Under the pieces are notes generated by a model. That model was not told where the DNA came from and ran no database searches. It saw only the letters and a program-made list of their open reading frames with translations. This document shows positions 1-64,000 of a stretch of DNA of 64,000 nt, piece by piece. Position 1 is the first letter of the stretch. Every line of letters starts with the position of its first letter. This DNA is from an uncultured Bartonella sp. (GTDB taxonomy: Bacteria > Pseudomonadota > Alphaproteobacteria > Rhizobiales > Rhizobiaceae). Location: positions 1-64,000 of the forward strand of contig NZ_CALYPR010000004.1 of the NCBI RefSeq assembly GCF_945277285.1, read 5' to 3'. Both the position numbers and the translations under genes were made by a program.

Positions 1-209
1 GTTTCGGTCTTTCCCTTTGAACCTTATCCTTGTGCTCACTAAACGGCAGCGGCAACGCAAGTTTAACGGAAAACCTTGAATCTTGGCCCTTCGCTAGAAT
101 CTCGCCTTTCCCATTCCATCCTATAGCTTTTCACCGCAACTGCTAATTTTACGGCGCATTGCTCTATCCGCTCGTCATCAATTGATGATGAATAAAAATA
201 TTGTTTATT
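1..209. other. AT-rich left edge, no confident gene
   Basis: No convincing gene starts or ends here. On the minus strand, in the same frame as the broken gene to its right and straight after that gene's stop, an open stretch of about 48 codons runs from 209 to a TAA at 63-65. It has no ATG, GTG or TTG with a ribosome binding site near its head, so it could be the tail of a decayed gene or chance. Composition is AT-rich like the next kilobase and unlike the rest of the window. Confidence 0.4.
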
Positions 210-1050
210 TTATAAATCACGAGCTGCACCTAATTCGTCATATTTTTTACAGTCTAGTAATATGTACCGTTTAATCACACCGCTGGCAGATCGCACAGGA
301 ATTACTTTAAATTCAAGAAGGCCGGATAATCGATTATTTGCATCATCAAGAGAACGGCTAAGTAACATCGAAACGTCACGACTTAATATACCATCTGGTA
401 CGAAAGGTATTGTTCTATTTTCATTAGTGTCAAAAAAACGACCATTCTTAGAGATGATATTAAACCTTGTAACATTTCCAACTCGCTTAATTGGTTTCTT
501 ATCTTCTTCTCGTGTTTTAACCCAGTTTAATGTTTCATTATTAAAAACAAGTAATTTAGATTTAGGTCGTTCAAGAGAAACAGTACCTCCGCTTTTTTCG
601 ATTGTCCTATGAGCTTCAACTAACGGACCCTCTAATATGTTAGCGAGTTCGTCAAAAAATGGTTCATCTTTTTGTATTAATTTTGATACCGTAGAAGTTT
701 CAGGTTTAAATATTTTTCCAATAGCTTTTCCAATAACAGTTTTTAGAAAGTCGTATAAAGCATACCGATAACACCGGTTCCTAAATTTGTCATAAAGTTC
801 TGGTCTGTAATTAAAATTTTGAATGTTTCAAGAAAAGAACCATTCGAGCAGGTAAAATATAGATATCAGCTTCCTTCATTGCTGGTGCGGTTTTAATAAT
901 TTTTTGATTAATAAAGGCATGCACAGCTAATTGAATAACTTTCGAAAATCCAAATATAGAATTTGCACCATCATATAATTTTAGTTGATTTTGATCGGCA
1001 TCGCCACCGCGATAAACCAATTTTAACGTATAGAGACGTTGACTATCCAT
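210..1050 (-). pseudogene. Frameshifted gene, DUF7946-like
   Basis: Reading leftwards from ATG at 1048-1050, the frame gives 79 residues opening MDSQRLYTLKLVYRGGDAD and stops at 811-813. The protein continues in the other two frames. After one lost base near 835-842 the next frame reads ETFKILITDQNFMTNLGTG and on to GMLY. After a second lost base near 755-765 a third frame reads DFLKTVIGKAIGKIF and runs about 170 residues through VGNVTRFNIISKNGRFF and KRYILLDCKK to TAA at 210-212. Joined, this is one protein of about 280 residues: a helical N-terminal part and a beta-rich C-terminal part. The opening GGDAD/E pattern recalls the uncharacterised DUF7946 (plus DUF7947 beta-barrel) proteins; that name is from memory and unverified. 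Two separate one-base losses make a true pseudogene likely, though assembly error in AT-rich sequence is possible. The region is clearly more AT-rich than the genes to its right. Confidence 0.72.
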
Positions 1051-1085
1051 TATCTAATCCATTTTTTACGCTATTGGTCTCTACG

Positions 1086-1115
1086 ATCATAATAAAAAAT
1101 TGATATTGTTTTCAA
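1086..1115 (-). promoter_or_regulatory. Promoter of the broken gene
   Basis: On the minus strand TTGAAA (1110-1115) and TATGAT (1086-1091) are separated by 18 bases and lie about 36 bases ahead of the ATG at 1050. This is a reasonable sigma-70 promoter, so the broken gene may still be transcribed. It is a match to the consensus only. Confidence 0.45.
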
Positions 1116-1337
1116 GTTCAATTGTACTTTAGAAACACAATAAAGTTTTACATCATCAGATAATTATCAATGTGCTTCCACTGCTACATGAATAGCATAA
1201 ATTGAGGGGCAAGAGTGGCGGGTGGTATGTATATCCCAATAATTGTTCGACCAATAATATTTTTATATTATCTTTTCTCGTAGAATTCGTTTATGCATCG
1301 GTAAAATTTTTCGTCAATTGCGGTCGCGTGGCATGGA

Positions 1338-1748
1338 TTATTTCTGGCCCGGCGTTTCTGCAAAAACATCATTGGCAATGTTGGCTGCGCTCACAGCGCT
1401 TGGCCAACCGGCGTAAAAAGCAAGGTGGGTAATGACTTCACCAATTTCTTGCTCGCTAACGCCGTTTTGGCGCGCAATTTTGAGATGGGAGCGCAGCTGG
1501 TCAGGCCTGTTCATGGCAATTAAAGCCGCAACAGTGATAAGACTGCGGTCACGCTTGGAAAGTTCTGGTCTTTCCCATATGTCACCATAAAGAACCTGAT
1601 CGGTCACTTCGGCAAGTTTTGGCGCGGTTTTTCCCATGAGTAACTGTGCGCGGCTTTGTGGCTTGTCATGATCTGTGGCCAACAGCGGTAAGGATCCCGA
1701 CATCGAAAAAATTACGGCAATAAAGAGAAGAGAGAACTTGTTCAGCAT
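1338..1748 (-). CDS. Exported carboxymuconolactone decarboxylase-like protein
   Basis: The protein has 136 residues. The first 25 or so form a Sec signal peptide (lysine, then a hydrophobic run ending near LLAT), so it should act in the periplasm. The rest is one CMD/AhpD-type helical domain: SHLKIARQNGVSEQEIGEVI followed by AFYAGWP, with the conserved His. The CxxC pair of AhpD peroxidase-type members is absent, so a disulfide-reductase role is unlikely. It is the last of four minus-strand genes, 20 bases after the hydrolase gene, and probably co-transcribed with it. CMD proteins act as lactone decarboxylases or peroxide-linked enzymes; the substrate here is unknown. Family call is firm, function is not. 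Confidence 0.85.
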   Translation of the reverse strand: MLNKFSLLFIAVIFSMSGSLPLLATDHDKPQSRAQLLMGKTAPKLAEVTDQVLYGDIWERPELSKRDRSLITVAALIAMNRPDQLRSHLKIARQNGVSEQEIGEVITHLAFYAGWPSAVSAANIANDVFAETPGQK

Positions 1749-1768
1749 GATTCGTTTGTCTTCTATTT

Positions 1769-2872
1769 TTACGCTTCAACGAGGTAGCGTTTGAAATAGC
1801 TGTTCAGCCGTTCGACTGCCGGATTGACATATTGCATCTGGTCATACATGTCGATATGGGTGGCACCCTCGACAATGAAGCGCTCTTTCGGCTCTTTTGC
1901 CAATTCATAAGCTTTATCGCTCCAGAATTTTGTATCGGCATTTGAACCGGCAATGAGAAGAATAGGGCGCGGCGAAATAGTCTCGATCTGGGTAAACGGG
2001 AAAAAGGCCATTTGCTGCGGTAAACTTGAGAACAGATAACGGTTGGGTGAGTTAGGGTGTAAAGCACGTTCTTTTGTACGGTAGTACTCATAGCCCTGAC
2101 GATAGGCAAGAGGCGTTTTATCAGTAATATCGGCAGGTGAATCCGGCACAATATTGATATAGCGCGGTGCACCACCTTTTGCTTCACGGCTTCTTTCGCG
2201 GCCTGCTTCTTTAAGCCGTTCCATTCTGGCTTCGTAGCTTAATGACCCCATGGCTTCCCGCCGTGCCTCGCCCATATCAAACATGCTGACCGTTGCGACC
2301 GCTTTAATGCGTAGGTCAGTTTGCGTTGCATTGATGGCATAACCGCCACCGGCACAAATACCCAAAACACCAATACGCTCGGGGTCGATAAATGACAAAG
2401 TTGAAAGAAAGTCGATGCCATCGCTAATGTTGTCAACGCGCTGTGGTGGATTTTCCGTGAGCCGCGGCAAGCCGCCGCTTTCCCCTTGATAGGTTGAATC
2501 ATAGGCCAATGTGACAAATCCATTTTCAGCCAGATGAGCTGCATAAAGACCGGCTGTTTGTTCTTTCACACCGCCATTGGGATGGGCAACAACAATGCCG
2601 GCATATTTTTTGTTTTCGTCAAAACCTTCCGGTTTAAAAAGATTGGCGACAATCTCTGTCTGTGTATTGCGCGCCAGATAAGTGACGCGTTCAATCTTGA
2701 TTTTGTTGTTGTGATAACCAATCACCATAGGGATAGTTTTGACCGGTTTTGGTGCGGAAAAATCCGGTGTCGCAGCAACGCTCGAAAGAGTTGTGGCACC
2801 AAGAGCACCAAGTGCTATGGCAGAAGCAGATAAAAACTCGCGTCTTCTCATTTTTAGTTGTGATGCTGTCAT
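1769..2872 (-). CDS. Tat-exported alpha/beta hydrolase, YcjY/DLH-like
   Basis: A 367-residue protein with a twin-arginine signal (RRREFLSASA, residues 9-18, then a hydrophobic stretch ending near SSVAA), so it is exported folded. The mature part is an alpha/beta-hydrolase. The nucleophile elbow reads GICAGG with Cys173 where most members have Ser. A likely acid is Asp313 (AGSNAD) and the base is His339 (GATHIDMYD). A Cys nucleophile is typical of dienelactone hydrolases; the N-terminal GGVKEQTAGLYA region recalls E. coli YcjY. It starts 2 bases after the cupin gene ends and precedes the CMD gene. Role in breaking a lactone or ester in the periplasm is inference; the substrate is unknown. Confidence 0.85.
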   Translation of the reverse strand: MTASQLKMRRREFLSASAIALGALGATTLSSVAATPDFSAPKPVKTIPMVIGYHNNKIKIERVTYLARNTQTEIVANLFKPEGFDENKKYAGIVVAHPNGGVKEQTAGLYAAHLAENGFVTLAYDSTYQGESGGLPRLTENPPQRVDNISDGIDFLSTLSFIDPERIGVLGICAGGGYAINATQTDLRIKAVATVSMFDMGEARREAMGSLSYEARMERLKEAGRERSREAKGGAPRYINIVPDSPADITDKTPLAYRQGYEYYRTKERALHPNSPNRYLFSSLPQQMAFFPFTQIETISPRPILLIAGSNADTKFWSDKAYELAKEPKERFIVEGATHIDMYDQMQYVNPAVERLNSYFKRYLVEA

Positions 2873-2874
2873 TG

Positions 2875-3360
2875 TTAAAATCCTCGATTTTCTTTGTTTG
2901 ATGTTTGGTAGAGTCTATCGGTGACAGGCTCCATCCATGTTACGGTTTTGCCATTGACAGATTGGCTCAAGGCAATGTGGCTCATACTGTTGGAAGAGCT
3001 TGCGCCATGCCAATGCTTGACATTGGGCGGTATCCACACCACGTCACCGGTTCTGATATATTTTGCCGCGTGCCCCCATTCCTGCACCAGTCCTGAGCCG
3101 CTAACAACAATCAAGGTTTGTCCGGCCGGATGGGTGTGCCAGAAAGTACGCGCACCCGGTTCGAATGTAACGATGGCACCGCCAATCGGAGTCAGCGTTC
3201 CATGTCTAAAACTTGCGTCAATTAGCACCCGCCCGGAAAAATTATATGGTGAAGCAATTTTCGTTGGTTCTGATCCGGCATGTGATACTGACACTTCTTC
3301 GGCATGTGTTGGCGAAATAAACCCAATTAGACAGAAAAGGCATGCAAGTTGCGTTTTCAT
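2875..3360 (-). CDS. Exported single-domain cupin
   Basis: A 161-residue protein with an N-terminal signal peptide (MKTQLACLFCLIGFISPTHA) and one conserved cupin barrel. Metal ligands are visible: HTH and a Gln in FWHTHPAGQTLIVVSG, and a second His in PPNVKHWHGA. It resembles the small cupins often annotated as (R)-mandelonitrile lyase-like, which travel with CMD proteins and hydrolases. Eleven bases separate it from the aldo/keto reductase stop and two bases from the next gene, which points to one transcript. It may be a metal-dependent lyase or isomerase in the periplasm; the reaction is not known. Confidence 0.85.
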   Translation of the reverse strand: MKTQLACLFCLIGFISPTHAEEVSVSHAGSEPTKIASPYNFSGRVLIDASFRHGTLTPIGGAIVTFEPGARTFWHTHPAGQTLIVVSGSGLVQEWGHAAKYIRTGDVVWIPPNVKHWHGASSSNSMSHIALSQSVNGKTVTWMEPVTDRLYQTSNKENRGF

Positions 3361-3371
3361 GATATTGTCTT

Positions 3372-4373
<1,002 letters not shown>

Positions 4374-4410
4374 CTATATTGACAGGACAAATTTAAACCT
4401 TTTCACATCT

Positions 4411-4428
4411 ATTATAATATGTCATAAT
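4411..4428. promoter_or_regulatory. Candidate LysR operator
   Basis: ATTAT, eight bases, ATAAT: a perfect 5-base inverted repeat in the middle of the 96-base gap between the aldo/keto reductase and LysR genes. Size and position suit a LysR-type binding site, but in AT-rich sequence a repeat this short may be chance. Confidence 0.4.
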
Positions 4429-4457
4429 TCAAATAGGTCTATAAGTTAAACTAATGA

Positions 4458-5351
4458 ATGATGATGGAAGATTATAATGATCTGGCCGCTTTTGTTCTTG
4501 TGGCACAGGAAAAAAGTTTTACGCGTGCGGCAGCAGTGATGGGCGTTTCACAATCGGCTTTAAGCCAGACCATCAAAACTCTGGAAGAGCGCATGGGGTT
4601 GCGTCTCTTGAACCGCACCACAAGAAGCGTTGCGCCAACCGAGATTGGCGAAAAACTGCTTGCAACATTGGTACCCCGTCTTGAAGATATAAAATCGTCG
4701 ATTGATAGCTTAAAACAACTGCGCAAAAAGCCCGCCGGAACAATAAAAATATCGGCGGGCGAACATGCGGCACTGACGATTTTGAGACCGTCATTTGATA
4801 AGCTTTTAACGCAATATCCCGATATCAATATCGAGCTTATTGTTGATTATGGATTGATCAATATTGTCGAACAGCGTTTTGATGCAGGGGTTCGCCTGGG
4901 TGAGCAGATCGACAAGGACATGCTGGCCGTCAAAATCGGGCCGGATATGGAAATGGCAGTGGTTGGCTCGCCAGATTATTTCAAGAGCCATAAAATTCCA
5001 CAAATTCCACAAGATCTGATTAATCACAATTGCATCAATTTACGTTCGACAACAACGGGTGGCTTGTTTGGTTGGGAATTTGATAATGGCAAAAACGAAA
5101 TCAAGGTACATGTATCGGGTCAGCTTGTTTTTAATAATTTGAGCCTGCGGCTACAAGCTGCACTTCGCGGGCATGGGCTTACCTATATTCCTGAAGATTA
5201 CGTCAGAGAATATATTGAACAAGGAAGATTGACAAGAGTTTTAAAAGACTGGTGTGTTCCTTTTACCGGCTATCATCTTTATTACCCGAACCGCAAAAAT
5301 CTTAATCCCGCTCTTTCACTTGTTGTCGATGCCTTGCGTTACAACGGGTAA
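4458..5351 (+). CDS. LysR-family transcriptional regulator
   Basis: A 297-residue LysR regulator. The winged helix-turn-helix is at residues 7-65 (SFTRAAAVMGVSQSALSQTI then RLLNRTTRSVAPTE), followed by the periplasmic-binding-fold effector domain. Three ATG codons in a row (4458, 4461, 4464) could each start it; the first is reported. It resembles the regulators that sit beside aldo/keto reductase, cupin and CMD operons. Its divergent position suggests it controls that operon and itself, probably in response to the substrate or an aldehyde product. The effector is unknown. Confidence 0.9.
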   Translation: MMMEDYNDLAAFVLVAQEKSFTRAAAVMGVSQSALSQTIKTLEERMGLRLLNRTTRSVAPTEIGEKLLATLVPRLEDIKSSIDSLKQLRKKPAGTIKISAGEHAALTILRPSFDKLLTQYPDINIELIVDYGLINIVEQRFDAGVRLGEQIDKDMLAVKIGPDMEMAVVGSPDYFKSHKIPQIPQDLINHNCINLRSTTTGGLFGWEFDNGKNEIKVHVSGQLVFNNLSLRLQAALRGHGLTYIPEDYVREYIEQGRLTRVLKDWCVPFTGYHLYYPNRKNLNPALSLVVDALRYNG

Positions 5352-5511
5352 AATCTGGTATCGAAAAAAGCTCACCAAAGTTATCAAAAAATTTGAAGAG
5401 GAAATGAGTGAACGACACAAAAATTTGTCTACCCCGTCTTAAAAAAGTGTCTACCCGTAGCCAATGAAAAGTTTGCTAAAATAAATTATATGAATTTTTT
5501 AAGGACTTAAA

Positions 5512-5587
<76 letters not shown>

Positions 5588-5750
5588 ACGCCCGGTTTTT
5601 TAACCGAAGCAGTCGGGTTTATAACATTAAAATTCCGGGTGTCTAGCCTTCAAAACAAAAATATTCGAGTTTTGTCCCTATAACTTCATTTTTTTTGGGT
5701 TTTGGCATTGCTCTTTCTTTAAACAAAGCTTATTAGCGGCTCTACACCGT

Positions 5751-5825
5751 GCGCCTATCGTCTAGCGGTCAGGACGCCGCCCTCTCACGGCGGAAACAGG
5801 GGTTCAATTCCCCTTAGGCGTACCA
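5751..5825 (+). tRNA. tRNA-Glu (CTC)
   Basis: Complete 75-base cloverleaf. Acceptor stem GCGCCTA pairs with TAGGCGT, followed by A and an encoded CCA. Anticodon stem CCGCC/GGCGG encloses loop CTCTCAC, anticodon CTC (glutamate GAG). It is divergent from tRNA-Phe and points into the 3' end of the urease operon. Confidence 0.95.
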
Positions 5826-6072
5826 GTTATTTTTCTTTTCAGAAACTTTTGGCTTCTTTCATCAGTCTGTTGTCAACTGCTGAAATCGAAAATACCCGTC
5901 AACCGAGGAGAGTGAATTTTCGTCGGTTAATTCAAATGCTTGTTTTGAAAAATTATTGAACAGCACGTGATTGGGTTGCGGTTGTGTGTTTACAAACGTC
6001 CTAAAATAGACCTTTCGGTTATCCGATTGCTTTGGATAGGTGCTTATAAATGATGAAAAAGGGGCTTCTTCT

Positions 6073-6696
6073 TCAATTGAACCCACCGGCTTTTTCAATG
6101 AAACGAATAATTTCATCAAGTCCCTCACGGCGCAACATATCGGTAAAAACAAAAGGTTTGTTTTTACGCTGGATTTCGGCATCATGTTTCATCACATCAA
6201 GATCGGCATGGACATAAGGGGCAAGATCTTTCTTGTTAATAATAAGAAGATCGGAACGCGAAATTGCCGGCCCACCTTTGCGGGGTATTTTTTCACCCTC
6301 GGCAACCGAGATAACATAGAGCGTCAAATCGGCAAGGTCGGGTGAAAATGTTGCAGCAAGATTATCACCACCCGATTCGATAAACACCATATCAAGGTCG
6401 GGGTGCCTTTTTGAAAGCTCGTCAATGGCTTGCAGATTGATGCTCGCATCCTCACGAATGGCTGTATGCGGGCAGCCGCCGGTTTCTATGCCGATAATGC
6501 GGTCTTCCGGCAAAGCCTGAACGCGGTTTAAAATAAGCGCATCTTCTTTTGTATAAATATCGTTGGTAACAACAGCAACAGAATAGCGCTCGCGCAGTGC
6601 CTTGCAGAGCATTTCTGTGAGTGTGGTTTTTCCCGACCCGACAGGGCCACCAATACCGACGCGTAACGGACCGTTTTCAGAAAATGCAGATGTCAT
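6073..6696 (-). CDS. ureG: Urease accessory GTPase UreG
   Basis: 207 residues, the normal length for UreG, the GTPase that delivers nickel to apo-urease in a complex with UreD, UreF and UreE. The P-loop GPVGSGKT is near residues 18-25, the nickel-binding CPH motif is in [13 protein letters not shown], the switch region is FIESGGDN, and the base-recognition motif is NKKD. It is the last gene of the operon and overlaps ureF by four bases (ATGA), so the two are translationally coupled. Confidence 0.97.
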
Positions 6697-7352
6697 GAAC
6701 GAAAAATCCTTGAGTAAAGTGTTTCATGGCGCATTGCCATAATATCGGACATAAAACAGCATGAACCGAGGCAATCAATGGTCAGCCTATCGCTGTTGGA
6801 TACAATGGCAAGAATAATTTCTTCCATTTTGCCCATCACACATACGCCGTCGCTTTGTCCGAGCGGTACCAGTCTTATTGCCGCTTGCACAAGGTTCGAG
6901 CTGAAACCATGAAGATAGGCATTCAACACTGCCGACAATTGCAATCCCATTTTTTGCGTAAAAAACCCGACAGCAACAGGGTAGGGCAGTTCTTTATAAG
7001 TTTGATCGGCAAAGCCCATTTGACCGACAGCACGACAAAAGGCATTTCCTTGTAATTGCGTTTCCATATTGCGTTCTTTTGAGGCAGGAATAGCATTGGC
7101 AATATCAATAACGGGTTGGAGATTTTCACCGTTTTTTGCACGTTTCCATGTTTCGGCAATAAAAATTGCATCATTGTGGCCCGAACCATGGCAAAGCAGG
7201 TCAGAAAGCCAGTTGAACAATTCATTCGCACTGGTGATGAAACCTTCATGGATTGCCTGTTCAAGCCCGTGGCTATAGGCAAAACCGCCAATAGGAAAGA
7301 CCGGCGAAAACAGCGTCATCAAACGCAATAAAGAGTTTTCATCCCTCAGCAT
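6693..7352 (-). CDS. ureF: Urease accessory protein UreF
   Basis: 219 residues. UreF is an all-helical protein that links UreD to UreG and gates GTP hydrolysis during urease activation. Typical UreF features are [16 protein letters not shown] near the N-terminus and [15 protein letters not shown] in the middle. ATG at 7352 is preferred because it overlaps the ureE stop (TGATG); a TTG one codon upstream (7355) is possible. Confidence 0.95.
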
Positions 7353-7813
7353 CAATGGTGGTGCCCGTGATCATGATAAGCGCCATGGAGCGGCTGGAAT
7401 GGGGCTTCGATCTCTTCGACAGTTGCATCAAGCCCTTCCAGCATCGCGCGAATAACCGGATCGCGCAAAAGTAGAATTCGCCTTTCTTCAATTTCAACCG
7501 GCTGGTGGCGGTTTCCCAAATGCCAAGCCAGTTCAAGAAGATGAAGCGGTGTTTTGGCTTGCACAGCATAAAGCGGTTCGCTTGCTGCATGGATAACAAA
7601 ATATTCGCCGGTCTCGGCTTCAAGAATATCGCCTTCTGCCAATTGAACCGGCTCTTTCAAGTCGAGCATAATCATGTCGCCATTTTCAAAATGCAAAAGT
7701 TTACGGCGGATGTGACGTGCTTCATGGCTAAGGACAAGTGCACCCGAAAGTTCAAGCCCTTGAGCGTTGCCTGCGGGGATACGTTTTGTCGAACGAAAAG
7801 TTTTATAGGACAT
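7352..7813 (-). CDS. ureE: Urease nickel chaperone UreE
   Basis: 153 residues from ATG at 7811-7813, which lies seven bases after the ureC stop with a GAGG ribosome binding site. UreE is a dimeric nickel chaperone that passes metal to UreG. The N-terminal peptide-binding-like domain and the central metal domain (HLLELAWHLGNRHQPVEI) are present. The C-terminus ends in a short His-rich tail (HDHGHHH), much shorter than the long tails of Klebsiella UreE. The frame stays open upstream into ureC but the upstream part is not UreE-like. Confidence 0.95.
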   Translation of the reverse strand: MSYKTFRSTKRIPAGNAQGLELSGALVLSHEARHIRRKLLHFENGDMIMLDLKEPVQLAEGDILEAETGEYFVIHAASEPLYAVQAKTPLHLLELAWHLGNRHQPVEIEERRILLLRDPVIRAMLEGLDATVEEIEAPFQPLHGAYHDHGHHH

Positions 7814-7820
7814 CAAAACC

Positions 7821-9530
7821 TCAAAATAGAAAGTAACGTTGCGCCAAAGGAAGGGTCTTTGCCGGTTCACACGTCAATAATTCGCCATCGGCATGAACTT
7901 CATAAGTTTCCGGGTCAACCTCGATAAAGGGTGTTGCCGTGTTGAGTTTCATTGATTTTTTGGAAATGTTACGGGTATTCTTGACCGCGACAAGCTCTTT
8001 TTCAATGCCGAGTTTTTTTGCAAGTCCATGGTCGATAGCTGCCTGACAGGTGAAGGTGAGCGATGTGCGCTTGAGTGCCTTGCCAAAAGCCCCGAACATT
8101 GGCCGATAATGTACCGGCTGCGGTGTCGGAATAGAGGCATTGGGGTCACCCATGGGGGCAGCAACAATCATGCCGCCAAGCAGCACCATATCTGGTTTGA
8201 CACCAAAAAAAGCCGGTGACCACATGACCAGATCGGCGCGTTTACCTGTCTCTACCGAGCCGAGAATATGGCCGACGCCCTGGGCGATTGCCGGATTGAT
8301 TGTATATTTTGCAATATAGCGTTTGACGCGTTCATTATCATTATAGTCGCTATCGTGACCAAGTGCGCCACGCTGTTTTTTCATTTTGTCGGCGGTCTGC
8401 CATGTGCGGATAATGACCTCTCCAACCCTTCCCATTGCCTGACTATCCGATGAGATAATCGAAAATGCACCAAGGTCGTGCAAAATATCTTCGGCCGCAA
8501 TTGTTTCTTTGCGGATGCGGCTTTCGGCAAAAGCCACATCTTCCGGTATTTTTGCCGATAGATGATGACAGACCATCAACATATCAAGATGTTCGGCAAT
8601 AGTGTTTTCCGTATAGGGACGTGTCGGATTGGTCGAAGCAGGCAAAACATTTTCCAGTCCGCAAACGCGGATAATATCGGGCGCATGACCACCACCGGCC
8701 CCTTCTGTATGGAAGGCGTGAATTGTGCGTCCTTTGAAAGCGGCAATGGTGTCTTCGACAAAACCGGCTTCATTTAACGTGTCTGTATGAATCATCACCT
8801 GCACGTCATAATCATCGGCAATGCTTAAACAGTTGTCGATTGCGGCCGGTGTCGACCCCCAGTCCTCATGCAGCTTCAAGGAGGAAGCACCCCCCTCAAT
8901 CATCTCGACGAGTGCTTCCGGAGATGATGCATTGCCCTTTCCGGCAAGGCCGATATTCATTGGCAGGCTGTCAACCGCTTCGATCATGCGCGCCAAATGC
9001 CAAGGACCGGGCGTGCAAGTGGTAGCAAGGGTACCATGAGCCGGCCCCGTTCCACCACCAAACATGGTCGTAATGCCGGAATAGAGTGCTTCATTGACCT
9101 GTTGCGGGCTGATGAAATGAATGTGCGAATCAATGCCGCCAGCGGTGACAATCTTTCCCTCCGCGGCAATAATTTCGGTTGACGGCCCGATGATGATATC
9201 GACATCCGGCTGAATATCGGGATTGCCGGCCTTGCCGATTTTTTCGATAAGTCCGTCTTTCAGGCCGATGTCGGCTTTGTATATACCGGTATAATCAATA
9301 ATCAGCGCGTTGGTAATGACTGTGTCCATTGCACCTTGTTGTCGTGAAAGCTGGCTTTGCCCCATGCCGTCGCGGATAACTTTGCCACCGCCGAATTTGA
9401 CTTCTTCGCCATAGGTGGTTTTGTCGTCTTCAACCGTTACAAAAAGTTCGGTATCGGCAAGGCGCACATGGTCGCCGGTTGTCGGGCCAAACATTTGCGC
9501 ATAAGCACTTCGGGCAATTTTATGAGCCAT
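7821..9530 (-). CDS. ureC: Urease alpha subunit UreC
   Basis: 569 residues, the normal size for the catalytic subunit that hydrolyses urea to ammonia and carbamate. Active-site elements are intact: SHIHF (two nickel ligands), the lysine that becomes carbamylated and its neighbouring His in [18 protein letters not shown] and [15 protein letters not shown], the flap [20 protein letters not shown], and the Asp ligand in [12 protein letters not shown]. It overlaps ureB by one base (TGATG). No sign of inactivation. Confidence 0.98.
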
Positions 9531-9835
9531 CAGAGATCCCCTTGAATTTTTCCACGAAAACCGAAGACACGTCTTTTGCCCGCCAACGGGATAAGATGCA
9601 CATCTTTTTCCTGCCCCGGTTCAAAACGGATAGCCGTTCCCGGTGCAATATCAAGGCGCATTCCACGGGCTTTTTCACGGTCGAATTGCAGCGCAGAATT
9701 GACTTCATAGAAATGAAAATGCGAGCCGACTTGTATCGGACGATCGCCTTTATTGCCGACTTTCAGAGTGATGGCTGTGCGGTTGGCATTCATTTCGATA
9801 GTGCCATCTTTGGTGATAATCTCTCCGGGTATCAT
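9530..9835 (-). CDS. ureB: Urease beta subunit UreB
   Basis: 101 residues starting [16 protein letters not shown], the standard opening for UreB, a structural subunit that packs on UreC in the cytoplasmic enzyme. [11 protein letters not shown] and FEPGQEKDV are characteristic. The frame is open further upstream, but ATG at 9835 (or 9838) follows an AAAGGG ribosome binding site and matches family starts. A separate UreB and UreA is the usual proteobacterial layout, unlike the fused subunit of Helicobacter. Confidence 0.96.
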
Positions 9836-9887
9836 CATATCCCTTTCACAAGATTGAATGGGCGAATTTTGTAAATGTTCATTTTTT

Positions 9888-10490
9888 TCACGCACCAAAT
9901 GCCAGATAAACACCGGCAATTGTCGTCAGAATGCCGCCCAGACGTGTGGCTTTAAGGCCATTTGTCTGTCCAAAAAATCGGCCTGCGCCCAAACCGATGG
10001 CAATGCCGGTTGCGTGGAGAAGGGCTGTCGCTAGCGAAAATCCGAAACCATAAGCATAGGCTTCGGCATTGCCCAGTTCACTTCCATGTGCAAAACCGTG
10101 AAAAAGCGCAAAAGCGCCAACAAAAAATATGGCAGGCATGAGCGGAAGGTGAATGGCCATAGCGGCAAAAAGGCCGATTGCAACGACCGACGCAAGAATG
10201 ACCGGTTCCACGAAAGGCAAGTGGAAACCGTTGATGGCAAGCATAAATCCTATGGCCATGCTCAAAACGAAACTTAGCGGAACAGCAAACAGCGCCTTTC
10301 CGCCAAGTTGTGCTGCCCACAGGCCGACAGCGACCATGACAAGAATATGGTCAAAACCGGTAAAGGGATGCAAAAAACCGCCCATAAAGGAGCTGTGGTC
10401 ATGCGGAACACCGGTGATATGGGCAAAGGCCGGTGTTGTTAACAAAACCGATAAACCGGCAGTGACAATTATTGTGGCGCGATTTCTCAT
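9888..10490 (-). CDS. ureJ: HupE/UreJ nickel permease
   Basis: 200 residues with an N-terminal signal-like segment ending AFA, followed by about six membrane spans. The family signature [20 protein letters not shown] appears at residues 42-61; HPxxGxDH is a likely metal-binding element. Later His-rich spans include [18 protein letters not shown] and [11 protein letters not shown]. HupE/UreJ proteins carry nickel or related metals across the inner membrane for hydrogenase or urease. Its place between ureA and ureB argues strongly for nickel supply to this urease. The symbol could also be hupE. Confidence 0.9.
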
Positions 10491-10525
10491 GAGTGTTCCT
10501 CTTCAATGTTTATTAGCTTGATCAA

Positions 10526-10828
10526 TTAGCGGATCGGGTGGTGGACGGTAACAAGTTTTGTGCCATCAGGAAAAGTTGCTTCAACTTGGATGTCTTCAAT
10601 CATTTCAGGCACACCTTCCATCACCTGATCGCGGCGCAAAACATAGGCTCCCTGTTCCATAAGGTCGGCAACGCGCTTTCCATCGCGCGCGCCTTCCACG
10701 ACAAAATCTGTAATCAAGGCGACAGCTTCCGGATGGTTAAGCTTGACACCACGTTCAAGTCGTCTTCTTGCCACCATTGCCGCCATCGAGATAAGGAGTT
10801 TATCTTTTTCTCTTTCGGTAAGTATCAT
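10526..10828 (-). CDS. ureA: Urease gamma subunit UreA
   Basis: 100 residues, exactly the usual length for UreA. It opens [20 protein letters not shown] and contains [13 protein letters not shown] and the C-terminal [11 protein letters not shown], all standard. Thirteen bases separate it from ureD and 35 from the permease gene. It is a structural subunit of the (UreABC)3 enzyme. Confidence 0.97.
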
Positions 10829-10841
10829 TGTTCACCCATAC

Positions 10842-11666
10842 TCACATTGACCAAAAATTCGGCACACCTGCCCCTTTTGTTAGCAGTTTTACCAAGGAAA
10901 CAAGTTTTTCTCTCAGTTCGTAAGAGCTCTTTGCCATTAACCTAGCAAGAAGCTTGCCATTCCAAAACGATAGACCACCGGATTGGCCAACAATATCTCT
11001 TGCTGCCACTTCTTTTTTCTCGCAATCATCGGAAATATACAAAATAGTGGTAATGGCTCTGTTGTGGTCGAAAATTGCTTGATGACAAGACTGTTCGCCA
11101 ATATTGCCATTGATCTGCAATGCCTCGAAATGGATGAGTTTGCCACCGGAATAGATCTGCCACCGGTCTTGAAGGTAACCACTATTGACATTTTCGCCCA
11201 TCAATTTTCGCCCGAAGATAAAACTTTCAACCATAAGAAGGGTGCAATTTCTTTCCATTTCAACGACGATTTTCCGCTTTAGAAAAGCACGGTCGAAAAA
11301 CAATGTTTCTTGCGGCAGCCAAAAAAGCGTTGCGCCGTCTTCAAGTTTCAAGGAAATATCGATTTCGACCGGTGTACCATCAAGCGAACGATAGATTTTC
11401 TCGGCCGCCTGTGTGGTCATTGTGGTGGTTGTTTTTGCACCGAATTTGCCATGCCAGAAAAGCTTATCGCCACCGGTTGCCCCACCTGCTGTATTGATTT
11501 GCACCGCCTCGAAATGATGATCGGGATAAAGCGGAAAGCGTAGTTTTAGTGCGCCGGACTGATAAAGTTTTTCAAGCATTGTCTGATTATTTTCAGCGAT
11601 CACGTTGAAAGCGGCGTGGCCTTCCATACGTTGCATCTTTGGCTTCTGACAAGAAGGTTGGCTCAT
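10842..11666 (-). CDS. ureD: Urease accessory protein UreD
   Basis: 274 residues. UreD (UreH) is the scaffold that binds apo-urease and channels nickel from UreG through UreF. Recognisable parts are NTAGGATGGDKLFW, TTTMTTQAAEKIYRS, WLPQETLFFDRAFLKRK and the C-terminal YELREKLVSLVKLL. It is the first gene of the operon, with AGAGGC about seven bases before the ATG. A 114-base gap separates it from the lipoprotein gene upstream, so the operon promoter probably lies there; no nickel- or nitrogen-type operator is evident. Confidence 0.94.
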   Translation of the reverse strand: MSQPSCQKPKMQRMEGHAAFNVIAENNQTMLEKLYQSGALKLRFPLYPDHHFEAVQINTAGGATGGDKLFWHGKFGAKTTTTMTTQAAEKIYRSLDGTPVEIDISLKLEDGATLFWLPQETLFFDRAFLKRKIVVEMERNCTLLMVESFIFGRKLMGENVNSGYLQDRWQIYSGGKLIHFEALQINGNIGEQSCHQAIFDHNRAITTILYISDDCEKKEVAARDIVGQSGGLSFWNGKLLARLMAKSSYELREKLVSLVKLLTKGAGVPNFWSM

Positions 11667-11780
11667 GATAGATTTGCCTCTATTTCATGAAAGTCGGTTT
11701 AAAAAATTGACAAGATATTGAATGCAAAATGGTTGGCAGGAAAATTATTATAGTTAGAGCAGTGGGAACTTCGCTCAAAA

Positions 11781-12224
11781 TTATTTTTTGGAAACAATCT
11801 CGTTGACATCATAAACTCTTAATTTTCCTTCTTCCGGATTGTGCAACATGGTCACCACCCAATGGGTGCGGCGCGTTGTTAAAGGCAAATCCATAGAAAT
11901 TCCACCACCTGTACTATCGGCACCGGGATCAGAAAATCCATAAGGATCACGCCCGTAATTGATGCCGAACACCGGCGCGCTTGCCGTTTGTGGCCCTTCG
12001 GCGGTGTCGGAAATAGTAAAATAGCGGTAGCCCCGGCGTTGTGTTGTAAAGGCGGCACGTTTCAGCACGTCATCAGGAATGCCAGCCTCTGTCGGTGTAC
12101 GGGAATTGAATTCATAGACATTGCTGGCCGTTTTCAGTTTTTGCATAGATTGACAGCCGCTCAAAACAACAAGCGGAATGACAAGTGTGGCCAAGCTTAT
12201 TTTTAAAAACAATTGTTTTATCAT
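11781..12224 (-). CDS. Putative lipoprotein, CC0125/CC1285-like
   Basis: 147 residues with a lipoprotein signal: basic start, hydrophobic run and lipobox VLSGC (Cys at residue 24), so it should be lipid-anchored in the envelope. The mature part has DDVLKRAAFTTQRRGYRYF, which resembles the RAAELT-type motif of the small alphaproteobacterial CC0125/CC1285 lipoproteins. Assignment to that family is from memory and moderate. No function is known. It lies between the ABM-domain gene and ureD on the same strand without tight coupling. Confidence 0.75.
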   Translation of the reverse strand: MIKQLFLKISLATLVIPLVVLSGCQSMQKLKTASNVYEFNSRTPTEAGIPDDVLKRAAFTTQRRGYRYFTISDTAEGPQTASAPVFGINYGRDPYGFSDPGADSTGGGISMDLPLTTRRTHWVVTMLHNPEEGKLRVYDVNEIVSKK

Positions 12225-12273
12225 CTATGTTGTCCATCATTAACTGCGGCAATGTATCTTGATAAAGACATGT

Positions 12274-12609
12274 TCAAAATCGTTCAAAACTGTAATCGCG
12301 CTCGACTTTGGCGATGCGGATGATGTAGCGTTGATAAAAGATGTCACGTCCCATTTTTTGGGCAAGTTGATGTTCAACATTAGCTTTCCATGCCTTGATA
12401 CTGGCCTCATCTTTCCAGAATGAATTGGTAATGCCAAAGCCGTTGACATCACGCACACTCTCACACCCAAGACAACCGGGCTGCAGCAATGCCAGTTCCT
12501 CCATGGCCGCTGCCATTTGCCTATAGCCATTATCACCTTCTGTTCTCTGAGATGAGAAGGCTACAATATAATGAGCAGAGCAAGGTGTTTCAGCAAAAGG
12601 GGAGTTCAT
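12274..12609 (-). CDS. ABM-domain protein
   Basis: 111 residues forming one ferredoxin-like antibiotic biosynthesis monooxygenase (ABM) domain. Features are GYRQMAAAMEELALLQPGCLG near the N-terminus, then NSFWKDEASIKAWKANVEHQ, then a C-terminal strand with YQRYIIRIAKVER. Such proteins are small cofactor-free oxygenases, haem-degrading enzymes or stress proteins. Haem-site residues of IsdG/HmuQ type are not evident, so a housekeeping or quinone-type role is as likely. It is 49 bases upstream of the lipoprotein gene on the same strand. Confidence 0.85.
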   Translation of the reverse strand: MNSPFAETPCSAHYIVAFSSQRTEGDNGYRQMAAAMEELALLQPGCLGCESVRDVNGFGITNSFWKDEASIKAWKANVEHQLAQKMGRDIFYQRYIIRIAKVERDYSFERF

Positions 12610-12910
12610 GTTGCTACTCTTGGATGACTATATATTTGCCAATAACTTTAGTAAGTTTACTACCTTAACATATCTTGTCATCTTCTATAGGAAACTCAAC
12701 TAAAATATGTGTTTGCGTTTTTCAGCATTTTTTTGAGACGATACCCATCTCGCGGTTGAAAAAGACAATATCACTGGCACTTCTCAGAACTTTGAGTGTA
12801 ATTTTCGAGCTATCTATGACATCACCAATGTTTATGAGATGTTGCAAAAACAACTCTGGTCATGCTTTTACCATCGATAAGTGGCATCGCAAAAATTCAG
12901 GGAGCACATC
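12610..12910. other. Divergent intergenic region, possible gene remnant
   Basis: This 300-base region separates the minus-strand ABM gene from the plus-strand NmrA gene. On the minus strand a stretch around 12730-12850 reads LINIGDVIDSSKITLKVLRS and onward without a stop for about 45 codons, but it has no good start. It may be a decayed regulator gene, as NmrA-type reductases often have a divergent regulator; I cannot identify it. Promoters for both neighbours must lie here. Confidence 0.35.
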
Positions 12911-13777
12911 ATGTTTGTTGTTATGGGCGGGACAGGCCATATCGGGTCGCGCTTAGCTGAAAATTTGTTGTGCGCGGGTAAAGATGTAACAGTGCTGACA
13001 CGCAAGGCAAAACGCGCTGAAAAACTGGCAAAACTTGGTGCCCGTATTGCCGAGATCAATGTTTTAGACCATGATGCACTTCATAATTTGCTAAAACGGG
13101 CAAACGGCATCTATATCCTCAATCCACCGGCTAATCCTGCGTTAAATTGTGATAGTGAAGAACGCCAGACAATTGCCGCGATTGCCTTGGCGCTTCAACA
13201 GACAAAGCTTGAAAAGGTCATTGTGCAATCGACCTATGGAGCGCAAAAAGGTGATTCGATTGGTGACTTGGGCAGTCTTTACGAGCTTGAGGAAGCCGTT
13301 ACGAAAATCTATTCGCAGGCAATTATCGTGCGTGCAGCCTTTTATATGTCGAATTGGCAACTGGCTGTTAAAGAGGCTGTCACCCGAGGAACTTTAACAA
13401 CGGTCTATCCCCGTGATTGCAGCATTCCGATGGTCGCACCTTCCGACATTGCCGATTATATCAGCATCCTCATTGAACACGGACACGCCGGAATCACTTA
13501 TATTGAAGGGCCAAAACGTTATAATATGAATGATGTGGCTCATGCGTTCACAAAGGCACTCGGACATTCTGTCAGATTGAATGTTATTCCGGATGACAGA
13601 ATTGAAAACTATTACTCTACTTTGGGGTTTTCGACGCAAAGCGCCTGTTCTTTTGCCCATATGGCACAAAAGACGATCGAAGGAAACTGGCCGCTTATAA
13701 GTAAAACGTTAAATTCCAAAACAACACTTGAGAATTATATAGATAAGCTTTGTAAAACTGAAAAAATAACAAAATAA
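12911..13777 (+). CDS. NmrA-family NAD(P)-binding protein
   Basis: 288 residues from ATG at 12911, seven bases after AGGGAG; an upstream GTG at 12881 has no such site. The N-terminal Rossmann motif is FVVMGGTGHIGSRLAENLL, followed by VLTRKAKRAEKL, which fits NADP binding. The domain is an atypical short-chain dehydrogenase of the NmrA/QOR2 type. These are quinone or flavin reductases, or redox sensors; the active site is not diagnostic here. It stands alone, 108 bases before serC. Confidence 0.88.
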   Translation: MFVVMGGTGHIGSRLAENLLCAGKDVTVLTRKAKRAEKLAKLGARIAEINVLDHDALHNLLKRANGIYILNPPANPALNCDSEERQTIAAIALALQQTKLEKVIVQSTYGAQKGDSIGDLGSLYELEEAVTKIYSQAIIVRAAFYMSNWQLAVKEAVTRGTLTTVYPRDCSIPMVAPSDIADYISILIEHGHAGITYIEGPKRYNMNDVAHAFTKALGHSVRLNVIPDDRIENYYSTLGFSTQSACSFAHMAQKTIEGNWPLISKTLNSKTTLENYIDKLCKTEKITK

Positions 13778-13819
13778 ATTGTGATGTTCTATTTTTTACT
13801 TGTTTTTGTGAAGACTTTC

Positions 13820-13885
13820 CGCTAACGAGGTCAGTGGGCCACCTCTTCCCAACGAGAGGCGAGCTATCTGAAAGGGTAGAATATT
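13820..13885 (+). promoter_or_regulatory. serC leader RNA candidate
   Basis: The 66 bases before serC can fold in competing ways. Stem A pairs GAGGT (13827-13831) with ACCTC (13841-13845). Stem B pairs CCTCT (13842-13846) with AGAGG (13855-13859). They share 13842-13845 and cannot form together. A third stem, CTATC (13864-13868) with GGTAG (13875-13879), encloses part of the AAAGGG ribosome binding site of serC. A conserved serC RNA motif of unknown ligand is known upstream of serC in alphaproteobacteria; position and the paired hairpins fit, but I could not run a covariance model. Confidence 0.6.
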
Positions 13886-15049
13886 ATGACAGATTTAAAA
13901 GAGCCGGGCGTGCGCCCGAACAATCCCAATTTCTCTTCTGGTCCCTGTGCCAAGCGTCCCGGTTGGACGGTTGAAGCGCTTGCTGATGCACCGGTTGGCC
14001 GTTCACACCGCGCAAAAATTGGCAAAGCCAAACTTTCCGAAGCAATCAACCTCACCCGCCAGGTTTTGGAAGTTCCTGATAATTATCGTATCGGCATTGT
14101 TCCGGCATCTGATACCGGCGCAGTTGAAATGGCTCTGTGGTCACTTCTGGGTGCACGTGGTGTTGATATGCTGGCTTGGGAAAGCTTCGGCTCCGGTTGG
14201 GTAACAGATGTGGTCAAACAGTTGAAGCTGGCAGATGTGCGCAAGTTGGAGGCGCCTTATGGTGAATTGCCTGATTTAACAAAAGTTGATTTTGACCGTG
14301 ATGTTGTTTTCACATGGAACGGGACAACATCGGGTGTGCGTGTTCCCAATGCCGATTTTATTCCGGCAAACCGCAAGGGGCTGACGATTTGTGATGCAAC
14401 ATCGGCTGCATTTGCACAAAATCTCGATTTTTCCAAACTCGACGTTGTAACCTTCTCCTGGCAAAAGGTGCTGGGTGGCGAGGGTGCCCACGGCATTCTC
14501 ATTCTCGGGCCAAGGGCAGTCGAGCGGCTTGAAAGCTACACACCGGCATGGCCCCTGCCAAAAATTTTCCGTATGACAAAAGGCGGCAAACTTATAGAAG
14601 GCATTTTCGAAGGGGCAACCATCAATACACCTTCGATGCTTTGTGTTGAAGATTATCTTGATGCTTTGAAGTGGGCCAAGTCAATTGGCGGGCTTAAAGT
14701 ATTGATGAAACGGGCTGACGAGAATTTTGCTGTTCTTGATAAATTCGTCACCAAAACCCCGTGGATAGATTTTCTGGCGAAAGTTCCGCAAACACGGTCG
14801 AATACATCGGTATGCTTTAAAATTGTTGATCGGGATGTTGTAAAACTTGATGCCGAAAAACAGGCAGCTTTTGCCAAGGCGATTGTTAACCGGCTGGAAA
14901 AAGCCGGTGTAGCCCACGATATCGGTGCCTATCGCGATGCACCTTCGGGGTTGCGGATCTGGGCCGGTGCAACAGTCGAAGCGGCTGATCTTCAAGCATT
15001 GACTGAATGGCTTGAATGGGCTTTTCAGGCTGAAAAAGCAGCACTTTAA
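13886..15049 (+). CDS. serC: Phosphoserine aminotransferase SerC
   Basis: 387 residues. SerC converts 3-phosphohydroxypyruvate and glutamate to phosphoserine, the second step of serine synthesis, using PLP. It opens with [15 protein letters not shown], typical of the alphaproteobacterial form. The PLP lysine lies in [13 protein letters not shown], and phosphate-binding HRAKIGK is near residue 42. The ribosome binding site AAAGGG lies in the leader described separately. serA follows after a 66-base gap that contains an intrinsic terminator. Confidence 0.97.
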
Positions 15050-15062
15050 AAATTCGCTTCGT

Positions 15063-15088
15063 GCGGCTTTGTTGAAAGCCGCTTTTTT
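15063..15088 (+). terminator. Intrinsic terminator between serC and serA
   Basis: GCGGCTTT, loop GTTG, AAAGCCGC: a perfect 8-base stem followed by six T. It starts 13 bases after the serC stop and lies before the serA ribosome binding site. It should reduce read-through so that SerA is made at a different level or from its own promoter. Confidence 0.85.
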
Positions 15089-15115
15089 CCCCCTTTTATT
15101 TTTTAGGAGGCCATT

Positions 15116-16720
15116 ATGGCACCTCGTGTACTCGTATCTGATAAATTGTCACCAACTGCTGTGCAGATTTTTAAAGATCGTGGTGTGGAAGTCGATTACA
15201 AGCCGGAGCTAGGCAAAGACAAAGAAAAACTTCTTGAAGTCATTGATCAATATGATGGATTGGCAATCCGTTCGGCAACAAAAGTAACTGAAAAGCTGAT
15301 TGCTGCAGCAAAAAAACTGAAAGTTGTCGGCCGCGCCGGTATCGGCGTTGATAATGTCGATATTCCGGCTGCCTCGCGTCGTGGTATCATCGTGATGAAC
15401 ACACCTTTCGGCAATTCCATCACCACGGCAGAACATGCTATTGCTTTGATGTTTGCCATTGGCCGCGAATTGCCGGCTGCCGATAAATCGACCAAAGCCG
15501 GCAAATGGGAAAAAAGCCGTTTTATGGGGGTTGAAATCACCGGTAAAACATTGGGCATTATCGGTTGCGGCAATATTGGTTCTATTGTTGCAACTCGCGG
15601 CATTGGCCTGAAAATGAAAGTCATTGCCTATGATCCGTTCCTTTCGGAAGCTCGCGCCAAGGAACTAGGCGTCGAAAAGGTCGAGCTTGATGATTTGTTG
15701 AAACGTGCCGATTTCATTACTTTGCATACGCCATTGACAGATAAGACACGTCACATCATCAATGCCGAAACCATTGCTAAAATGAAAAACGGTGTAAGGC
15801 TGATCAACTGTGCTCGCGGTGCTCTTGTGGTTGAAAAAGACCTTGTTGAGGCACTGAAATCCGGAAAAATTGCCGGCGCTGCGGTTGACGTTTACGAGGT
15901 TGAACCACCGGCAACCGACGACCCGTTATTCGGTCTGGATAATGTTGTCTGCACGCCACATCTTGGTGCGTCAACTACTGAAGCACAGGAAAATGTGGCC
16001 CTTCAGGTTGCCGAACAAATGTCGGATTATCTGATTAACGGTGCGGTCAGCAATGCTATCAACATGCCGTCAATCACGGCTGAAGAAGCCCCCCGCTTGA
16101 AACCATTCGTAAAATTGGCAGAAGTTCTTGGTGCTTTTGTTGGCCAGTCAACGGAAGAAGATATCAAGGAAGTTGAAATTCTTTTTGATGGCTCCACCGC
16201 CACCATGAACACACGTGCTTTGATAAGCGCGGCTTTAGCTGGCCTTATTCGCCCCCAGCTTGCTGATGTCAACATGGTTTCGGCACCGGTTCTCGTCAAA
16301 GAACGCGGCATTATTCTTTCCGAAATCAAGCGCGACAAATCCGGCATTTTTGATGGCTATATCAAACTCACTGTCAAAACATCCAAACGCACCCGTTCGA
16401 TTGCAGGAACGTGCTTTGTTGACGGTAAACCACGCTTTATCCAGATCAAGGGAATCAATCTTGATGCCGAAGTTGGCCCACATATGCTTTATATCACCAA
16501 TACTGATACGCCGGGCATTATCGGCACTATTGGTACGATTTGTGGCAAAAACGGCGTCAATATTGCCAACTTTGCTTTGGGACGTAACGAACCGGGTGGC
16601 GATGCTATAGCCCTTCTTTACCTTGATGCCCGCATTCCCGATCATGTCTTGGATGAGTTGCGTAAAATCAAGGGAATCAAGCACACCCAACCTTTGGAAT
16701 TCGATGTCGCCAATGGTTGA
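15116..16720 (+). CDS. serA: D-3-phosphoglycerate dehydrogenase SerA
   Basis: 534 residues, the long form with an extra intervening domain before the C-terminal ACT domain. SerA oxidises 3-phosphoglycerate with NAD+, the first step of serine synthesis. The NAD motif is IIGCGNIGSIVATRGIGL. Catalytic Arg and Glu lie in INCARGALVVEKDL and VDVYEVEPP, and His in TPHLGASTTEAQENV. The last 75 residues (MLYITNTDTPGIIGTIGTIC onward) are the ACT domain that usually senses serine. A strong TAGGAGG site precedes the ATG. Confidence 0.97.
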   Translation: MAPRVLVSDKLSPTAVQIFKDRGVEVDYKPELGKDKEKLLEVIDQYDGLAIRSATKVTEKLIAAAKKLKVVGRAGIGVDNVDIPAASRRGIIVMNTPFGNSITTAEHAIALMFAIGRELPAADKSTKAGKWEKSRFMGVEITGKTLGIIGCGNIGSIVATRGIGLKMKVIAYDPFLSEARAKELGVEKVELDDLLKRADFITLHTPLTDKTRHIINAETIAKMKNGVRLINCARGALVVEKDLVEALKSGKIAGAAVDVYEVEPPATDDPLFGLDNVVCTPHLGASTTEAQENVALQVAEQMSDYLINGAVSNAINMPSITAEEAPRLKPFVKLAEVLGAFVGQSTEEDIKEVEILFDGSTATMNTRALISAALAGLIRPQLADVNMVSAPVLVKERGIILSEIKRDKSGIFDGYIKLTVKTSKRTRSIAGTCFVDGKPRFIQIKGINLDAEVGPHMLYITNTDTPGIIGTIGTICGKNGVNIANFALGRNEPGGDAIALLYLDARIPDHVLDELRKIKGIKHTQPLEFDVANG

Positions 16721-17223
16721 ATTTTAGAGTGCAATTCTGGCGAAACATGACAAAAGGCGATCTGGCAGATGTCTGCCGGATTGCCGCACTTTGCCATCCG
16801 GATTTTCCGGAAGACGAAGTAGTGTTCAATGAAAAATATACACTTTCTCCCGACACCTGTTTTATCCTGAACGGAGAAAATAATAGCGTTGGCTATATTC
16901 TTGCTCACCCTTTTAAAAGTGGCGCTATTCCACCGCTCAATTGCTTGTTGGGGCGACTTCCCCGACAAAGTGACACGCTTTACATTCATGATCTTGCGCT
17001 TTTGCCACAGGCGCGCAACGGAGGAAATGGAAAAAAAGCCGTCAAACTTATGTGTGACAGCGCAAACGAAAAAAAGCTTAAATTGCTTTCGCTTGTTGCC
17101 GTTAATGGATCAACACCCTTTTGGCAAAAAATGGGTTTTGAGCGGGTTATCCCGCCAAAAGAATTGAAAGAAAAACTGCTAACCTATAGCAGTGATGCCT
17201 GTTATATGGAGCGTGCTGTTTAG
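16717..17223 (+). CDS. GNAT-family N-acetyltransferase
   Basis: Up to 168 residues. The acetyl-CoA site reads LALLPQARNGGNGKKAVKLM (beta strand plus the Q/R-x-x-G-x-G loop), followed by AVNGSTPFWQKMGFERV, the usual C-terminal GNAT strand-helix pattern. The start is uncertain: TTG at 16717 overlaps the serA stop (TTGA) and gives the first beta strand of the fold; GTG at 16729 and ATG at 16747 are alternatives. Overlap with serA suggests co-transcription. The acceptor is unknown. Confidence 0.82.
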   Translation: MNFRVQFWRNMTKGDLADVCRIAALCHPDFPEDEVVFNEKYTLSPDTCFILNGENNSVGYILAHPFKSGAIPPLNCLLGRLPRQSDTLYIHDLALLPQARNGGNGKKAVKLMCDSANEKKLKLLSLVAVNGSTPFWQKMGFERVIPPKELKEKLLTYSSDACYMERAV

Positions 17224-17573
17224 AAACTTTCACTTGCTTGATGCGAAGTTGAAGCTATCTAGGAAGCACTTTTATAGATGCAGCGGAAAAAACAGCTTTA
17301 ACGTAGCCGATGATGCGGCGATATAGTTTATCGCAAAGTGGCAATTTTGGGTTAAAATTCAATTCGACGCTTGAGATAAAAGCTGCCCGTTAGTGCAGAT
17401 CATTTATTATTTTTTCTGACCATCATGGCTGACTTATGACTATCAGCGGCAATCTTCAGGTTTAAGGGGCTGTTTTAATGTTTTAACAATCAGATTGCTG
17501 ATGGCAATTCCTGCCATCAGCATATTTGTTTTTTGTGTTACCGAGCGATCTTCATCGCTGATTTTACCAAGTT
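17224..17573. other. Convergent intergenic region
   Basis: 350 bases between the GNAT gene and the 3' end of glpT. Apart from the terminator at 17497-17534 I see no gene, RNA or repeat. This may be the left boundary of the transferred glp segment. Confidence 0.5.
17497..17534 (+). terminator. Intrinsic terminator
   Basis: GCTGATGGCA, five-base loop, TGCCATCAGC: a perfect 10-base stem followed by ATATTTG and six T. It is oriented for the plus strand and could end serA/GNAT transcripts, although it lies about 270 bases past the GNAT stop. On the minus strand no T-run follows the stem, so it would be a weak terminator for glpT. Confidence 0.7.
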
Positions 17574-18908
17574 TTATTCGTGCTTTACGCCCCGCTCACC
17601 AATCATCACAATTGCAAGCAGTAGTATTGCCAATATACCACCGCCGATCATGACGATAAAACCACCGTTCCAGCCGAAATTGTCAACTGTATAGCCGATA
17701 ATAGCACTTGCTGCGACCGAGCCACCGAGATAGCCGAAAAGTCCGGTCAAACCGGCGGCAGTTCCTGCTGCTTTCTTTGGTGCGAGCTCAAGAGCATGTA
17801 GGCCAATCAGCATAACCGGGCCATAAATCAAGAAACCGATAACAATCATGCAGATCATATCGACAGTCGGGTTACCCGCGGGGTTGAGCCAATAAATGAC
17901 GGTAGCAATGGTCACCAGTGCCATAAAAAAGACACCCGTTGCACCGCGATTGCCGTGGAACACTTTATCCGACATCCAGCCGCAAATAAGTGTCCCGGGG
18001 ATGCCCGCATATTCATAGAAGAAATAAGCCGTAGACGATTTATCTAATGCAAAGTGCTTTACTTCTTTGAGATAGGTCGGTGACCAATCAAGAATGCCAT
18101 AGCGTAACAGGTAGACGAATACGTTTGCCAGTGCAATATACCAGAGAAATTTATTCGGCAAAATATACTTCATAAAAATCTGCTTGGTGGTGAGCTCTTC
18201 CTCGTCCTTTTCAGAATAATTTTCCGGATAGTCGTTCTTATATTCTTCAATTGGAGGAAGTCCGCAAGATTGTGGTGTGTCTCGTATCATTGCGTAAGCA
18301 AAAATTGCTACCAGGATAGCCACAAACGCTGGCATATATAGTGCAGCATGCCAGTCATTGAACCACGCCATTCCAAGCATAAACAGTAAAGGAGGAATAC
18401 CACCTCCTACATTATGGGCGCAGTTCCACACCGAAACGATACTGCCACGCTCCTTTTGTGACCACCAGTGAACCATGGTGCGCCCGCAAGGGGGCCAACC
18501 CATACCCTGAAACCAACCGCAGATAAATAATAGCACAAACATGACAATGATACTTGAAGTTGCCCATGGAACAAAGCCCATAAACAGCATAACTGCAGCC
18601 GCAAGAATGAGGCCTGCGGGTAGAAAAACGCGCGGATTTGAGCGGTCCGACACTGAACCCATGACGAATTTTGATATACCATAAGCAATGGAAACTGCTG
18701 ACAATGCAATGCCTAATTGCCCTTTGGAAAATCCCTGTTCTATCAGATAGGGCATAGCGAGTGTAAAGTTCTTGCGCACCAGATAATAGGCAGCGTAGCC
18801 GAAGAATATTCCAAAAAAGATCTGCCAGCGCAGACGACGATAAAGTGGGTCTATTTCCTCTTTCGGCACCATCGGCTTGTGAGGAGCATGCTTAAAAATG
18901 CTTAACAT
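17574..18908 (-). CDS. glpT: Glycerol-3-phosphate:phosphate antiporter GlpT
   Basis: 444 residues, a 12-span MFS antiporter of the organophosphate:phosphate family in the inner membrane. Long stretches agree with E. coli GlpT as I remember it, such as [53 protein letters not shown] and [20 protein letters not shown]. The substrate-site Arg residues are in YYLVRKNF and YLLRYG. The similarity is far higher than expected for a vertically inherited alphaproteobacterial gene. It diverges from glpABC, as in E. coli, but glpQ, which follows glpT there, is missing: the next element is a terminator. Confidence 0.97.
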
Positions 18909-19176
18909 ATCAGTCTCCAGTAAATGTCAACAGAATGCAACCAAAAAAAATATAAAAAATCAATGGCATATTCAACCGCAGCAGGTTAGTAAGAAAACTG
19001 TTTTACCCCATAAGGCGACATGCCACATAAATCGTTACACTCTTTATGACAATATCTATCATTCCCCTCGCAATATCACATTTAAATTTTTTTTGCTCTC
19101 AAATGGGCAAGATAATAAACAATCCACAGTTTAATAAAGACAAAATGGTTAAGACACAGACAAAGGAGAACGCTTC
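18909..19176. promoter_or_regulatory. Divergent glpT/glpA control region
   Basis: 268 AT-rich bases that must hold promoters for both glpT and glpABC. In enterobacteria this gap carries several GlpR operators and CRP sites. I looked for the GlpR palindrome (TGTTCG with CGAACA halves) and for a TGTGA-N6-TCACA CRP site and found neither. A good AGGAG lies before glpA. Regulation has probably been lost or replaced since transfer. Confidence 0.5.
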
Positions 19177-20805
19177 ATGACTCGCCAAACCCTACAGGAA
19201 AGCGACGTTATTGTTATAGGCGGAGGAGCGACAGGCGCGGGAACTGCCCGTGATTGTGCACTACGCGGTCTGCGTGTTACACTCGTCGAACGGGATGATA
19301 TTGCCACCGGCGCTACCGGTCGTAATCATGGTTTGTTACATAGTGGTGCTCGTTATGCGGTCACCGATTGCGAATCAGCCAGAGAGTGCATTTCCGAAAA
19401 TACCATTTTGAAACAGATTGCGCGCCACTGCACCGAATCAACAAATGGGCTGTTTATTACATTGCCGGAAGATGATCTTGATTATCAGCAGAAGTTTATA
19501 GATGCCTGCCAAAAAGCCGGCATTGACGCTGAACGCCTCACGCCGGAACAAGCGCTGGAGATGGAGCCATCGGTTAATCCGACGCTGATTGGTGCCGTTA
19601 AAGTTCCCGATGGCACCATTGACCCATTCCGGCTTACTGCCGCAAACATGCTTGACGCCCATGAACATGGCGCAACCGTGCGTACCAGATGCGAGGTGAC
19701 CGGACTTATCCGTAAGGGTGATAGAGTTTCCGGTATCGTCATTTATGACAAAGCACATAACCAAACCGAAAAGCTTTATGCGCCGGTAGTGGTAAATGCT
19801 GCCGGCATCTGGGGTCAGCATATTGCAGAATATGCCGATCTCAAGATACGCATGTTTCCTGCAAAAGGTTCACTGCTTATTTTCGACCATCGGATAAATC
19901 AGCATGTTATTAACCGGTGCCGCAAGCCTGCCGATGCAGATATTCTGGTACCGGGAGATACGATCTCGGTGATCGGGACGACTTCCACACACATTGATTA
20001 TAAGGATATCGACTACAATCGCGTTACTTCAGATGAAGTGGAGATATTGCTTAAAGAGGGCGAAAAACTCGCACCAGTTATGGCGAAAACCCGCCTTTTA
20101 CGTGCCTATAGTGGCGTTCGGCCGCTGGTTGCTAGCGATGACGATCCGAGCGGACGCAATGTGAGTCGGGGTATAGTTCTTCTGGATCATGCAAAGCGCG
20201 ATGGTCTGGAAGGGTTTATTACCATTACCGGTGGGAAGCTTATGACTTATCGATTGATGGCCGAGATGGCGACCGATGCTGTCTGCCAAAAGCTTAACCA
20301 TAGTGCTCGCTGCATAACTGCTACGACGCCACTTCCCGGTTCCAAGGAACCTGTCGAAAAGACGTTGCAGAAAGTAATTTCACTTCCTACGCCGCTGCGT
20401 GTTTCGGCTGTCTATCGGCATGGCGACCGCACCCCTGCGTGGATTGGCGATTCCCGCCTGCACCGCAGTCTGGTGTGTGAGTGCGAAGCTGTAACAGCCG
20501 GTGAAGTCGAGTATGCGGTAGACAATTTGGCGGTTAAGAGCCTGTTGGATTTGCGCCGTCGCACGCGCGTGGGAATGGGGCCGTGTCAAGGTGAATTATG
20601 TGCCTGTCGTGCAGCTGCCTTACTCAGCCGTTTCGAGGTGATAAGTCCCACGCAGTCTCTCAATCAGCTGGCCGATTTTCTTGATGAGCGCTGGAAAGGT
20701 GTGCAGCCTATCGCTTGGGGCGATGCCATGCGTGAAAGTGATTTCACCCGCTGGATATGGCTGGAATTGTGTGGTTTGCAAAAGGAGAATGGGGATGAAG
20801 TTTGA
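19177..20805 (+). CDS. glpA: Anaerobic glycerol-3-phosphate dehydrogenase subunit A
   Basis: 542 residues, the catalytic FAD subunit of GlpABC, which oxidises glycerol-3-phosphate to dihydroxyacetone phosphate and passes electrons to quinone. The FAD motif is VIVIGGGATGAGTARDCALR and the substrate region includes GATGRNHGLLHSGARYAVTD. The C-terminal BFD-like domain has the iron-sulfur Cys pattern CECEAV and GPCQGELCACRAA. Extended identity with the E. coli protein supports transfer from a gammaproteobacterium. AGGAG precedes the ATG. Confidence 0.97.
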   Translation: MTRQTLQESDVIVIGGGATGAGTARDCALRGLRVTLVERDDIATGATGRNHGLLHSGARYAVTDCESARECISENTILKQIARHCTESTNGLFITLPEDDLDYQQKFIDACQKAGIDAERLTPEQALEMEPSVNPTLIGAVKVPDGTIDPFRLTAANMLDAHEHGATVRTRCEVTGLIRKGDRVSGIVIYDKAHNQTEKLYAPVVVNAAGIWGQHIAEYADLKIRMFPAKGSLLIFDHRINQHVINRCRKPADADILVPGDTISVIGTTSTHIDYKDIDYNRVTSDEVEILLKEGEKLAPVMAKTRLLRAYSGVRPLVASDDDPSGRNVSRGIVLLDHAKRDGLEGFITITGGKLMTYRLMAEMATDAVCQKLNHSARCITATTPLPGSKEPVEKTLQKVISLPTPLRVSAVYRHGDRTPAWIGDSRLHRSLVCECEAVTAGEVEYAVDNLAVKSLLDLRRRTRVGMGPCQGELCACRAAALLSRFEVISPTQSLNQLADFLDERWKGVQPIAWGDAMRESDFTRWIWLELCGLQKENGDEV

Positions 20806-22042
20806 TACGCTCATCATTGGCGGCGGACTGGCCGGTTTATTGTGCGGTATTTCCCTTTCAGGGCAAGGGCAACGCTGTGCAATTATCAGCCGTGGACAGA
20901 GTGGACTTCATTTCTCGTCCGGTTCGCTCGATTTGCTTGATGGTGCCACCTCTTCCAGTCTCGAAACTGATATTGCAACATTTTGTCAGAAACACCCATC
21001 GCATCCTTATGCATTGATTGGGGCTAAATCGGTAATCGACTATGCAAAAAGAGCTGAAAAATTGTTGCTTGATTGCGGCGTTGGTTTGCGTGGTGATGTA
21101 AAAAAGCTCCATCAACGTGTCACTCCACTGGGGAAACTGAAGAATTGTTGGCTGAGTCCGGAAGAGGTGCCTGAGGGGCCGGTGGTTGATCAACATATTG
21201 CTGTTGTAGGAATTAGCGGTTTTCCTGATTTTCAGGCGCATCTGGCTGCCGTGTCTCTTAAGCAGGCGGGTGCTGATGCGGAAGCGATGGATGTCGAGCT
21301 CCCTCAATTGGATCGGCAGCGGGAAAATGTTTCAGAATTTCGTTCTGTTAACATTGCCCGGGCGCTGGATGAAAAAACTCAGTGGTCGATGCTCTGCAGT
21401 GTTTTGCAACCCATTTCAGAGCGTTACGATCGCATCATGTTTCCAGCTTGTTTTGGCCTGCAAGACAATAAGCTTTGGCATTGGCTGAACGGGCAGCTCT
21501 CTTGCCCACTGGAATTATTGCCTACGCTGCCGCCATCGGTTCTTGGTATCCGTATGCATACTTTACTGCAGCGCCATTTTGTCAAACTCGGCGGGACATG
21601 GCTCGCCGGTGATGAAGTTGCAGATGTCAAATATGATCAGCAGCGTGTGACTGCCATTTTTACCCGTAACCATGGTGATGTGCCGTTAGAGCCGCGTTTT
21701 GTTGTTCTGGCAAGTGGCAGTTTTTTTAGTAATGGTCTTGTGGCTGATAGAAACCGGATTTACGAACCGGTCTTCAATCTTGACATCACACCAATGCCCG
21801 CGCGTGACAACTTGTATAATAATAACTTTTTCGTCGCTCAGCCATGGCAACTTTGCGGCGTTAAGGTAGATAGCTCGCTTCGAGGGGAGCGTGACGGTCA
21901 GCATTTTGAAAACCTTTTTGCTATTGGCGGTGTGCTCGGTGGTTTTGATGCTATTACGCAAGGTTGCGGGGGCGGTGTCAGCGTTGCCACGGCGCTTCAT
22001 GCGGCGCACCAAATCAGCATAGTTGCAGGAGATAATGCATGA
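20795..22042 (+). CDS. glpB: Anaerobic glycerol-3-phosphate dehydrogenase subunit B
   Basis: 415 residues from ATG at 20795, which overlaps glpA by 11 bases with AAAGGAG just upstream; E. coli GlpB is of similar length. The start reads MKFDTLIIGGGLAGLLCGIS, a nucleotide-binding motif for FMN. GlpB joins GlpA and transfers electrons towards the membrane-associated GlpC. The frame is open further upstream inside glpA, but that part is not GlpB. Overlaps on both sides show tight coupling. Confidence 0.95.
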   Translation: MKFDTLIIGGGLAGLLCGISLSGQGQRCAIISRGQSGLHFSSGSLDLLDGATSSSLETDIATFCQKHPSHPYALIGAKSVIDYAKRAEKLLLDCGVGLRGDVKKLHQRVTPLGKLKNCWLSPEEVPEGPVVDQHIAVVGISGFPDFQAHLAAVSLKQAGADAEAMDVELPQLDRQRENVSEFRSVNIARALDEKTQWSMLCSVLQPISERYDRIMFPACFGLQDNKLWHWLNGQLSCPLELLPTLPPSVLGIRMHTLLQRHFVKLGGTWLAGDEVADVKYDQQRVTAIFTRNHGDVPLEPRFVVLASGSFFSNGLVADRNRIYEPVFNLDITPMPARDNLYNNNFFVAQPWQLCGVKVDSSLRGERDGQHFENLFAIGGVLGGFDAITQGCGGGVSVATALHAAHQISIVAGDNA

Positions 22043-23235
22043 GTGATACACGCTTTGAAGATTGCATTAAATGCACAGTCTGCACGACCTCGTGCCCGGT
22101 AAGCAGAGTTAATCCGAACTATCCCGGACCGAAGCAGGCCGGGCCAGACGGGGAGCGGCTTCGCCTTAAAAACGGTGCACTTTATGATGAAGCTCTCAGT
22201 TACTGTATCAATTGCAAACGCTGCGAGGTTGCCTGTCCATCCAATGTGAAAATCGGCGATATTATTCAACTTGCGCGCATGCAATATAGTCAGAAAAAGC
22301 CGATACTCAGAGACTTTATTCTCAGTCATACGGATCTGATGGGGTCGCTATCAGTACCTTTTTCACCAATTGTTAATATCACAACCGGATTAAAACCGGT
22401 TCGTCAGCTGTTGGACAAGACCCTGAAAATTGATCATCGGCGCACTTTGCCAAAATATGGGAGTCACACTTTTCGCCGTTGGTTTCGCAGCATTGCGAAA
22501 CAGCAGGCGCAATTTGATGAACAGGTGGCCTACTTCCATGGCTGCTATGTTAATTTCAATAATCCTCAGCTTGGAAAAGATTTGGTGCGTGTTCTCAATG
22601 CCATGGGCATAGGTATGCAACTTCTGGAAAACGAAAAATGTTGCGGCGCACCATTAATTGCGAATAACTTCATCGCTAAGGCACGCAAGAAGGCGAGTAG
22701 TAATGTCAATACGCTGCGGCAGACAATTATTGAGAAAAAACTGCCTGTCATTGCAACATCGTCAACGTGCACCCATACATTGCGCGATGAATATCCGCAC
22801 ATGCTTGATATTGAAAACGCCGATTTGCGAGATCATATTGAGCTTGTAACCCGTTGGATATGGAAACAGCTTGAAGCCGGAAAGACGCTGTCGCTTCGAA
22901 AAATGCCGCTGAAAGTTGCCTATCATACTGCCTGTCATATGGAAGTTATGGGTATGGCCATCTATACGATCAATCTTTTGCGATTAATCCCCGGGGTCGA
23001 GGTGCAGGTGTTGGATTCCCAATGCTGTGGAATCGCCGGCACCTATGGCTTTAAAGCCGAGAATTATCAAACTGCACAGGCTATCGGAGCGTCACTGTTC
23101 GAGCAGATCGAAGAAAGTGGTGCTGACATGGTGATTACCGATTGTGAAACCTGTAAGTGGCAAATCGAGATGTCCACCAGCAAGAGTTGTGTGCACCCGA
23201 TTACACTATTGGCGCAGGCTCTTGATGTGCAATAA
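22039..23235 (+). CDS. glpC: Anaerobic glycerol-3-phosphate dehydrogenase subunit C
   Basis: 398 residues. GlpC anchors GlpAB and passes electrons to quinone. Two [4Fe-4S] clusters are seen at the N-terminus: CIKCTVCTTSCPV (from residue 9) and CINCKRCEVACPS (near residue 56). Two CCG-type cysteine domains follow (EKCCGAPL and SQCCGIAG), as in heterodisulfide-reductase-like subunits. It overlaps glpB by four bases (ATGA). All ligands are intact, so the complex should work; whether ubiquinone serves as acceptor here is unknown. Confidence 0.96.
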   Translation: MSDTRFEDCIKCTVCTTSCPVSRVNPNYPGPKQAGPDGERLRLKNGALYDEALSYCINCKRCEVACPSNVKIGDIIQLARMQYSQKKPILRDFILSHTDLMGSLSVPFSPIVNITTGLKPVRQLLDKTLKIDHRRTLPKYGSHTFRRWFRSIAKQQAQFDEQVAYFHGCYVNFNNPQLGKDLVRVLNAMGIGMQLLENEKCCGAPLIANNFIAKARKKASSNVNTLRQTIIEKKLPVIATSSTCTHTLRDEYPHMLDIENADLRDHIELVTRWIWKQLEAGKTLSLRKMPLKVAYHTACHMEVMGMAIYTINLLRLIPGVEVQVLDSQCCGIAGTYGFKAENYQTAQAIGASLFEQIEESGADMVITDCETCKWQIEMSTSKSCVHPITLLAQALDVQ

Positions 23236-25480
<2,245 letters not shown>

Positions 25481-25652
25481 AAAGCGGCTTGAAGTTTAAG
25501 AATTGGTCTAATATTTGACGAGTATTTTGTAAGGTTATATTTATTGTCATCTTTATAGATTAGGATCACTGTAAATAGTATCGGTCAACAATCATAACAA
25601 CCAAAAAACAACGGTTAAAGATTGCTAAAGATATAAGAAAGCAAAGGAACCG

Positions 25653-27638
25653 ATGGCGAATTTCGCAGGTTTATTGAAAAAAACTATTGATGCCCAAGAA
25701 AATCCGACACCGCAATTGCGCGCTCGGGTTTATCAACGTGCTCGTGAAACGGTTGAACGAAAACTTGCTGAAACCAATGTTCCTGAAGATGTTGCACAAC
25801 AACAGCTAAAAGCACTTGACGATGCAATCAAAAGTGTTGAAGCAGATTATGTCGCGGTTGAACAGGAATTGCTTTCAACGATCATGGTCAATGAGCCGGA
25901 ACACGGCTCTTCTGTGCCATTAACAGAAACTTCTCACGCATTAGAAAACAACGAAATAAAACCGGCCGAAAAGGCCCCCTCATCTGTTCACCAAGATGAC
26001 CATATCGAACAGAAAAAGGAAGATTTCGTAACCATTGGTGGAAAAGCCACTAAGTCGGCGTTTGAAAAAGCTCCATCCAATGCGTCTAGTGTTTCCAACC
26101 AAATTGATCATTCGGCTGCTTCTAACACGCAAAATGTGTCGAAACAAACCGAAACAACAGACCGTACCCCAACAAGCTCATTCGCCGGTGAAGATCCAGT
26201 CAATCAGGAAAAAGTCTCTTCTGACGTCAATCGTGGGACGGCAGATAAAATAAGATTGCATAGCCAGCAGAAAGATACATCTGCTCCATCAAAAACAGTG
26301 CCGGATGCTGAGCCGGTCAATATGGAAGCAATTATTGCGGCTGAAAAAGAGGCTCAAGAAGAACAGCTCGAAAACGAAGCCCAATCAGCAAAAGCATTGG
26401 GCGATAATTCGCAAAATGGTGATTATAACATTGTTTCGGATATTTTTGTGCAAGCCGCACGTCGTACCGAACGGCGGGCCGCGCGAAAGCGGGTTATTGT
26501 GGTTGGTCTGTCAATCGCCGCAGTGGTTGTAATTGTTGTGGGTGTTTTGTTGACAGCATGGAGTTTCCTTTCAGGGAAAAACAGATCGGGAGACGTTGAA
26601 AAGCACATTGCTGAAACCAATAAAAGCGAGCAATCAAAAGAAAAATTTACCCAACGTTTGCTAGCCGATGGCAGCGAGGTTGACGAAGGACCAGCAAAAA
26701 CCGAGGTCAAGCCCGGTGAAGGAACATCCACATCAACAGGCGTTGCCGGTGCTACCGCGCCACAGGAACAGCTTGGAGCGGCGACTCTCTATCGTGCGCG
26801 CACAGATACCGAGGACGAAAAGGTTGCAACCGGTTCAGTGCAATGGTCGTTGATTAAAGACGAGACCGCCTCCGGTCATCCGGAAGAAATTGCGGTGCGT
26901 GGCAATGTGACAATTCCTGATGAAAAATTGTCCCTACGGCTGACTTTACGACGCAATACCGACCCATCATTGCTCGCAGCCTATCTTATTGAAGCAATTT
27001 TTATTGTTCCGGATGATTTTGAAGGAAAAGCAATTGATAGCGTTAAAGAACTGACGTTCAAGGAAAGTGAACAAGCACCCGGACAACAACTTGATAGAAC
27101 AGTTGAAGCCAGAATTGGTGATAATTTCTTTCTCTTTGCCTTAAGCGATTCTAACCCGTTTCGCGATCGCAATTTGCGACTTATGAAACAGCTGGGATGG
27201 ATGCGCTTTGTAATTACAGATAAAAATAACCGTATTTTTGAATTGACCTTTTCGAAAGGTGCGAAAGGTGAGGCCGTTTTTAATCAGGTCATTGATACAT
27301 GGCTGAACCAGAATAAAAAACCGACACTTTATGATCTGCAACAGCAAAAATCCGGGCAAATTGGCAACTCAACAAATACCGAAGATAGTGCGGCGCCAGA
27401 GCAGGATAAGGCAGCCACCAACGGACAATCGGGCAATACACCGTCTGATAACAATGTTGCATCTGATAAAAATGGGCAAGCTAACAATAATGACCAAACC
27501 GATGCAGATGGAGAGCAAAAACCAGATACCCAAACCGGTGGGGCTCAGCGAGATCAACCGAATTCCGGTGGTGACAACGCTCAACAGGTACCTGATGGAA
27601 GTGAAACTACTGGTACAGATGAAGAAGATACCGAATAA
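25653..27638 (+). CDS. Large single-span membrane protein, unrecognised
   Basis: 661 residues that I do not recognise as a named protein. Residues 1-75 form a charged helical segment (TPQLRARVYQRARETVERKL) that looks conserved. Residues 90-270 are low-complexity, rich in Ser, Lys, Glu and Gln. A single membrane span lies at about 280-302 (VIVVGLSIAAVVVIVVGVLL), with no signal peptide, so about 280 residues are cytoplasmic and the rest periplasmic. Residues 375-555 look folded and beta-rich (GSVQWSLIKDE, LIEAIFIVPDDFEGKAIDSV, MRFVITDKNNRIFELTFSKG). The tail from about 560 is a disordered Asn/Gln/Asp/Gly-rich run. Rhizobial genomes have similar hypothetical proteins near purA, as far as I recall. 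An envelope or stress role is only a guess. Confidence 0.8.
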   Translation: MANFAGLLKKTIDAQENPTPQLRARVYQRARETVERKLAETNVPEDVAQQQLKALDDAIKSVEADYVAVEQELLSTIMVNEPEHGSSVPLTETSHALENNEIKPAEKAPSSVHQDDHIEQKKEDFVTIGGKATKSAFEKAPSNASSVSNQIDHSAASNTQNVSKQTETTDRTPTSSFAGEDPVNQEKVSSDVNRGTADKIRLHSQQKDTSAPSKTVPDAEPVNMEAIIAAEKEAQEEQLENEAQSAKALGDNSQNGDYNIVSDIFVQAARRTERRAARKRVIVVGLSIAAVVVIVVGVLLTAWSFLSGKNRSGDVEKHIAETNKSEQSKEKFTQRLLADGSEVDEGPAKTEVKPGEGTSTSTGVAGATAPQEQLGAATLYRARTDTEDEKVATGSVQWSLIKDETASGHPEEIAVRGNVTIPDEKLSLRLTLRRNTDPSLLAAYLIEAIFIVPDDFEGKAIDSVKELTFKESEQAPGQQLDRTVEARIGDNFFLFALSDSNPFRDRNLRLMKQLGWMRFVITDKNNRIFELTFSKGAKGEAVFNQVIDTWLNQNKKPTLYDLQQQKSGQIGNSTNTEDSAAPEQDKAATNGQSGNTPSDNNVASDKNGQANNNDQTDADGEQKPDTQTGGAQRDQPNSGGDNAQQVPDGSETTGTDEEDTE

Positions 27639-27670
27639 CTGTGATGTCTATCCCATTAAAAAAAGATAAT

Positions 27671-27697
27671 AAAAAAGGCTCGCAAGAGCCCTTTTTT
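27671..27697. terminator. Bidirectional intrinsic terminator
   Basis: A run of A, then GGCTC, loop GCAA, GAGCC, and a run of T. The stem extends through the A/T runs, so it can end transcription from both sides: the membrane protein gene on the plus strand and rpoH on the minus strand. Confidence 0.85.
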
Positions 27698-27764
27698 ATT
27701 GCGTAGTTTATGTCTACCCACGGATGAAATTGTACTACTCAGGCACGTTTTTCCAGTAGAGTAT

Positions 27765-28694
27765 CTATTTATTTATAGTCGTCGCAATTTTCTTTGGCGT
27801 TGTTGGCAGCAAAGCATGTTTTTGCGCAACAGCGGCTGCTTTCACAGCATTTTGCACTTTTTCAAAAGCACGCACTTCAATTTGGCGAACACGTTCACGG
27901 CTAATGCCGAATTCGGTTGAAAGTTCTTCCAATGTGACGGGATCATCAGAAAGGCGACGGGCTTTAAAAATTCGCCTTTCACGGTCGTTCAAACCTTCCA
28001 TTGCCTGTTCAAGCATGGCACGACGGTTTTCAAGCTCATCCTCTTCAATCAGCATTTGTTCCTGACTGCTCGAATCATCGACCAGCCAATCCTGCCATTC
28101 GCCACTTTCACCTTCGCTTGCCCGTATGGGAGCATTGAGTGACGTATCGCCTGAAAGGCGCCGGTTCATTGAAACAACATCCTCCTCACTGACATTGAGG
28201 CGAGTAGCAATTTCCTTGACCTGTTCTGGGTTAAGATCACCATCATCGAGAGCCTGAATTTTGCTTTTTACTTTTCTTAAATTGAAAAATAGCCGTTTCT
28301 GATTGGCTGTGGTACCCATTTTTACCAGACTCCACGAGCGCAATACATATTCCTGAATGGAAGCTTTGATCCACCACATTGCATATGTGGCAAGCCGGAA
28401 GCCGCGTTCCGGCTCGAAGCGTTTGACAGCTTGCATCAGGCCGACATTGCCTTCAGAAATGACTTCACCGATAGGCAGTCCATAACCGCGATATCCCATG
28501 GCAATTTTTGCGACGAGTCGCAAATGGCTGGTGACCAGCTTGTGTGCAGCCTTCGGGTCGTTATGCTCGCGATAGCGTTTGGCAAGCATATATTCTTCCT
28601 GTGGCTCCAGCATAGGAAACCGGCGTATCTCTTCCAGATAGCGGGTGAGTCCCCCATCACCGTTGACAACTGATGGTAAATTTGTCTGGGCCAT
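27765..28694 (-). CDS. rpoH: Heat-shock sigma factor RpoH
   Basis: 309 residues from ATG at 28692-28694, preceded by AGGAGGG; an upstream start would add ten unlikely residues. Sigma-70 regions are in order: 1.2 (GLTRYLEEIRRFPML), 2 (SHLRLVAKIAMGYRGYGLPIGEVISEGNVG, AKFEPERGFRLATYAMWWIK-type), and 4.2 (LEELSTEFGISRERVRQIE). The RpoH-specific box reads KRLFFNLRKVK. It directs transcription of chaperone and protease genes. Alphaproteobacteria often carry two rpoH genes; which copy this is cannot be told here. Confidence 0.96.
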   Translation of the reverse strand: MAQTNLPSVVNGDGGLTRYLEEIRRFPMLEPQEEYMLAKRYREHNDPKAAHKLVTSHLRLVAKIAMGYRGYGLPIGEVISEGNVGLMQAVKRFEPERGFRLATYAMWWIKASIQEYVLRSWSLVKMGTTANQKRLFFNLRKVKSKIQALDDGDLNPEQVKEIATRLNVSEEDVVSMNRRLSGDTSLNAPIRASEGESGEWQDWLVDDSSSQEQMLIEEDELENRRAMLEQAMEGLNDRERRIFKARRLSDDPVTLEELSTEFGISRERVRQIEVRAFEKVQNAVKAAAVAQKHALLPTTPKKIATTINK

Positions 28695-28860
28695 AAAGCA
28701 CCCTCCTTTTGAACGTTTTCCCATTATAGGCGAAAACGAAAAATATCCTTCTTGAAAAGAAGTAATTCACATAATTAAACCGTTTCTATGGCCTTTTTAA
28801 GAAACATGCGGCAAAAAAGCCGATATCCCGCCAAACAAACCCGCAAAAGAGAAAATAGTT

Positions 28861-29859
28861 TCAAATGAATTTTCGAAATGCCCCGATAAGCTCAAGCATA
28901 TCAGCAGGCAGATCACTCGTAAAGCGCATGATTTTTCCGCTTGTCGGATGCTCGAAGACAAGTGTGGCTGCATGAAGTGCTTGTCTGGGAAAAGATTTGA
29001 CAACTGTTTTCAAATCTTCAGGTAGCATATTGGCTTTGGTCTTGAAAGCATTGCCATAGTCCTGATCTCCGACAAGCGGATGGCCTATATGAGCCATATG
29101 CACACGAATTTGATGGGTACGTCCGGTTTCCAAATGGCATTCAATCAGACTTGCAATTGCTTCCTTTTCAACGGTTTTTCCAAAAATTTCCAATACCCGA
29201 TAATGTGTTACCGCGTGGCGCGCATCCATCTGGGTTGGTGAGACGACTGCTCTTTTTGTACGGTCACGTGACGAACGTCCAAGATAGGTGTCGATATGAC
29301 CGGTTTCGCGCTCCAAAACACCCCACACAACAGCCTGATAGCGGCGCTCTAAAACGCCAGTTCGTCCGTGATCGGCAAATTGTTGGCTAAGCGCATGATG
29401 GGCGTGATCATTTTTAGCCACCACCATGACACCGCTCGTATCCTTGTCGAGTCTGTGAACTATTCCGGGCCGCCTGACACCGCCAATGCCGGAAAGCGAA
29501 GAACCACAATGGTGAATCAACGCATTGACCAGAGTTCCTGTCTCGTTTCCATTGCCGGGATGGACAACGAGACCAACCGGTTTGTCGATGACAATAACAT
29601 CATAGTCTTCATAAAGAATATCAAGACTGATTGCTTCTCCTTGCGGTGTTGCAGCAACCGGTTCCGGCAAAGAAAGCTCGATCGTTTCACCGCTTTTCAA
29701 TTTTACTTTCGGCTCATTGACAATGATTTGGTTGATTTTCAGCTGCCCGTCACGGATCAGCGCCTGTAGCCGTGCACGCGACATGTTTTGACATTTCTTA
29801 GCCAGCCACTGGTCAACACGTTGGCCGTGGGCGGTTTCATCACTAACCAGTCTAATCAA
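28861..29859 (-). CDS. rluD: RluA-family pseudouridine synthase (RluD-like)
   Basis: About 332 residues from TTG at 29857-29859, which has AGGA eight bases ahead; the frame is open further upstream but that part does not look like the family. Residues 5-70 form an S4 RNA-binding domain (RVDQWLAKKCQNMSRARLQ). The catalytic domain holds HRLDKDTSGVMVVAKN with the essential Asp, GRTHQIRVHMAHIGHPLVGD, and RQALHAATLVFEHP. The closest known member is RluD, which modifies 23S rRNA helix 69. The order next to rpoH, on the same strand, is common in rhizobial relatives. Start choice is moderately sure, function good. Confidence 0.9.
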   Translation of the reverse strand: MIRLVSDETAHGQRVDQWLAKKCQNMSRARLQALIRDGQLKINQIIVNEPKVKLKSGETIELSLPEPVAATPQGEAISLDILYEDYDVIVIDKPVGLVVHPGNGNETGTLVNALIHHCGSSLSGIGGVRRPGIVHRLDKDTSGVMVVAKNDHAHHALSQQFADHGRTGVLERRYQAVVWGVLERETGHIDTYLGRSSRDRTKRAVVSPTQMDARHAVTHYRVLEIFGKTVEKEAIASLIECHLETGRTHQIRVHMAHIGHPLVGDQDYGNAFKTKANMLPEDLKTVVKSFPRQALHAATLVFEHPTSGKIMRFTSDLPADMLELIGAFRKFI

Positions 29860-29898
29860 ATAATGTCCTATACAAGTGTATGTTTTGAAATATGTATT

Positions 29899-29929
29899 TT
29901 CCGGCAACGGTGTTTGCCCATTGCCGGAA
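29899..29929. other. Hairpin between aldehyde dehydrogenase and rluD
   Basis: TTCCGGCAA (29899-29907) and TTGCCGGAA (29921-29929) form a perfect 9-base stem with a 13-base loop, 15 bases past the aldehyde dehydrogenase stop. No T-run follows on either strand, so it is a poor intrinsic terminator; it may stabilise the mRNA end. Confidence 0.6.
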
Positions 29930-29944
29930 CACGGTGGAATGATC

Positions 29945-31375
29945 TTACCACATTGAGATGGCTTTGGTGTCAAGAAATTCCTTAATGCCCCAGATACCAC
30001 CTTCGCGGGCGTGACCGGAGAATTTTACTCCGCCAAAATAGGAACCTTGCGGAAGACTTGTGCCATTGATTTCAACCATGCCGGAACGCAAAGCGCTTGC
30101 GACGCGCCGGCATTTTTCCCGGTTTTGTGATTGCACATAGTTGGTCAGACCATAATTTGTGTCATTGGCCATGGCTATGGCTTCTTCTTCACTGTCAAAG
30201 GGAATCATTGACAAGACAGGGCCGAAAATTTCCTCGCGGAAGATGCGCATATCCGGTTTGACATCGGCAAATATGGTTGGCTGGACAAAATAGCCGCGTT
30301 TGATACCGGCCGGCAAACCCGTGCCACCAATAAGAAGTTTTGCTCCTTCGTCGATGCCTGACTGGATGAGTCCCTGAATCTTGTCAAATTGTGCTTTCGA
30401 CACAACTGGCCCAAGATGATTTCCATGTTCGCTCGCAACAGCAAGTTTAACGTTACCAGCGACTTTTTTTGCAGTGTCCATGGCTTTTTCATAAATTGAA
30501 CGCTCGACAAACATCCGCGTTGGTGCATTGCAGCTTTGTCCGCTATTGTTAAAACAGCGCAAGACACCGCGTTTGACCGCATCTTCATCAGCGTCGGCAA
30601 ACACCAGATTGGCACCTTTGCCACCTAGTTCGAGGCCCACATGTTTTAACGTATCAGCGGCATTTTTGGATATAGCCTTGCCGGCCCGTGTCGATCCGGT
30701 AAAGCTGATCATGGCAATATCAGGATGACCGGAAAGACTTGTGCCAACGCCGGCACCATCACCATTGACGAGATTGAAAACACCGGCGGGCACACCAGCC
30801 TCGTCAATAATTTCAGCAAAAAGCAATGCAGAAAGCGGTGAAATTTCGGACGGCTTCAACACCATTGTACAACCGGCAAGGAGTGCCGGAATAACTTTCA
30901 AAGTAATCTGGTTCATTGGCCAGTTCCATGGTGTGATAAGACCGACAACGCCGACCGGTTCATATTGCAGGGCACTATCCTTATGACCTTTGACAAGATC
31001 CGACTGGAACGAAAAATGCAAGAAACTGTCGATGAATGTTTCGATATGCAGGCCACCGGCAGAGACCTGTTGTTGCAAAGCCATATCAATTGGCGCACCC
31101 ATTTCGGTGGAAATTGTTTTCGCCATTTCACCTTTGCGCTGGTTATAGATAGCCAGAATTTTTTCGACAAAAGTCAAACGCTTTTGCGGGGAAGTGTGTT
31201 TCCAATTGTCAAAGGCATCTTTTGCAGCTTTGACTGCGCGATCAACATCTTTTGCACTGCCATTGCTGATAACGGCACATACTTCTTCCGTTGACGGGTT
31301 GATTACATCAAGATCGCGTGGCTCGAGCGGAGCAACCCATGCGCCATTAATATAGAATTTGCGTTTATCTAACAT
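29945..31375 (-). CDS. Aldehyde dehydrogenase family protein
   Basis: 476 residues, full length for the NAD(P)-dependent aldehyde dehydrogenase superfamily. Present are the Asn-containing TPWNWPMNQITLKVIPAL, the coenzyme loop FTGSTRAGKAI, the general-base Glu in LELGGKGANLV, the catalytic Cys in FNNSGQSCNAPTRM, and EEIFGPVLSMIPF. The motif order is typical of group X/betaine-aldehyde-like enzymes used for small aliphatic aldehydes. Substrate cannot be assigned. It stands apart from neighbours by 280 bases upstream. Confidence 0.93.
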   Translation of the reverse strand: MLDKRKFYINGAWVAPLEPRDLDVINPSTEEVCAVISNGSAKDVDRAVKAAKDAFDNWKHTSPQKRLTFVEKILAIYNQRKGEMAKTISTEMGAPIDMALQQQVSAGGLHIETFIDSFLHFSFQSDLVKGHKDSALQYEPVGVVGLITPWNWPMNQITLKVIPALLAGCTMVLKPSEISPLSALLFAEIIDEAGVPAGVFNLVNGDGAGVGTSLSGHPDIAMISFTGSTRAGKAISKNAADTLKHVGLELGGKGANLVFADADEDAVKRGVLRCFNNSGQSCNAPTRMFVERSIYEKAMDTAKKVAGNVKLAVASEHGNHLGPVVSKAQFDKIQGLIQSGIDEGAKLLIGGTGLPAGIKRGYFVQPTIFADVKPDMRIFREEIFGPVLSMIPFDSEEEAIAMANDTNYGLTNYVQSQNREKCRRVASALRSGMVEINGTSLPQGSYFGGVKFSGHAREGGIWGIKEFLDTKAISMW

Positions 31376-31655
31376 AGTCTATTCCTTTAATTCTTCAGCA
31401 CCATTTTATACCCGTTTGACCGTCATCCAAAGCTGTTAAAAGCTTTTTATAGGCATTAATTTTATGCGCAAAGTTGCCCAACCCTCCATTTTTTTTAAGA
31501 AATGGGTTCATCCCCATACCTTTATCGTTTAAGACGGCAAAACCTTTTTAGAAAGTTGTTTGTGGAAGAGTGTTGGCCGACACTGTTTTAAAAGGCAGGA
31601 TTTTCGGGTTATTTAGGTGTAACTTTCTATTTTTTGCGCTGGTCTTTTATGCCGA

Positions 31656-32252
31656 TTATTGTTCGCTATTGTGATTTTTATCCGGTTCGCTAGGGCAACT
31701 TGCCAACGGAATCTCCATATTGGCTGTTTTGCCACCTGAAACAAATTTGACGAAATAAGAACGCAACGTCAAATCAAAATATTGTTGGTTGGTTTTACGG
31801 TAAGGCAAGTCCTGTTCGAGCTTGAGCATTTTACAATATAAAGCAAGGTTTTCTGTAAGATAGGAATTGGCACGGGCTTCGACCTCTTCTTTGCTTGCCG
31901 TATCAGGAAGTGGCGCATTGCTTTCTGTTGTCAGCGTGAGCGTATGGGCTCTTACCTTGACATAAGTAATCTTGACATCGCCAAGGCTGATCGGTGCATT
32001 CTCGAATTGCCGGTCAAGCTGTTTTTGTCGCTGAGCGAGATTGATTAATGGTTGAACAGGACTTGGCCCCTCTGTCTGGAAAGCCATATAAGCAACCATT
32101 GCAAGAGCACCGGTGGCAATAACCATGAGCTTTTGTGGCACTTTCAAAAGTCTGAGAATAATGGAGAACAAGACCAGTGCTACAATCAGAATTGTGACAG
32201 TAATCTCGATACCATAGAGATCGAACGGTAATATGTAGATGAGTTCTTCCAT
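31656..32252 (-). CDS. Membrane protein of unknown function
   Basis: About 198 residues from ATG at 32250-32252 (AGGG just ahead); ATG at 32267 is possible but lacks a site. Two hydrophobic spans lie near the N-terminus (ITVTILIVALVLFSIILRLL and KLMVIATGALAMVAYMAF). The remaining 130 residues look periplasmic or cytoplasmic and contain YVKVRAHTLTLTTESNAP and YFDLTLRSYFVKFVSGG. I do not recognise a family. It is flanked by long non-coding stretches on both sides. Confidence 0.75.
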   Translation of the reverse strand: MEELIYILPFDLYGIEITVTILIVALVLFSIILRLLKVPQKLMVIATGALAMVAYMAFQTEGPSPVQPLINLAQRQKQLDRQFENAPISLGDVKITYVKVRAHTLTLTTESNAPLPDTASKEEVEARANSYLTENLALYCKMLKLEQDLPYRKTNQQYFDLTLRSYFVKFVSGGKTANMEIPLASCPSEPDKNHNSEQ

Positions 32253-32267
32253 GGGCCCTATCAGCAT

Positions 32268-32734
32268 TAAAATTGATTGTTTTGAATTATCACCTAAAAA
32301 CCTTAATCATTTGATGATGACAACCGATAACTTTTTTTGCGTTGAATTTTTTATGTTTTAGACACCTCGAAAGTTCAATTTGACCGTTTGGGTTGTTATT
32401 TTTCGTTCACCAATTTATACTAACCTTCTTATAAGCGCGATGTTGGTTGACGGTTGTTGATCAAGCCCTAATTTTCAAGATGGTCGTTATCGTTGTTAAG
32501 GGCAATTGTTAAACCGTCTTTCACCCTTTATCAAATTGTCCTTCATATTTTAGGGGCGTTTGATTGAAGCAAGTGCCTGATTGTTTTTTTAAAGGGAAAA
32601 GGCAAAGCTCAACATCATGAATATTGTTTTTTTATAAATTGTCCCTGGCCGCGTTTTTTACGCGATTGCTTGAGGGGGTGTGCCGTTTTAAAAGAATGAT
32701 TTTGAAATGGTGCATCAAGAAGAAGGAAGAACGT
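32268..32734. other. Intergenic region upstream of proP
   Basis: 467 AT-rich bases between two divergent genes. It must hold the proP promoter, which in relatives responds to osmotic stress or proline. I see no clear operator palindrome, RNA gene or repeat. A frame upstream of proP is open from 32624 but has no matching family sequence. Confidence 0.45.
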
Positions 32735-34210
32735 ATGTCAGAACAGACACTGCAACCACTCACAGTCAAAGATATTCCCATTGTCGGTAATAAGGAACTG
32801 CGAAAAGTTATTATAGCGGCCGGTCTTGGAAATGCCATTGAATGGTTTGATTTTAGTGTTTACGGTTTTCTGGCGGTCATCATCGGGAAGACGTTTTTTG
32901 CATCGGCTCCGCAATCTGTCCAGCTCATTGCATCTCTTGCCACTTTTTCCATTCCATTCTTATTCCGGCCACTGGGTGGTGCAATTTTTGGTTATCTCGG
33001 GGATAAATACGGGCGTAAAAACATTCTCTCGTTCACCATTATATTGATGTCGGCAAGTACATTTTTTATCGGCCTTATTCCGTCATACGCAACGATCGGT
33101 GTTCTGGCGCCGATTTTTTTGCTGTTGGCAAAAATCGTTCAGGGTCTGTCGGTTGGTGGCGAATATGCCGGTGCGGTTGTCTTTGTCAGCGAATATTCAC
33201 CCGATAGAAAACGCGGATTTATGGCCAGTTGGCTCGATTTCGGTTCAATTGCAGGTTTTCTCGTTGGCGCAATGACCGTCTCGCTCATTTCTTTGGCCAT
33301 TGGTGGCGATGCTATGGCATCATGGGGATGGCGTATACCATTTTTTATATCACTGCCGCTCGGCATGGTCGGGCTTTATTTGCGTAAATCTCTTGATGAA
33401 TCGCCCACTTACGAAGCCCAAAATGATAAGGAAACAGAAGCCGACGAGACCACGCCAATAGGTTCGGTTATCCGTGATAATCTAAATGCGATCATTATTA
33501 GCTGTTTATTGGTGATAGCCACCAATTCGACCTATTATATGCTGTTGACCTACATGCCCAACTATCTTTCGGTCAATCTCGGCTATAGCTATGATCATGG
33601 TGTGTTGATTATCATTGTTGTCATGGCGTTCATGCTGCTGATGCAGCCGCTAGTCGGTTTTTTGAGCGATAAGATTGGACGCAAACCATTTCTGTTCATG
33701 GGTTCAGTTGCATTGCTTATTCTGGCAGTTCCGGCTTTTTATATGATTATGCATCATAATGTGATGTTGATTGCTTTGGGTATTGCCATTCTTGCTATTA
33801 TTCTCTGTTGTTTTATTGGTGTTATGGCGTCTATCTTGCCGGCACTTTTCCCTACCGATGTTCGCTTTAGAACGCTGGCCATCTGTTTTAATATTGCCGT
33901 TTTAATTGCCGGTCTTACCCCGCCGATTACCGCCTGGCTCGTCGAGACTTCACATTCGCTCTATATGCCAGCCTACTATCTGATGGTGGTGGCAGTTTTA
34001 GGGTTTATCGCTGCTATCAAAGTTCCGGAAACAGCCAATCGCCCATTAAAAGATGCTACACCTGTTGCCTCTTCCAAAACCGAGGCAAGAGAAGTTTTGC
34101 AGGAACACTTCGACTATATCGAAGATCAGGTCAACGAGATTGAAAACAAGATTTCCGATCTAGAAGAACAGCGGCAAAATCTTGTCGACCAGCACCCGAA
34201 ATTAAACTGA
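32735..34210 (+). CDS. proP: Proline/betaine transporter ProP-like
   Basis: 491 residues from ATG at 32735, with AAGGAAG upstream. It is an MFS transporter of the metabolite:H+ symporter family: GNAIEWFDFSVYGFLA in span 1, RPLGGAIFGYLGDKYGRKN after span 2, and LSVGGEYAGAVVF in span 5. The C-terminal 35 residues (HFDYIEDQVNEIENKISDLE onward) form an amphipathic coiled coil like that of E. coli ProP, where it tunes osmotic sensing. That tail supports ProP over other MHS carriers. Its position next to putR and putA suggests it also brings in proline as fuel. Confidence 0.9.
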   Translation: MSEQTLQPLTVKDIPIVGNKELRKVIIAAGLGNAIEWFDFSVYGFLAVIIGKTFFASAPQSVQLIASLATFSIPFLFRPLGGAIFGYLGDKYGRKNILSFTIILMSASTFFIGLIPSYATIGVLAPIFLLLAKIVQGLSVGGEYAGAVVFVSEYSPDRKRGFMASWLDFGSIAGFLVGAMTVSLISLAIGGDAMASWGWRIPFFISLPLGMVGLYLRKSLDESPTYEAQNDKETEADETTPIGSVIRDNLNAIIISCLLVIATNSTYYMLLTYMPNYLSVNLGYSYDHGVLIIIVVMAFMLLMQPLVGFLSDKIGRKPFLFMGSVALLILAVPAFYMIMHHNVMLIALGIAILAIILCCFIGVMASILPALFPTDVRFRTLAICFNIAVLIAGLTPPITAWLVETSHSLYMPAYYLMVVAVLGFIAAIKVPETANRPLKDATPVASSKTEAREVLQEHFDYIEDQVNEIENKISDLEEQRQNLVDQHPKLN

Positions 34211-34301
34211 AAAACCGGAAGGGAAAGATTTCAGCACCGGTTCAGGCGTCAGGTCAAGGCACCACAGTTTCAATAGGAGTTTTGGAAAGAGTAGGGATGA
34301 T

Positions 34302-34772
34302 CTAGCGTTTGAACCCTGCATCTACGACATTTTGCATCACAACAAAGGTCGATGTGCTTGCCACAAAGGGAAGGGTCGAGATTTTTTCACCAAGGACGAT
34401 GCGATAGCGTTTAATGTCACTGGTTCTGACTTTCAAAAGATAGTCGAATGAACTTGCTATCATGTGGCATTCTTCCACTTCGCGGATTTTTTTAACTGCT
34501 GCATTGAAAGCCAGCAACGCATCCTCTCTGGTATCGGAAAGTTTTACTTCGGCAAAGGCAATGTGGTCCATCCCCATTTTTGCAGGGTTAAGAACCGCAC
34601 GAAAACCGGTAATATAGCCTTCATTGACAAGCCTTTTCAGACGCAATTGGCATGGTGTTTTGGATAGTCCCACTTTTTCCGAAAGCTCGGTAATGGAAAT
34701 ACGGCCATTTTCAACAAGGGCATCAATAATACGGTTGTCTATCCGGTCAATTTCACTATTTTTTCCATCCAT
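34302..34772 (-). CDS. putR: Lrp/AsnC-family regulator, PutR-like
   Basis: 156 residues. The N-terminal helix-turn-helix (NGRISITELSEKVGLSKTPC) and the C-terminal RAM ligand domain (HIAFAEVKLSD to VVMQNVV) are complete. It diverges from putA. In alphaproteobacteria PutR activates putA in response to proline, which replaces the self-regulating PutA of enterobacteria. The palindrome at 34860-34882 is the likely binding site. Confidence 0.92.
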   Translation of the reverse strand: MDGKNSEIDRIDNRIIDALVENGRISITELSEKVGLSKTPCQLRLKRLVNEGYITGFRAVLNPAKMGMDHIAFAEVKLSDTREDALLAFNAAVKKIREVEECHMIASSFDYLLKVRTSDIKRYRIVLGEKISTLPFVASTSTFVVMQNVVDAGFKR

Positions 34773-34859
34773 TTATTTAAAAAATCCTAGTTGAAAGACA
34801 AAAAATAAAAAAAACCGCTAAAAATTACCGTTTTTTATGCAAGAAGTAAACTATAGCCG

Positions 34860-34882
34860 GTGTTATGATCGGGCGATAACAC
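34860..34882. promoter_or_regulatory. Candidate PutR operator
   Basis: GTGTTAT, nine bases, ATAACAC: a perfect 7-base inverted repeat in the putR-putA gap, 68 bases before the putA start. Size, symmetry and place suit an Lrp-family dimer site. Confidence 0.6.
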
Positions 34883-34949
34883 TTCATCACTGTGCTTATT
34901 CACAGGACTTTAAGTGTTTACAAAACCTTATCAGAGTGGACAAAAAACA

Positions 34950-37900
34950 ATGACCAAAGCACCAAAGCCGTTTGCCGAATTTGCGCCGCCCATTTCCAAG
35001 CAAAGCGAATTGCGAAAAAAGATCACTGCCGCCTATCGCCGTCCTGAAACAGAATGTTTGAAACCGCTTCTGGAAGCGGCAACAATTGATGAAAAAACCA
35101 AAAAATCAATTGCGGAAACAGCGCGTCACCTGATCGAGACATTGCGGGCAAAATATAAGGGCAATGGTGTTGAAGGTCTGGTCCATGAATATTCCCTGTC
35201 GTCACACGAAGGGGTGGCGTTGATGTGTCTGGCAGAAGCCTTGTTGCGCATTCCCGATAAAGCCACGCGTGACGCCCTTATTCGCGACAAGGTTGCAGGC
35301 GGTGACTGGAAGGCCCATTTGGGGGGCGGCAAGTCGCTCTTTGTCAATGCGGCAACATGGGGCCTCATCATCACCGGAAAATTATCGGCAAAAATAAAAG
35401 AAGGGGAACTTTCATCATCCCTGACAGGGTTGATTGCCCGCTGTGGCGAGCCGGTTATCCGCAAAGGGGTGGATATGGCGATGCGCATGATGGGCGAACA
35501 ATTTGTCCGTGGTGAAACCATTGAAGAGGCACTTGAACGCTCCAAACCGCTGGAAGAACGCGGTTTCAGATATTCCTATGATATGTTAGGGGAAGCCGCC
35601 ACAACCGCCGATGATGCCGACCGCTATTATCGCGATTATGAAATGGCGATTCATGCCATTGGCAAGGCTTCAAACGGACGCGGTGTCTATGAGGGGCCGG
35701 GCATTTCAATCAAGCTTTCGGCGCTCCATCCGCGCTATTTCCGCTCGCAGGCCGACCGCGTGATGAGCGAGTTGATGCCACGGGTCAAGCAACTGGCACA
35801 ACATTGCAAAAATTATAATATCGGTCTCAATATCGACGCCGAAGAGGCAGATCGTCTTGAACTTTCACTCGACATTATGGATAGTCTCTGTTTTGACAAG
35901 GATCTCGAAGGGTGGAACGGCATCGGATTTGTGGTGCAAGCCTATGGCCGTCGCTGCCCGTTTGTGCTCGATTATCTGATTGATCTTGCCCGTCGCAGCC
36001 ACCACCGGTTGATGGTGCGTCTGGTCAAGGGCGCTTATTGGGACGCAGAAATCAAGCGTGCGCAGGTTGATGGCCTTGATGGTTTTCCGGTCTATACCCG
36101 CAAGGTTTATACCGACGTTTCTTATGTGGCCAATGCGCGCAAGCTTTTAAGCGCGCCAGATGCGGTTTTCCCACAATTTGCAACGCATAATGCACAAACC
36201 ATGTCGACCATTTATCATCTTGCAGGCCCTGATAAATATACGGTTGAACAGTTCGAATTCCAGTGTCTCCATGGCATGGGGGAGCCACTTTATGACGAGG
36301 TTGTCGGCAAGGATAAGTTGCAGCGTCCGGCACGCCTTTATGCGCCGGTTGGCACACATGAAACCTTGCTTGCCTATCTGGTGCGGAGACTATTGGAAAA
36401 TGGTGCCAATTCATCTTTTGTCAATCGCATTACCGATAAATCCATTTCGGTTGATGAACTTATTGTCGATCCGGTTGATATTGTGCGGAAAATGCCGGTT
36501 CCGGGTGCACAGCATGACAAGATTGCTTCGCCGGAAAATCTGTTCGGGAAAAATCGCCGCAATTCTGACGGTTATGATCTTTCCAATGAAACGGTTCTTG
36601 CCGAATTGACCGAAAAGTTTCAAAAAAGTTCCGCTTTGAATTGGCGAGCTGCACCGCAAGGCGCGCCAAAAAGCGCCAAAGCCCGTCCGGTTTTAAACCC
36701 CGGCGACCATCATGATCAGGTAGGTGAAGTTGTCGAGGCTGACGAAAAGACAGCCCGTCAAATGGTTTCGGTGGCTGAAAAGGCGGCTTCTTCATGGGCA
36801 AAAGTGACGCCAGAAAAGCGTGCCGAAATTATGGAAAAAGCCGCCAATATCATGCAGGCACGTATGCCGGAACTTTTGGCGCTTGCCGCAAGGGAAGCAG
36901 GAAAGTCAATTCCCAATGCGATTGCCGAAGTCAGGGAAGCAATTGATTTCTTGCGCTTCTATGCTGGTCAGGTTCGCACGACTTTTAATGGTAAAGAAGA
37001 GCCGTTAGGGCCGATTGTATGTATCAGTCCATGGAATTTCCCGTTGTCGATCTTTATTGGTCAAATATCGGCAGCTTTGGTCGCCGGTAATCCGGTATTG
37101 GCAAAGCCGGCCGAAGAAACGCCGCTGATAGCAGCCGAAGGCGTTGCTATTCTTCATGAAGCAGGCGTTCCTCAGGACATTTTGCAGTTTTGCCCGGGTG
37201 ATGGAAGAATCGGTTCGGCACTTGTTAGTGAAAAAGCGGTTGCCGGTGTGATGTTTACCGGTTCCACCGAAGTTGCGCGGCTTATTCAGGCTGAACTTTC
37301 AACCCGTGTCACAAAATACGGAAAGCCTATCCCGTTTATTGCTGAAACGGGAGGACAGAATGCGATGATTGTCGATTCTTCGGCACTCGCCGAACAGGTG
37401 GTCGGTGATGTTATCGCTTCGGCTTTTGACAGTGCAGGCCAACGCTGTTCGGCTTTGCGCGTTCTTTGCCTTCAGGAAGAAGTGGCCGACCGCATTCTGG
37501 ATATGCTCAAAGGAGCAATTCAAGAATTGCGGCTTGGTCGTACCGATTTTATCGGCACTGATATTGGCGCGGTTATTACCAAAGAAGCCAAAGACAATAT
37601 TGAAATGCATATCGAAACAATGCGTGCCATCGGGCACAAAATTACCCAATTACCTCTCAAAGAGGAAACAAATGCAGGCACATTTGTCAGCCCCACTATT
37701 ATCGAGATCGACAATATCGGTGAATTGAAGCGCGAGGTTTTTGGGCCTGTATTGCATGTTGTGCGCTACAAGCGCACAGAAATTGACAAACTGATTTCTC
37801 AAATCAATGCCACCGGCTATGGTTTGACCTTCGGTCTTCATACAAGGCTTGACGATTTTGTCGATTATATCGGCGCTAAAATCTGCGTCGGCAATATTTA

Positions 37901-38618
37901 TGTGAACCGCAATATTATTGGTGCGGTGGTTGGCTCGCAACCCTTTGGTGGACGCGGGCTATCAGGAACCGGCCCGAAAGCCGGCGGGCCACTTTATATC
38001 GGCCGTCTGGTCAGGCAGGCGCCGGCACCGGAAATTACACCTGCTACAACAAAGAATGACGTGCTTGAAGCTTTTTGCCAATGGCTTAAGAAAAACGCTG
38101 ATAGTACTGATGCAGCTTTTGCCAATAGCCTTACCGCCAAATCACCGCTTGGAGTAGTTATGAATTTACCGGGTCCTGTTGGCGAAGAAAATACCTATGC
38201 GCTTCATCCCCGCGGGCAAATTCTGATTTTTCCGGAGACAAAAAGCGGGCTTTATCGCCAGATTGCCTGCGCGCTTGCAACCGGCAATGTCGCCGTGATT
38301 GATGCAATGTGCAGGCTGCAAAATGCACTTTCCGATTTACCAAAAGTGGTTGCCTCAAAAATCAGATGGACGGAAAATATCGAGGCAGATGGCCCTTATG
38401 CGGGTGCGATTATCGAAGGCGATGAAAAACAGGTTATCGCCCTACAAAGCCGCATTGCCAAACTTTCCGGCCCCATTGTTTTGACACAGGCAGCAACAAG
38501 CGAGGAACTCACTTTAAAGGAAATACCGTATAATCTTTGTTATATGGTTGAGGAAGTGTCAACATCGGTCAACACGGCAGCGGCAGGTGGCAATGCCAGT
38601 CTGATGACAATAGGCTGA
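34950..38618 (+). CDS. putA: Bifunctional proline dehydrogenase/P5C dehydrogenase PutA
   Basis: 1222 residues from ATG at 34950; a GTG at 34914 with AGGA upstream is an alternative adding 12 residues. It oxidises proline to glutamate in two steps, passing electrons to quinone and NAD+. The FAD proline dehydrogenase barrel spans about 190-490 (DIDAEEADRLELSLDIMD, RLVKGAYWDAEIKRAQ, GMGEPLYDEV). The P5C dehydrogenase spans about 590-1030: SPWNFPLSIFIGQISAALVA, Glu near 797 (AETGGQNA) and catalytic Cys near 832 (AGQRCSALRV). The last 190 residues are the inactive dehydrogenase-like domain of long PutAs. There is no N-terminal ribbon-helix-helix domain, so it is not its own repressor. Confidence 0.97.
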   Translation: MTKAPKPFAEFAPPISKQSELRKKITAAYRRPETECLKPLLEAATIDEKTKKSIAETARHLIETLRAKYKGNGVEGLVHEYSLSSHEGVALMCLAEALLRIPDKATRDALIRDKVAGGDWKAHLGGGKSLFVNAATWGLIITGKLSAKIKEGELSSSLTGLIARCGEPVIRKGVDMAMRMMGEQFVRGETIEEALERSKPLEERGFRYSYDMLGEAATTADDADRYYRDYEMAIHAIGKASNGRGVYEGPGISIKLSALHPRYFRSQADRVMSELMPRVKQLAQHCKNYNIGLNIDAEEADRLELSLDIMDSLCFDKDLEGWNGIGFVVQAYGRRCPFVLDYLIDLARRSHHRLMVRLVKGAYWDAEIKRAQVDGLDGFPVYTRKVYTDVSYVANARKLLSAPDAVFPQFATHNAQTMSTIYHLAGPDKYTVEQFEFQCLHGMGEPLYDEVVGKDKLQRPARLYAPVGTHETLLAYLVRRLLENGANSSFVNRITDKSISVDELIVDPVDIVRKMPVPGAQHDKIASPENLFGKNRRNSDGYDLSNETVLAELTEKFQKSSALNWRAAPQGAPKSAKARPVLNPGDHHDQVGEVVEADEKTARQMVSVAEKAASSWAKVTPEKRAEIMEKAANIMQARMPELLALAAREAGKSIPNAIAEVREAIDFLRFYAGQVRTTFNGKEEPLGPIVCISPWNFPLSIFIGQISAALVAGNPVLAKPAEETPLIAAEGVAILHEAGVPQDILQFCPGDGRIGSALVSEKAVAGVMFTGSTEVARLIQAELSTRVTKYGKPIPFIAETGGQNAMIVDSSALAEQVVGDVIASAFDSAGQRCSALRVLCLQEEVADRILDMLKGAIQELRLGRTDFIGTDIGAVITKEAKDNIEMHIETMRAIGHKITQLPLKEETNAGTFVSPTIIEIDNIGELKREVFGPVLHVVRYKRTEIDKLISQINATGYGLTFGLHTRLDDFVDYIGAKICVGNIYVNRNIIGAVVGSQPFGGRGLSGTGPKAGGPLYIGRLVRQAPAPEITPATTKNDVLEAFCQWLKKNADSTDAAFANSLTAKSPLGVVMNLPGPVGEENTYALHPRGQILIFPETKSGLYRQIACALATGNVAVIDAMCRLQNALSDLPKVVASKIRWTENIEADGPYAGAIIEGDEKQVIALQSRIAKLSGPIVLTQAATSEELTLKEIPYNLCYMVEEVSTSVNTAAAGGNASLMTIG

Positions 38619-38663
38619 AATTGACAACCACCATCAACGGTTGTTGAAAAAGTTTTCAACATC

Positions 38664-38695
38664 ACCACCGGAATGAATGTTCCGGTGGTTTTTTT
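38664..38695 (+). terminator. putA terminator
   Basis: ACCACCGGAA, six-base loop, TTCCGGTGGT: a perfect 10-base stem followed by T-rich sequence. It sits 46 bases after the putA stop and before the ftsK start. Confidence 0.9.
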
Positions 38696-38752
38696 GTTGC
38701 AAGCATCAATTTGGCAAAAGGTTATTAACCTTCACAATTTAACGTCAGGAAA

Positions 38753-41700
38753 ATGAGTTTTGTTAAGAGGCAATCTAAAAAATTGCCGCAATCTAGTTTG
38801 AGTGCCATGCGTAATCTGAAAACGAATCCTGTCTCTTCCCGTTCTGTTGCCAATCGTGGTGATGGTGCTGCTCCTCAAAATGAAGCAGGCGCCAATAAGA
38901 CAACCGAAACGCAATATCCGACAATTTGGAAAAAAGCTTTTGCTCTCGGGCAGAATGTACGCTTTACCCGCACACCGGAAGTCGAGCTGGTGCGCAAACG
39001 GGTTGAAAATGATCCGGATTTTGCTGAAAAGCTCAAAGCATTCGAATTGGAACAAAGGCGGCGGCGTGAAAATGTGCCTGCCGGATCGACTGGATATAGT
39101 ACCCCTGAACCGACAAGCGATTCGCGATCCGACGCTGTTGAACAAGGCCAGAAGATGGTTCGTACTTTGCAGGATGAAGTGGTCTTGGCCGTTCAGCGCA
39201 AAAATATCGAACAGGCCGAAAGCCGCATAAAAGATAGTGCTGAAACGCACAGTATTGCCAACCGAGAAATTGCAATCAACGATGCAAGCAACACAGTTTT
39301 AGCCAATATTCAAAATCAGACAGGCGAGCATAAGCCGCTCTATTTGTCCGATTCGGCTTTTTTTGAATGCGGTCCGGATATTCTTGCGGGGTTGTCACAG
39401 ATTTTTTCTCAACAAGCAACAGAACCGGCATCAAATGCAGTGTCTCTTCCAGTAAAGGCCAAACAGGTAACCGTTGTTGAAATGCCGTTTGAAATTGACG
39501 CACCACAGCCGGAAGTAAAAGATATTTCAGTTGCGATGTCAACCTCGGAAACGGCCGCAAACGTATCAAGTGAAGTGGCAATAAGGTCTGCGAAAAACTC
39601 GATTACCGATCTTTATCGGGTACTTGAGTGTCGCTTTCCAAAAAATAGTAAGCAGCCAACAGGAAAATCGGAAAACACAGGCTGCAACGAACCATCAACA
39701 GGTTTGGCACACGAAAATCAATCCTCCGCTTCCGTTATTCTTCAAGATGGGAAAAATGAATCATTCACTCCTCTCACCGGTCGCGCCACAGTCAATGAGG
39801 TAACAGTGCCCGGAAATGCCGTTAACAATCAACCGGAGCTGGCCGTCAAAGCGTCATTTTCTGCCGCCAATCCGGCGGTTACTTCGGCATTGACACAAAC
39901 TTTATTACCGCAAGTTGTTACTCCGCAGCCGGTCAATTCTGTTGTTACCGCATTCAACAATCAGGGTGAAGTGGTTATTGAAAATACCGACAGTGACCTG
40001 ACGGATAACGCCTTTCCAGAAGAGCCGGTGGTAACAATCGCACCTCAAACACTGGTGGAAAATTCCGGCGGTTGCCAGACACAGGAAATGACAAAAAAAG
40101 ACACGGCGTCAGCGGAAATTATTGAAGATATAGAACCGGTAACAACCGATGGTACCGCTCAGCTACCGGCTGACAATACGCCCCCTTCCACAAGCGCAAC
40201 ACCGCATAAAACAGAAGTTGCCAGTGTTCGGGAAAATACCCAAAAACCACTGTCAGTTACAACCAAAGCTACCATTTCCGCACCTTTCCGCACGCTTAAT
40301 CCGGCCTTTATCCCGAGCCCGAAAGCCGAGAGCGGCAATTCCTACATTTTCCCTTCGATCGATCTTTTGCAAGAACCCGAATATAAGGATGGTGCGGTCA
40401 TTTCGCAGGAAACATTGGAACGCAGTGCCGGTCTTCTGGAAAGTGTGCTGGAAGATTTCGGCATCAAAGGTGAAATCATCCATGTGCGTCCCGGGCCGGT
40501 CGTAACCATGTACGAGTTTGAACCGGCTGCCGGTGTTAAATCCTCGCGCGTCATCAGCCTATCCGATGATATAGCCCGTTCAATGTCGGCTATTTCTGCC
40601 CGTGTTGCGGTTATACCCGGGCGCAATGTCATTGGTATCGAGCTTCCAAACAAAGTTCGCGAGACAGTCTATTTGCGCGAGATTATCCAGTCCAAGGCGT
40701 TTCAGGATAGCAATTATAAGCTTCCGCTTGCGTTGGGCAAAAACATTGGCGGCGAACCGGTGATCGCCGAACTTGCCAAAATGCCGCATCTTCTTGTTGC
40801 CGGCACAACCGGTTCAGGTAAATCGGTTGCAATCAATGCCATGATCTTGTCGTTGCTCTATCGGCTGAAGCCGGAGCAGTGCCGTCTCATTATGGTTGAT
40901 CCGAAGATGCTCGAGCTTTCGATTTATGATGGCATCCCGCATCTTTTGACACCGGTAGTGACAGACCCGAAAAAAGCGGTAACCGCGCTGAAATGGGCGG
41001 TGCGCGAAATGGAAGACCGTTATCGCAAAATGGCAAAGCTTGGTGTGCGCAATATTGACGGCTTCAACCAGCGTGTCAGTGTGGCTGCCGAGAAAGGCGA
41101 AACTATTACCTGCCGCGTCCAATCCGGTTTCGACAAGGAAACCGGCGAAATGCTCTACCATGAAGAGGCGATGGATCTGTCGCGTCTTCCCTATATTGTT
41201 ATTATAGTTGATGAAATGGCCGATCTGATGATGGTCGCCGGCAAAGAAATTGAAGGTGCTATCCAGCGTTTAGCACAAATGGCGCGTGCTGCCGGTATCC
41301 ATCTCATCATGGCAACGCAACGTCCGTCAGTCGATGTGATTACCGGCACAATCAAGGCCAATTTCCCGACGCGTATTTCGTTTCAGGTAACATCCAAGAT
41401 TGACAGCCGCACAATTCTAGGAGAACAGGGCGCCGAAACGCTTCTCGGCCAGGGCGATATGCTCCATATGGTGGGTGGCGGCCGCATTGTCCGTGTTCAT
41501 GGACCTTTTGTTTCCGATGAAGAGGTCGAGCATGTTGTTGCCCATCTCAAGACCCAAGGTACGCCCGATTATCTTGCAACCGTTACTGACGGCGAAGATG
41601 AAGAGGAAACAATTGAGGATGCCGATTCCATCGCCGATATTGTGGCGGCTGGCAGTGCCGGTGAAAATATGGAAGAACTTTATTTGCAGGCTGTCAAAGT

Positions 41701-41884
41701 GGTTATGCGCGATAAAAAATGTTCGACATCCTATATCCAGCGCCGCTTAGGAATTGGCTACAATAAGGCAGCAACACTTGTTGAACGCATGGAAGCGGAA
41801 GGTATTGTCGGCCCTGCCAATCATGTCGGTAAAAGAGAAATCCTGTTAAATAGTCATCATAACCATGAAGGATTTGCCAATTAG
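38753..41884 (+). CDS. ftsK: DNA translocase FtsK, soluble type
   Basis: 1043 residues. FtsK/SpoIIIE motors pump DNA near the septum to clear the chromosome at division. Here no membrane span is seen at the N-terminus; residues 1 to about 515 are low-complexity, rich in Ser, Thr, Pro, Glu, Val and Ala. The motor follows: beta domain ([25 protein letters not shown], seen as [15 protein letters not shown]), Walker [14 protein letters not shown] near 683, Walker [13 protein letters not shown] near 816, and [20 protein letters not shown]. The C-terminal gamma winged helix ([20 protein letters not shown], near 975-1035) recognises KOPS sites. Brucella relatives carry two FtsK forms, one anchored and one not; this looks like the unanchored one. 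AGGAAA precedes the ATG. Confidence 0.94.
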
Positions 41885-41901
41885 ATTTAAAACGGTATTT
41901 C

Positions 41902-41940
41902 AAAAAAGGTGCAGATGTTTTTCAGTCCTGCACCTTTTTA
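41902..41940 (+). terminator. ftsK terminator
   Basis: AAAAAGGTGCAG and CTGCACCTTTTT form a 12-base perfect stem with a 13-base loop, followed by A. It lies 18 bases after the ftsK stop and separates ftsK from the kinase gene. Confidence 0.85.
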
Positions 41941-42126
41941 TAGCCGTTTTTTAGGTTGTAACTTTATCGCCTATAATACTGTTTATTGCTCGGGTTTTTA
42001 AAACGGTTTTTTGTAAGTCCGGCTCGCAGAAAATAGCTTCTTTGCTGTTTTAAGACGTTATTTCCGATTCTTTTTGAAACTTTCTGCTCTTTCCTGTAAA
42101 AGATGAAATTAAAGTTTCATTAACCG

Positions 42127-44652
42127 GTGGAGCAATCCTTGGCATTTGTGGATTTTCTATCAAACAGCACAATCAGAAATGCTTTTTTAAGCGGCGAATG
42201 CTCTTTTGTTTTGAATAGCAAAGCCTCGGCACTATTGTGGCTTGATGGTGCTGCTGCTTCATTTTTCGGTTTTTCGACGCTTGTCGGAGCGCTTGACCGT
42301 GACGAATTTTTTGATGACGCTGTCAAACGCCAGATAGAAAATGGTGTTAAAAGTGGCTGTCCGGTAAGGCTCCGTGGGCAAAACGGTGCTGCTTGTTTTC
42401 TGGTTTCGGTTATTAACTATGAAAAAATGGGAAAAGTGATTTTCGCACGGCAGAAGAATCCGGCCAAACTTCCGGATACCGGCGCACAGGATATTTTAAG
42501 CCATCAGCCCTCGAAACTTTTAAACGGGCTTGCAGACAAAAATATTGCTGCTGCAATTTTTGACGATCATAACGATATGGTTGCCGCAACCGAAAATTTT
42601 GTTTCCTCTGGTGAAGAACTCAAAATTCTTCTTTATTCTATTGATGGATTTTCACCAGTCAGAACGATGATGAAACAGGGGCAATCATTGGTCGAGGTGA
42701 ATGCAATTTGTCTGCAAGACAAGCCACGATTTTTTCTGGTTCTTTCTTCCAATATTACCAATAGTGAAGAACAGAAACCGGAAGGCGAAGATGGGCAAAG
42801 CCACCCCCAAAAACCGGTACGTTTTACATGGAAAATGGATCGGAACGGATTTTTTACCGAATTTTCTGATGAATTTACAAAATTGGGTGGTGATACCCAA
42901 AAACTCGTTGGCAAAAACCTTGCCGTTCTTGAAGATGAATTTAACAATGCCGGTTTTTCGCAATTGGCGAATAAAATTGTAGCCCGCTCTCCATGGCAGG
43001 ATGTAGACCTCGTCTTGCCGGTAAAAAACGATTATCCGCCGTTAGAAGTTAAACTTTCAGGACTGCCGGTTTTTTCAAACGATGATGAATTGCAAGGATT
43101 TCGTGGCTTTGCGATAGTGCAAAGTTACGAAAATAGAAAAACAAAAAGCGCAATCGCTCTGCAAGACAGCTCTACAGAAATTTTATCACCAAACAATGAG
43201 AGTCAAAGCCAAGTAAATGGTGATCCAAGCCTTGGTGATAAAACAGCGATAGAACTTTCCGTGAATGACCAATTGTCATGGAAAGACCAGCCGCAAAGTG
43301 CTCACCAGCCTTCAGGCGAGGTAGAAAATAAAGCAGCACTGACAGATTCAGAACGTTCGGCGTTTCGGGAAATTGCGGAAAGATTGCGCAATGAATTGCA
43401 ATTGCCGGCTATTGACCGCCCGCTTGCAAAGGCTGACAGTCTGGAAACACCGGTTGATCAATCACAATTGACGGAAGAAACGTATCAAAAACACGAAACA
43501 CATCCGGGACACGAAACACATCCGGCGGAAGATAAGCCATTTATGCCCGAGCGAATATCGCTGTTAAATCTGCTTGATACAGCCACAGATGGTGTTGCCT
43601 TTCTTGATAAGGACGGCCACATTTGCGGTTTCAGTGCGGCGGCTTCCGCATTGACAGGGTATGATGAAAGCGATGTGATGAGCCGTCCCTTTGCATCATT
43701 GTTTCGGTCGAGTTCAGAAGAAGCAATTAAAAACTATCTTGCCACACTTCAGAGTGGTGGCTCCAAACGGCTCTTTAACCGTGGTGAACACGCCGAAATC
43801 CGGACAAAAAGCGGCGAAGAAATTCGCGTATTCGTGACCCTTGTTCCGCTTTCCTACCAGCAAGGCTATGCGGGTCTTCTGCGAGATATGACCGCGGTAC
43901 CCAATGCACTACAACCAATTTATGACAATGAAAGTCTGGCGCAAACTATCCATGAAATCAGAACGCCGCTCAATGCCATGATCGGCTTTGCCGACATTAT
44001 GAGGGAAGGGCGGTTCGGGCGCATAGAGAATGAACGTTATCGTGGCTATTTGCGCGATATTATCGTATCAGGGAAGCATATCCTGACACTGGTCAACCGT
44101 TTTCTGGAAAAGGCGAAATCGCGTCATGACAACAAGAATCATGATTTGACAGCAGAAACCCCGCCAGCCATTGTCGCGAGTTTTGATGTTATCCAACAAT
44201 TGAGAAAATCGGTTGCACTCCTTGAAAATCTGGCCAATGATAATGGTATTATCATCCGCATGACCATGCCCCCGAAAATACCATCCATCAGAATTGATGC
44301 GCAGGAATTCAGGCAAATTATTTTAAATCTTCTGTCGAATGCCATACGTTTTACGCCAAGTGGCGGGCAAATTGGTGTGCACCTCGACTCGACGGACGGC
44401 AAATTTGTCAAACTGTCAATCAGTGATAATGGCGTTGGCATGAATGAGGAAGAAATGGCACGCGCCTTGCAACCTTATGGTCAGATTGCGCGCAAGGACG
44501 GGCGTTCGGGTGATGCTGTGTTTGTCGGAACCGGTCTTGGTCTTCCAACAACCAAAGGGTTGGTTGAAAAAAATGGCGGACGGTTTATTTTATTATCAAA
44601 ACCTGATCAGGGAACAACGGCCGAGCTGTTTTTTCCAATTGCCCGTTCGTAA
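42127..44652 (+). CDS. PAS sensor histidine kinase, PdhS/PleC-like
   Basis: 841 residues if it starts at GTG 42127; TTG at 42139 is an alternative, and no strong ribosome binding site is present. No membrane span is evident, so it is likely cytosolic. Residues 1-470 hold poorly conserved sequence, possibly degenerate PAS domains, and a Gln/Glu/Ser-rich linker. A clear PAS domain spans about 477-590 (LLDTATDGVAFLDKDGHICG). The phosphoacceptor is His609 in HEIRTPLNAMIGFADIMREG, followed by the ATPase domain: NLLSNAIRFTPSGG, SISDNGVGMNEEEM, GTGLGLPTTKGLVEKNGG. The His box is like that of PleC, DivJ and PdhS, which control cell-cycle polarity through DivK and CtrA. Neighbourhood with ftsK fits a cell-cycle role. 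No receiver domain is attached. Confidence 0.88.
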   Translation: MEQSLAFVDFLSNSTIRNAFLSGECSFVLNSKASALLWLDGAAASFFGFSTLVGALDRDEFFDDAVKRQIENGVKSGCPVRLRGQNGAACFLVSVINYEKMGKVIFARQKNPAKLPDTGAQDILSHQPSKLLNGLADKNIAAAIFDDHNDMVAATENFVSSGEELKILLYSIDGFSPVRTMMKQGQSLVEVNAICLQDKPRFFLVLSSNITNSEEQKPEGEDGQSHPQKPVRFTWKMDRNGFFTEFSDEFTKLGGDTQKLVGKNLAVLEDEFNNAGFSQLANKIVARSPWQDVDLVLPVKNDYPPLEVKLSGLPVFSNDDELQGFRGFAIVQSYENRKTKSAIALQDSSTEILSPNNESQSQVNGDPSLGDKTAIELSVNDQLSWKDQPQSAHQPSGEVENKAALTDSERSAFREIAERLRNELQLPAIDRPLAKADSLETPVDQSQLTEETYQKHETHPGHETHPAEDKPFMPERISLLNLLDTATDGVAFLDKDGHICGFSAAASALTGYDESDVMSRPFASLFRSSSEEAIKNYLATLQSGGSKRLFNRGEHAEIRTKSGEEIRVFVTLVPLSYQQGYAGLLRDMTAVPNALQPIYDNESLAQTIHEIRTPLNAMIGFADIMREGRFGRIENERYRGYLRDIIVSGKHILTLVNRFLEKAKSRHDNKNHDLTAETPPAIVASFDVIQQLRKSVALLENLANDNGIIIRMTMPPKIPSIRIDAQEFRQIILNLLSNAIRFTPSGGQIGVHLDSTDGKFVKLSISDNGVGMNEEEMARALQPYGQIARKDGRSGDAVFVGTGLGLPTTKGLVEKNGGRFILLSKPDQGTTAELFFPIARS

Positions 44653-44678
44653 TTTTAAAATCTTTTCAAGGCGTTGAA

Positions 44679-44706
44679 CGGAAGGGGCATTGCACTTCCG
44701 GTTTTT
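44679..44706 (+). terminator. Histidine kinase terminator
   Basis: CGGAAG, ten-base loop, CTTCCG, then GTTTTT, 27 bases after the kinase stop. The 3' arm and its T-run are repeated immediately downstream, see the tandem repeat. Confidence 0.65.
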
Positions 44707-44732
44707 ATGAATCACTTCCGGTTTTTATGAAT
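44693..44732 (+). repeat. Perfect 20-base tandem duplication
   Basis: CACTTCCGGTTTTTATGAAT occurs twice with no gap (44693-44712 and 44713-44732). The unit contains the 3' arm and T-run of the kinase terminator, so the duplication offers a second arm for the same hairpin. It looks like a recent slippage event. Confidence 0.95.
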
Positions 44733-44889
44733 TTTGATAAAGTTATGATTTACGAGCTTTATGGGTCAGCAAATTATCGTTGTAATTTGTGCATTACGCC
44801 ACTTGTTTTTTGATTAATTCAACGGCTATCGCACCCCATAAATAGCAGACAAATAGTTTGCGCCTTTTATGAACGAGTTTTGATTGCTT

Positions 44890-44917
44890 GCGGGGCTAAA
44901 ATCATAAAGCGCCCCGC
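44890..44917 (-). other. GC-rich hairpin at the 3' end of mscL
   Basis: GCGGGGC and GCCCCGC form a 7-base stem with a 14-base loop, 37 bases after the mscL stop on the minus strand. No clean T-run follows, so it may be a weak or Rho-assisted terminator. Confidence 0.4.
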
Positions 44918-44953
44918 TTAAATTCGTCCGCTTATTGTCATGTGCGACAGGTT

Positions 44954-45367
44954 TTATTTCTTTGCCGCCAACAGGTCGCGAATTTCGGTCAACAGCACTT
45001 CATCGCGCGGCACCGGTTTGGGTTGTGGTGCCTGTTGCTCCTTGCGGTGCATGGCGTTGATTGCCTTGACCACAACAAACAAAACCCATGCGATGATAAG
45101 AAAATTAATAAGCAGTGTAATAAAATGACCATAGGCAATTGTCGCCCCCGCCTCACGTGCGGCTGCTAGGGTTGTCTGCTTTTCGCCAGCTAGCTGGATA
45201 AACATGTTGGAAAAGTCGATGCCACCGGTAATCAAGCCAATCACCGGCATCAGTAAATCATTGACAATGGAATTAACAAGACCACCAAATGCCCCGCCAA
45301 TAATGACACCAATGGCAAGATCAATCATATTGCCTTTTAACGCGAATTCCCGAAATTCTTTAAGCAT
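44954..45367 (-). CDS. mscL: Large-conductance mechanosensitive channel MscL
   Basis: 137 residues from ATG at 45365-45367 (GAGG upstream), the family length; the frame extends upstream but the extra part is not MscL. MscL opens under membrane tension to release solutes on osmotic downshock. It begins [20 protein letters not shown], with span 1 ([21 protein letters not shown]), a periplasmic loop, span 2 ([20 protein letters not shown]) and the C-terminal bundle [15 protein letters not shown]. It acts in the inner membrane as a pentamer. Confidence 0.97.
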
Positions 45368-45540
45368 CAGCCTGTCCTCGCCAAATTGTTGGTTCTTTAA
45401 ATAGGCAATATTATTCACAATTGCCTGTCACTATCGTCAAATATGGCAGCTTGGTTTTAAGAAAAGGCTTCACCTTGTGATTTCTTTATCGTTATGAAAA
45501 AAGTTTGGCCGTTTTTTTTACTACCTTAATATTTTTCTTG

Positions 45541-45942
45541 TTAGAGCTTATCTGCGCCATTGTTTGGCATGGCTTCATCAGTTTTCAAATCGTTTTTGAA
45601 CTTGTCGAAAAAATATTTCATAGTGTCATAAGCCTGATCCATGTCCTGTTTACTCGGCAGGGTTGATTTTGTGGTGGTTTTGTTTTCTTCAAGTTGAGTG
45701 ATTTTATCTTTTAAAGTTTTGATTTCCTGCTCCAGACGGGCGCGGTCATCATTGGAAATTGTGCAGGTAATTTCCCCCCTTTTTTCAAGACATTTATCTA
45801 TGCTGCCCGTGTCGCTATCAAAGCGCAAATAACCATCTTCGACTTTCTGGAATTCAAAACGATGATCGGCAGCTTCGACAGTTGTGGACAGTGGCAAAAC
45901 GAAGCTAAAGGCGAGAATAAGAGTTTTAACAAAGTTCGACAT
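45541..45942 (-). CDS. Small periplasmic protein, unknown
   Basis: 133 residues from ATG at 45940-45942 with AAGGAA upstream. A signal peptide covers about residues 1-24 (FVKTLILAFSFVLPLSTTVEA). The mature part has a strand region with two Cys (DKCLEKRGEITCTI) that may form a disulfide, then a coiled coil (RARLEQEIKTLKDKITQLEE). I do not recognise the family. It diverges from the DUF952-pyrD pair. Confidence 0.8.
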   Translation of the reverse strand: MSNFVKTLILAFSFVLPLSTTVEAADHRFEFQKVEDGYLRFDSDTGSIDKCLEKRGEITCTISNDDRARLEQEIKTLKDKITQLEENKTTTKSTLPSKQDMDQAYDTMKYFFDKFKNDLKTDEAMPNNGADKL

Positions 45943-46033
45943 TTTTATTCCTTGGTTGGAACTCAGACATCCTTTATATAGGCACAAATAAATATGTTTC
46001 CCGTTTTTGTGGGAAAAAGGTGAGGTTGGCAAT

Positions 46034-46381
46034 ATGGCACTGATTTATAAAATTGTGTCGAACGACGAATGGTTGAAAGCAGAAAAAACAGGCATTTTTG
46101 CCGGCGCGGCGGTAGATCTTGCTGACGGATTTATTCATTTTTCAACGGCTGAACAGGTAGCGGAAACTGCAAACAAACATTTTAAAGGACAGGATAATCT
46201 GTTGCTTGTCGCAGTCGATGAAGATGCGCTTGATGAAGAGGCCCTGCGCTATGAGGTGTCGCGTGGCGGGGCATTTTTCCCGCATCTTTATGGCAATCTG
46301 TCCCTTGCAGCCGTAGTGGGAGTAAGCCCCTTTACAGCGGATAAAGAAGGCATATTCCATTTTTCCGAGGTATTGTCATGA
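46034..46381 (+). CDS. DUF952 protein
   Basis: 115 residues from ATG at 46034 with GAGG upstream. The DUF952 pattern is clear: [40 protein letters not shown], and [13 protein letters not shown]. The fold is thought to be ADP-ribosyltransferase-like, but no activity is known to me. It overlaps pyrD by four bases (ATGA), a pairing often seen in alphaproteobacteria. Confidence 0.92.
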
Positions 46382-47466
46382 ACCTCTATCGCTCTTTTGT
46401 TCGCCCGCTTATATTTTGCCTGTCGCCGGAAAAAGCCCACAGGTTTTCTATTCTTGCTTTGAAAACCGGCCTTTTAAGTGGCGGCAAGTGTATCGATAGA
46501 CGTCTCAGTGTCAGTGTTGCGGGACTTCTATTTCCCAATTTTTTAGGATTGGCTGCCGGTTTTGACAAAGATGCCGAAGTGCCCGACAAAGTGTTGCGGC
46601 TTGGTTTTGGTTTTAGCGAAGTTGGTACTATTACACCCCGCCCGCAAACAGGAAATCCTTTTCCTCGTCTCTTCCGGCTCAAAGAAGATGAAGCCGTGAT
46701 TAACCGTATGGGGTTTAATAATAAGGGGCATGAGGCTGCCCACCGCCGTTTGGTGGCATTGGGAAAATGCGGTCTTATCGGGGTGAATATCGGAGCCAAT
46801 AAAGATTCGGAAAACCGCATTGCTGATTATTCCCGTGGCATCCATTGCTTTTATGATGTTGCCAGTTTTTTCACCGTCAATATTTCTTCGCCGAACACAC
46901 CGGGTTTGCGTTCTTTGCAGGCGCGCGACAGTTTGAAAGAGTTGCTTTTGGCCGTTAGCCGGGCAAGAGCCGAAGAAAAGCAAAAAACCGGCAAACACGT
47001 TCCGATATTCTTAAAAATTGCACCCGATCTTACCGAAGCAGGGCTTGATGATGTAGCGGCCGAATTGCTTTCCTCCGATATTGATGGTCTCATTGTTTCC
47101 AATACGACACTTTCCAGAACCGGCCTTAAAAATAAGAATTTTAGAAATGAGGCGGGTGGTCTTTCCGGCCGGCCATTATTTGAACGCTCGACAATTATTC
47201 TTGCCAAAATGCGCAAGCGACTACAAAATAATAAGCCGATTATCGGCGTTGGTGGTGTTTATGATGAACACACCGCTCTTGAAAAAATCAAGGCCGGAGC
47301 CGACCTTGTCGAGCTTTATAGTGCGATGGTTTATGAAGGAGCGGGGCTTGCCACAAAAATTCTGACAAATATACTCAAAATCATGGAAAAAGAAGGCGTC
47401 AACACAATAACAGCCTATCGCGATCAAACCACAGACAAATGGGCAAACCATAAAATTCCGGAATAA
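46378..47466 (+). CDS. pyrD: Dihydroorotate dehydrogenase (quinone) PyrD
   Basis: 362 residues, class 2 dihydroorotate dehydrogenase. It oxidises dihydroorotate to orotate with FMN and ubiquinone on the inner membrane surface, the fourth step of pyrimidine synthesis. The N-terminal helical extension ([18 protein letters not shown]) marks class 2. [24 protein letters not shown], the catalytic-Ser segment [16 protein letters not shown], and [20 protein letters not shown] for FMN phosphate are present. Translational coupling to the DUF952 gene is likely. Confidence 0.97.
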
Positions 47467-47723
47467 AAAAACGACCTGCTCGAATGTTTAAAAAAATATA
47501 ATGCTTTTTTTAAATGTGCGGTGAACAATTAAAAATAAGGCAAAAAAACGCAGCAATTTGCTGAGAAAACTCGCAGGCGTTAGCATATTTGAGCCTTTCT
47601 ACAAGGCGCTCAAAACAAAAATACGCAAAAACAACCAATAAATATGCTTTAAATGGGCTAAGGCACTTGCAAAATTGCTCGATCTTCCGTATGTCACCCG
47701 TCGGAACATTTTGTTCAAACGAT

Positions 47724-47800
47724 GCGGTTGTAGCTCAGTTGGTTAGAGCGCTGGTTTGTGGCACCAGAGGTCGTAGGTTCAACTCCCACCAACCGTACCA
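47724..47800 (+). tRNA. tRNA-His (GTG) lacking G-1
   Basis: A 77-base cloverleaf with an encoded CCA. Acceptor GCGGTTG pairs with CAACCGT, discriminator A. The anticodon stem CTGGT/ACCAG encloses TTGTGGC, anticodon GTG. The base before position 1 is T, not G, and the discriminator is A, not C. Loss of G-1 with a changed discriminator is a known alphaproteobacterial trait. Confidence 0.95.
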
Positions 47801-47936
47801 TTTCCATTATCAAAAATTTATAAAACCTTGCAGTTGGTCTGTTCAGTGCTAGGATATAACCTGCACATGCCAGTCATTGGTGTAGATTGATTCCGCCATT
47901 CGTGAAGTGTGAGCTGGCATAGTGGGAGAATTGACA

Positions 47937-48761
47937 ATGGAAAATAAATCTCAAAATGGTGGCAAGCGTCTGTTGGGTAAAACAGTCGTTATTACCGGAG
48001 CTGCCGGTGGCATGGGGCACGCAATGGCCAAAAAATTTGGACAGGAAGGTGCCAAACTTTTATTGCTTGATATCACCGAAAAGGGCCTGCAAGAAACCAA
48101 ACAGACACTTCATAATATTGGCTTTGACGCAGAAACCTATATTTGTGATGTTTCCGATATAAAAAGCATTGAAAACTGTGCCGGTGCTATTTTTAAAAAA
48201 CATGGTTCAGTTGATTGTTTGATTAATAATGCCGGAATCTTGCCGCCAGCCACACCACTTGAAAAACTCGATCCGCAAATATGGGACCGTGTTTTTTCGA
48301 TCAATGTACGTGGTGCTTTTCTGTGTGCACAACAATTTGGTTTGCAGATGTTGCAAAAGAAATCGGGAAGTATTGTCAATATTGCTTCAATTGCAGCGAC
48401 ATTCCCGTTAGGGCAACCTGCTTATACACCGGCAAAAGCGGCAATACTGGCTTTGGCACGGCAAATTGCCGTTGAATGGGGGCCACATGGACTTCGGGCA
48501 AATTCGGTAAGCCCGGGTATGATTATGACGCCTATGACAACCAAGATTTATGAAGACAAAGCTGTGCTTGAAATGCGCAGCCGTGCTGTTGCTTCCCGGC
48601 GTATTGGCAAAGCTGATGATATTGCCGCGGTTGCTGCCTATCTCTGCTCGGATGATGCCAGTTACATCAACGGTCAGGATATTGTTGTTGATGGCGGTTT
48701 TGGATTGACGGCTTTGATGCGTATGCAGCCGCTTGCCGCACAGCCTCAGCCGCATTATTGA
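47937..48761 (+). CDS. Short-chain dehydrogenase/reductase
   Basis: 274 residues from ATG at 47937, seven bases after GGGAGA. A classical SDR: cofactor motif TGAAGGMGHAMA, NNAG motif in LINNAGILPP, Asn in FSINVRGAF, and the catalytic Ser-Tyr-Lys in IASIAATFPLGQPAYTPAKA. The Asp in LLLLDITEKG after strand 2 suggests NAD(H). Substrate is unknown; sequences like this are often listed as 3-oxoacyl-ACP reductase-like or sugar/polyol dehydrogenase. It follows tRNA-His and has no operon partner. Confidence 0.92.
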   Translation: MENKSQNGGKRLLGKTVVITGAAGGMGHAMAKKFGQEGAKLLLLDITEKGLQETKQTLHNIGFDAETYICDVSDIKSIENCAGAIFKKHGSVDCLINNAGILPPATPLEKLDPQIWDRVFSINVRGAFLCAQQFGLQMLQKKSGSIVNIASIAATFPLGQPAYTPAKAAILALARQIAVEWGPHGLRANSVSPGMIMTPMTTKIYEDKAVLEMRSRAVASRRIGKADDIAAVAAYLCSDDASYINGQDIVVDGGFGLTALMRMQPLAAQPQPHY

Positions 48762-49320
48762 TAATTGGCTCGGGAGCCTGCTTTCCTCGGATATGATCTC
48801 GAGCCTGATGACCAAGGCGAACGTGAAGTGCTTTCGTCGACAATTTTTTGCCGGCGAAAGGATGAAAAATATAAAATAGCTTCACTCTTTATTTCTGATT
48901 TTTACCCGACAATGTTGCTGATAAGAGTATTGGCGGGGTGATCGAAAAGGGCATTTATTTTTACAGCACCAGTCTTTTTAAAGAGTTTTTTTAGGTAAGC
49001 TTTGGCTAATGCCTTTTGCGGCTGCTTTTTAAAAGGTTAAAAACACTAAACTATCCCAAAAAGTGCTTTTGATAGCGGTTAGGGCGCTGATAATGAGGCG
49101 TTTTTCCGTTAGGCGTCTTGTAGAAATTTTTCTTGATAATAAGCGGATAAAAGAGTGATAGAATAGCGACACCGAGGTTTTTATCACGAGTTTTACCGAT
49201 GCCTCTAAATGGAGGTTCTGATGATTTTTAAGAAGACTGTATTCTTATTTTGAAGGTTTTGAAGGCTCATGTTAAACAGAACAATGAAACAAGAGATACG
49301 CATAGTCGATTTGGTGTTTT
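48762..49320. other. Intergenic region before the PuuA-like gene
   Basis: About 560 bases with no credible gene on either strand. It has several T-rich runs and short repeats but no clear terminator or tRNA. It may contain remnant sequence. The downstream gene lacks a strong ribosome binding site at its ATG. Confidence 0.45.
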
Positions 49321-50748
49321 ATGGCTGTTAAAAATATAAACAAGACGAAAGATAAGGGGAGCAGGCAACAACACTCCTATCTGAAAAACATTTATGGCGT
49401 AAGGAATTGGAAAGAAGCATCAGAGTGGCTGGCTTTTCGTGGAATTGAAGATATCGAGTGTATTACACCCGATCAGGCAGGTGTTGCACGTGGCAAAATG
49501 ATGCCGTCGAACAAATTTACATCTGACACCTCGCTTGCGCTTCCTTCGGCTGTTTTTATGGCAACAATTTCCGGTGACTATCCGGAAGATGGCAATGGTT
49601 TCCATTATCCTGCCGATGACGGCGATTTGCGTTTGGAACCCGATCTTGTAACGCTGAGTGTCGTGCCGTGGGAAGATGATCCGACAGCGCAGGTTATTTG
49701 CGATATTGTTTATCAAGACGGGACAAGAGTGGAATTTACGCCGCGCAATGTCTTACGCCATGTTGTGGAAGCCTACACAAAATTGGGATTAAAGCCGGTG
49801 GTTGCGCCGGAAATCGAGTTTTATCTTGTCCAGAAAAACCCCGACCCCGATTATCCTTTAACGCCGCCGGTTGGACGTTCGGGGCGCGCTATTGGTGGCG
49901 GGCAGGGCTATTCGATAGCCGGCGTCAACGAATTTGATGAATTGATTGATGATATGTATCATTTTTCCGAGGCGCAAGGATTGGAAATTGATACACTGAT
50001 TCACGAGGAAGGTGCCGGTCAACTTGAAATCAATTTGCGTCATGGTGACCCGATAGAGCTTGCTGATCAGGTGTTCTTGTTCAAACGCACAATCCGTGAA
50101 GCAGCCTTCAAGCACGATATGTATGCGACATTTATGGCTAAGCCCATTCAAGGCCAACCCGGTTCGGCCATGCACATTCACCAATCTATTGTCGATCTTA
50201 AAACCGGCAACAATATTTTCACCAATGCCGACGGCAGCGAAAGTGAGGCATTCCGCTTTTTTTTAGGCGGCCTGCAACAGCATATGGCCAGTGCCATGGT
50301 CATGCTTGCCCCTTATGTCAATTCATATCGGCGGCTTGTGCCCGACCTTTCGGCACCGGTCAATCTGCATTGGGGCTATGACAACCGCACGACTGCTTTC
50401 CGTGTTCCTCGTTCTGACCCGCAAGCGCGGCGGGTGGAAAACCGCCTGCCATCGTCTGATGCCAACCCCTATCTGGCGCTCGCAGCCTCGCTTGCCTGCG
50501 GTCTTATCGGTTTGATCGACAAACTGCAACCGGATGAACCGTCAAACAAAACCGTCAATGCCGACCATGTCGATCTGCCGCGCGGTCTTGTCGAGGCGGT
50601 GGCACTATTTGATGAAAATAAGCGCTTGCGTTCAATGTTGGGCGACACATTCGTCAACACCTATGCAGCAATCAAACGACAGGAATTCGAAACTTTCATG
50701 GAAGTTATCAGCCCATGGGAGCGGGAATATCTGTTGCTCAATGTATAG
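49321..50748 (+). CDS. puuA: Glutamine synthetase-family, gamma-glutamylputrescine synthetase-like
   Basis: 475 residues of the glutamine synthetase fold. ATP and metal motifs are visible: VVAPEIEFYLV, HEEGAGQLEINLRHGDPIEL, GSAMHIHQSI, YRRLVPDLSAPVNLHWGYDN and the adenine-side FRVPRSD with VENRLPSSDANPYLALA. True GlnA has a different N-terminal half and an adenylylation Tyr near the end, which I do not see. The partner is an FAD oxidase of PuuB type 11 bases downstream, so gamma-glutamylation of putrescine or another amine is likely. The start has a poor ribosome binding site. Confidence 0.85.
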   Translation: MAVKNINKTKDKGSRQQHSYLKNIYGVRNWKEASEWLAFRGIEDIECITPDQAGVARGKMMPSNKFTSDTSLALPSAVFMATISGDYPEDGNGFHYPADDGDLRLEPDLVTLSVVPWEDDPTAQVICDIVYQDGTRVEFTPRNVLRHVVEAYTKLGLKPVVAPEIEFYLVQKNPDPDYPLTPPVGRSGRAIGGGQGYSIAGVNEFDELIDDMYHFSEAQGLEIDTLIHEEGAGQLEINLRHGDPIELADQVFLFKRTIREAAFKHDMYATFMAKPIQGQPGSAMHIHQSIVDLKTGNNIFTNADGSESEAFRFFLGGLQQHMASAMVMLAPYVNSYRRLVPDLSAPVNLHWGYDNRTTAFRVPRSDPQARRVENRLPSSDANPYLALAASLACGLIGLIDKLQPDEPSNKTVNADHVDLPRGLVEAVALFDENKRLRSMLGDTFVNTYAAIKRQEFETFMEVISPWEREYLLLNV

Positions 50749-50759
50749 GATGCCATTTG

Positions 50760-52043
50760 ATGTTTTTTGAAAACAATATTTCGCCAGGCATTTCATGGTA
50801 TGAATTCAGCGTGGCAGAACGCCCGACTTACCCGGCATTTTATGGAAAAAAACAATGTGATGTCGCTATCATTGGTGGCGGTTTTACCGGCCTTTCTGCT
50901 GCTTATCATCTGGCAAAAGCTGGTCTTCAGGTAGTGCTTGTCGATGGCGGGCGTTTTGGCGACGGCGCTTCAGGCCGCAATGGCGGGCAGCTTGGAACAG
51001 GTCAACGCCAATGGGTGGAAAAGCTTGAAAAATCGCTCGGCTTCGAGCGGACAAAAGCATTGTTTGATTTGGCTGAAGAAGCCAAGGCAGACATATTGTC
51101 ACTGCATGAAAATAAAGTGATTGATTTTGATTATATGCAAGGCCAATTGTCACTTGTTCATAGAAGACGTGAACTTGCTGCTTATCGGGCTCATGTCGAG
51201 ACGATGGAGCGTTATGGCTATGACAAATTGTCTTTTATGGACAAGGCAGAAACAACAGAGCGCGTGGGGTCGGATTTTTATTTGGGCGGAATAAGAGATA
51301 GCGGGACCGGCCATATTAATCCGCTAAAATTTGTAGTGGGGCTTGCCGCACTTGCCGCAAAGGCAGGAGCAGAGCTTTACGAAAAAACGCGGGCAACAGC
51401 AGTGCGGACTGAACAGGGAAAATGTGTCGTCACAACCACTGACGGCTATATAAAAGCGGATCACATTTTGCTTGCTACAAACGGTTATAATCTCGGTTTA
51501 CAGCATTTTGTCGAAAGTCACATTGTGCCGATCCGTTCCTATATCGGTGCAACAGCACCGTTGCCGATAGACAGTGAAATTCTGCGCGGTGGCGAAGCTG
51601 TTGATGATTCACGCTTTGTTGTGCGCTATTTCCGGAAAAGTGCCGATAACCGCCTGCTTTTTGGCGGAGTTGAAAGTTACGACAGTGCAGTTGCCGATCA
51701 CCTTTGCGACCGTATCTGGGCTCAGATGATGGAAATTTTCCCGAAACTGGCAAAAATCGAGCTTAGCCACTGTTGGGGCGGCACGGTTGCAATTACCGTT
51801 GAACGAATGCCCTATGTCAGGGAAGTTGCACCCGGCATCACCTATTGTGGCGGCTACTCAGGTCATGGGGTAATGCTTGCTCCTTTTCTGGGAAAACTTT
51901 ATGCCGAAAGCATTGTCGAAAATAGAGACCGTCTTCAGCTTTTTAAAGAGCTCAAGATTCCTCCCTTTCCCGGTGGCACAACATTAAGAAAGCCGCTTCT
52001 TTGGCTGGCTATGCGGTTTTTTGCGTTGATGGATAAATTTTAA
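50760..52043 (+). CDS. puuB: FAD-dependent oxidase, PuuB-like
   Basis: 427 residues from ATG at 50760 with AGGA upstream. It is a DAO-family flavoprotein: CDVAIIGGGFTGLSAAYHLAKA near residues 32-52, then DGASGRNGGQLGTGQRQWVE, and C-terminal CWGGTVAITVERMPYVREV and GYSGHGVMLAPFLGKLYAE. PuuB oxidises gamma-glutamylputrescine to the aldehyde, releasing ammonia and peroxide. The gene follows the PuuA-like gene by 11 bases. PuuC and PuuD are not here. Exact amine is inferred. Confidence 0.86.
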   Translation: MFFENNISPGISWYEFSVAERPTYPAFYGKKQCDVAIIGGGFTGLSAAYHLAKAGLQVVLVDGGRFGDGASGRNGGQLGTGQRQWVEKLEKSLGFERTKALFDLAEEAKADILSLHENKVIDFDYMQGQLSLVHRRRELAAYRAHVETMERYGYDKLSFMDKAETTERVGSDFYLGGIRDSGTGHINPLKFVVGLAALAAKAGAELYEKTRATAVRTEQGKCVVTTTDGYIKADHILLATNGYNLGLQHFVESHIVPIRSYIGATAPLPIDSEILRGGEAVDDSRFVVRYFRKSADNRLLFGGVESYDSAVADHLCDRIWAQMMEIFPKLAKIELSHCWGGTVAITVERMPYVREVAPGITYCGGYSGHGVMLAPFLGKLYAESIVENRDRLQLFKELKIPPFPGGTTLRKPLLWLAMRFFALMDKF

Positions 52044-52392
52044 AGTCCAGTTTCCCGGCAAAGAAGTTGCCAGAAAAAGTTTGACGCGACTTTATTGGAA
52101 TGCATGAAAATATCGAATGTGTGGAAATGCTTGAAAAATCTGTTTTTTCAAAGGCCGGCTATAAGCTGAAAGGGTATCCGGTAAGTGGTGTCGGGCCGTC
52201 AAATTTTCGGAAAAAAAGAAATTAGGGACAAAAATTTTGAAAAACACTTACAAAAAAGCAAATTTAATAGCCAAGACCTTGCCAAATTAACAGCTTGTTC
52301 AGCACCTAACTGCATATATAGTGTGACCTATATATTGTAGTATATTAGGATTTTTAACTTAGGATAAAGCGTCTGAGGACTTTAGTATTTCC
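52044..52392. other. Intergenic region upstream of zwf
   Basis: About 350 AT-rich bases between the PuuB-like gene and zwf. It holds the operator-like palindrome at 52314-52335 and must hold the zwf promoter. I see no RNA gene or terminator of good quality. Confidence 0.5.
52314..52335. promoter_or_regulatory. Operator-like palindrome upstream of zwf
   Basis: ATATATAG, TGTGAC, CTATATAT: a perfect 8-base inverted repeat 57 bases before the zwf start. It may bind a regulator of the Entner-Doudoroff operon; the halves are AT-rich, so chance is not excluded. Confidence 0.45.
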
Positions 52393-53871
52393 ATGGTAAG
52401 CAAAATAATTCCTATTCCTCCGTTTGATTGCATCGTTTTTGGCGGTGCGGGCGATCTTGCCGAAAGAAAGCTCTTTCCCGCGCTCTATCATCGCCAGTGC
52501 ACCGGGCAATTCAGCGAGCCCACTCGCATTATCGGTACATCGCGCACAAAACTCAACGATGACGAATACCGCAAGTTTGCCCGTGATGCGATTGAAAAAC
52601 ATGTGGCCGCCGACGATATCGACGGCAAAGAGGTAGACAAATTTTTGAAACGTCTAAGCTATGTTTCTGTCGACGTTACAACGGATGATGGCTGGGATAA
52701 TTTAAAGAAAGCTGTTGAAGTCGATTCGGCAAACGAAATAAGGGCGTTTTATCTGGCCGTAAGCCCGACACTTTTCGGCAGCATTGCCGAGCGTCTGGGT
52801 AAAAACGGGCTTGTTACAGAAAATAGCCGTATTATTGTTGAAAAACCGATTGGTCGTAATCGTGAAACCGCAAGGCGGCTTAACGATACATTGGCACGCG
52901 TTTTTCACGAAAACCAGATTTTCCGTATTGACCATTATCTGGGGAAAGAAACTGTCCAGAACCTGATGGCTTTGCGTTTTGCCAACGCACTTTATGAGCC
53001 ATTATGGAATTCGGCCCATATTGATCATGTGCAGATTACTGTTGCGGAAACAGTAGGGCTCGAGGGGCGTGCCGGTTATTATGACAATGCCGGAGCGCTT
53101 CGCGATATGGTACAAAACCACATGTTACAACTTTTGTGTCTGGTTGCTATGGAACCGCCGTCAGCCAACACTGCCGATGTGGTGCGTGATGAAAAGCTCA
53201 AAGTGCTGCATTCGCTTTCCCGCATTGATAGCCATAATGTGACCACCCGCACTGTTCGTGGACAATATATGGCGGGTGCATCAACCAGCGGCCCTGTCGG
53301 ATCCTACCTTGAAGACCTCAAAAAGGACAAAAGCAATACAGAAACTTTTGTGGCTTTGAAAATTGACATCAATAATTGGCGTTGGGCAGGCGCACCGTTC
53401 TATCTGCGTACGGGAAAACGTCTTGCCACCCGCATGTCGGAAATTGTAGTCACTTTCAAGCCCATTCCCTATAATATTTTTGGCAGTGATGCGGGCGAAA
53501 TTGTGCCAAACCGTCTGGTTATCCGCTTGCAGCCAGATGAAGGTGTCAAACAATGGTTGATGATTAAAGATCCCGGCCCCGGGGGGATGCGACTTCACCA
53601 TGTGCCGCTTGATATGACATTCGCCGACTCATTTCCTGTGCGTAATCCGGATGCCTATGAAAGGCTGTTGATGGATGCCGTGCGCGGTAACCAGACCCTG
53701 TTCATGCGTCGTGACGAGGTCGAGGCGGCATGGGGCTTTGTCGACCCGATTGAAGAGGGGTGGGAAGCTACCAATATGCCTGTTCAGGGCTATACTGCGG
53801 GAACATGGGGGCCATCAAAGTCGATTGCCTTGATCGAGCGTGATGGTAGAACGTGGAACGATACAGTTTAG
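52393..53871 (+). CDS. zwf: Glucose-6-phosphate dehydrogenase Zwf
   Basis: 492 residues. It oxidises glucose-6-phosphate to 6-phosphogluconolactone with NADP+. The cofactor motif is VFGGAGDLAERKLFPAL and the active-site signature RIDHYLGKETVQNL, with IVEKPIGRN. First gene of a three-gene operon that carries glucose-6-phosphate into the Entner-Doudoroff route. pgl starts nine bases after the stop. Confidence 0.97.
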   Translation: MVSKIIPIPPFDCIVFGGAGDLAERKLFPALYHRQCTGQFSEPTRIIGTSRTKLNDDEYRKFARDAIEKHVAADDIDGKEVDKFLKRLSYVSVDVTTDDGWDNLKKAVEVDSANEIRAFYLAVSPTLFGSIAERLGKNGLVTENSRIIVEKPIGRNRETARRLNDTLARVFHENQIFRIDHYLGKETVQNLMALRFANALYEPLWNSAHIDHVQITVAETVGLEGRAGYYDNAGALRDMVQNHMLQLLCLVAMEPPSANTADVVRDEKLKVLHSLSRIDSHNVTTRTVRGQYMAGASTSGPVGSYLEDLKKDKSNTETFVALKIDINNWRWAGAPFYLRTGKRLATRMSEIVVTFKPIPYNIFGSDAGEIVPNRLVIRLQPDEGVKQWLMIKDPGPGGMRLHHVPLDMTFADSFPVRNPDAYERLLMDAVRGNQTLFMRRDEVEAAWGFVDPIEEGWEATNMPVQGYTAGTWGPSKSIALIERDGRTWNDTV

Positions 53872-53880
53872 GGTGCTACT

Positions 53881-54648
53881 ATGAGCTTGATGGATACAAA
53901 CCGGTTGAATTTTGATACCCCCTCGGCGCTGGCTTCTGCTCTGGCTGACCGCGTTGCGGCAGAATTGAGTGTGGCTATCGTTGAACGCAAACAGGCAGTG
54001 CTGGCAGTTTCAGGTGGCAAAACGCCCGAACTTTTTTTCCATTATCTTGCCAAGGCCGATATTGACTGGAAAAATATTCTTGTCACACTGGTGGATGAAC
54101 GCTTTGTGCCGGTAACAAATGATCGTTCCAATGAACGTCTGGTGCGTACCTCTTTATTGCAGAATTTTGCTTCAAAAGCCCGCTTTTATGGCCTTTATAA
54201 TCCGTCAATTACAGCTGAGCTTGCGGCATTTTCGGCAGCAAGCCGCATTAACGGTTTGCCACGCCCTTTTGATGTGATTGTTCTTGGTATGGGAACCGAC
54301 GGGCATACAGCTTCATTTTTCCCGGGCGGTGACCGCTTGAAACAGGCTATTGATCCTCAGTCACGCGCATTGGTTTTGCCAATCCATGCACGCGGCTTGA
54401 AGGAAGCACGGTTAACACTTACATTGCCCGTGATTGCCGAAGCGCGCTTTATTGCTCTTCATATTGAAGGGCAGGAAAAGCTTGATGTTTTCGAGCGTGC
54501 TTTGACGGACGGGCCGATTGAGGAGTTGCCCATTCGGGCGGTATTGAAAAATACGCGCCATCCCATTCAGGTTTATTGGTCACCTAAAGAGGAGGAAAAA
54601 CAGATAACGGATCAAAACCATTCGTTATTTGATACAGTTTCAGTCTAG
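53881..54648 (+). CDS. pgl: 6-phosphogluconolactonase Pgl
   Basis: 255 residues, DevB/SOL-type lactonase that opens 6-phosphogluconolactone. Motifs include [35 protein letters not shown] and [19 protein letters not shown] at 53881 has AGGGTG upstream; ATG at 53890 is an alternative. It lies between zwf and edd with very short gaps. Confidence 0.95.
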
Positions 54649-54661
54649 GAGAAATCAAAAA

Positions 54662-56497
54662 ATGGCTCTTTCGGGCACAATTGCTGCTGTGACAGATCGG
54701 ATTCGTGAACGGTCAAAGAAAAATCGTGAAATCTATCTTGACCGGATAGCTCATGCCGTACGCAATCGCCCACGACGCAGTTTTTTTGCCTGTGCCAATC
54801 AGGCGCACAGTTTTGCTGCCTGTTCACCGCTTGATAAAGAACGTTTAAAGGAAGATGTGGTTGGCAATATCGGTATTATTACCGCCTATAACGATATGCT
54901 TTCAGCCCATCAGCCATTTGAAAAATTTCCCGAAATTATCCGACAAGCTGCCCGTGAAGCCGGCGGCGTGGCCGAAGTTGCTAGCGGCGTTCCGGCAATG
55001 TGCGATGGAATTACGCAAGGCTATACAGGCATGGAACTTTCGCTTTTTTCGCGTGACGTCATTGCCATGGCAGCGGCAATCGGGCTTTCGCATGATGTAT
55101 TTGATGCAGCACTTTATCTTGGTATTTGCGACAAGATAGTGCCGGGGCTTGTTATTGCTGCTTTGACGTTCGGACATATTCCGGCAATTTTTGTGCCTTC
55201 CGGCCCGATGACAACAGGGCAAGGCAATGATAAAAAAGCAAAAATTCGCCAGCTTTATGCCGAAGGCAAGGTTGACCGCAAGGCGCTTCTCCAATCGGAA
55301 GCAACATCCTATCACGGGCCGGGAACATGCACGTTTTATGGGACAGCCAATTCCAACCAGATGATGATGGAAATAATGGGGCTTCATATGCCGGGTGCAG
55401 CATTTATCAACCCCAATACACCGCTGCGCGATGCGCTAACGCGCGAGGCAACCAAACGCGCATTGCAAATGACGGCTTTCGGAAATGACTATACACCTGT
55501 TGGCGCAATGATTGACGAAAAATCATTTGTCAATGCAATCGTCGGGTTGAATGCAACCGGCGGTTCGACAAACCACACCATCCATCTGATTGCCATGGCC
55601 CACGCAGCTGGCATTGATCTTACATGGAACGACATTGCCGAAATCTCGTCGGTCGTTCCCCTTATTGCGCGGGTTTACCCCAATGGTCTTGCCGATGTAA
55701 ATTATTTTCATGCCGCTGGTGGTATGGGCTTTGTGATCAAACAGTTGATTGAAGCAGGCCTTGTTCATGAAGATGTGCGCACCGTCTTTGGCGAAGGTTT
55801 GACTGCCTATGCTAGTGAACCGAAGCTTGGCAGTGACGGTCAGGTGGTGCGCGAACCGGCACCTGATAAAAGTGGTGACGAAAAAGTGCTGGCAGGCTGG
55901 CGCAATCCTTTTCAGGCCGATGGCGGTATTCGTGTGCTTACCGGCAATATGGGGGCGGCAATTATCAAGGTTTCGGCAGTCAAGCCGGAACGTTGGGTTA
56001 TTGAAGCACCGGTTGTTGTTTTCAATGATCAGGCAGGCCTGCAGGAAGCCTTCAACGCAGGAAAACTTGATGGAAAGGATTTTATCGCGGTTATCCGCTA
56101 TCAGGGTCCGAAGGCCAATGGAATGCCCGAACTGCATAAACTCACAACCGTTCTTGGCGTGTTGCAGGATCGCGGACAAAAGGTAGCTCTGGTAACGGAC
56201 GGGCGCATGTCGGGTGCATCGGGAAAAATTCCGGCGGCCATACATGTCACACCGGAAGCACTGGATAATGGGCCGATTGCAAAACTTAAAGACGGCGATA
56301 TTGTCCGTCTTGATGCCAATCAGGGAACATTGACAATTCTGGTTGACGACAAGGAATTGAATGCCAGAACAATAAAACATCCGGATCTTTCAGCCAATGA
56401 AGCAGGAACCGGCCGCGAGCTTTTCCGGGTGTTTAGAGAATTTGTTGGGCGTGCCGATCAGGGAGCCAGTGTGGTTGTCGGGCCGTTACGACAATAA
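54662..56497 (+). CDS. edd: Phosphogluconate dehydratase Edd
   Basis: 611 residues from ATG at 54662 with AGGAGA upstream. Edd dehydrates 6-phosphogluconate to KDPG with an iron-sulfur cluster. Cluster Cys residues lie in [10 protein letters not shown] and ICDKIVPG plus [27 protein letters not shown] and [17 protein letters not shown] are characteristic of the IlvD/Edd family; the length and operon place it as Edd. The aldolase gene eda is not in this window. Confidence 0.97.
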
Positions 56498-56543
56498 TGG
56501 GCTCAAAAGTCGACAATAATTCAAGAACATTTTTCATTGAATA

Positions 56544-56579
56544 ACAACGCTTCCGGTTATCAAAACCGGAAGCTTTGTT
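56544..56579. terminator. Bidirectional terminator edd/folD
   Basis: GCTTCCGGTT and AACCGGAAGC form a perfect 10-base stem with a 5-base loop, flanked by AACAA before and TTTGTT after. It lies between the converging edd and folD genes and can serve both, though T-runs are short. Confidence 0.75.
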
Positions 56580-56643
56580 CATGTTGCCATGTTTATAAAG
56601 ATGCTGCCCATCGTTAAAAGTGATGTGATAACTAGACGCGGCT

Positions 56644-57543
56644 TCAGAATTTCGGCACTGGCAGTTTGTTTGCCTTGCATGCAGCTTTAAGGGTATTTGC
56701 CATCAGCATTGCAATGGTCATTGGCCCGACACCACCGGGAACCGGTGTGATGAAGCCTGCAACTTTTTCCGCCTCGTGATAATCGACATCACCGACAAGG
56801 CGGGTCTTGCCTTCACCTTTTTCAGGGGCCGGAATACGGTTGATACCGACATCAATGACAGTCGCACCCGGTTTTATCCAGTCACCTTTGATCATTTGTG
56901 GTTTGCCCACTGCAGCGACAAGAATGTCGGCACTGCGACAAACATCATCAATCTCGCGGGTGCGGCTGTGGGCGATAGTAACTGTCGCATTGGCGGCGAG
57001 AAGAAGAGCGGCCACCGGTTTGCCAACAATATTCGAGCGGCCGACAACCACTGCATCAAGCCCTGATAAATCTTTGCCCAATCCATGTTCGATCATCAAC
57101 ATGACACCGGCTGGTGTACAAGGGACAAATGCATCGTCGATAGCGCCGGTCATTACCTTGCCAGCATTGATATAATGAAAACCGTCGACGTCTTTTTCCG
57201 GCGAGATAGTCTGGATAACATGGTCGGCATTGATATGGCTGGGCAATGGCAATTGCACAAGAATGCCGTGAATATTGCTGTCGTTATTCAACCCTTTGAT
57301 AAGGGCAAGCATATCTGCTTCACTAGTTTTTTCGTCAAGAGTATATTTATTTGACAAAAAGCCGCATTCTTCAGCGCGCTTTTCCTTGGAAGCGACATAG
57401 ACCTGACTGGCAGGATCTTCGCCCACTATAATCACCGCAATTCCGGGTTGGATATTGTGGTTTTCTTTCAAAACGGATGTTTCTTTTTTGACCTTGGCAA
57501 GGATGTCTTCAGAAAGCTTTTTCCCGTCAATCACATTAGCCAT
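56644..57543 (-). CDS. folD: FolD bifunctional methylene-THF dehydrogenase/cyclohydrolase
   Basis: 299 residues. It interconverts methylene-, methenyl- and formyl-tetrahydrofolate with NADP+. The active site [14 protein letters not shown] has the conserved Tyr and Lys; [38 protein letters not shown] and the end motif [15 protein letters not shown] are present. Single gene, converging with edd. Confidence 0.97.
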
Positions 57544-57869
57544 AAAGGAATCCTTTCACTCGGCTTTTTGTTTTGCTTTAATGCATTTAGGCAAAATAAA
57601 ACAGCACTTTGTGTCAACATTGTACGCAATTGGCACAAAAGAAATTGAAAACTGTTTTTTAATTGTTAAACAAGTCGATCCGTTTGTATTTCTACTCAAC
57701 GAGAAGTTTGAAAATAGAATATCTTCAGTTTTTTAGGGGAAAAACGTGAGTTCATTTGTCAAAAACAGGTGAAAACCAAGTTGGTGATTGAACACAAATA
57801 CAAGACTGTCTTTCCAGTGCTATTGGCAATGCATGAAAGAATAACAGGATTAAAAAAACGAACGGATAA
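57544..57869. other. Intergenic region upstream of folD
   Basis: About 325 bases between the folD start and the lrgB terminator. It contains the folD promoter. I see no RNA, repeat or gene. Confidence 0.5.
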
Positions 57870-57908
57870 AAAATAAATGCACTGCATTTTTAGCAGTGCA
57901 TTTATTTT
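57870..57908 (-). terminator. lrgB terminator
   Basis: A perfect 16-base inverted repeat, AAAATAAATGCACTGC and its complement, with a 7-base loop. The arm next to the gene starts at the lrgB stop codon. The outer A/T part supplies T-runs for both strands. Confidence 0.85.
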
Positions 57909-58650
57909 ATTTTAATAACCAGCCCAATATCGGGGCAAGCAATACATTGACGATCCCGACCATCACCATCACAAGGCCAGCAATCGAACCTTCCTCCCTT
58001 CCCATTTGATGGGCGCGAGCAACACCGGCACCATGAGCCCCCATGCCGAACAGAGCACCCCGTGCAAGGGACGAGCGCAGTGGTAAATATTTGACGATGA
58101 CTTCGCCGAGGGCTGCACCCAAAACACCGGTCAAAACAACAAAAACTGCGGTCAGATCGGGAATGCCGCCGATATCGCCGGAAACCGTCATGGCAAAAGG
58201 CGTACTGATTGAACGCGGCATCAGGCTTAACCGTAAAGCGGGGTCAAGTTGCAACAGACTGGCCAGCCCCCAAGCCGAAAACATGGAAGCAAAAGAACCG
58301 ACCACAATGCCGATGGCCAGAATAAACCAGTTTCTGGCAATAATTCTGCGTTGTTGCCAGATCGGTACGGCAAAGGCAACCGTGACCGGCCCTAAAATAG
58401 CAACTAACCAATGGGTCGCCTTGATGTAATGGGCATAATCACCTTTAAGCAGGACAACGACAATCATAAGTAGCAAAGGCGTTACCGCCAATGGCGTAAG
58501 CCACCAATAAGAAAAACGGCGATAAAAAGCTTTTGCCGCCATATAGAGAAGAATGGTAACGAGCGACCAGAAAACGGTTTTAAAAACCGGATTGGTGTAG
58601 AGCTCGATATCCGTCATATATTGTTCAAGGTTGGTTTCAATGTTTGACAT
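57907..58650 (-). CDS. lrgB: LrgB/CidB-family membrane protein
   Basis: 247 residues with seven or so membrane spans. Family signatures are TVAFAVPIWQQRRII, LMPRSISTPFAMTVSGDIGG, and GMGAHGAGVARAHQMGREEG. LrgB and its partner are associated with control of murein hydrolase activity, cell lysis and export of small metabolites such as pyruvate or glycolate. It overlaps the LrgA gene by 14 bases. Confidence 0.93.
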   Translation of the reverse strand: MSNIETNLEQYMTDIELYTNPVFKTVFWSLVTILLYMAAKAFYRRFSYWWLTPLAVTPLLLMIVVVLLKGDYAHYIKATHWLVAILGPVTVAFAVPIWQQRRIIARNWFILAIGIVVGSFASMFSAWGLASLLQLDPALRLSLMPRSISTPFAMTVSGDIGGIPDLTAVFVVLTGVLGAALGEVIVKYLPLRSSLARGALFGMGAHGAGVARAHQMGREEGSIAGLVMVMVGIVNVLLAPILGWLLK

Positions 58651-59044
58651 GGCGCATCAGCATAAAGCGGTAACAAAGGTCGATTGTTAAAGCGGTTATA
58701 CTCATAACAACAAAGGTACCGCCTAAAATAACAACCAAAATTTTAATGCCCAGAAATCCGATAAATTCTTTGTGGTTGAGCAGAGTCAGAACGGCCGGAA
58801 CGAAAAACAGGAGCATTTCGGCTATAAGCCAATCGGATGCGCGTTTCATGCTCAGTATACTCAGTTTTCCGCTAGCCAGTGCTATGAGTGCGAGCACCAT
58901 GCCTATAATAGCTCCAGGAATCGGCAAGCTAAACGCCCATGTAATGATCTCGCCAATAATCCAGAATGCGCATACAAGTCCTATCTGGGCGAATATGTTG
59001 TGATGGAAAAGATGGCGTGTTTGAATTGCAAAACGATGTATCAT
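58637..59044 (-). CDS. lrgA: LrgA/CidA-family holin-like protein
   Basis: 135 residues from ATG at 59042-59044 with AGGAG upstream; an earlier ATG at 59089 is less likely. Four membrane spans; IPGAIIGMVLALIALASGKL and LLFFVPAVLTLLNH are characteristic. CidA/LrgA proteins form small holin-like oligomers in the inner membrane. It is the first gene of a pair with lrgB, divergent from a LysR gene, the cidR-cidAB type arrangement. Confidence 0.92.
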   Translation of the reverse strand: MIHRFAIQTRHLFHHNIFAQIGLVCAFWIIGEIITWAFSLPIPGAIIGMVLALIALASGKLSILSMKRASDWLIAEMLLFFVPAVLTLLNHKEFIGFLGIKILVVILGGTFVVMSITALTIDLCYRFMLMRHVKH

Positions 59045-59093
59045 TTTTAGACTCCTGAGAGGAGCGTTTAATAAGCGATCCACAGACATTCGT

Positions 59094-59114
59094 AAAATGA
59101 ATTGAATTCATTTT
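59094..59114. promoter_or_regulatory. Candidate LysR operator, lrgAB
   Basis: AAAATGAATT, one base (G), AATTCATTTT: a perfect 10-base inverted repeat in the 93-base gap between lrgA and the LysR gene. It contains T-N11-A (59098-59110), the core of LysR binding sites. One of the strongest operator candidates in the window. Confidence 0.65.
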
Positions 59115-59137
59115 TACTATTCCTATATAGAATAGTT

Positions 59138-60061
59138 ATGCAGATAAGAACGCTTGAAGCCTTTGTAGAAATTATTCGTCAGAACGGATTTTCCGCGGCG
59201 GCGAAAATTTTGAACTCGACACAATCAACGGTGAGCAAATCGTTGGCTCAACTTGAAAGTCGATATGCGACCAAGCTTGTCAATCGCAACAAAGGTAAAA
59301 TCGAACTTACCGCAGCCGGTGAATACGTCTTTCGTCATGCACAGCGTATTTTGGCAGAAGAAGATGCAATGGCGCGTGAAATTGCCGAATTAAAAGGGCT
59401 AAAACGCGGTGTTCTGAAAATTGGTTTGCCACCGATTGGCAGTTCCGAGCTTTTTGCACCGGTCCTTGCCCGCTATACTGCCTCGCATCCGTATATTGAT
59501 ATTAATATTGTCGAACATGGCAGTAAAAAACTCGAAGAGCTGGTGCTCTCTGGCGCGATAGAGCTTGCTGGATCCCTTGTACCGATAGCAAATGGTTTCG
59601 ATTATCAGGATGTGCGCAATGATCCAGTTGTTGCGCTGATGCCGACAAACCTTGCCGGTGAACGTACAACAATAACCACCAAAGAGCTTGTCGAATATCC
59701 CTTTGTTCTCTTTGCAAGCCAATTTGCCTTGACACCTCTTGTCATTAATACTTTCCATAAAAAGGGTTTGCAACCGATAGTCTCCGCACGTTCAAGCCAG
59801 ATCGACTTTTTGTTTGGTCTGGTAGCAGCCGGTATGGGGGTCGGTTTTTTGCCACGAATGATTGCTGAAAAACGCAACGTCAAGAATGTCAAAATGGTTG
59901 AAATTTCCGACACTATTATTGAATGGCATATGGCCTTAATCTGGCGTAGCAACAGCCATATTTCCTATGCTGCACGGGAATGGTTGCGGTTATCGAGCCA
60001 ATATCATAGTCAATCGTCACAAAAAGCGGATGACAAGTCGATAGAGTGTAAACAACGATAA
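59138..60061 (+). CDS. LysR-family regulator (CidR-like position)
   Basis: 307 residues from ATG at 59138; a start 36 bases earlier would overlap the operator region. The helix-turn-helix reads NGFSAAAKILNSTQSTVSKS, then LVNRNKGKIELTAAGEYV. The effector domain follows (KIGLPPIGSSELFAPVLARY). Divergent to lrgAB, so it probably activates that pair in response to a weak acid, as CidR does with acetate/pyruvate signals in Firmicutes. That analogy is inference. Confidence 0.88.
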   Translation: MQIRTLEAFVEIIRQNGFSAAAKILNSTQSTVSKSLAQLESRYATKLVNRNKGKIELTAAGEYVFRHAQRILAEEDAMAREIAELKGLKRGVLKIGLPPIGSSELFAPVLARYTASHPYIDINIVEHGSKKLEELVLSGAIELAGSLVPIANGFDYQDVRNDPVVALMPTNLAGERTTITTKELVEYPFVLFASQFALTPLVINTFHKKGLQPIVSARSSQIDFLFGLVAAGMGVGFLPRMIAEKRNVKNVKMVEISDTIIEWHMALIWRSNSHISYAAREWLRLSSQYHSQSSQKADDKSIECKQR

Positions 60062-60228
60062 ATTCAGAAAAAGAATTGGAGGAAAGTGCGGAGTTTTTAC
60101 AAAAATGAAACGATGCTCCTTGCATAAGCTGTTTGGATTTTTATTTTTCAAAATTAGAATTTAAAATAATCTTAAGCAAATTAGTACTATCCAAAATGGG
60201 GGCTCTGGCAAAAATTGGGATTACTCAT

Positions 60229-60852
60229 ATGGGAACAATAAAAAAGCGATTGGTCGTTGTGGGAAATGCCGATTTACCGAGAGATTTTTCGAAACTGATA
60301 GACTCGGCAGATTATGTTTTGCGGTTTAATCATCCGCGTTTACTCGACGGGTGGAGCGGAACAAAGACAAGTTGTCTGATGATGTGCAATTCAGGCAAAC
60401 CAATGCAAGAAAAGCTGAAAGATCAATCGTTTGTCGATAATCAATTTTTTCAAGCAGCTCAATTAATCACTTTGGTTTACCATCCTGATATTATGAAAGC
60501 CTATTTCAAACAGCCTTATCTGACATCGCGATTGTTAAAACATCGCAGGCTTGACTGGACCAATCAAGCGATCAAAGTTTTTGGTGGTTTGGGAAAGGAT
60601 ATTGTTATAAAATCTGCGCAATTCTACCTTAGCGCCTGTGCTGAAATAGGTATCAAGGGTGAGGGGTTAAAACAATGGTTTCCTTCAACCGGATATCTCG
60701 GTATATGGGATTGTCTACAACGTTTCAATTTGGACGAGTGGGATATTTTTATATGCGGTTTTACATGGCAAGGATGGAAGCACCATGCATGGTCGGCAGA
60801 AGAGCAATGGGTTCGCGCACGCATAGCTGAAGGGGCATGCCATTTTTTGTAA
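60229..60852 (+). CDS. GT29 (sialyltransferase-like) glycosyltransferase
   Basis: 207 residues from ATG at 60229; ATG at 60196 is possible. Sequence fits family GT29: an L-type motif (RLVVVGNADLPRDFSKLIDS, then YVLRFNHPRL and GWSGTKTSCLMM), an S-type motif (WFPSTGYLGIWDCLQRFN), and a VS-type H-x4-E (HAWSAEE). GT29 enzymes use CMP-linked sugars such as sialic acid or Kdo. The protein has no signal or span. Followed by a GT25 gene, so it probably decorates lipooligosaccharide. Family assignment is moderate; donor is unknown. Confidence 0.7.
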   Translation: MGTIKKRLVVVGNADLPRDFSKLIDSADYVLRFNHPRLLDGWSGTKTSCLMMCNSGKPMQEKLKDQSFVDNQFFQAAQLITLVYHPDIMKAYFKQPYLTSRLLKHRRLDWTNQAIKVFGGLGKDIVIKSAQFYLSACAEIGIKGEGLKQWFPSTGYLGIWDCLQRFNLDEWDIFICGFTWQGWKHHAWSAEEQWVRARIAEGACHFL

Positions 60853-60942
60853 TAAGGGTTTTATTGCAGACTTGTTGAATTATCGTGTGGTTGGGCACGG
60901 TGCTCTCTCTTGCATAGTCTGTTTGCAAACTCCAGGATGATT

Positions 60943-61683
60943 ATGAACGGCTCAATTAAAACCATTAAAGCGCTGATTATCCATCTTGAACGGGCGGAAG
61001 AACGGCTAAATCAGGTCGAGTTGCTTAAAACAGGTCTGCCATGTCCGGCGTTTGTTATAAAAGCAATTGATAGTCGGACACTTGATGATACCACGATTTC
61101 GCGTGTTTACAGGCAAAAATTATATCATCCTTATTATCCGTTCCCGTTATCAAAGAACGAAATAGCCTGTTTTTTATCACACAGGTTAGCCTGGCAAAAA
61201 ATTGTCGAGGAAAAGCTTGATGCCGGTTTTATTGTTGAAGACGATATTGCGTTAAATGACCGATTTGCGGACATTTTTAATTTTGCGTTGTCTAAAGTTG
61301 ATCGTGACAGTTTTATTCGCTTTCCTTTTCGGGTTCGTGAGGAAGGTAAGGTCATTTCTGAACGGGGTGATATAAAGCTTATTCAACCCTTGGAAATCGG
61401 TTTGGGACAGGTTGCACAGCTCATTGGTTGCAATGCCGCAAAAAAGCTTCTGCAAGCAACTGAAATGTTTGACCGGCCGGTTGATACAACCGTGCAGCTC
61501 TACTGGAGAACCGGCGTGCATCCTCAAGTCATCTTGCCACCGGTTGTTGGTGAGATATCAAAACAGCTCGGTGGATCGACCATTAAAGCCAAACATGGTT
61601 TTTTTGCCCGTCTCTATCGCGAAATAGCCCGTCCGCTTTACCGCTATCGTATCAAGGTTTTATCAAAACGTCAGGAAGGTTGA
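60943..61683 (+). CDS. GT25 glycosyltransferase (LPS biosynthesis type)
   Basis: 246 residues from ATG at 60943 with AGGA upstream. GT25 family as in LgtB and Lex2B-type LOS galactosyltransferases: ALIIHLERAEERLNQVELLK at the N-terminus, SKNEIACFLSHRLAWQKIVE, and the metal/donor motif IVEDDI near residue 100. It likely adds a hexose to the lipooligosaccharide core in the cytoplasm. It directly precedes the deacetylase gene by one base. Confidence 0.85.
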   Translation: MNGSIKTIKALIIHLERAEERLNQVELLKTGLPCPAFVIKAIDSRTLDDTTISRVYRQKLYHPYYPFPLSKNEIACFLSHRLAWQKIVEEKLDAGFIVEDDIALNDRFADIFNFALSKVDRDSFIRFPFRVREEGKVISERGDIKLIQPLEIGLGQVAQLIGCNAAKKLLQATEMFDRPVDTTVQLYWRTGVHPQVILPPVVGEISKQLGGSTIKAKHGFFARLYREIARPLYRYRIKVLSKRQEG

Positions 61684-61684
61684 A

Positions 61685-62383
61685 ATGGCTGTTCCTATTC
61701 TTCTTTATCATCATATTGGCACGCCTCCGAAGTCGGGAGTTCCGGGGCGTTCCAATTATGTGACGGTTGAAAAGTTCAAAAGACAGATGCATGTTTTGAA
61801 ACGTTTGGGATTTCAAGGTTTGTCGCTTGGCGAAGCAATGCCTTATATTCAAGGGAAAGCCCGGGGCAGGGTTGCCGCTATCACGTTTGATGACGGGTTT
61901 TTGTCGGTCTATCAATATGCCATGCCAATTCTCGACGATTTGGGGTTTCATGCGACCAATTTTTTTGTGTCTTCCCGTATGGGGCTTGATAATGCGTGGG
62001 ACAACGAGCGGGCACAACGCGATAAAATAATGACATTTGACGACATGCGGGAATGGGCTGCGCATGGTCATGAGGTGGGCGGTCATACACTTGATCACCT
62101 GCATTTAAAAGATATTCCGCTAAAGGAAGCAAGACGACAGATTGTCGAGAACAAGAAAAAGCTCGAGCAAGAACTGGCCGCACCTTTAATGTCATTTGCC
62201 TATCCGTTTGGTGATGAAAATGACGCTATTCGCGAAATTGTAAAAGATGCCGGTTATCAATGTGCTGTCACCACAATCAAATCGCGAGCCTATGGCAATG
62301 AGGATATTTTTGAATTACCGCGGCACAGCATACGCCGCAATGACACAATTGTGCATTTTTTAGCCAAGTGTCTTTTACGCTAA
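61685..62383 (+). CDS. Polysaccharide deacetylase family protein
   Basis: 232 residues with a NodB-type carbohydrate esterase-4 domain: ILLYHHIG, AAITFDDGFLSVYQ (metal Asp pair), GHEVGGHTLDHLHLKD (metal His), and FAYPFGDENDAI. No signal peptide is apparent, unlike many envelope deacetylases. One base separates it from the GT25 stop, so it belongs to that transcript. It may deacetylate a glycan precursor in the cytosol. Confidence 0.88.
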   Translation: MAVPILLYHHIGTPPKSGVPGRSNYVTVEKFKRQMHVLKRLGFQGLSLGEAMPYIQGKARGRVAAITFDDGFLSVYQYAMPILDDLGFHATNFFVSSRMGLDNAWDNERAQRDKIMTFDDMREWAAHGHEVGGHTLDHLHLKDIPLKEARRQIVENKKKLEQELAAPLMSFAYPFGDENDAIREIVKDAGYQCAVTTIKSRAYGNEDIFELPRHSIRRNDTIVHFLAKCLLR

Positions 62384-62441
62384 ACGGGGTATAAGGGCGT
62401 GTTTTGGTTGATCCCCATTGTCGGACGGGAAAAATTCGACT

Positions 62442-62469
62442 AAAAAAATGCCGGGCAGAAAACCCGGCA
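62442..62469 (-). terminator. Minus-oriented terminator
   Basis: TGCCGGG and CCCGGCA form a 7-base stem with a 7-base loop; on the minus strand it is followed by a run of seven T. On the plus strand the tail is AGAAAATT, which is weak. Both neighbouring genes are on the plus strand, so its purpose is unclear. Confidence 0.6.
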
Positions 62470-62570
62470 GAAAATTTAAACAAGGGCATTTCAGAAACAA
62501 GATTTTCACTGGAAGCCGAAATGTAGTTCGGTTTTAATCATTTATGGTTAATATATAGTAAAGGGATGAG

Positions 62571-64000
62571 GTGCGCGGAAAAATCGTAAAATATATCGGC
62601 TTGCTGGTGTTGCTGTTGGTTATTGTCATGACGGCAATGTTCCTGCTATTGCCTGCACTTGTCTCGACCGATGCGATCCGCATTCACCTTGCACAGGATT
62701 TAAGTGCATGGACAGGCTATAATGTGCAATTGAAAGAGGCCCCGCATCTTGACCTTTTTCCTTATCCTAAAGCGTCACTTTCCGGCGTTACACTAACACC
62801 GATGAATGATGAAGCAGCCCCGCTTATGGATGCTCAACGCATTGAGGTCGATCTTTCGCTGATCGACGCATTGATGGGGCATATTTCTTTTTCGCAAACA
62901 CGTATCATCAATCCGCATTTTGTAATGGAAGAGCCGATTAAAACAGTTGCAGATTTTTTTGATACGCTATCGCGGTCACAAGGATCTTTTGGTTCAGCTG
63001 TCCGTGACGCGCGCGAGATTGTTGAAAAAAATCCCGATCATCCGGATACGACGCGCCTTCTCAACCAGCCTTTCGGCCGCATTGTTATCGAAAATGGCGA
63101 GCTGCTTTATCGCAACAGCCTTGGCGGGATGGCAGAAAAAATTACCGCACTCAATGCCGTTCTCGAATGGCCGGAAACAACGCGGGCGGCAAGTTTTCGC
63201 GCCAATGCTGTCTGGCATGGTCAATCGACAGATTTGCGGATTGATGCCATGCAGGCGCTGTTATTATTTTCCGGCGGCACAAGCGAAGTCAGAGCAAGCG
63301 TTAATTCGCAAAGTGGCGGCATTACTTTTGAAGGGAAAGGGCGGCTTTCACAAAGCTATATTTTTGATGGCCGGATTTCTTCCCGTTCTCCCGGCTGGAA
63401 TAAGACAATGGACTGGCTCGGATATCATGAACTGCTGGGTCAAGGATTGAAGGCGCCGGTTGTTTTTGAATCGGATTTTTCTTCCCAGCCCGGACACACC
63501 CAGTTCAATAATGTCGTTTTCAAGCTTGGTAACGACAATGCCCGGGGCGCTCTCGACATAGGCTATCAGGATGACCATCCAGTTGTAAGTGGCTCGCTTG
63601 CTTTTGACAGGCTTAATCTTGGTACATTGCTTGCGGTTGTTTTCCCCGATGAAGAAAAAAATGGATTTCCCGACCTCAGCATCCTCAATCTGATCGGGCT
63701 TGATATTCGTATGTCGGCACCGGAAGCAAAACTTGGCACTATCACGCTTAATAATCTTGCTGCTGCAATCCAGATCAGAAACGGGCGCGCAATATTCGAT
63801 CTTGGTAATGCCAACGCCTTTGGCGGTGCTATCCAATCCAATATCCAGATCAGCCATGATCATGATAAAGCCACGATTGAAGGCCGTCTTTCGGGAAGTT
63901 CACTGGATGTGCAATCAATAGCCCGCTCATTTCACCATCCGTCATTTATTGATGCTAAAACCGGTTTTATTCTGACAATGCAAGCGCCCTTCAGCCGTTG
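62571..64000 (+). CDS. AsmA-family protein, 5' part
   Basis: The frame opens at GTG 62571 (AGGG five bases ahead) and stays open to the window end, 476 codons, so the gene is cut by the edge. The N-terminus has one membrane anchor (IVKYIGLLVLLLVIVMTAMF), then beta-rich sequence typical of AsmA: WTGYNVQLKEAPHLDLFPYP, RIEVDLSLIDALMGHISFSQ and repeated NNVVFKLGNDNARG-type strands. AsmA-like proteins sit in the periplasm from the inner membrane and are tied to lipid or lipopolysaccharide transfer to the outer membrane. No shift or stop is seen in the visible part. Confidence 0.85.
   Translation, partial: MRGKIVKYIGLLVLLLVIVMTAMFLLLPALVSTDAIRIHLAQDLSAWTGYNVQLKEAPHLDLFPYPKASLSGVTLTPMNDEAAPLMDAQRIEVDLSLIDALMGHISFSQTRIINPHFVMEEPIKTVADFFDTLSRSQGSFGSAVRDAREIVEKNPDHPDTTRLLNQPFGRIVIENGELLYRNSLGGMAEKITALNAVLEWPETTRAASFRANAVWHGQSTDLRIDAMQALLLFSGGTSEVRASVNSQSGGITFEGKGRLSQSYIFDGRISSRSPGWNKTMDWLGYHELLGQGLKAPVVFESDFSSQPGHTQFNNVVFKLGNDNARGALDIGYQDDHPVVSGSLAFDRLNLGTLLAVVFPDEEKNGFPDLSILNLIGLDIRMSAPEAKLGTITLNNLAAAIQIRNGRAIFDLGNANAFGGAIQSNIQISHDHDKATIEGRLSGSSLDVQSIARSFHHPSFIDAKTGFILTMQAPFSR

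Follow-up and report, generated by a model that had tools for sequence, protein, structure and literature searches.

An enterobacterial-type glpT-glpABC cluster in Bartonella, probably trimmed from a larger transferred block

The closest described system is the enterobacterial glpTQ-glpABC locus of E. coli and Pluralibacter. It has gene families, divergent order, spacer length and cofactor motifs in common with the cluster reported here, and its overlapping glpA-glpB and glpB-glpC junctions are also found in the window, that is, the whole 64,000-nucleotide stretch of DNA that was analysed. The window differs in that glpQ is absent, donor-type CRP and GlpR sites are unrecognisable, composition is host-like and the chromosomal site lies between a GNAT gene and purA in an alphaproteobacterium, presumably a bee-gut Bartonella. 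One of the nearest named relatives among the matches listed is the glp locus of the uncultured Pluralibacter sp. S2C87093_SP39 (L009), which has a 268-base spacer as in the window but, unlike the window, a glpQ gene and a GC content at third codon positions (GC3) of 74–77%. The glpT or glpTQ loci of seven sister genomes share the site, the GlpT clade and a promoter relic with the window, but lack glpABC, and glpQ is intact in four of them. The host genome also encodes GlpD, which is an FAD-linked glycerol-3-phosphate (G3P) dehydrogenase like GlpA but, unlike GlpABC, a single subunit. In the open-licence literature we found nothing on Bartonella apis and G3P, or on Bartonella and glpABC. Papers on Bartonella and GlpT were unrelated as judged by title and start of abstract, the portions covered for horizontal transfer of glpABC in Alphaproteobacteria concerned only archaeal lipids, and a term look-up in part of the text of PMC9600256 and PMC6044324 found no glp genes.

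Gene content and chromosomal setting

The cluster consists of four uninterrupted frames. On the minus strand, glpT (17574..18908; 444 aa) encodes the G3P transporter, a protein of the OPA family of MFS transporters, and faces, divergently, three adjacent plus-strand genes for the three subunits of the anaerobic G3P dehydrogenase: glpA (19177..20805; 542 aa) for the FAD subunit with a C-terminal BFD-like [2Fe-2S] domain, glpB (20795..22042; 415 aa) for the second flavoprotein subunit and glpC (22039..23235; 398 aa) for the iron-sulphur subunit. All four products exceed their NCBIfam equivalog cut-offs (GlpT, NF008433, 914.6 vs 748 bits; GlpA, NF008313, 1028.2 vs 425; GlpB, NF003718, 586.2 vs 370; GlpC, TIGR03379, 702.0 vs 279.9). 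The longest glpB frame opens at 20681, and the family match runs from the ATG at 20795, overlapping the end of glpA. GlpT matches the solved E. coli-type GlpT 1pw4 at E 3.3e-273 and has R45, K80, H165 and R269, which we take to be functionally important residues. Domain searches found DAO and Fer2_BFD in GlpA and FAD_binding_2 in GlpB; FAD motifs are present in both, and GlpC has two CxxCxxCxxxC motifs (4Fe-4S) at residues 9 and 56 and two stretches of the CCG domain. Among solved structures, no close relative of GlpA was found (best E 2.3e-33). The enzymes predicted from these genes are of a well-known kind, and the original prediction of a divergent glpT-glpABC cluster is borne out. So are the enterobacterial layout, in which the spacer measures 268 bases both in the window and in L009 and 273 in the E. 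coli locus L031, and the long identities to E. coli (against L031, GlpT 87%, GlpA 78%, GlpB 55% and GlpC 74%).

The flanks are alphaproteobacterial, as had been proposed, and belong to the genus. On the left lie, all on the plus strand, serC for phosphoserine transaminase (13886..15049; TIGR01365, 723 bits vs a cut-off of 448), with DNA homology in relatives, serA for D-3-phosphoglycerate dehydrogenase (15116..16720), assigned from solved relatives and collinear in those bee-clade loci that are long enough, and a GNAT-family acetyltransferase gene (16717..17223; PF00583), the left neighbour of the insertion site, whose homologous DNA runs to 17208–17214 in relatives by blastn. On the right, purA for adenylosuccinate synthase (24188..25480, plus strand; NF002223, 661.8 bits) is present in 70 of the 71 genomes of the genus. 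Between glpC and purA is an A+T-rich spacer (23236..24187), of which relatives match only the final ~95–110 bases by blastn. The arrangement of serC-serA-GNAT to the left and purA to the right is collinear in nearer relatives; in the more distant G070 and G023 only serC and purA were matched.

No glpQ lies downstream of glpT as in a glpTQ operon. GlpQ had no match in the window or in the whole host genome, and a tblastn search of 17224–17600 with sister GlpQ found no stump (best E 0.86), leaving the spacer at the expected place of glpQ (17224..17573) without a detected remnant. Of the eight other genomes of the genus with glpT, four retain glpQ and three have a stump of it, in agreement with the earlier view of a trimmed cluster.

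The codon and GC profile had been put forward as a check on transfer, and here the signal is hardly visible any more: GC3 is 44–49% in the window glp genes vs 74–77% in L009, and codon use and GC are nearly host-like. Composition is hence of little use as a transfer signal. It is largely ameliorated, and the event is therefore not recent.

Control region and function

The spacer between glpT and glpA (18909..19176, 268 bases) holds the divergent promoters; we aligned it with L009 and the seven sisters and scanned it for sites. Measured against the consensus sequences, its best CRP-like site has 3 mismatches and its best GlpR-like site 8 of 20, the commonest values in 500 shuffles; by the same consensus, the spacers of L009, L005, L015 and L031 have a CRP site with 1 mismatch and GlpR sites with 3–5. 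In the window spacer, donor-type CRP and GlpR sites score no better than chance and cannot be recognised, and the combination of GlpR operator and CRP site that marks an E. coli-type glp regulon was not detected in it. The two DeoR-family regulators found in the host score 93.5 and 92.4 bits, far under the GlpR cut-off of 331. A general consensus scan gave 14 promoter-like sites vs 12.5 in shuffles and 12 terminator-like sites vs 7.2 (sd 2.8), and is not used as evidence.

In the proposed pathway, GlpT would import G3P, GlpA with FAD would oxidise it to dihydroxyacetone phosphate, and electrons would pass via GlpB to the Fe-S clusters of GlpC and on to the quinone pool, alongside host GlpD. 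Besides GlpK, a GlpF-like channel and cytochrome bd, the host encodes GlpD (719 bits), which has only 28% identity to GlpA in the part that the two have in common. The predicted second route for G3P oxidation is thus right by gene content. A role at low oxygen would be carried over from E. coli by analogy, and the activity, electron acceptor and benefit to the host suggested here are predictions from the genes. A passage of PMC11962113 describes E. coli GlpABC as reducing menaquinone.

The enzyme genes could also be idle, their expression lost with the donor's regulators while GlpD does the work, which would be compatible with the transfer history given below. The chance-level control sites, the low-scoring regulators, the presence of GlpD and a sister lineage that lives without glpABC all fit such a state. 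However, glpA differs from L009 by 0.11, 0.08 and 0.56 at codon positions 1, 2 and 3, a low divergence at the first two, the cofactor motifs are retained, and at least 18 near-identical full-length GlpA variants occur among the matches listed. We consider idle genes unlikely. In the GlpABC tree, the branch of the window has double the length of the L009 branch (0.27 vs 0.13), so constraint may be somewhat relaxed.

Donor and transfer history

In the tree of concatenated GlpABC, the window joins L009 with support of 100/100. The GlpA tree places it within a 14-row Pluralibacter-clade set at 100/99 and the GlpB tree within a 10-row set at 100/100, both compatible with a position inside or beside Pluralibacter. 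The GlpT copies of the genus form one clade (100/96) that L009 adjoins at 85/85, and sister GlpQ adjoins L009 at 85/91, neither placement reaching the mark for firm support; in a quicker GlpT tree Cronobacter, not L009, adjoins the genus clade (83), and an AU test did not reject window GlpT with L009 apart from the sisters (p 0.102). Identities to L009 are 86% for GlpA, 69% for GlpB, 81% for GlpC and 87% for GlpT. The best 120 of 8000 candidates in the GlpT protein list were filled with gammaproteobacteria and left out even the window's own and the sister copies, so absence from that list is uninformative. The trees thus place GlpA, GlpB, GlpABC and GlpT among Enterobacteriaceae and in no alphaproteobacterial clade, as the original prediction of a gammaproteobacterial source had anticipated, and horizontal transfer into the host lineage is well supported. 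Among the matches listed, the closest named relatives belong to Pluralibacter, which is a member of the Enterobacteriaceae. This suggests an old transfer between bacteria that are only distantly related, and the sequences refine the donor to a probable Pluralibacter-like enterobacterium. A gut co-resident is plausible; both Pluralibacter and Bartonella appear as honeybee gut genera in a passage of PMC12518797. What disfavours Orbales as donor is solely the strong Pluralibacter placement, in trees that held no rows named as Orbales.

GlpC had no match in the 70 other genomes of the genus, and GlpT orthologs occur in nine of the 71, the host included; glpT in the lineage therefore predates the species. 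In all seven sisters whose flank was read, glpT sits at the same GNAT-purA site. GlpQ is intact in four of the 71 genomes and reduced in three to a stump that carries a stop; among the seven sisters, four have it intact, G003 and G044 have a stump and G014 has no match. The sister lineage appears trimmed the opposite way, without glpABC. We infer a single transfer, and it is quite probable that one glpQ-glpT-glpABC block entered the ancestor, after which this lineage lost glpQ and the sister lineage glpABC. A Pluralibacter-like enterobacterium would have been the source, and the block, with glpABC divergent from glpQ-glpT, would have been inserted between the GNAT gene and purA in the ancestor of the species and its sister group; later this lineage would have retained glpT and glpABC, and the sister lineage glpT and, in some of its members, glpQ. 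G057 lacks glpT in a genome that is 86% complete, with a site that was read and is short, so the one-block history needs an extra loss or an earlier branching, either of which the tree allows.

Alternatively, glpQ-glpT could have entered the ancestor first and glpABC later, into this lineage alone, by recombining beside glpT. The presence of glpABC in one genome of 71 vs glpT in nine, the weak tie between GlpT and L009 and the absence of GlpABC remnants at E 1 or better in the sisters' spacers agree with two transfers. Against them, all seven sisters have ahead of glpT a stretch that can be aligned with the L009 spacer and scores higher than any of 1000 shuffles, and in six of the seven the alignment stops 11–13 bases before the glpA start; donor-type promoter DNA has been kept, yet there is no glpA. 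Counting against the single block, the window spacer, when compared directly with the sisters, beats all 1000 shuffles in only three of seven; two are reached by 4 of 1000 and two are not significant (99 and 692 of 1000). In favour of the single block, the window spacer has the exact length and layout of L009, and the careful trees put GlpT, GlpQ and GlpABC all nearest to it. We regard two transfers as distinctly improbable and prefer the single block.

Vertical descent of an ancestral alphaproteobacterial GlpABC, lost nearly everywhere else, has a negligible chance: a clear GlpA-like match exists in two of 385 sampled alphaproteobacterial genomes besides the host's own, but at 43% and 37% these are far less alike than Pluralibacter GlpA (83–86%, among the matches listed), the best non-self GlpC in a family sample of 199 is a distant 28%, none of the matches listed exceeding 33%, and the trees contradict such descent unless they are wrong. 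Among the matches listed, at least 18 GlpA variants (own included) are 99–100% identical, the longest of their contigs reaching 144 kb, which makes an assembly chimera unlikely. Metagenome contigs of 8.7 kb and 5.6 kb encode GlpA of 93–94% identity and may represent a second lineage with the block. Contamination of assembly or sample with enterobacterial DNA is equally remote, despite the single assembly of nine contigs and the lack of glpABC in the other 70 genomes of the genus, given the host-like codon use and GC3, an insertion site identical to that of sister glpT and the at least 17 further variants.

Biological meaning

We give slightly less than an even chance to the wider reading that this is a transplanted enterobacterial respiratory module, in which GlpABC, newly controlled in place of its original regulators, would deliver G3P electrons to the recipient's quinone pool and to cytochrome bd, while the sister lineage would have deleted the same redundancy. 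As an example of a respiratory module of several genes passing from one bacterial class to another, the locus is clear and is bracketed on the species tree. With the sister lineages apparently trimmed in complementary ways, one can study why one or the other half of a transferred pathway is retained, and the host, whose regulators and perhaps quinone differ, provides a natural setting in which to see if GlpABC still functions.

The glp cluster and its distribution

The original prediction described a glpT-glpABC cluster lacking glpQ, and both parts stand. The genes glpT (17574-18908, minus strand) and, pointing away from it, glpA (19177-20805), glpB (20795-22042) and glpC (22039-23235) are all open and of full length, and their products pass the NCBIfam equivalog cut-offs with a wide margin. 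As expected, GlpA has DAO and BFD-like [2Fe-2S] domains, GlpB has an FAD fold and GlpC carries two CCG stretches as well as two CxxCxxCxxxC motifs; for GlpT there is a match to the solved transporter 1pw4 spanning residues 3-440. Together these features confirm the cluster. The host genome (G000; 9 contigs, 2.45 Mb, the window being the start of contig C4), which we take to be a bee-gut-group Bartonella ('bee clade' is meant in that sense), has no match to GlpQ.

Among 71 genomes of the genus (approximately 1.4-2.9 Mb; other sampled family members are mostly 3-8 Mb), GlpC occurs in the window's own alone. The family sample has GlpC matches in 184 of 199 genomes, own included, but among the matches listed the best non-self one shares 28% identity with a portion of a 1030-residue frame, and none exceeds 33%. 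GlpB matches at E 0.001 or better in 32 of the 398 genomes of the phylum sample, with clear orthologs (42-57%) in families f49 and f41, and identities of 35% in f53 and 25-27% in f58; the best non-self match in the window's own class has an E value of 1.5e-11. For GlpA, with up to three candidates scored per genome, 281 of 385 class-sample genomes yield a match with an E value of at most 0.001; own genome aside, two fall below 1e-100 (43% and 37%) and the next is at 2e-42. These two are alphaproteobacteria of family f20 (G424 contig C114, locus L232; G440 contig C16, locus L233), with weak GlpB matches nearby; their GlpA-like proteins are of a divergent kind.

A probable Pluralibacter-like donor

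The foreign origin originally proposed is borne out, and the donor can, on sequence grounds, be narrowed from a gammaproteobacterium to a Pluralibacter-like bacterium. Among the best 80 of at least 588 GlpC loci confirmed in named genomes, the top match is an uncultured Pluralibacter (L009, 81%), and those ranking below it are largely Enterobacteriaceae. In the concatenated GlpABC tree (the window and 36 of these 80 loci, one of 37 chosen having failed the completeness filter), the window and L009 are joined at 100/100. Among the matches listed, GlpB is followed after self by an unnamed metagenome protein (89%), seven proteins at 66-70% (the two that bear a name are Pluralibacter gergoviae), and then matches at 60% or less. 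The GlpA list has 18 variants at 99-100%, two metagenome proteins at 93-94%, a set at 83-86% in which every named row is Pluralibacter, and then matches at 81% or less. Single-gene trees (27 of the best 80 loci plus 16 listed proteins for GlpA or 12 for GlpB) place the window in Pluralibacter-clade sets of 14 rows for GlpA (100/99) and 10 rows for GlpB (100/100), compatible with a position inside or beside Pluralibacter. The three metagenome proteins (P0002, P0259 and P0260) are sister to the window's in these trees and probably represent another, related lineage that has glpABC.

GlpT shows stronger conservation and says less about the donor. A careful 40-row tree, without G062 (a piece cut by slicing) and G046 (a broken frame), recovers the genus as a single clade (100/96) and places L009 next to it (85/85, bootstrap not settled); a quick 54-row tree puts Cronobacter there (83). 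GlpQ of the sister genomes joins that of L009 at 85/91 (26-row tree; 22 of 58 loci with GlpQ). Two GlpT proteins named Candidatus Tokpelaia (P0193 and P0203, 75% identity) have long branches in the quick tree and sit there with Xenorhabdus and Providencia, away from the window clade, and are perhaps a separate transfer. Some labels look wrong or outdated: loci titled Chryseobacterium (L004) and Pseudomonas (L034) sit among Enterobacteriaceae-like GlpC loci, and GlpB of Pluralibacter UBA7423 (L015) groups with Scandinavium, not with L009 and P. gergoviae.

A gut co-resident as donor is plausible, since one source counts Pluralibacter and Bartonella among honeybee gut genera (PMC12518797) and another reports a Pluralibacter sequence variant from Apis mellifera (PMC10259447).

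Age and probable course of the transfer

The event can be pushed back in time, beyond the original account. Besides the host, 8 of the 71 genomes have a GlpT ortholog (85-88%), the remaining matches being weak, and in the seven sisters whose flanks were read (G003, G004, G014, G044, G045, G046 and G061) glpT has the same GNAT gene on one side and purA on the other. An intact GlpQ gene adjoins glpT in G004, G045, G046 and G061; glpQ is a stump with a stop in G003, G044 and G062, and G014, like the host, has no GlpQ match. In G057, G058 and G059 the GNAT-purA spacer is short and without glpT. A serC-serA-purA tree (G057 and G060 with less than half of the columns, G046 with part of purA only) unites G000, G057 and the seven sisters at 100/100, basal order not settled, with G058-G060 and G063 outside. 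Synonymous difference (pS) between the window and three sisters is 0.69-0.73 for glpT, against 0.58-0.64 for serA and purA (two sisters), as expected if glpT predates the split. The GNAT-purA interval of G044, G003 and G063 contains three genes that together resemble gluconate 2-dehydrogenase (cytochrome c, subunit 3 (PF13618) and GMC oxidoreductase; L135, 6801-10644, and L141, 11868-15695, both by Pfam; similar frames in L136), and the site seems to collect dehydrogenases.

Had the block entered whole, sisters lacking glpABC would retain the part of the glpT-glpA spacer that adjoins glpA. With the 60 bases nearest glpT omitted and 1000 dinucleotide shuffles per pair, the L009 spacer scores above all shuffles in 7/7 sisters (35-97; top shuffle 29-33), the match ending at position 255-257 of 268 in six and at 145 in G044. 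The window's spacer exceeds all 1000 shuffles against three sisters, is reached by 4/1000 against two, and is not significant against two further ones (99/1000 and 692/1000). An earlier fragment may have entered first, ending just short of glpA; the donor-type spacer retained in the sisters favours a single transfer followed by glpABC loss there. Following glpC, some 840 bases of A+T-rich spacer (23236-24075) match neither the sisters nor the enterobacterial loci.

Amelioration, control sites and glycerol metabolism

The four genes have GC3 values of 44-49%, against 37-46% for seven genes of the host in the window and 74-77% for L009. In codon usage all four resemble the host more than the L009 genes, overall slightly less closely than the host's own genes. 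Synonymous differences from L009 are near or at saturation (third positions 0.56-0.61), and positions 1 and 2 differ little, by 0.11 and 0.08 in glpA, 0.24 and 0.17 in glpB, and 0.17 and 0.10 in glpC, a pattern indicating that the genes were kept by selection for much of their time in the host. The window's GlpABC branch is about twofold that of L009 (0.27 versus 0.13).

Scored against consensus sequences, the spacers of four enterobacterial loci have a CRP-like site with 1 mismatch and a GlpR-like operator with 3-5. The window's has 3 and 8, values common in shuffles, and those of the sisters 3 and 5-7. In G004 5 GlpR mismatches are rare among shuffles (13/500), so an operator trace may persist there. 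The whole host genome has two DeoR-type matches, both far under the GlpR cut-off.

The host also encodes GlpD (719 bits versus a cut-off of 360) with an adjoining MIP-family channel, GlpK (742 bits; above cut-off in 9/71 genus genomes) and cytochrome bd subunit I (579 bits). With these, glycerol and imported glycerol-3-phosphate would both feed one glycerol-3-phosphate pool, from which GlpD and GlpABC would offer two routes to quinone. According to the introduction of PMC11962113, E. coli pairs GlpABC with menaquinone under anaerobic conditions and GlpD with ubiquinone under aerobic ones. Among bee-clade relatives, G057-G060 have no GlpD above cut-off, and G057 (86% complete) has no match at all; glycerol metabolism thus varies within the clade. 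The biochemistry of GlpT and GlpABC is of a known kind, and the interest lies in the reciprocal trimming of the block and the loss of its old control sites.
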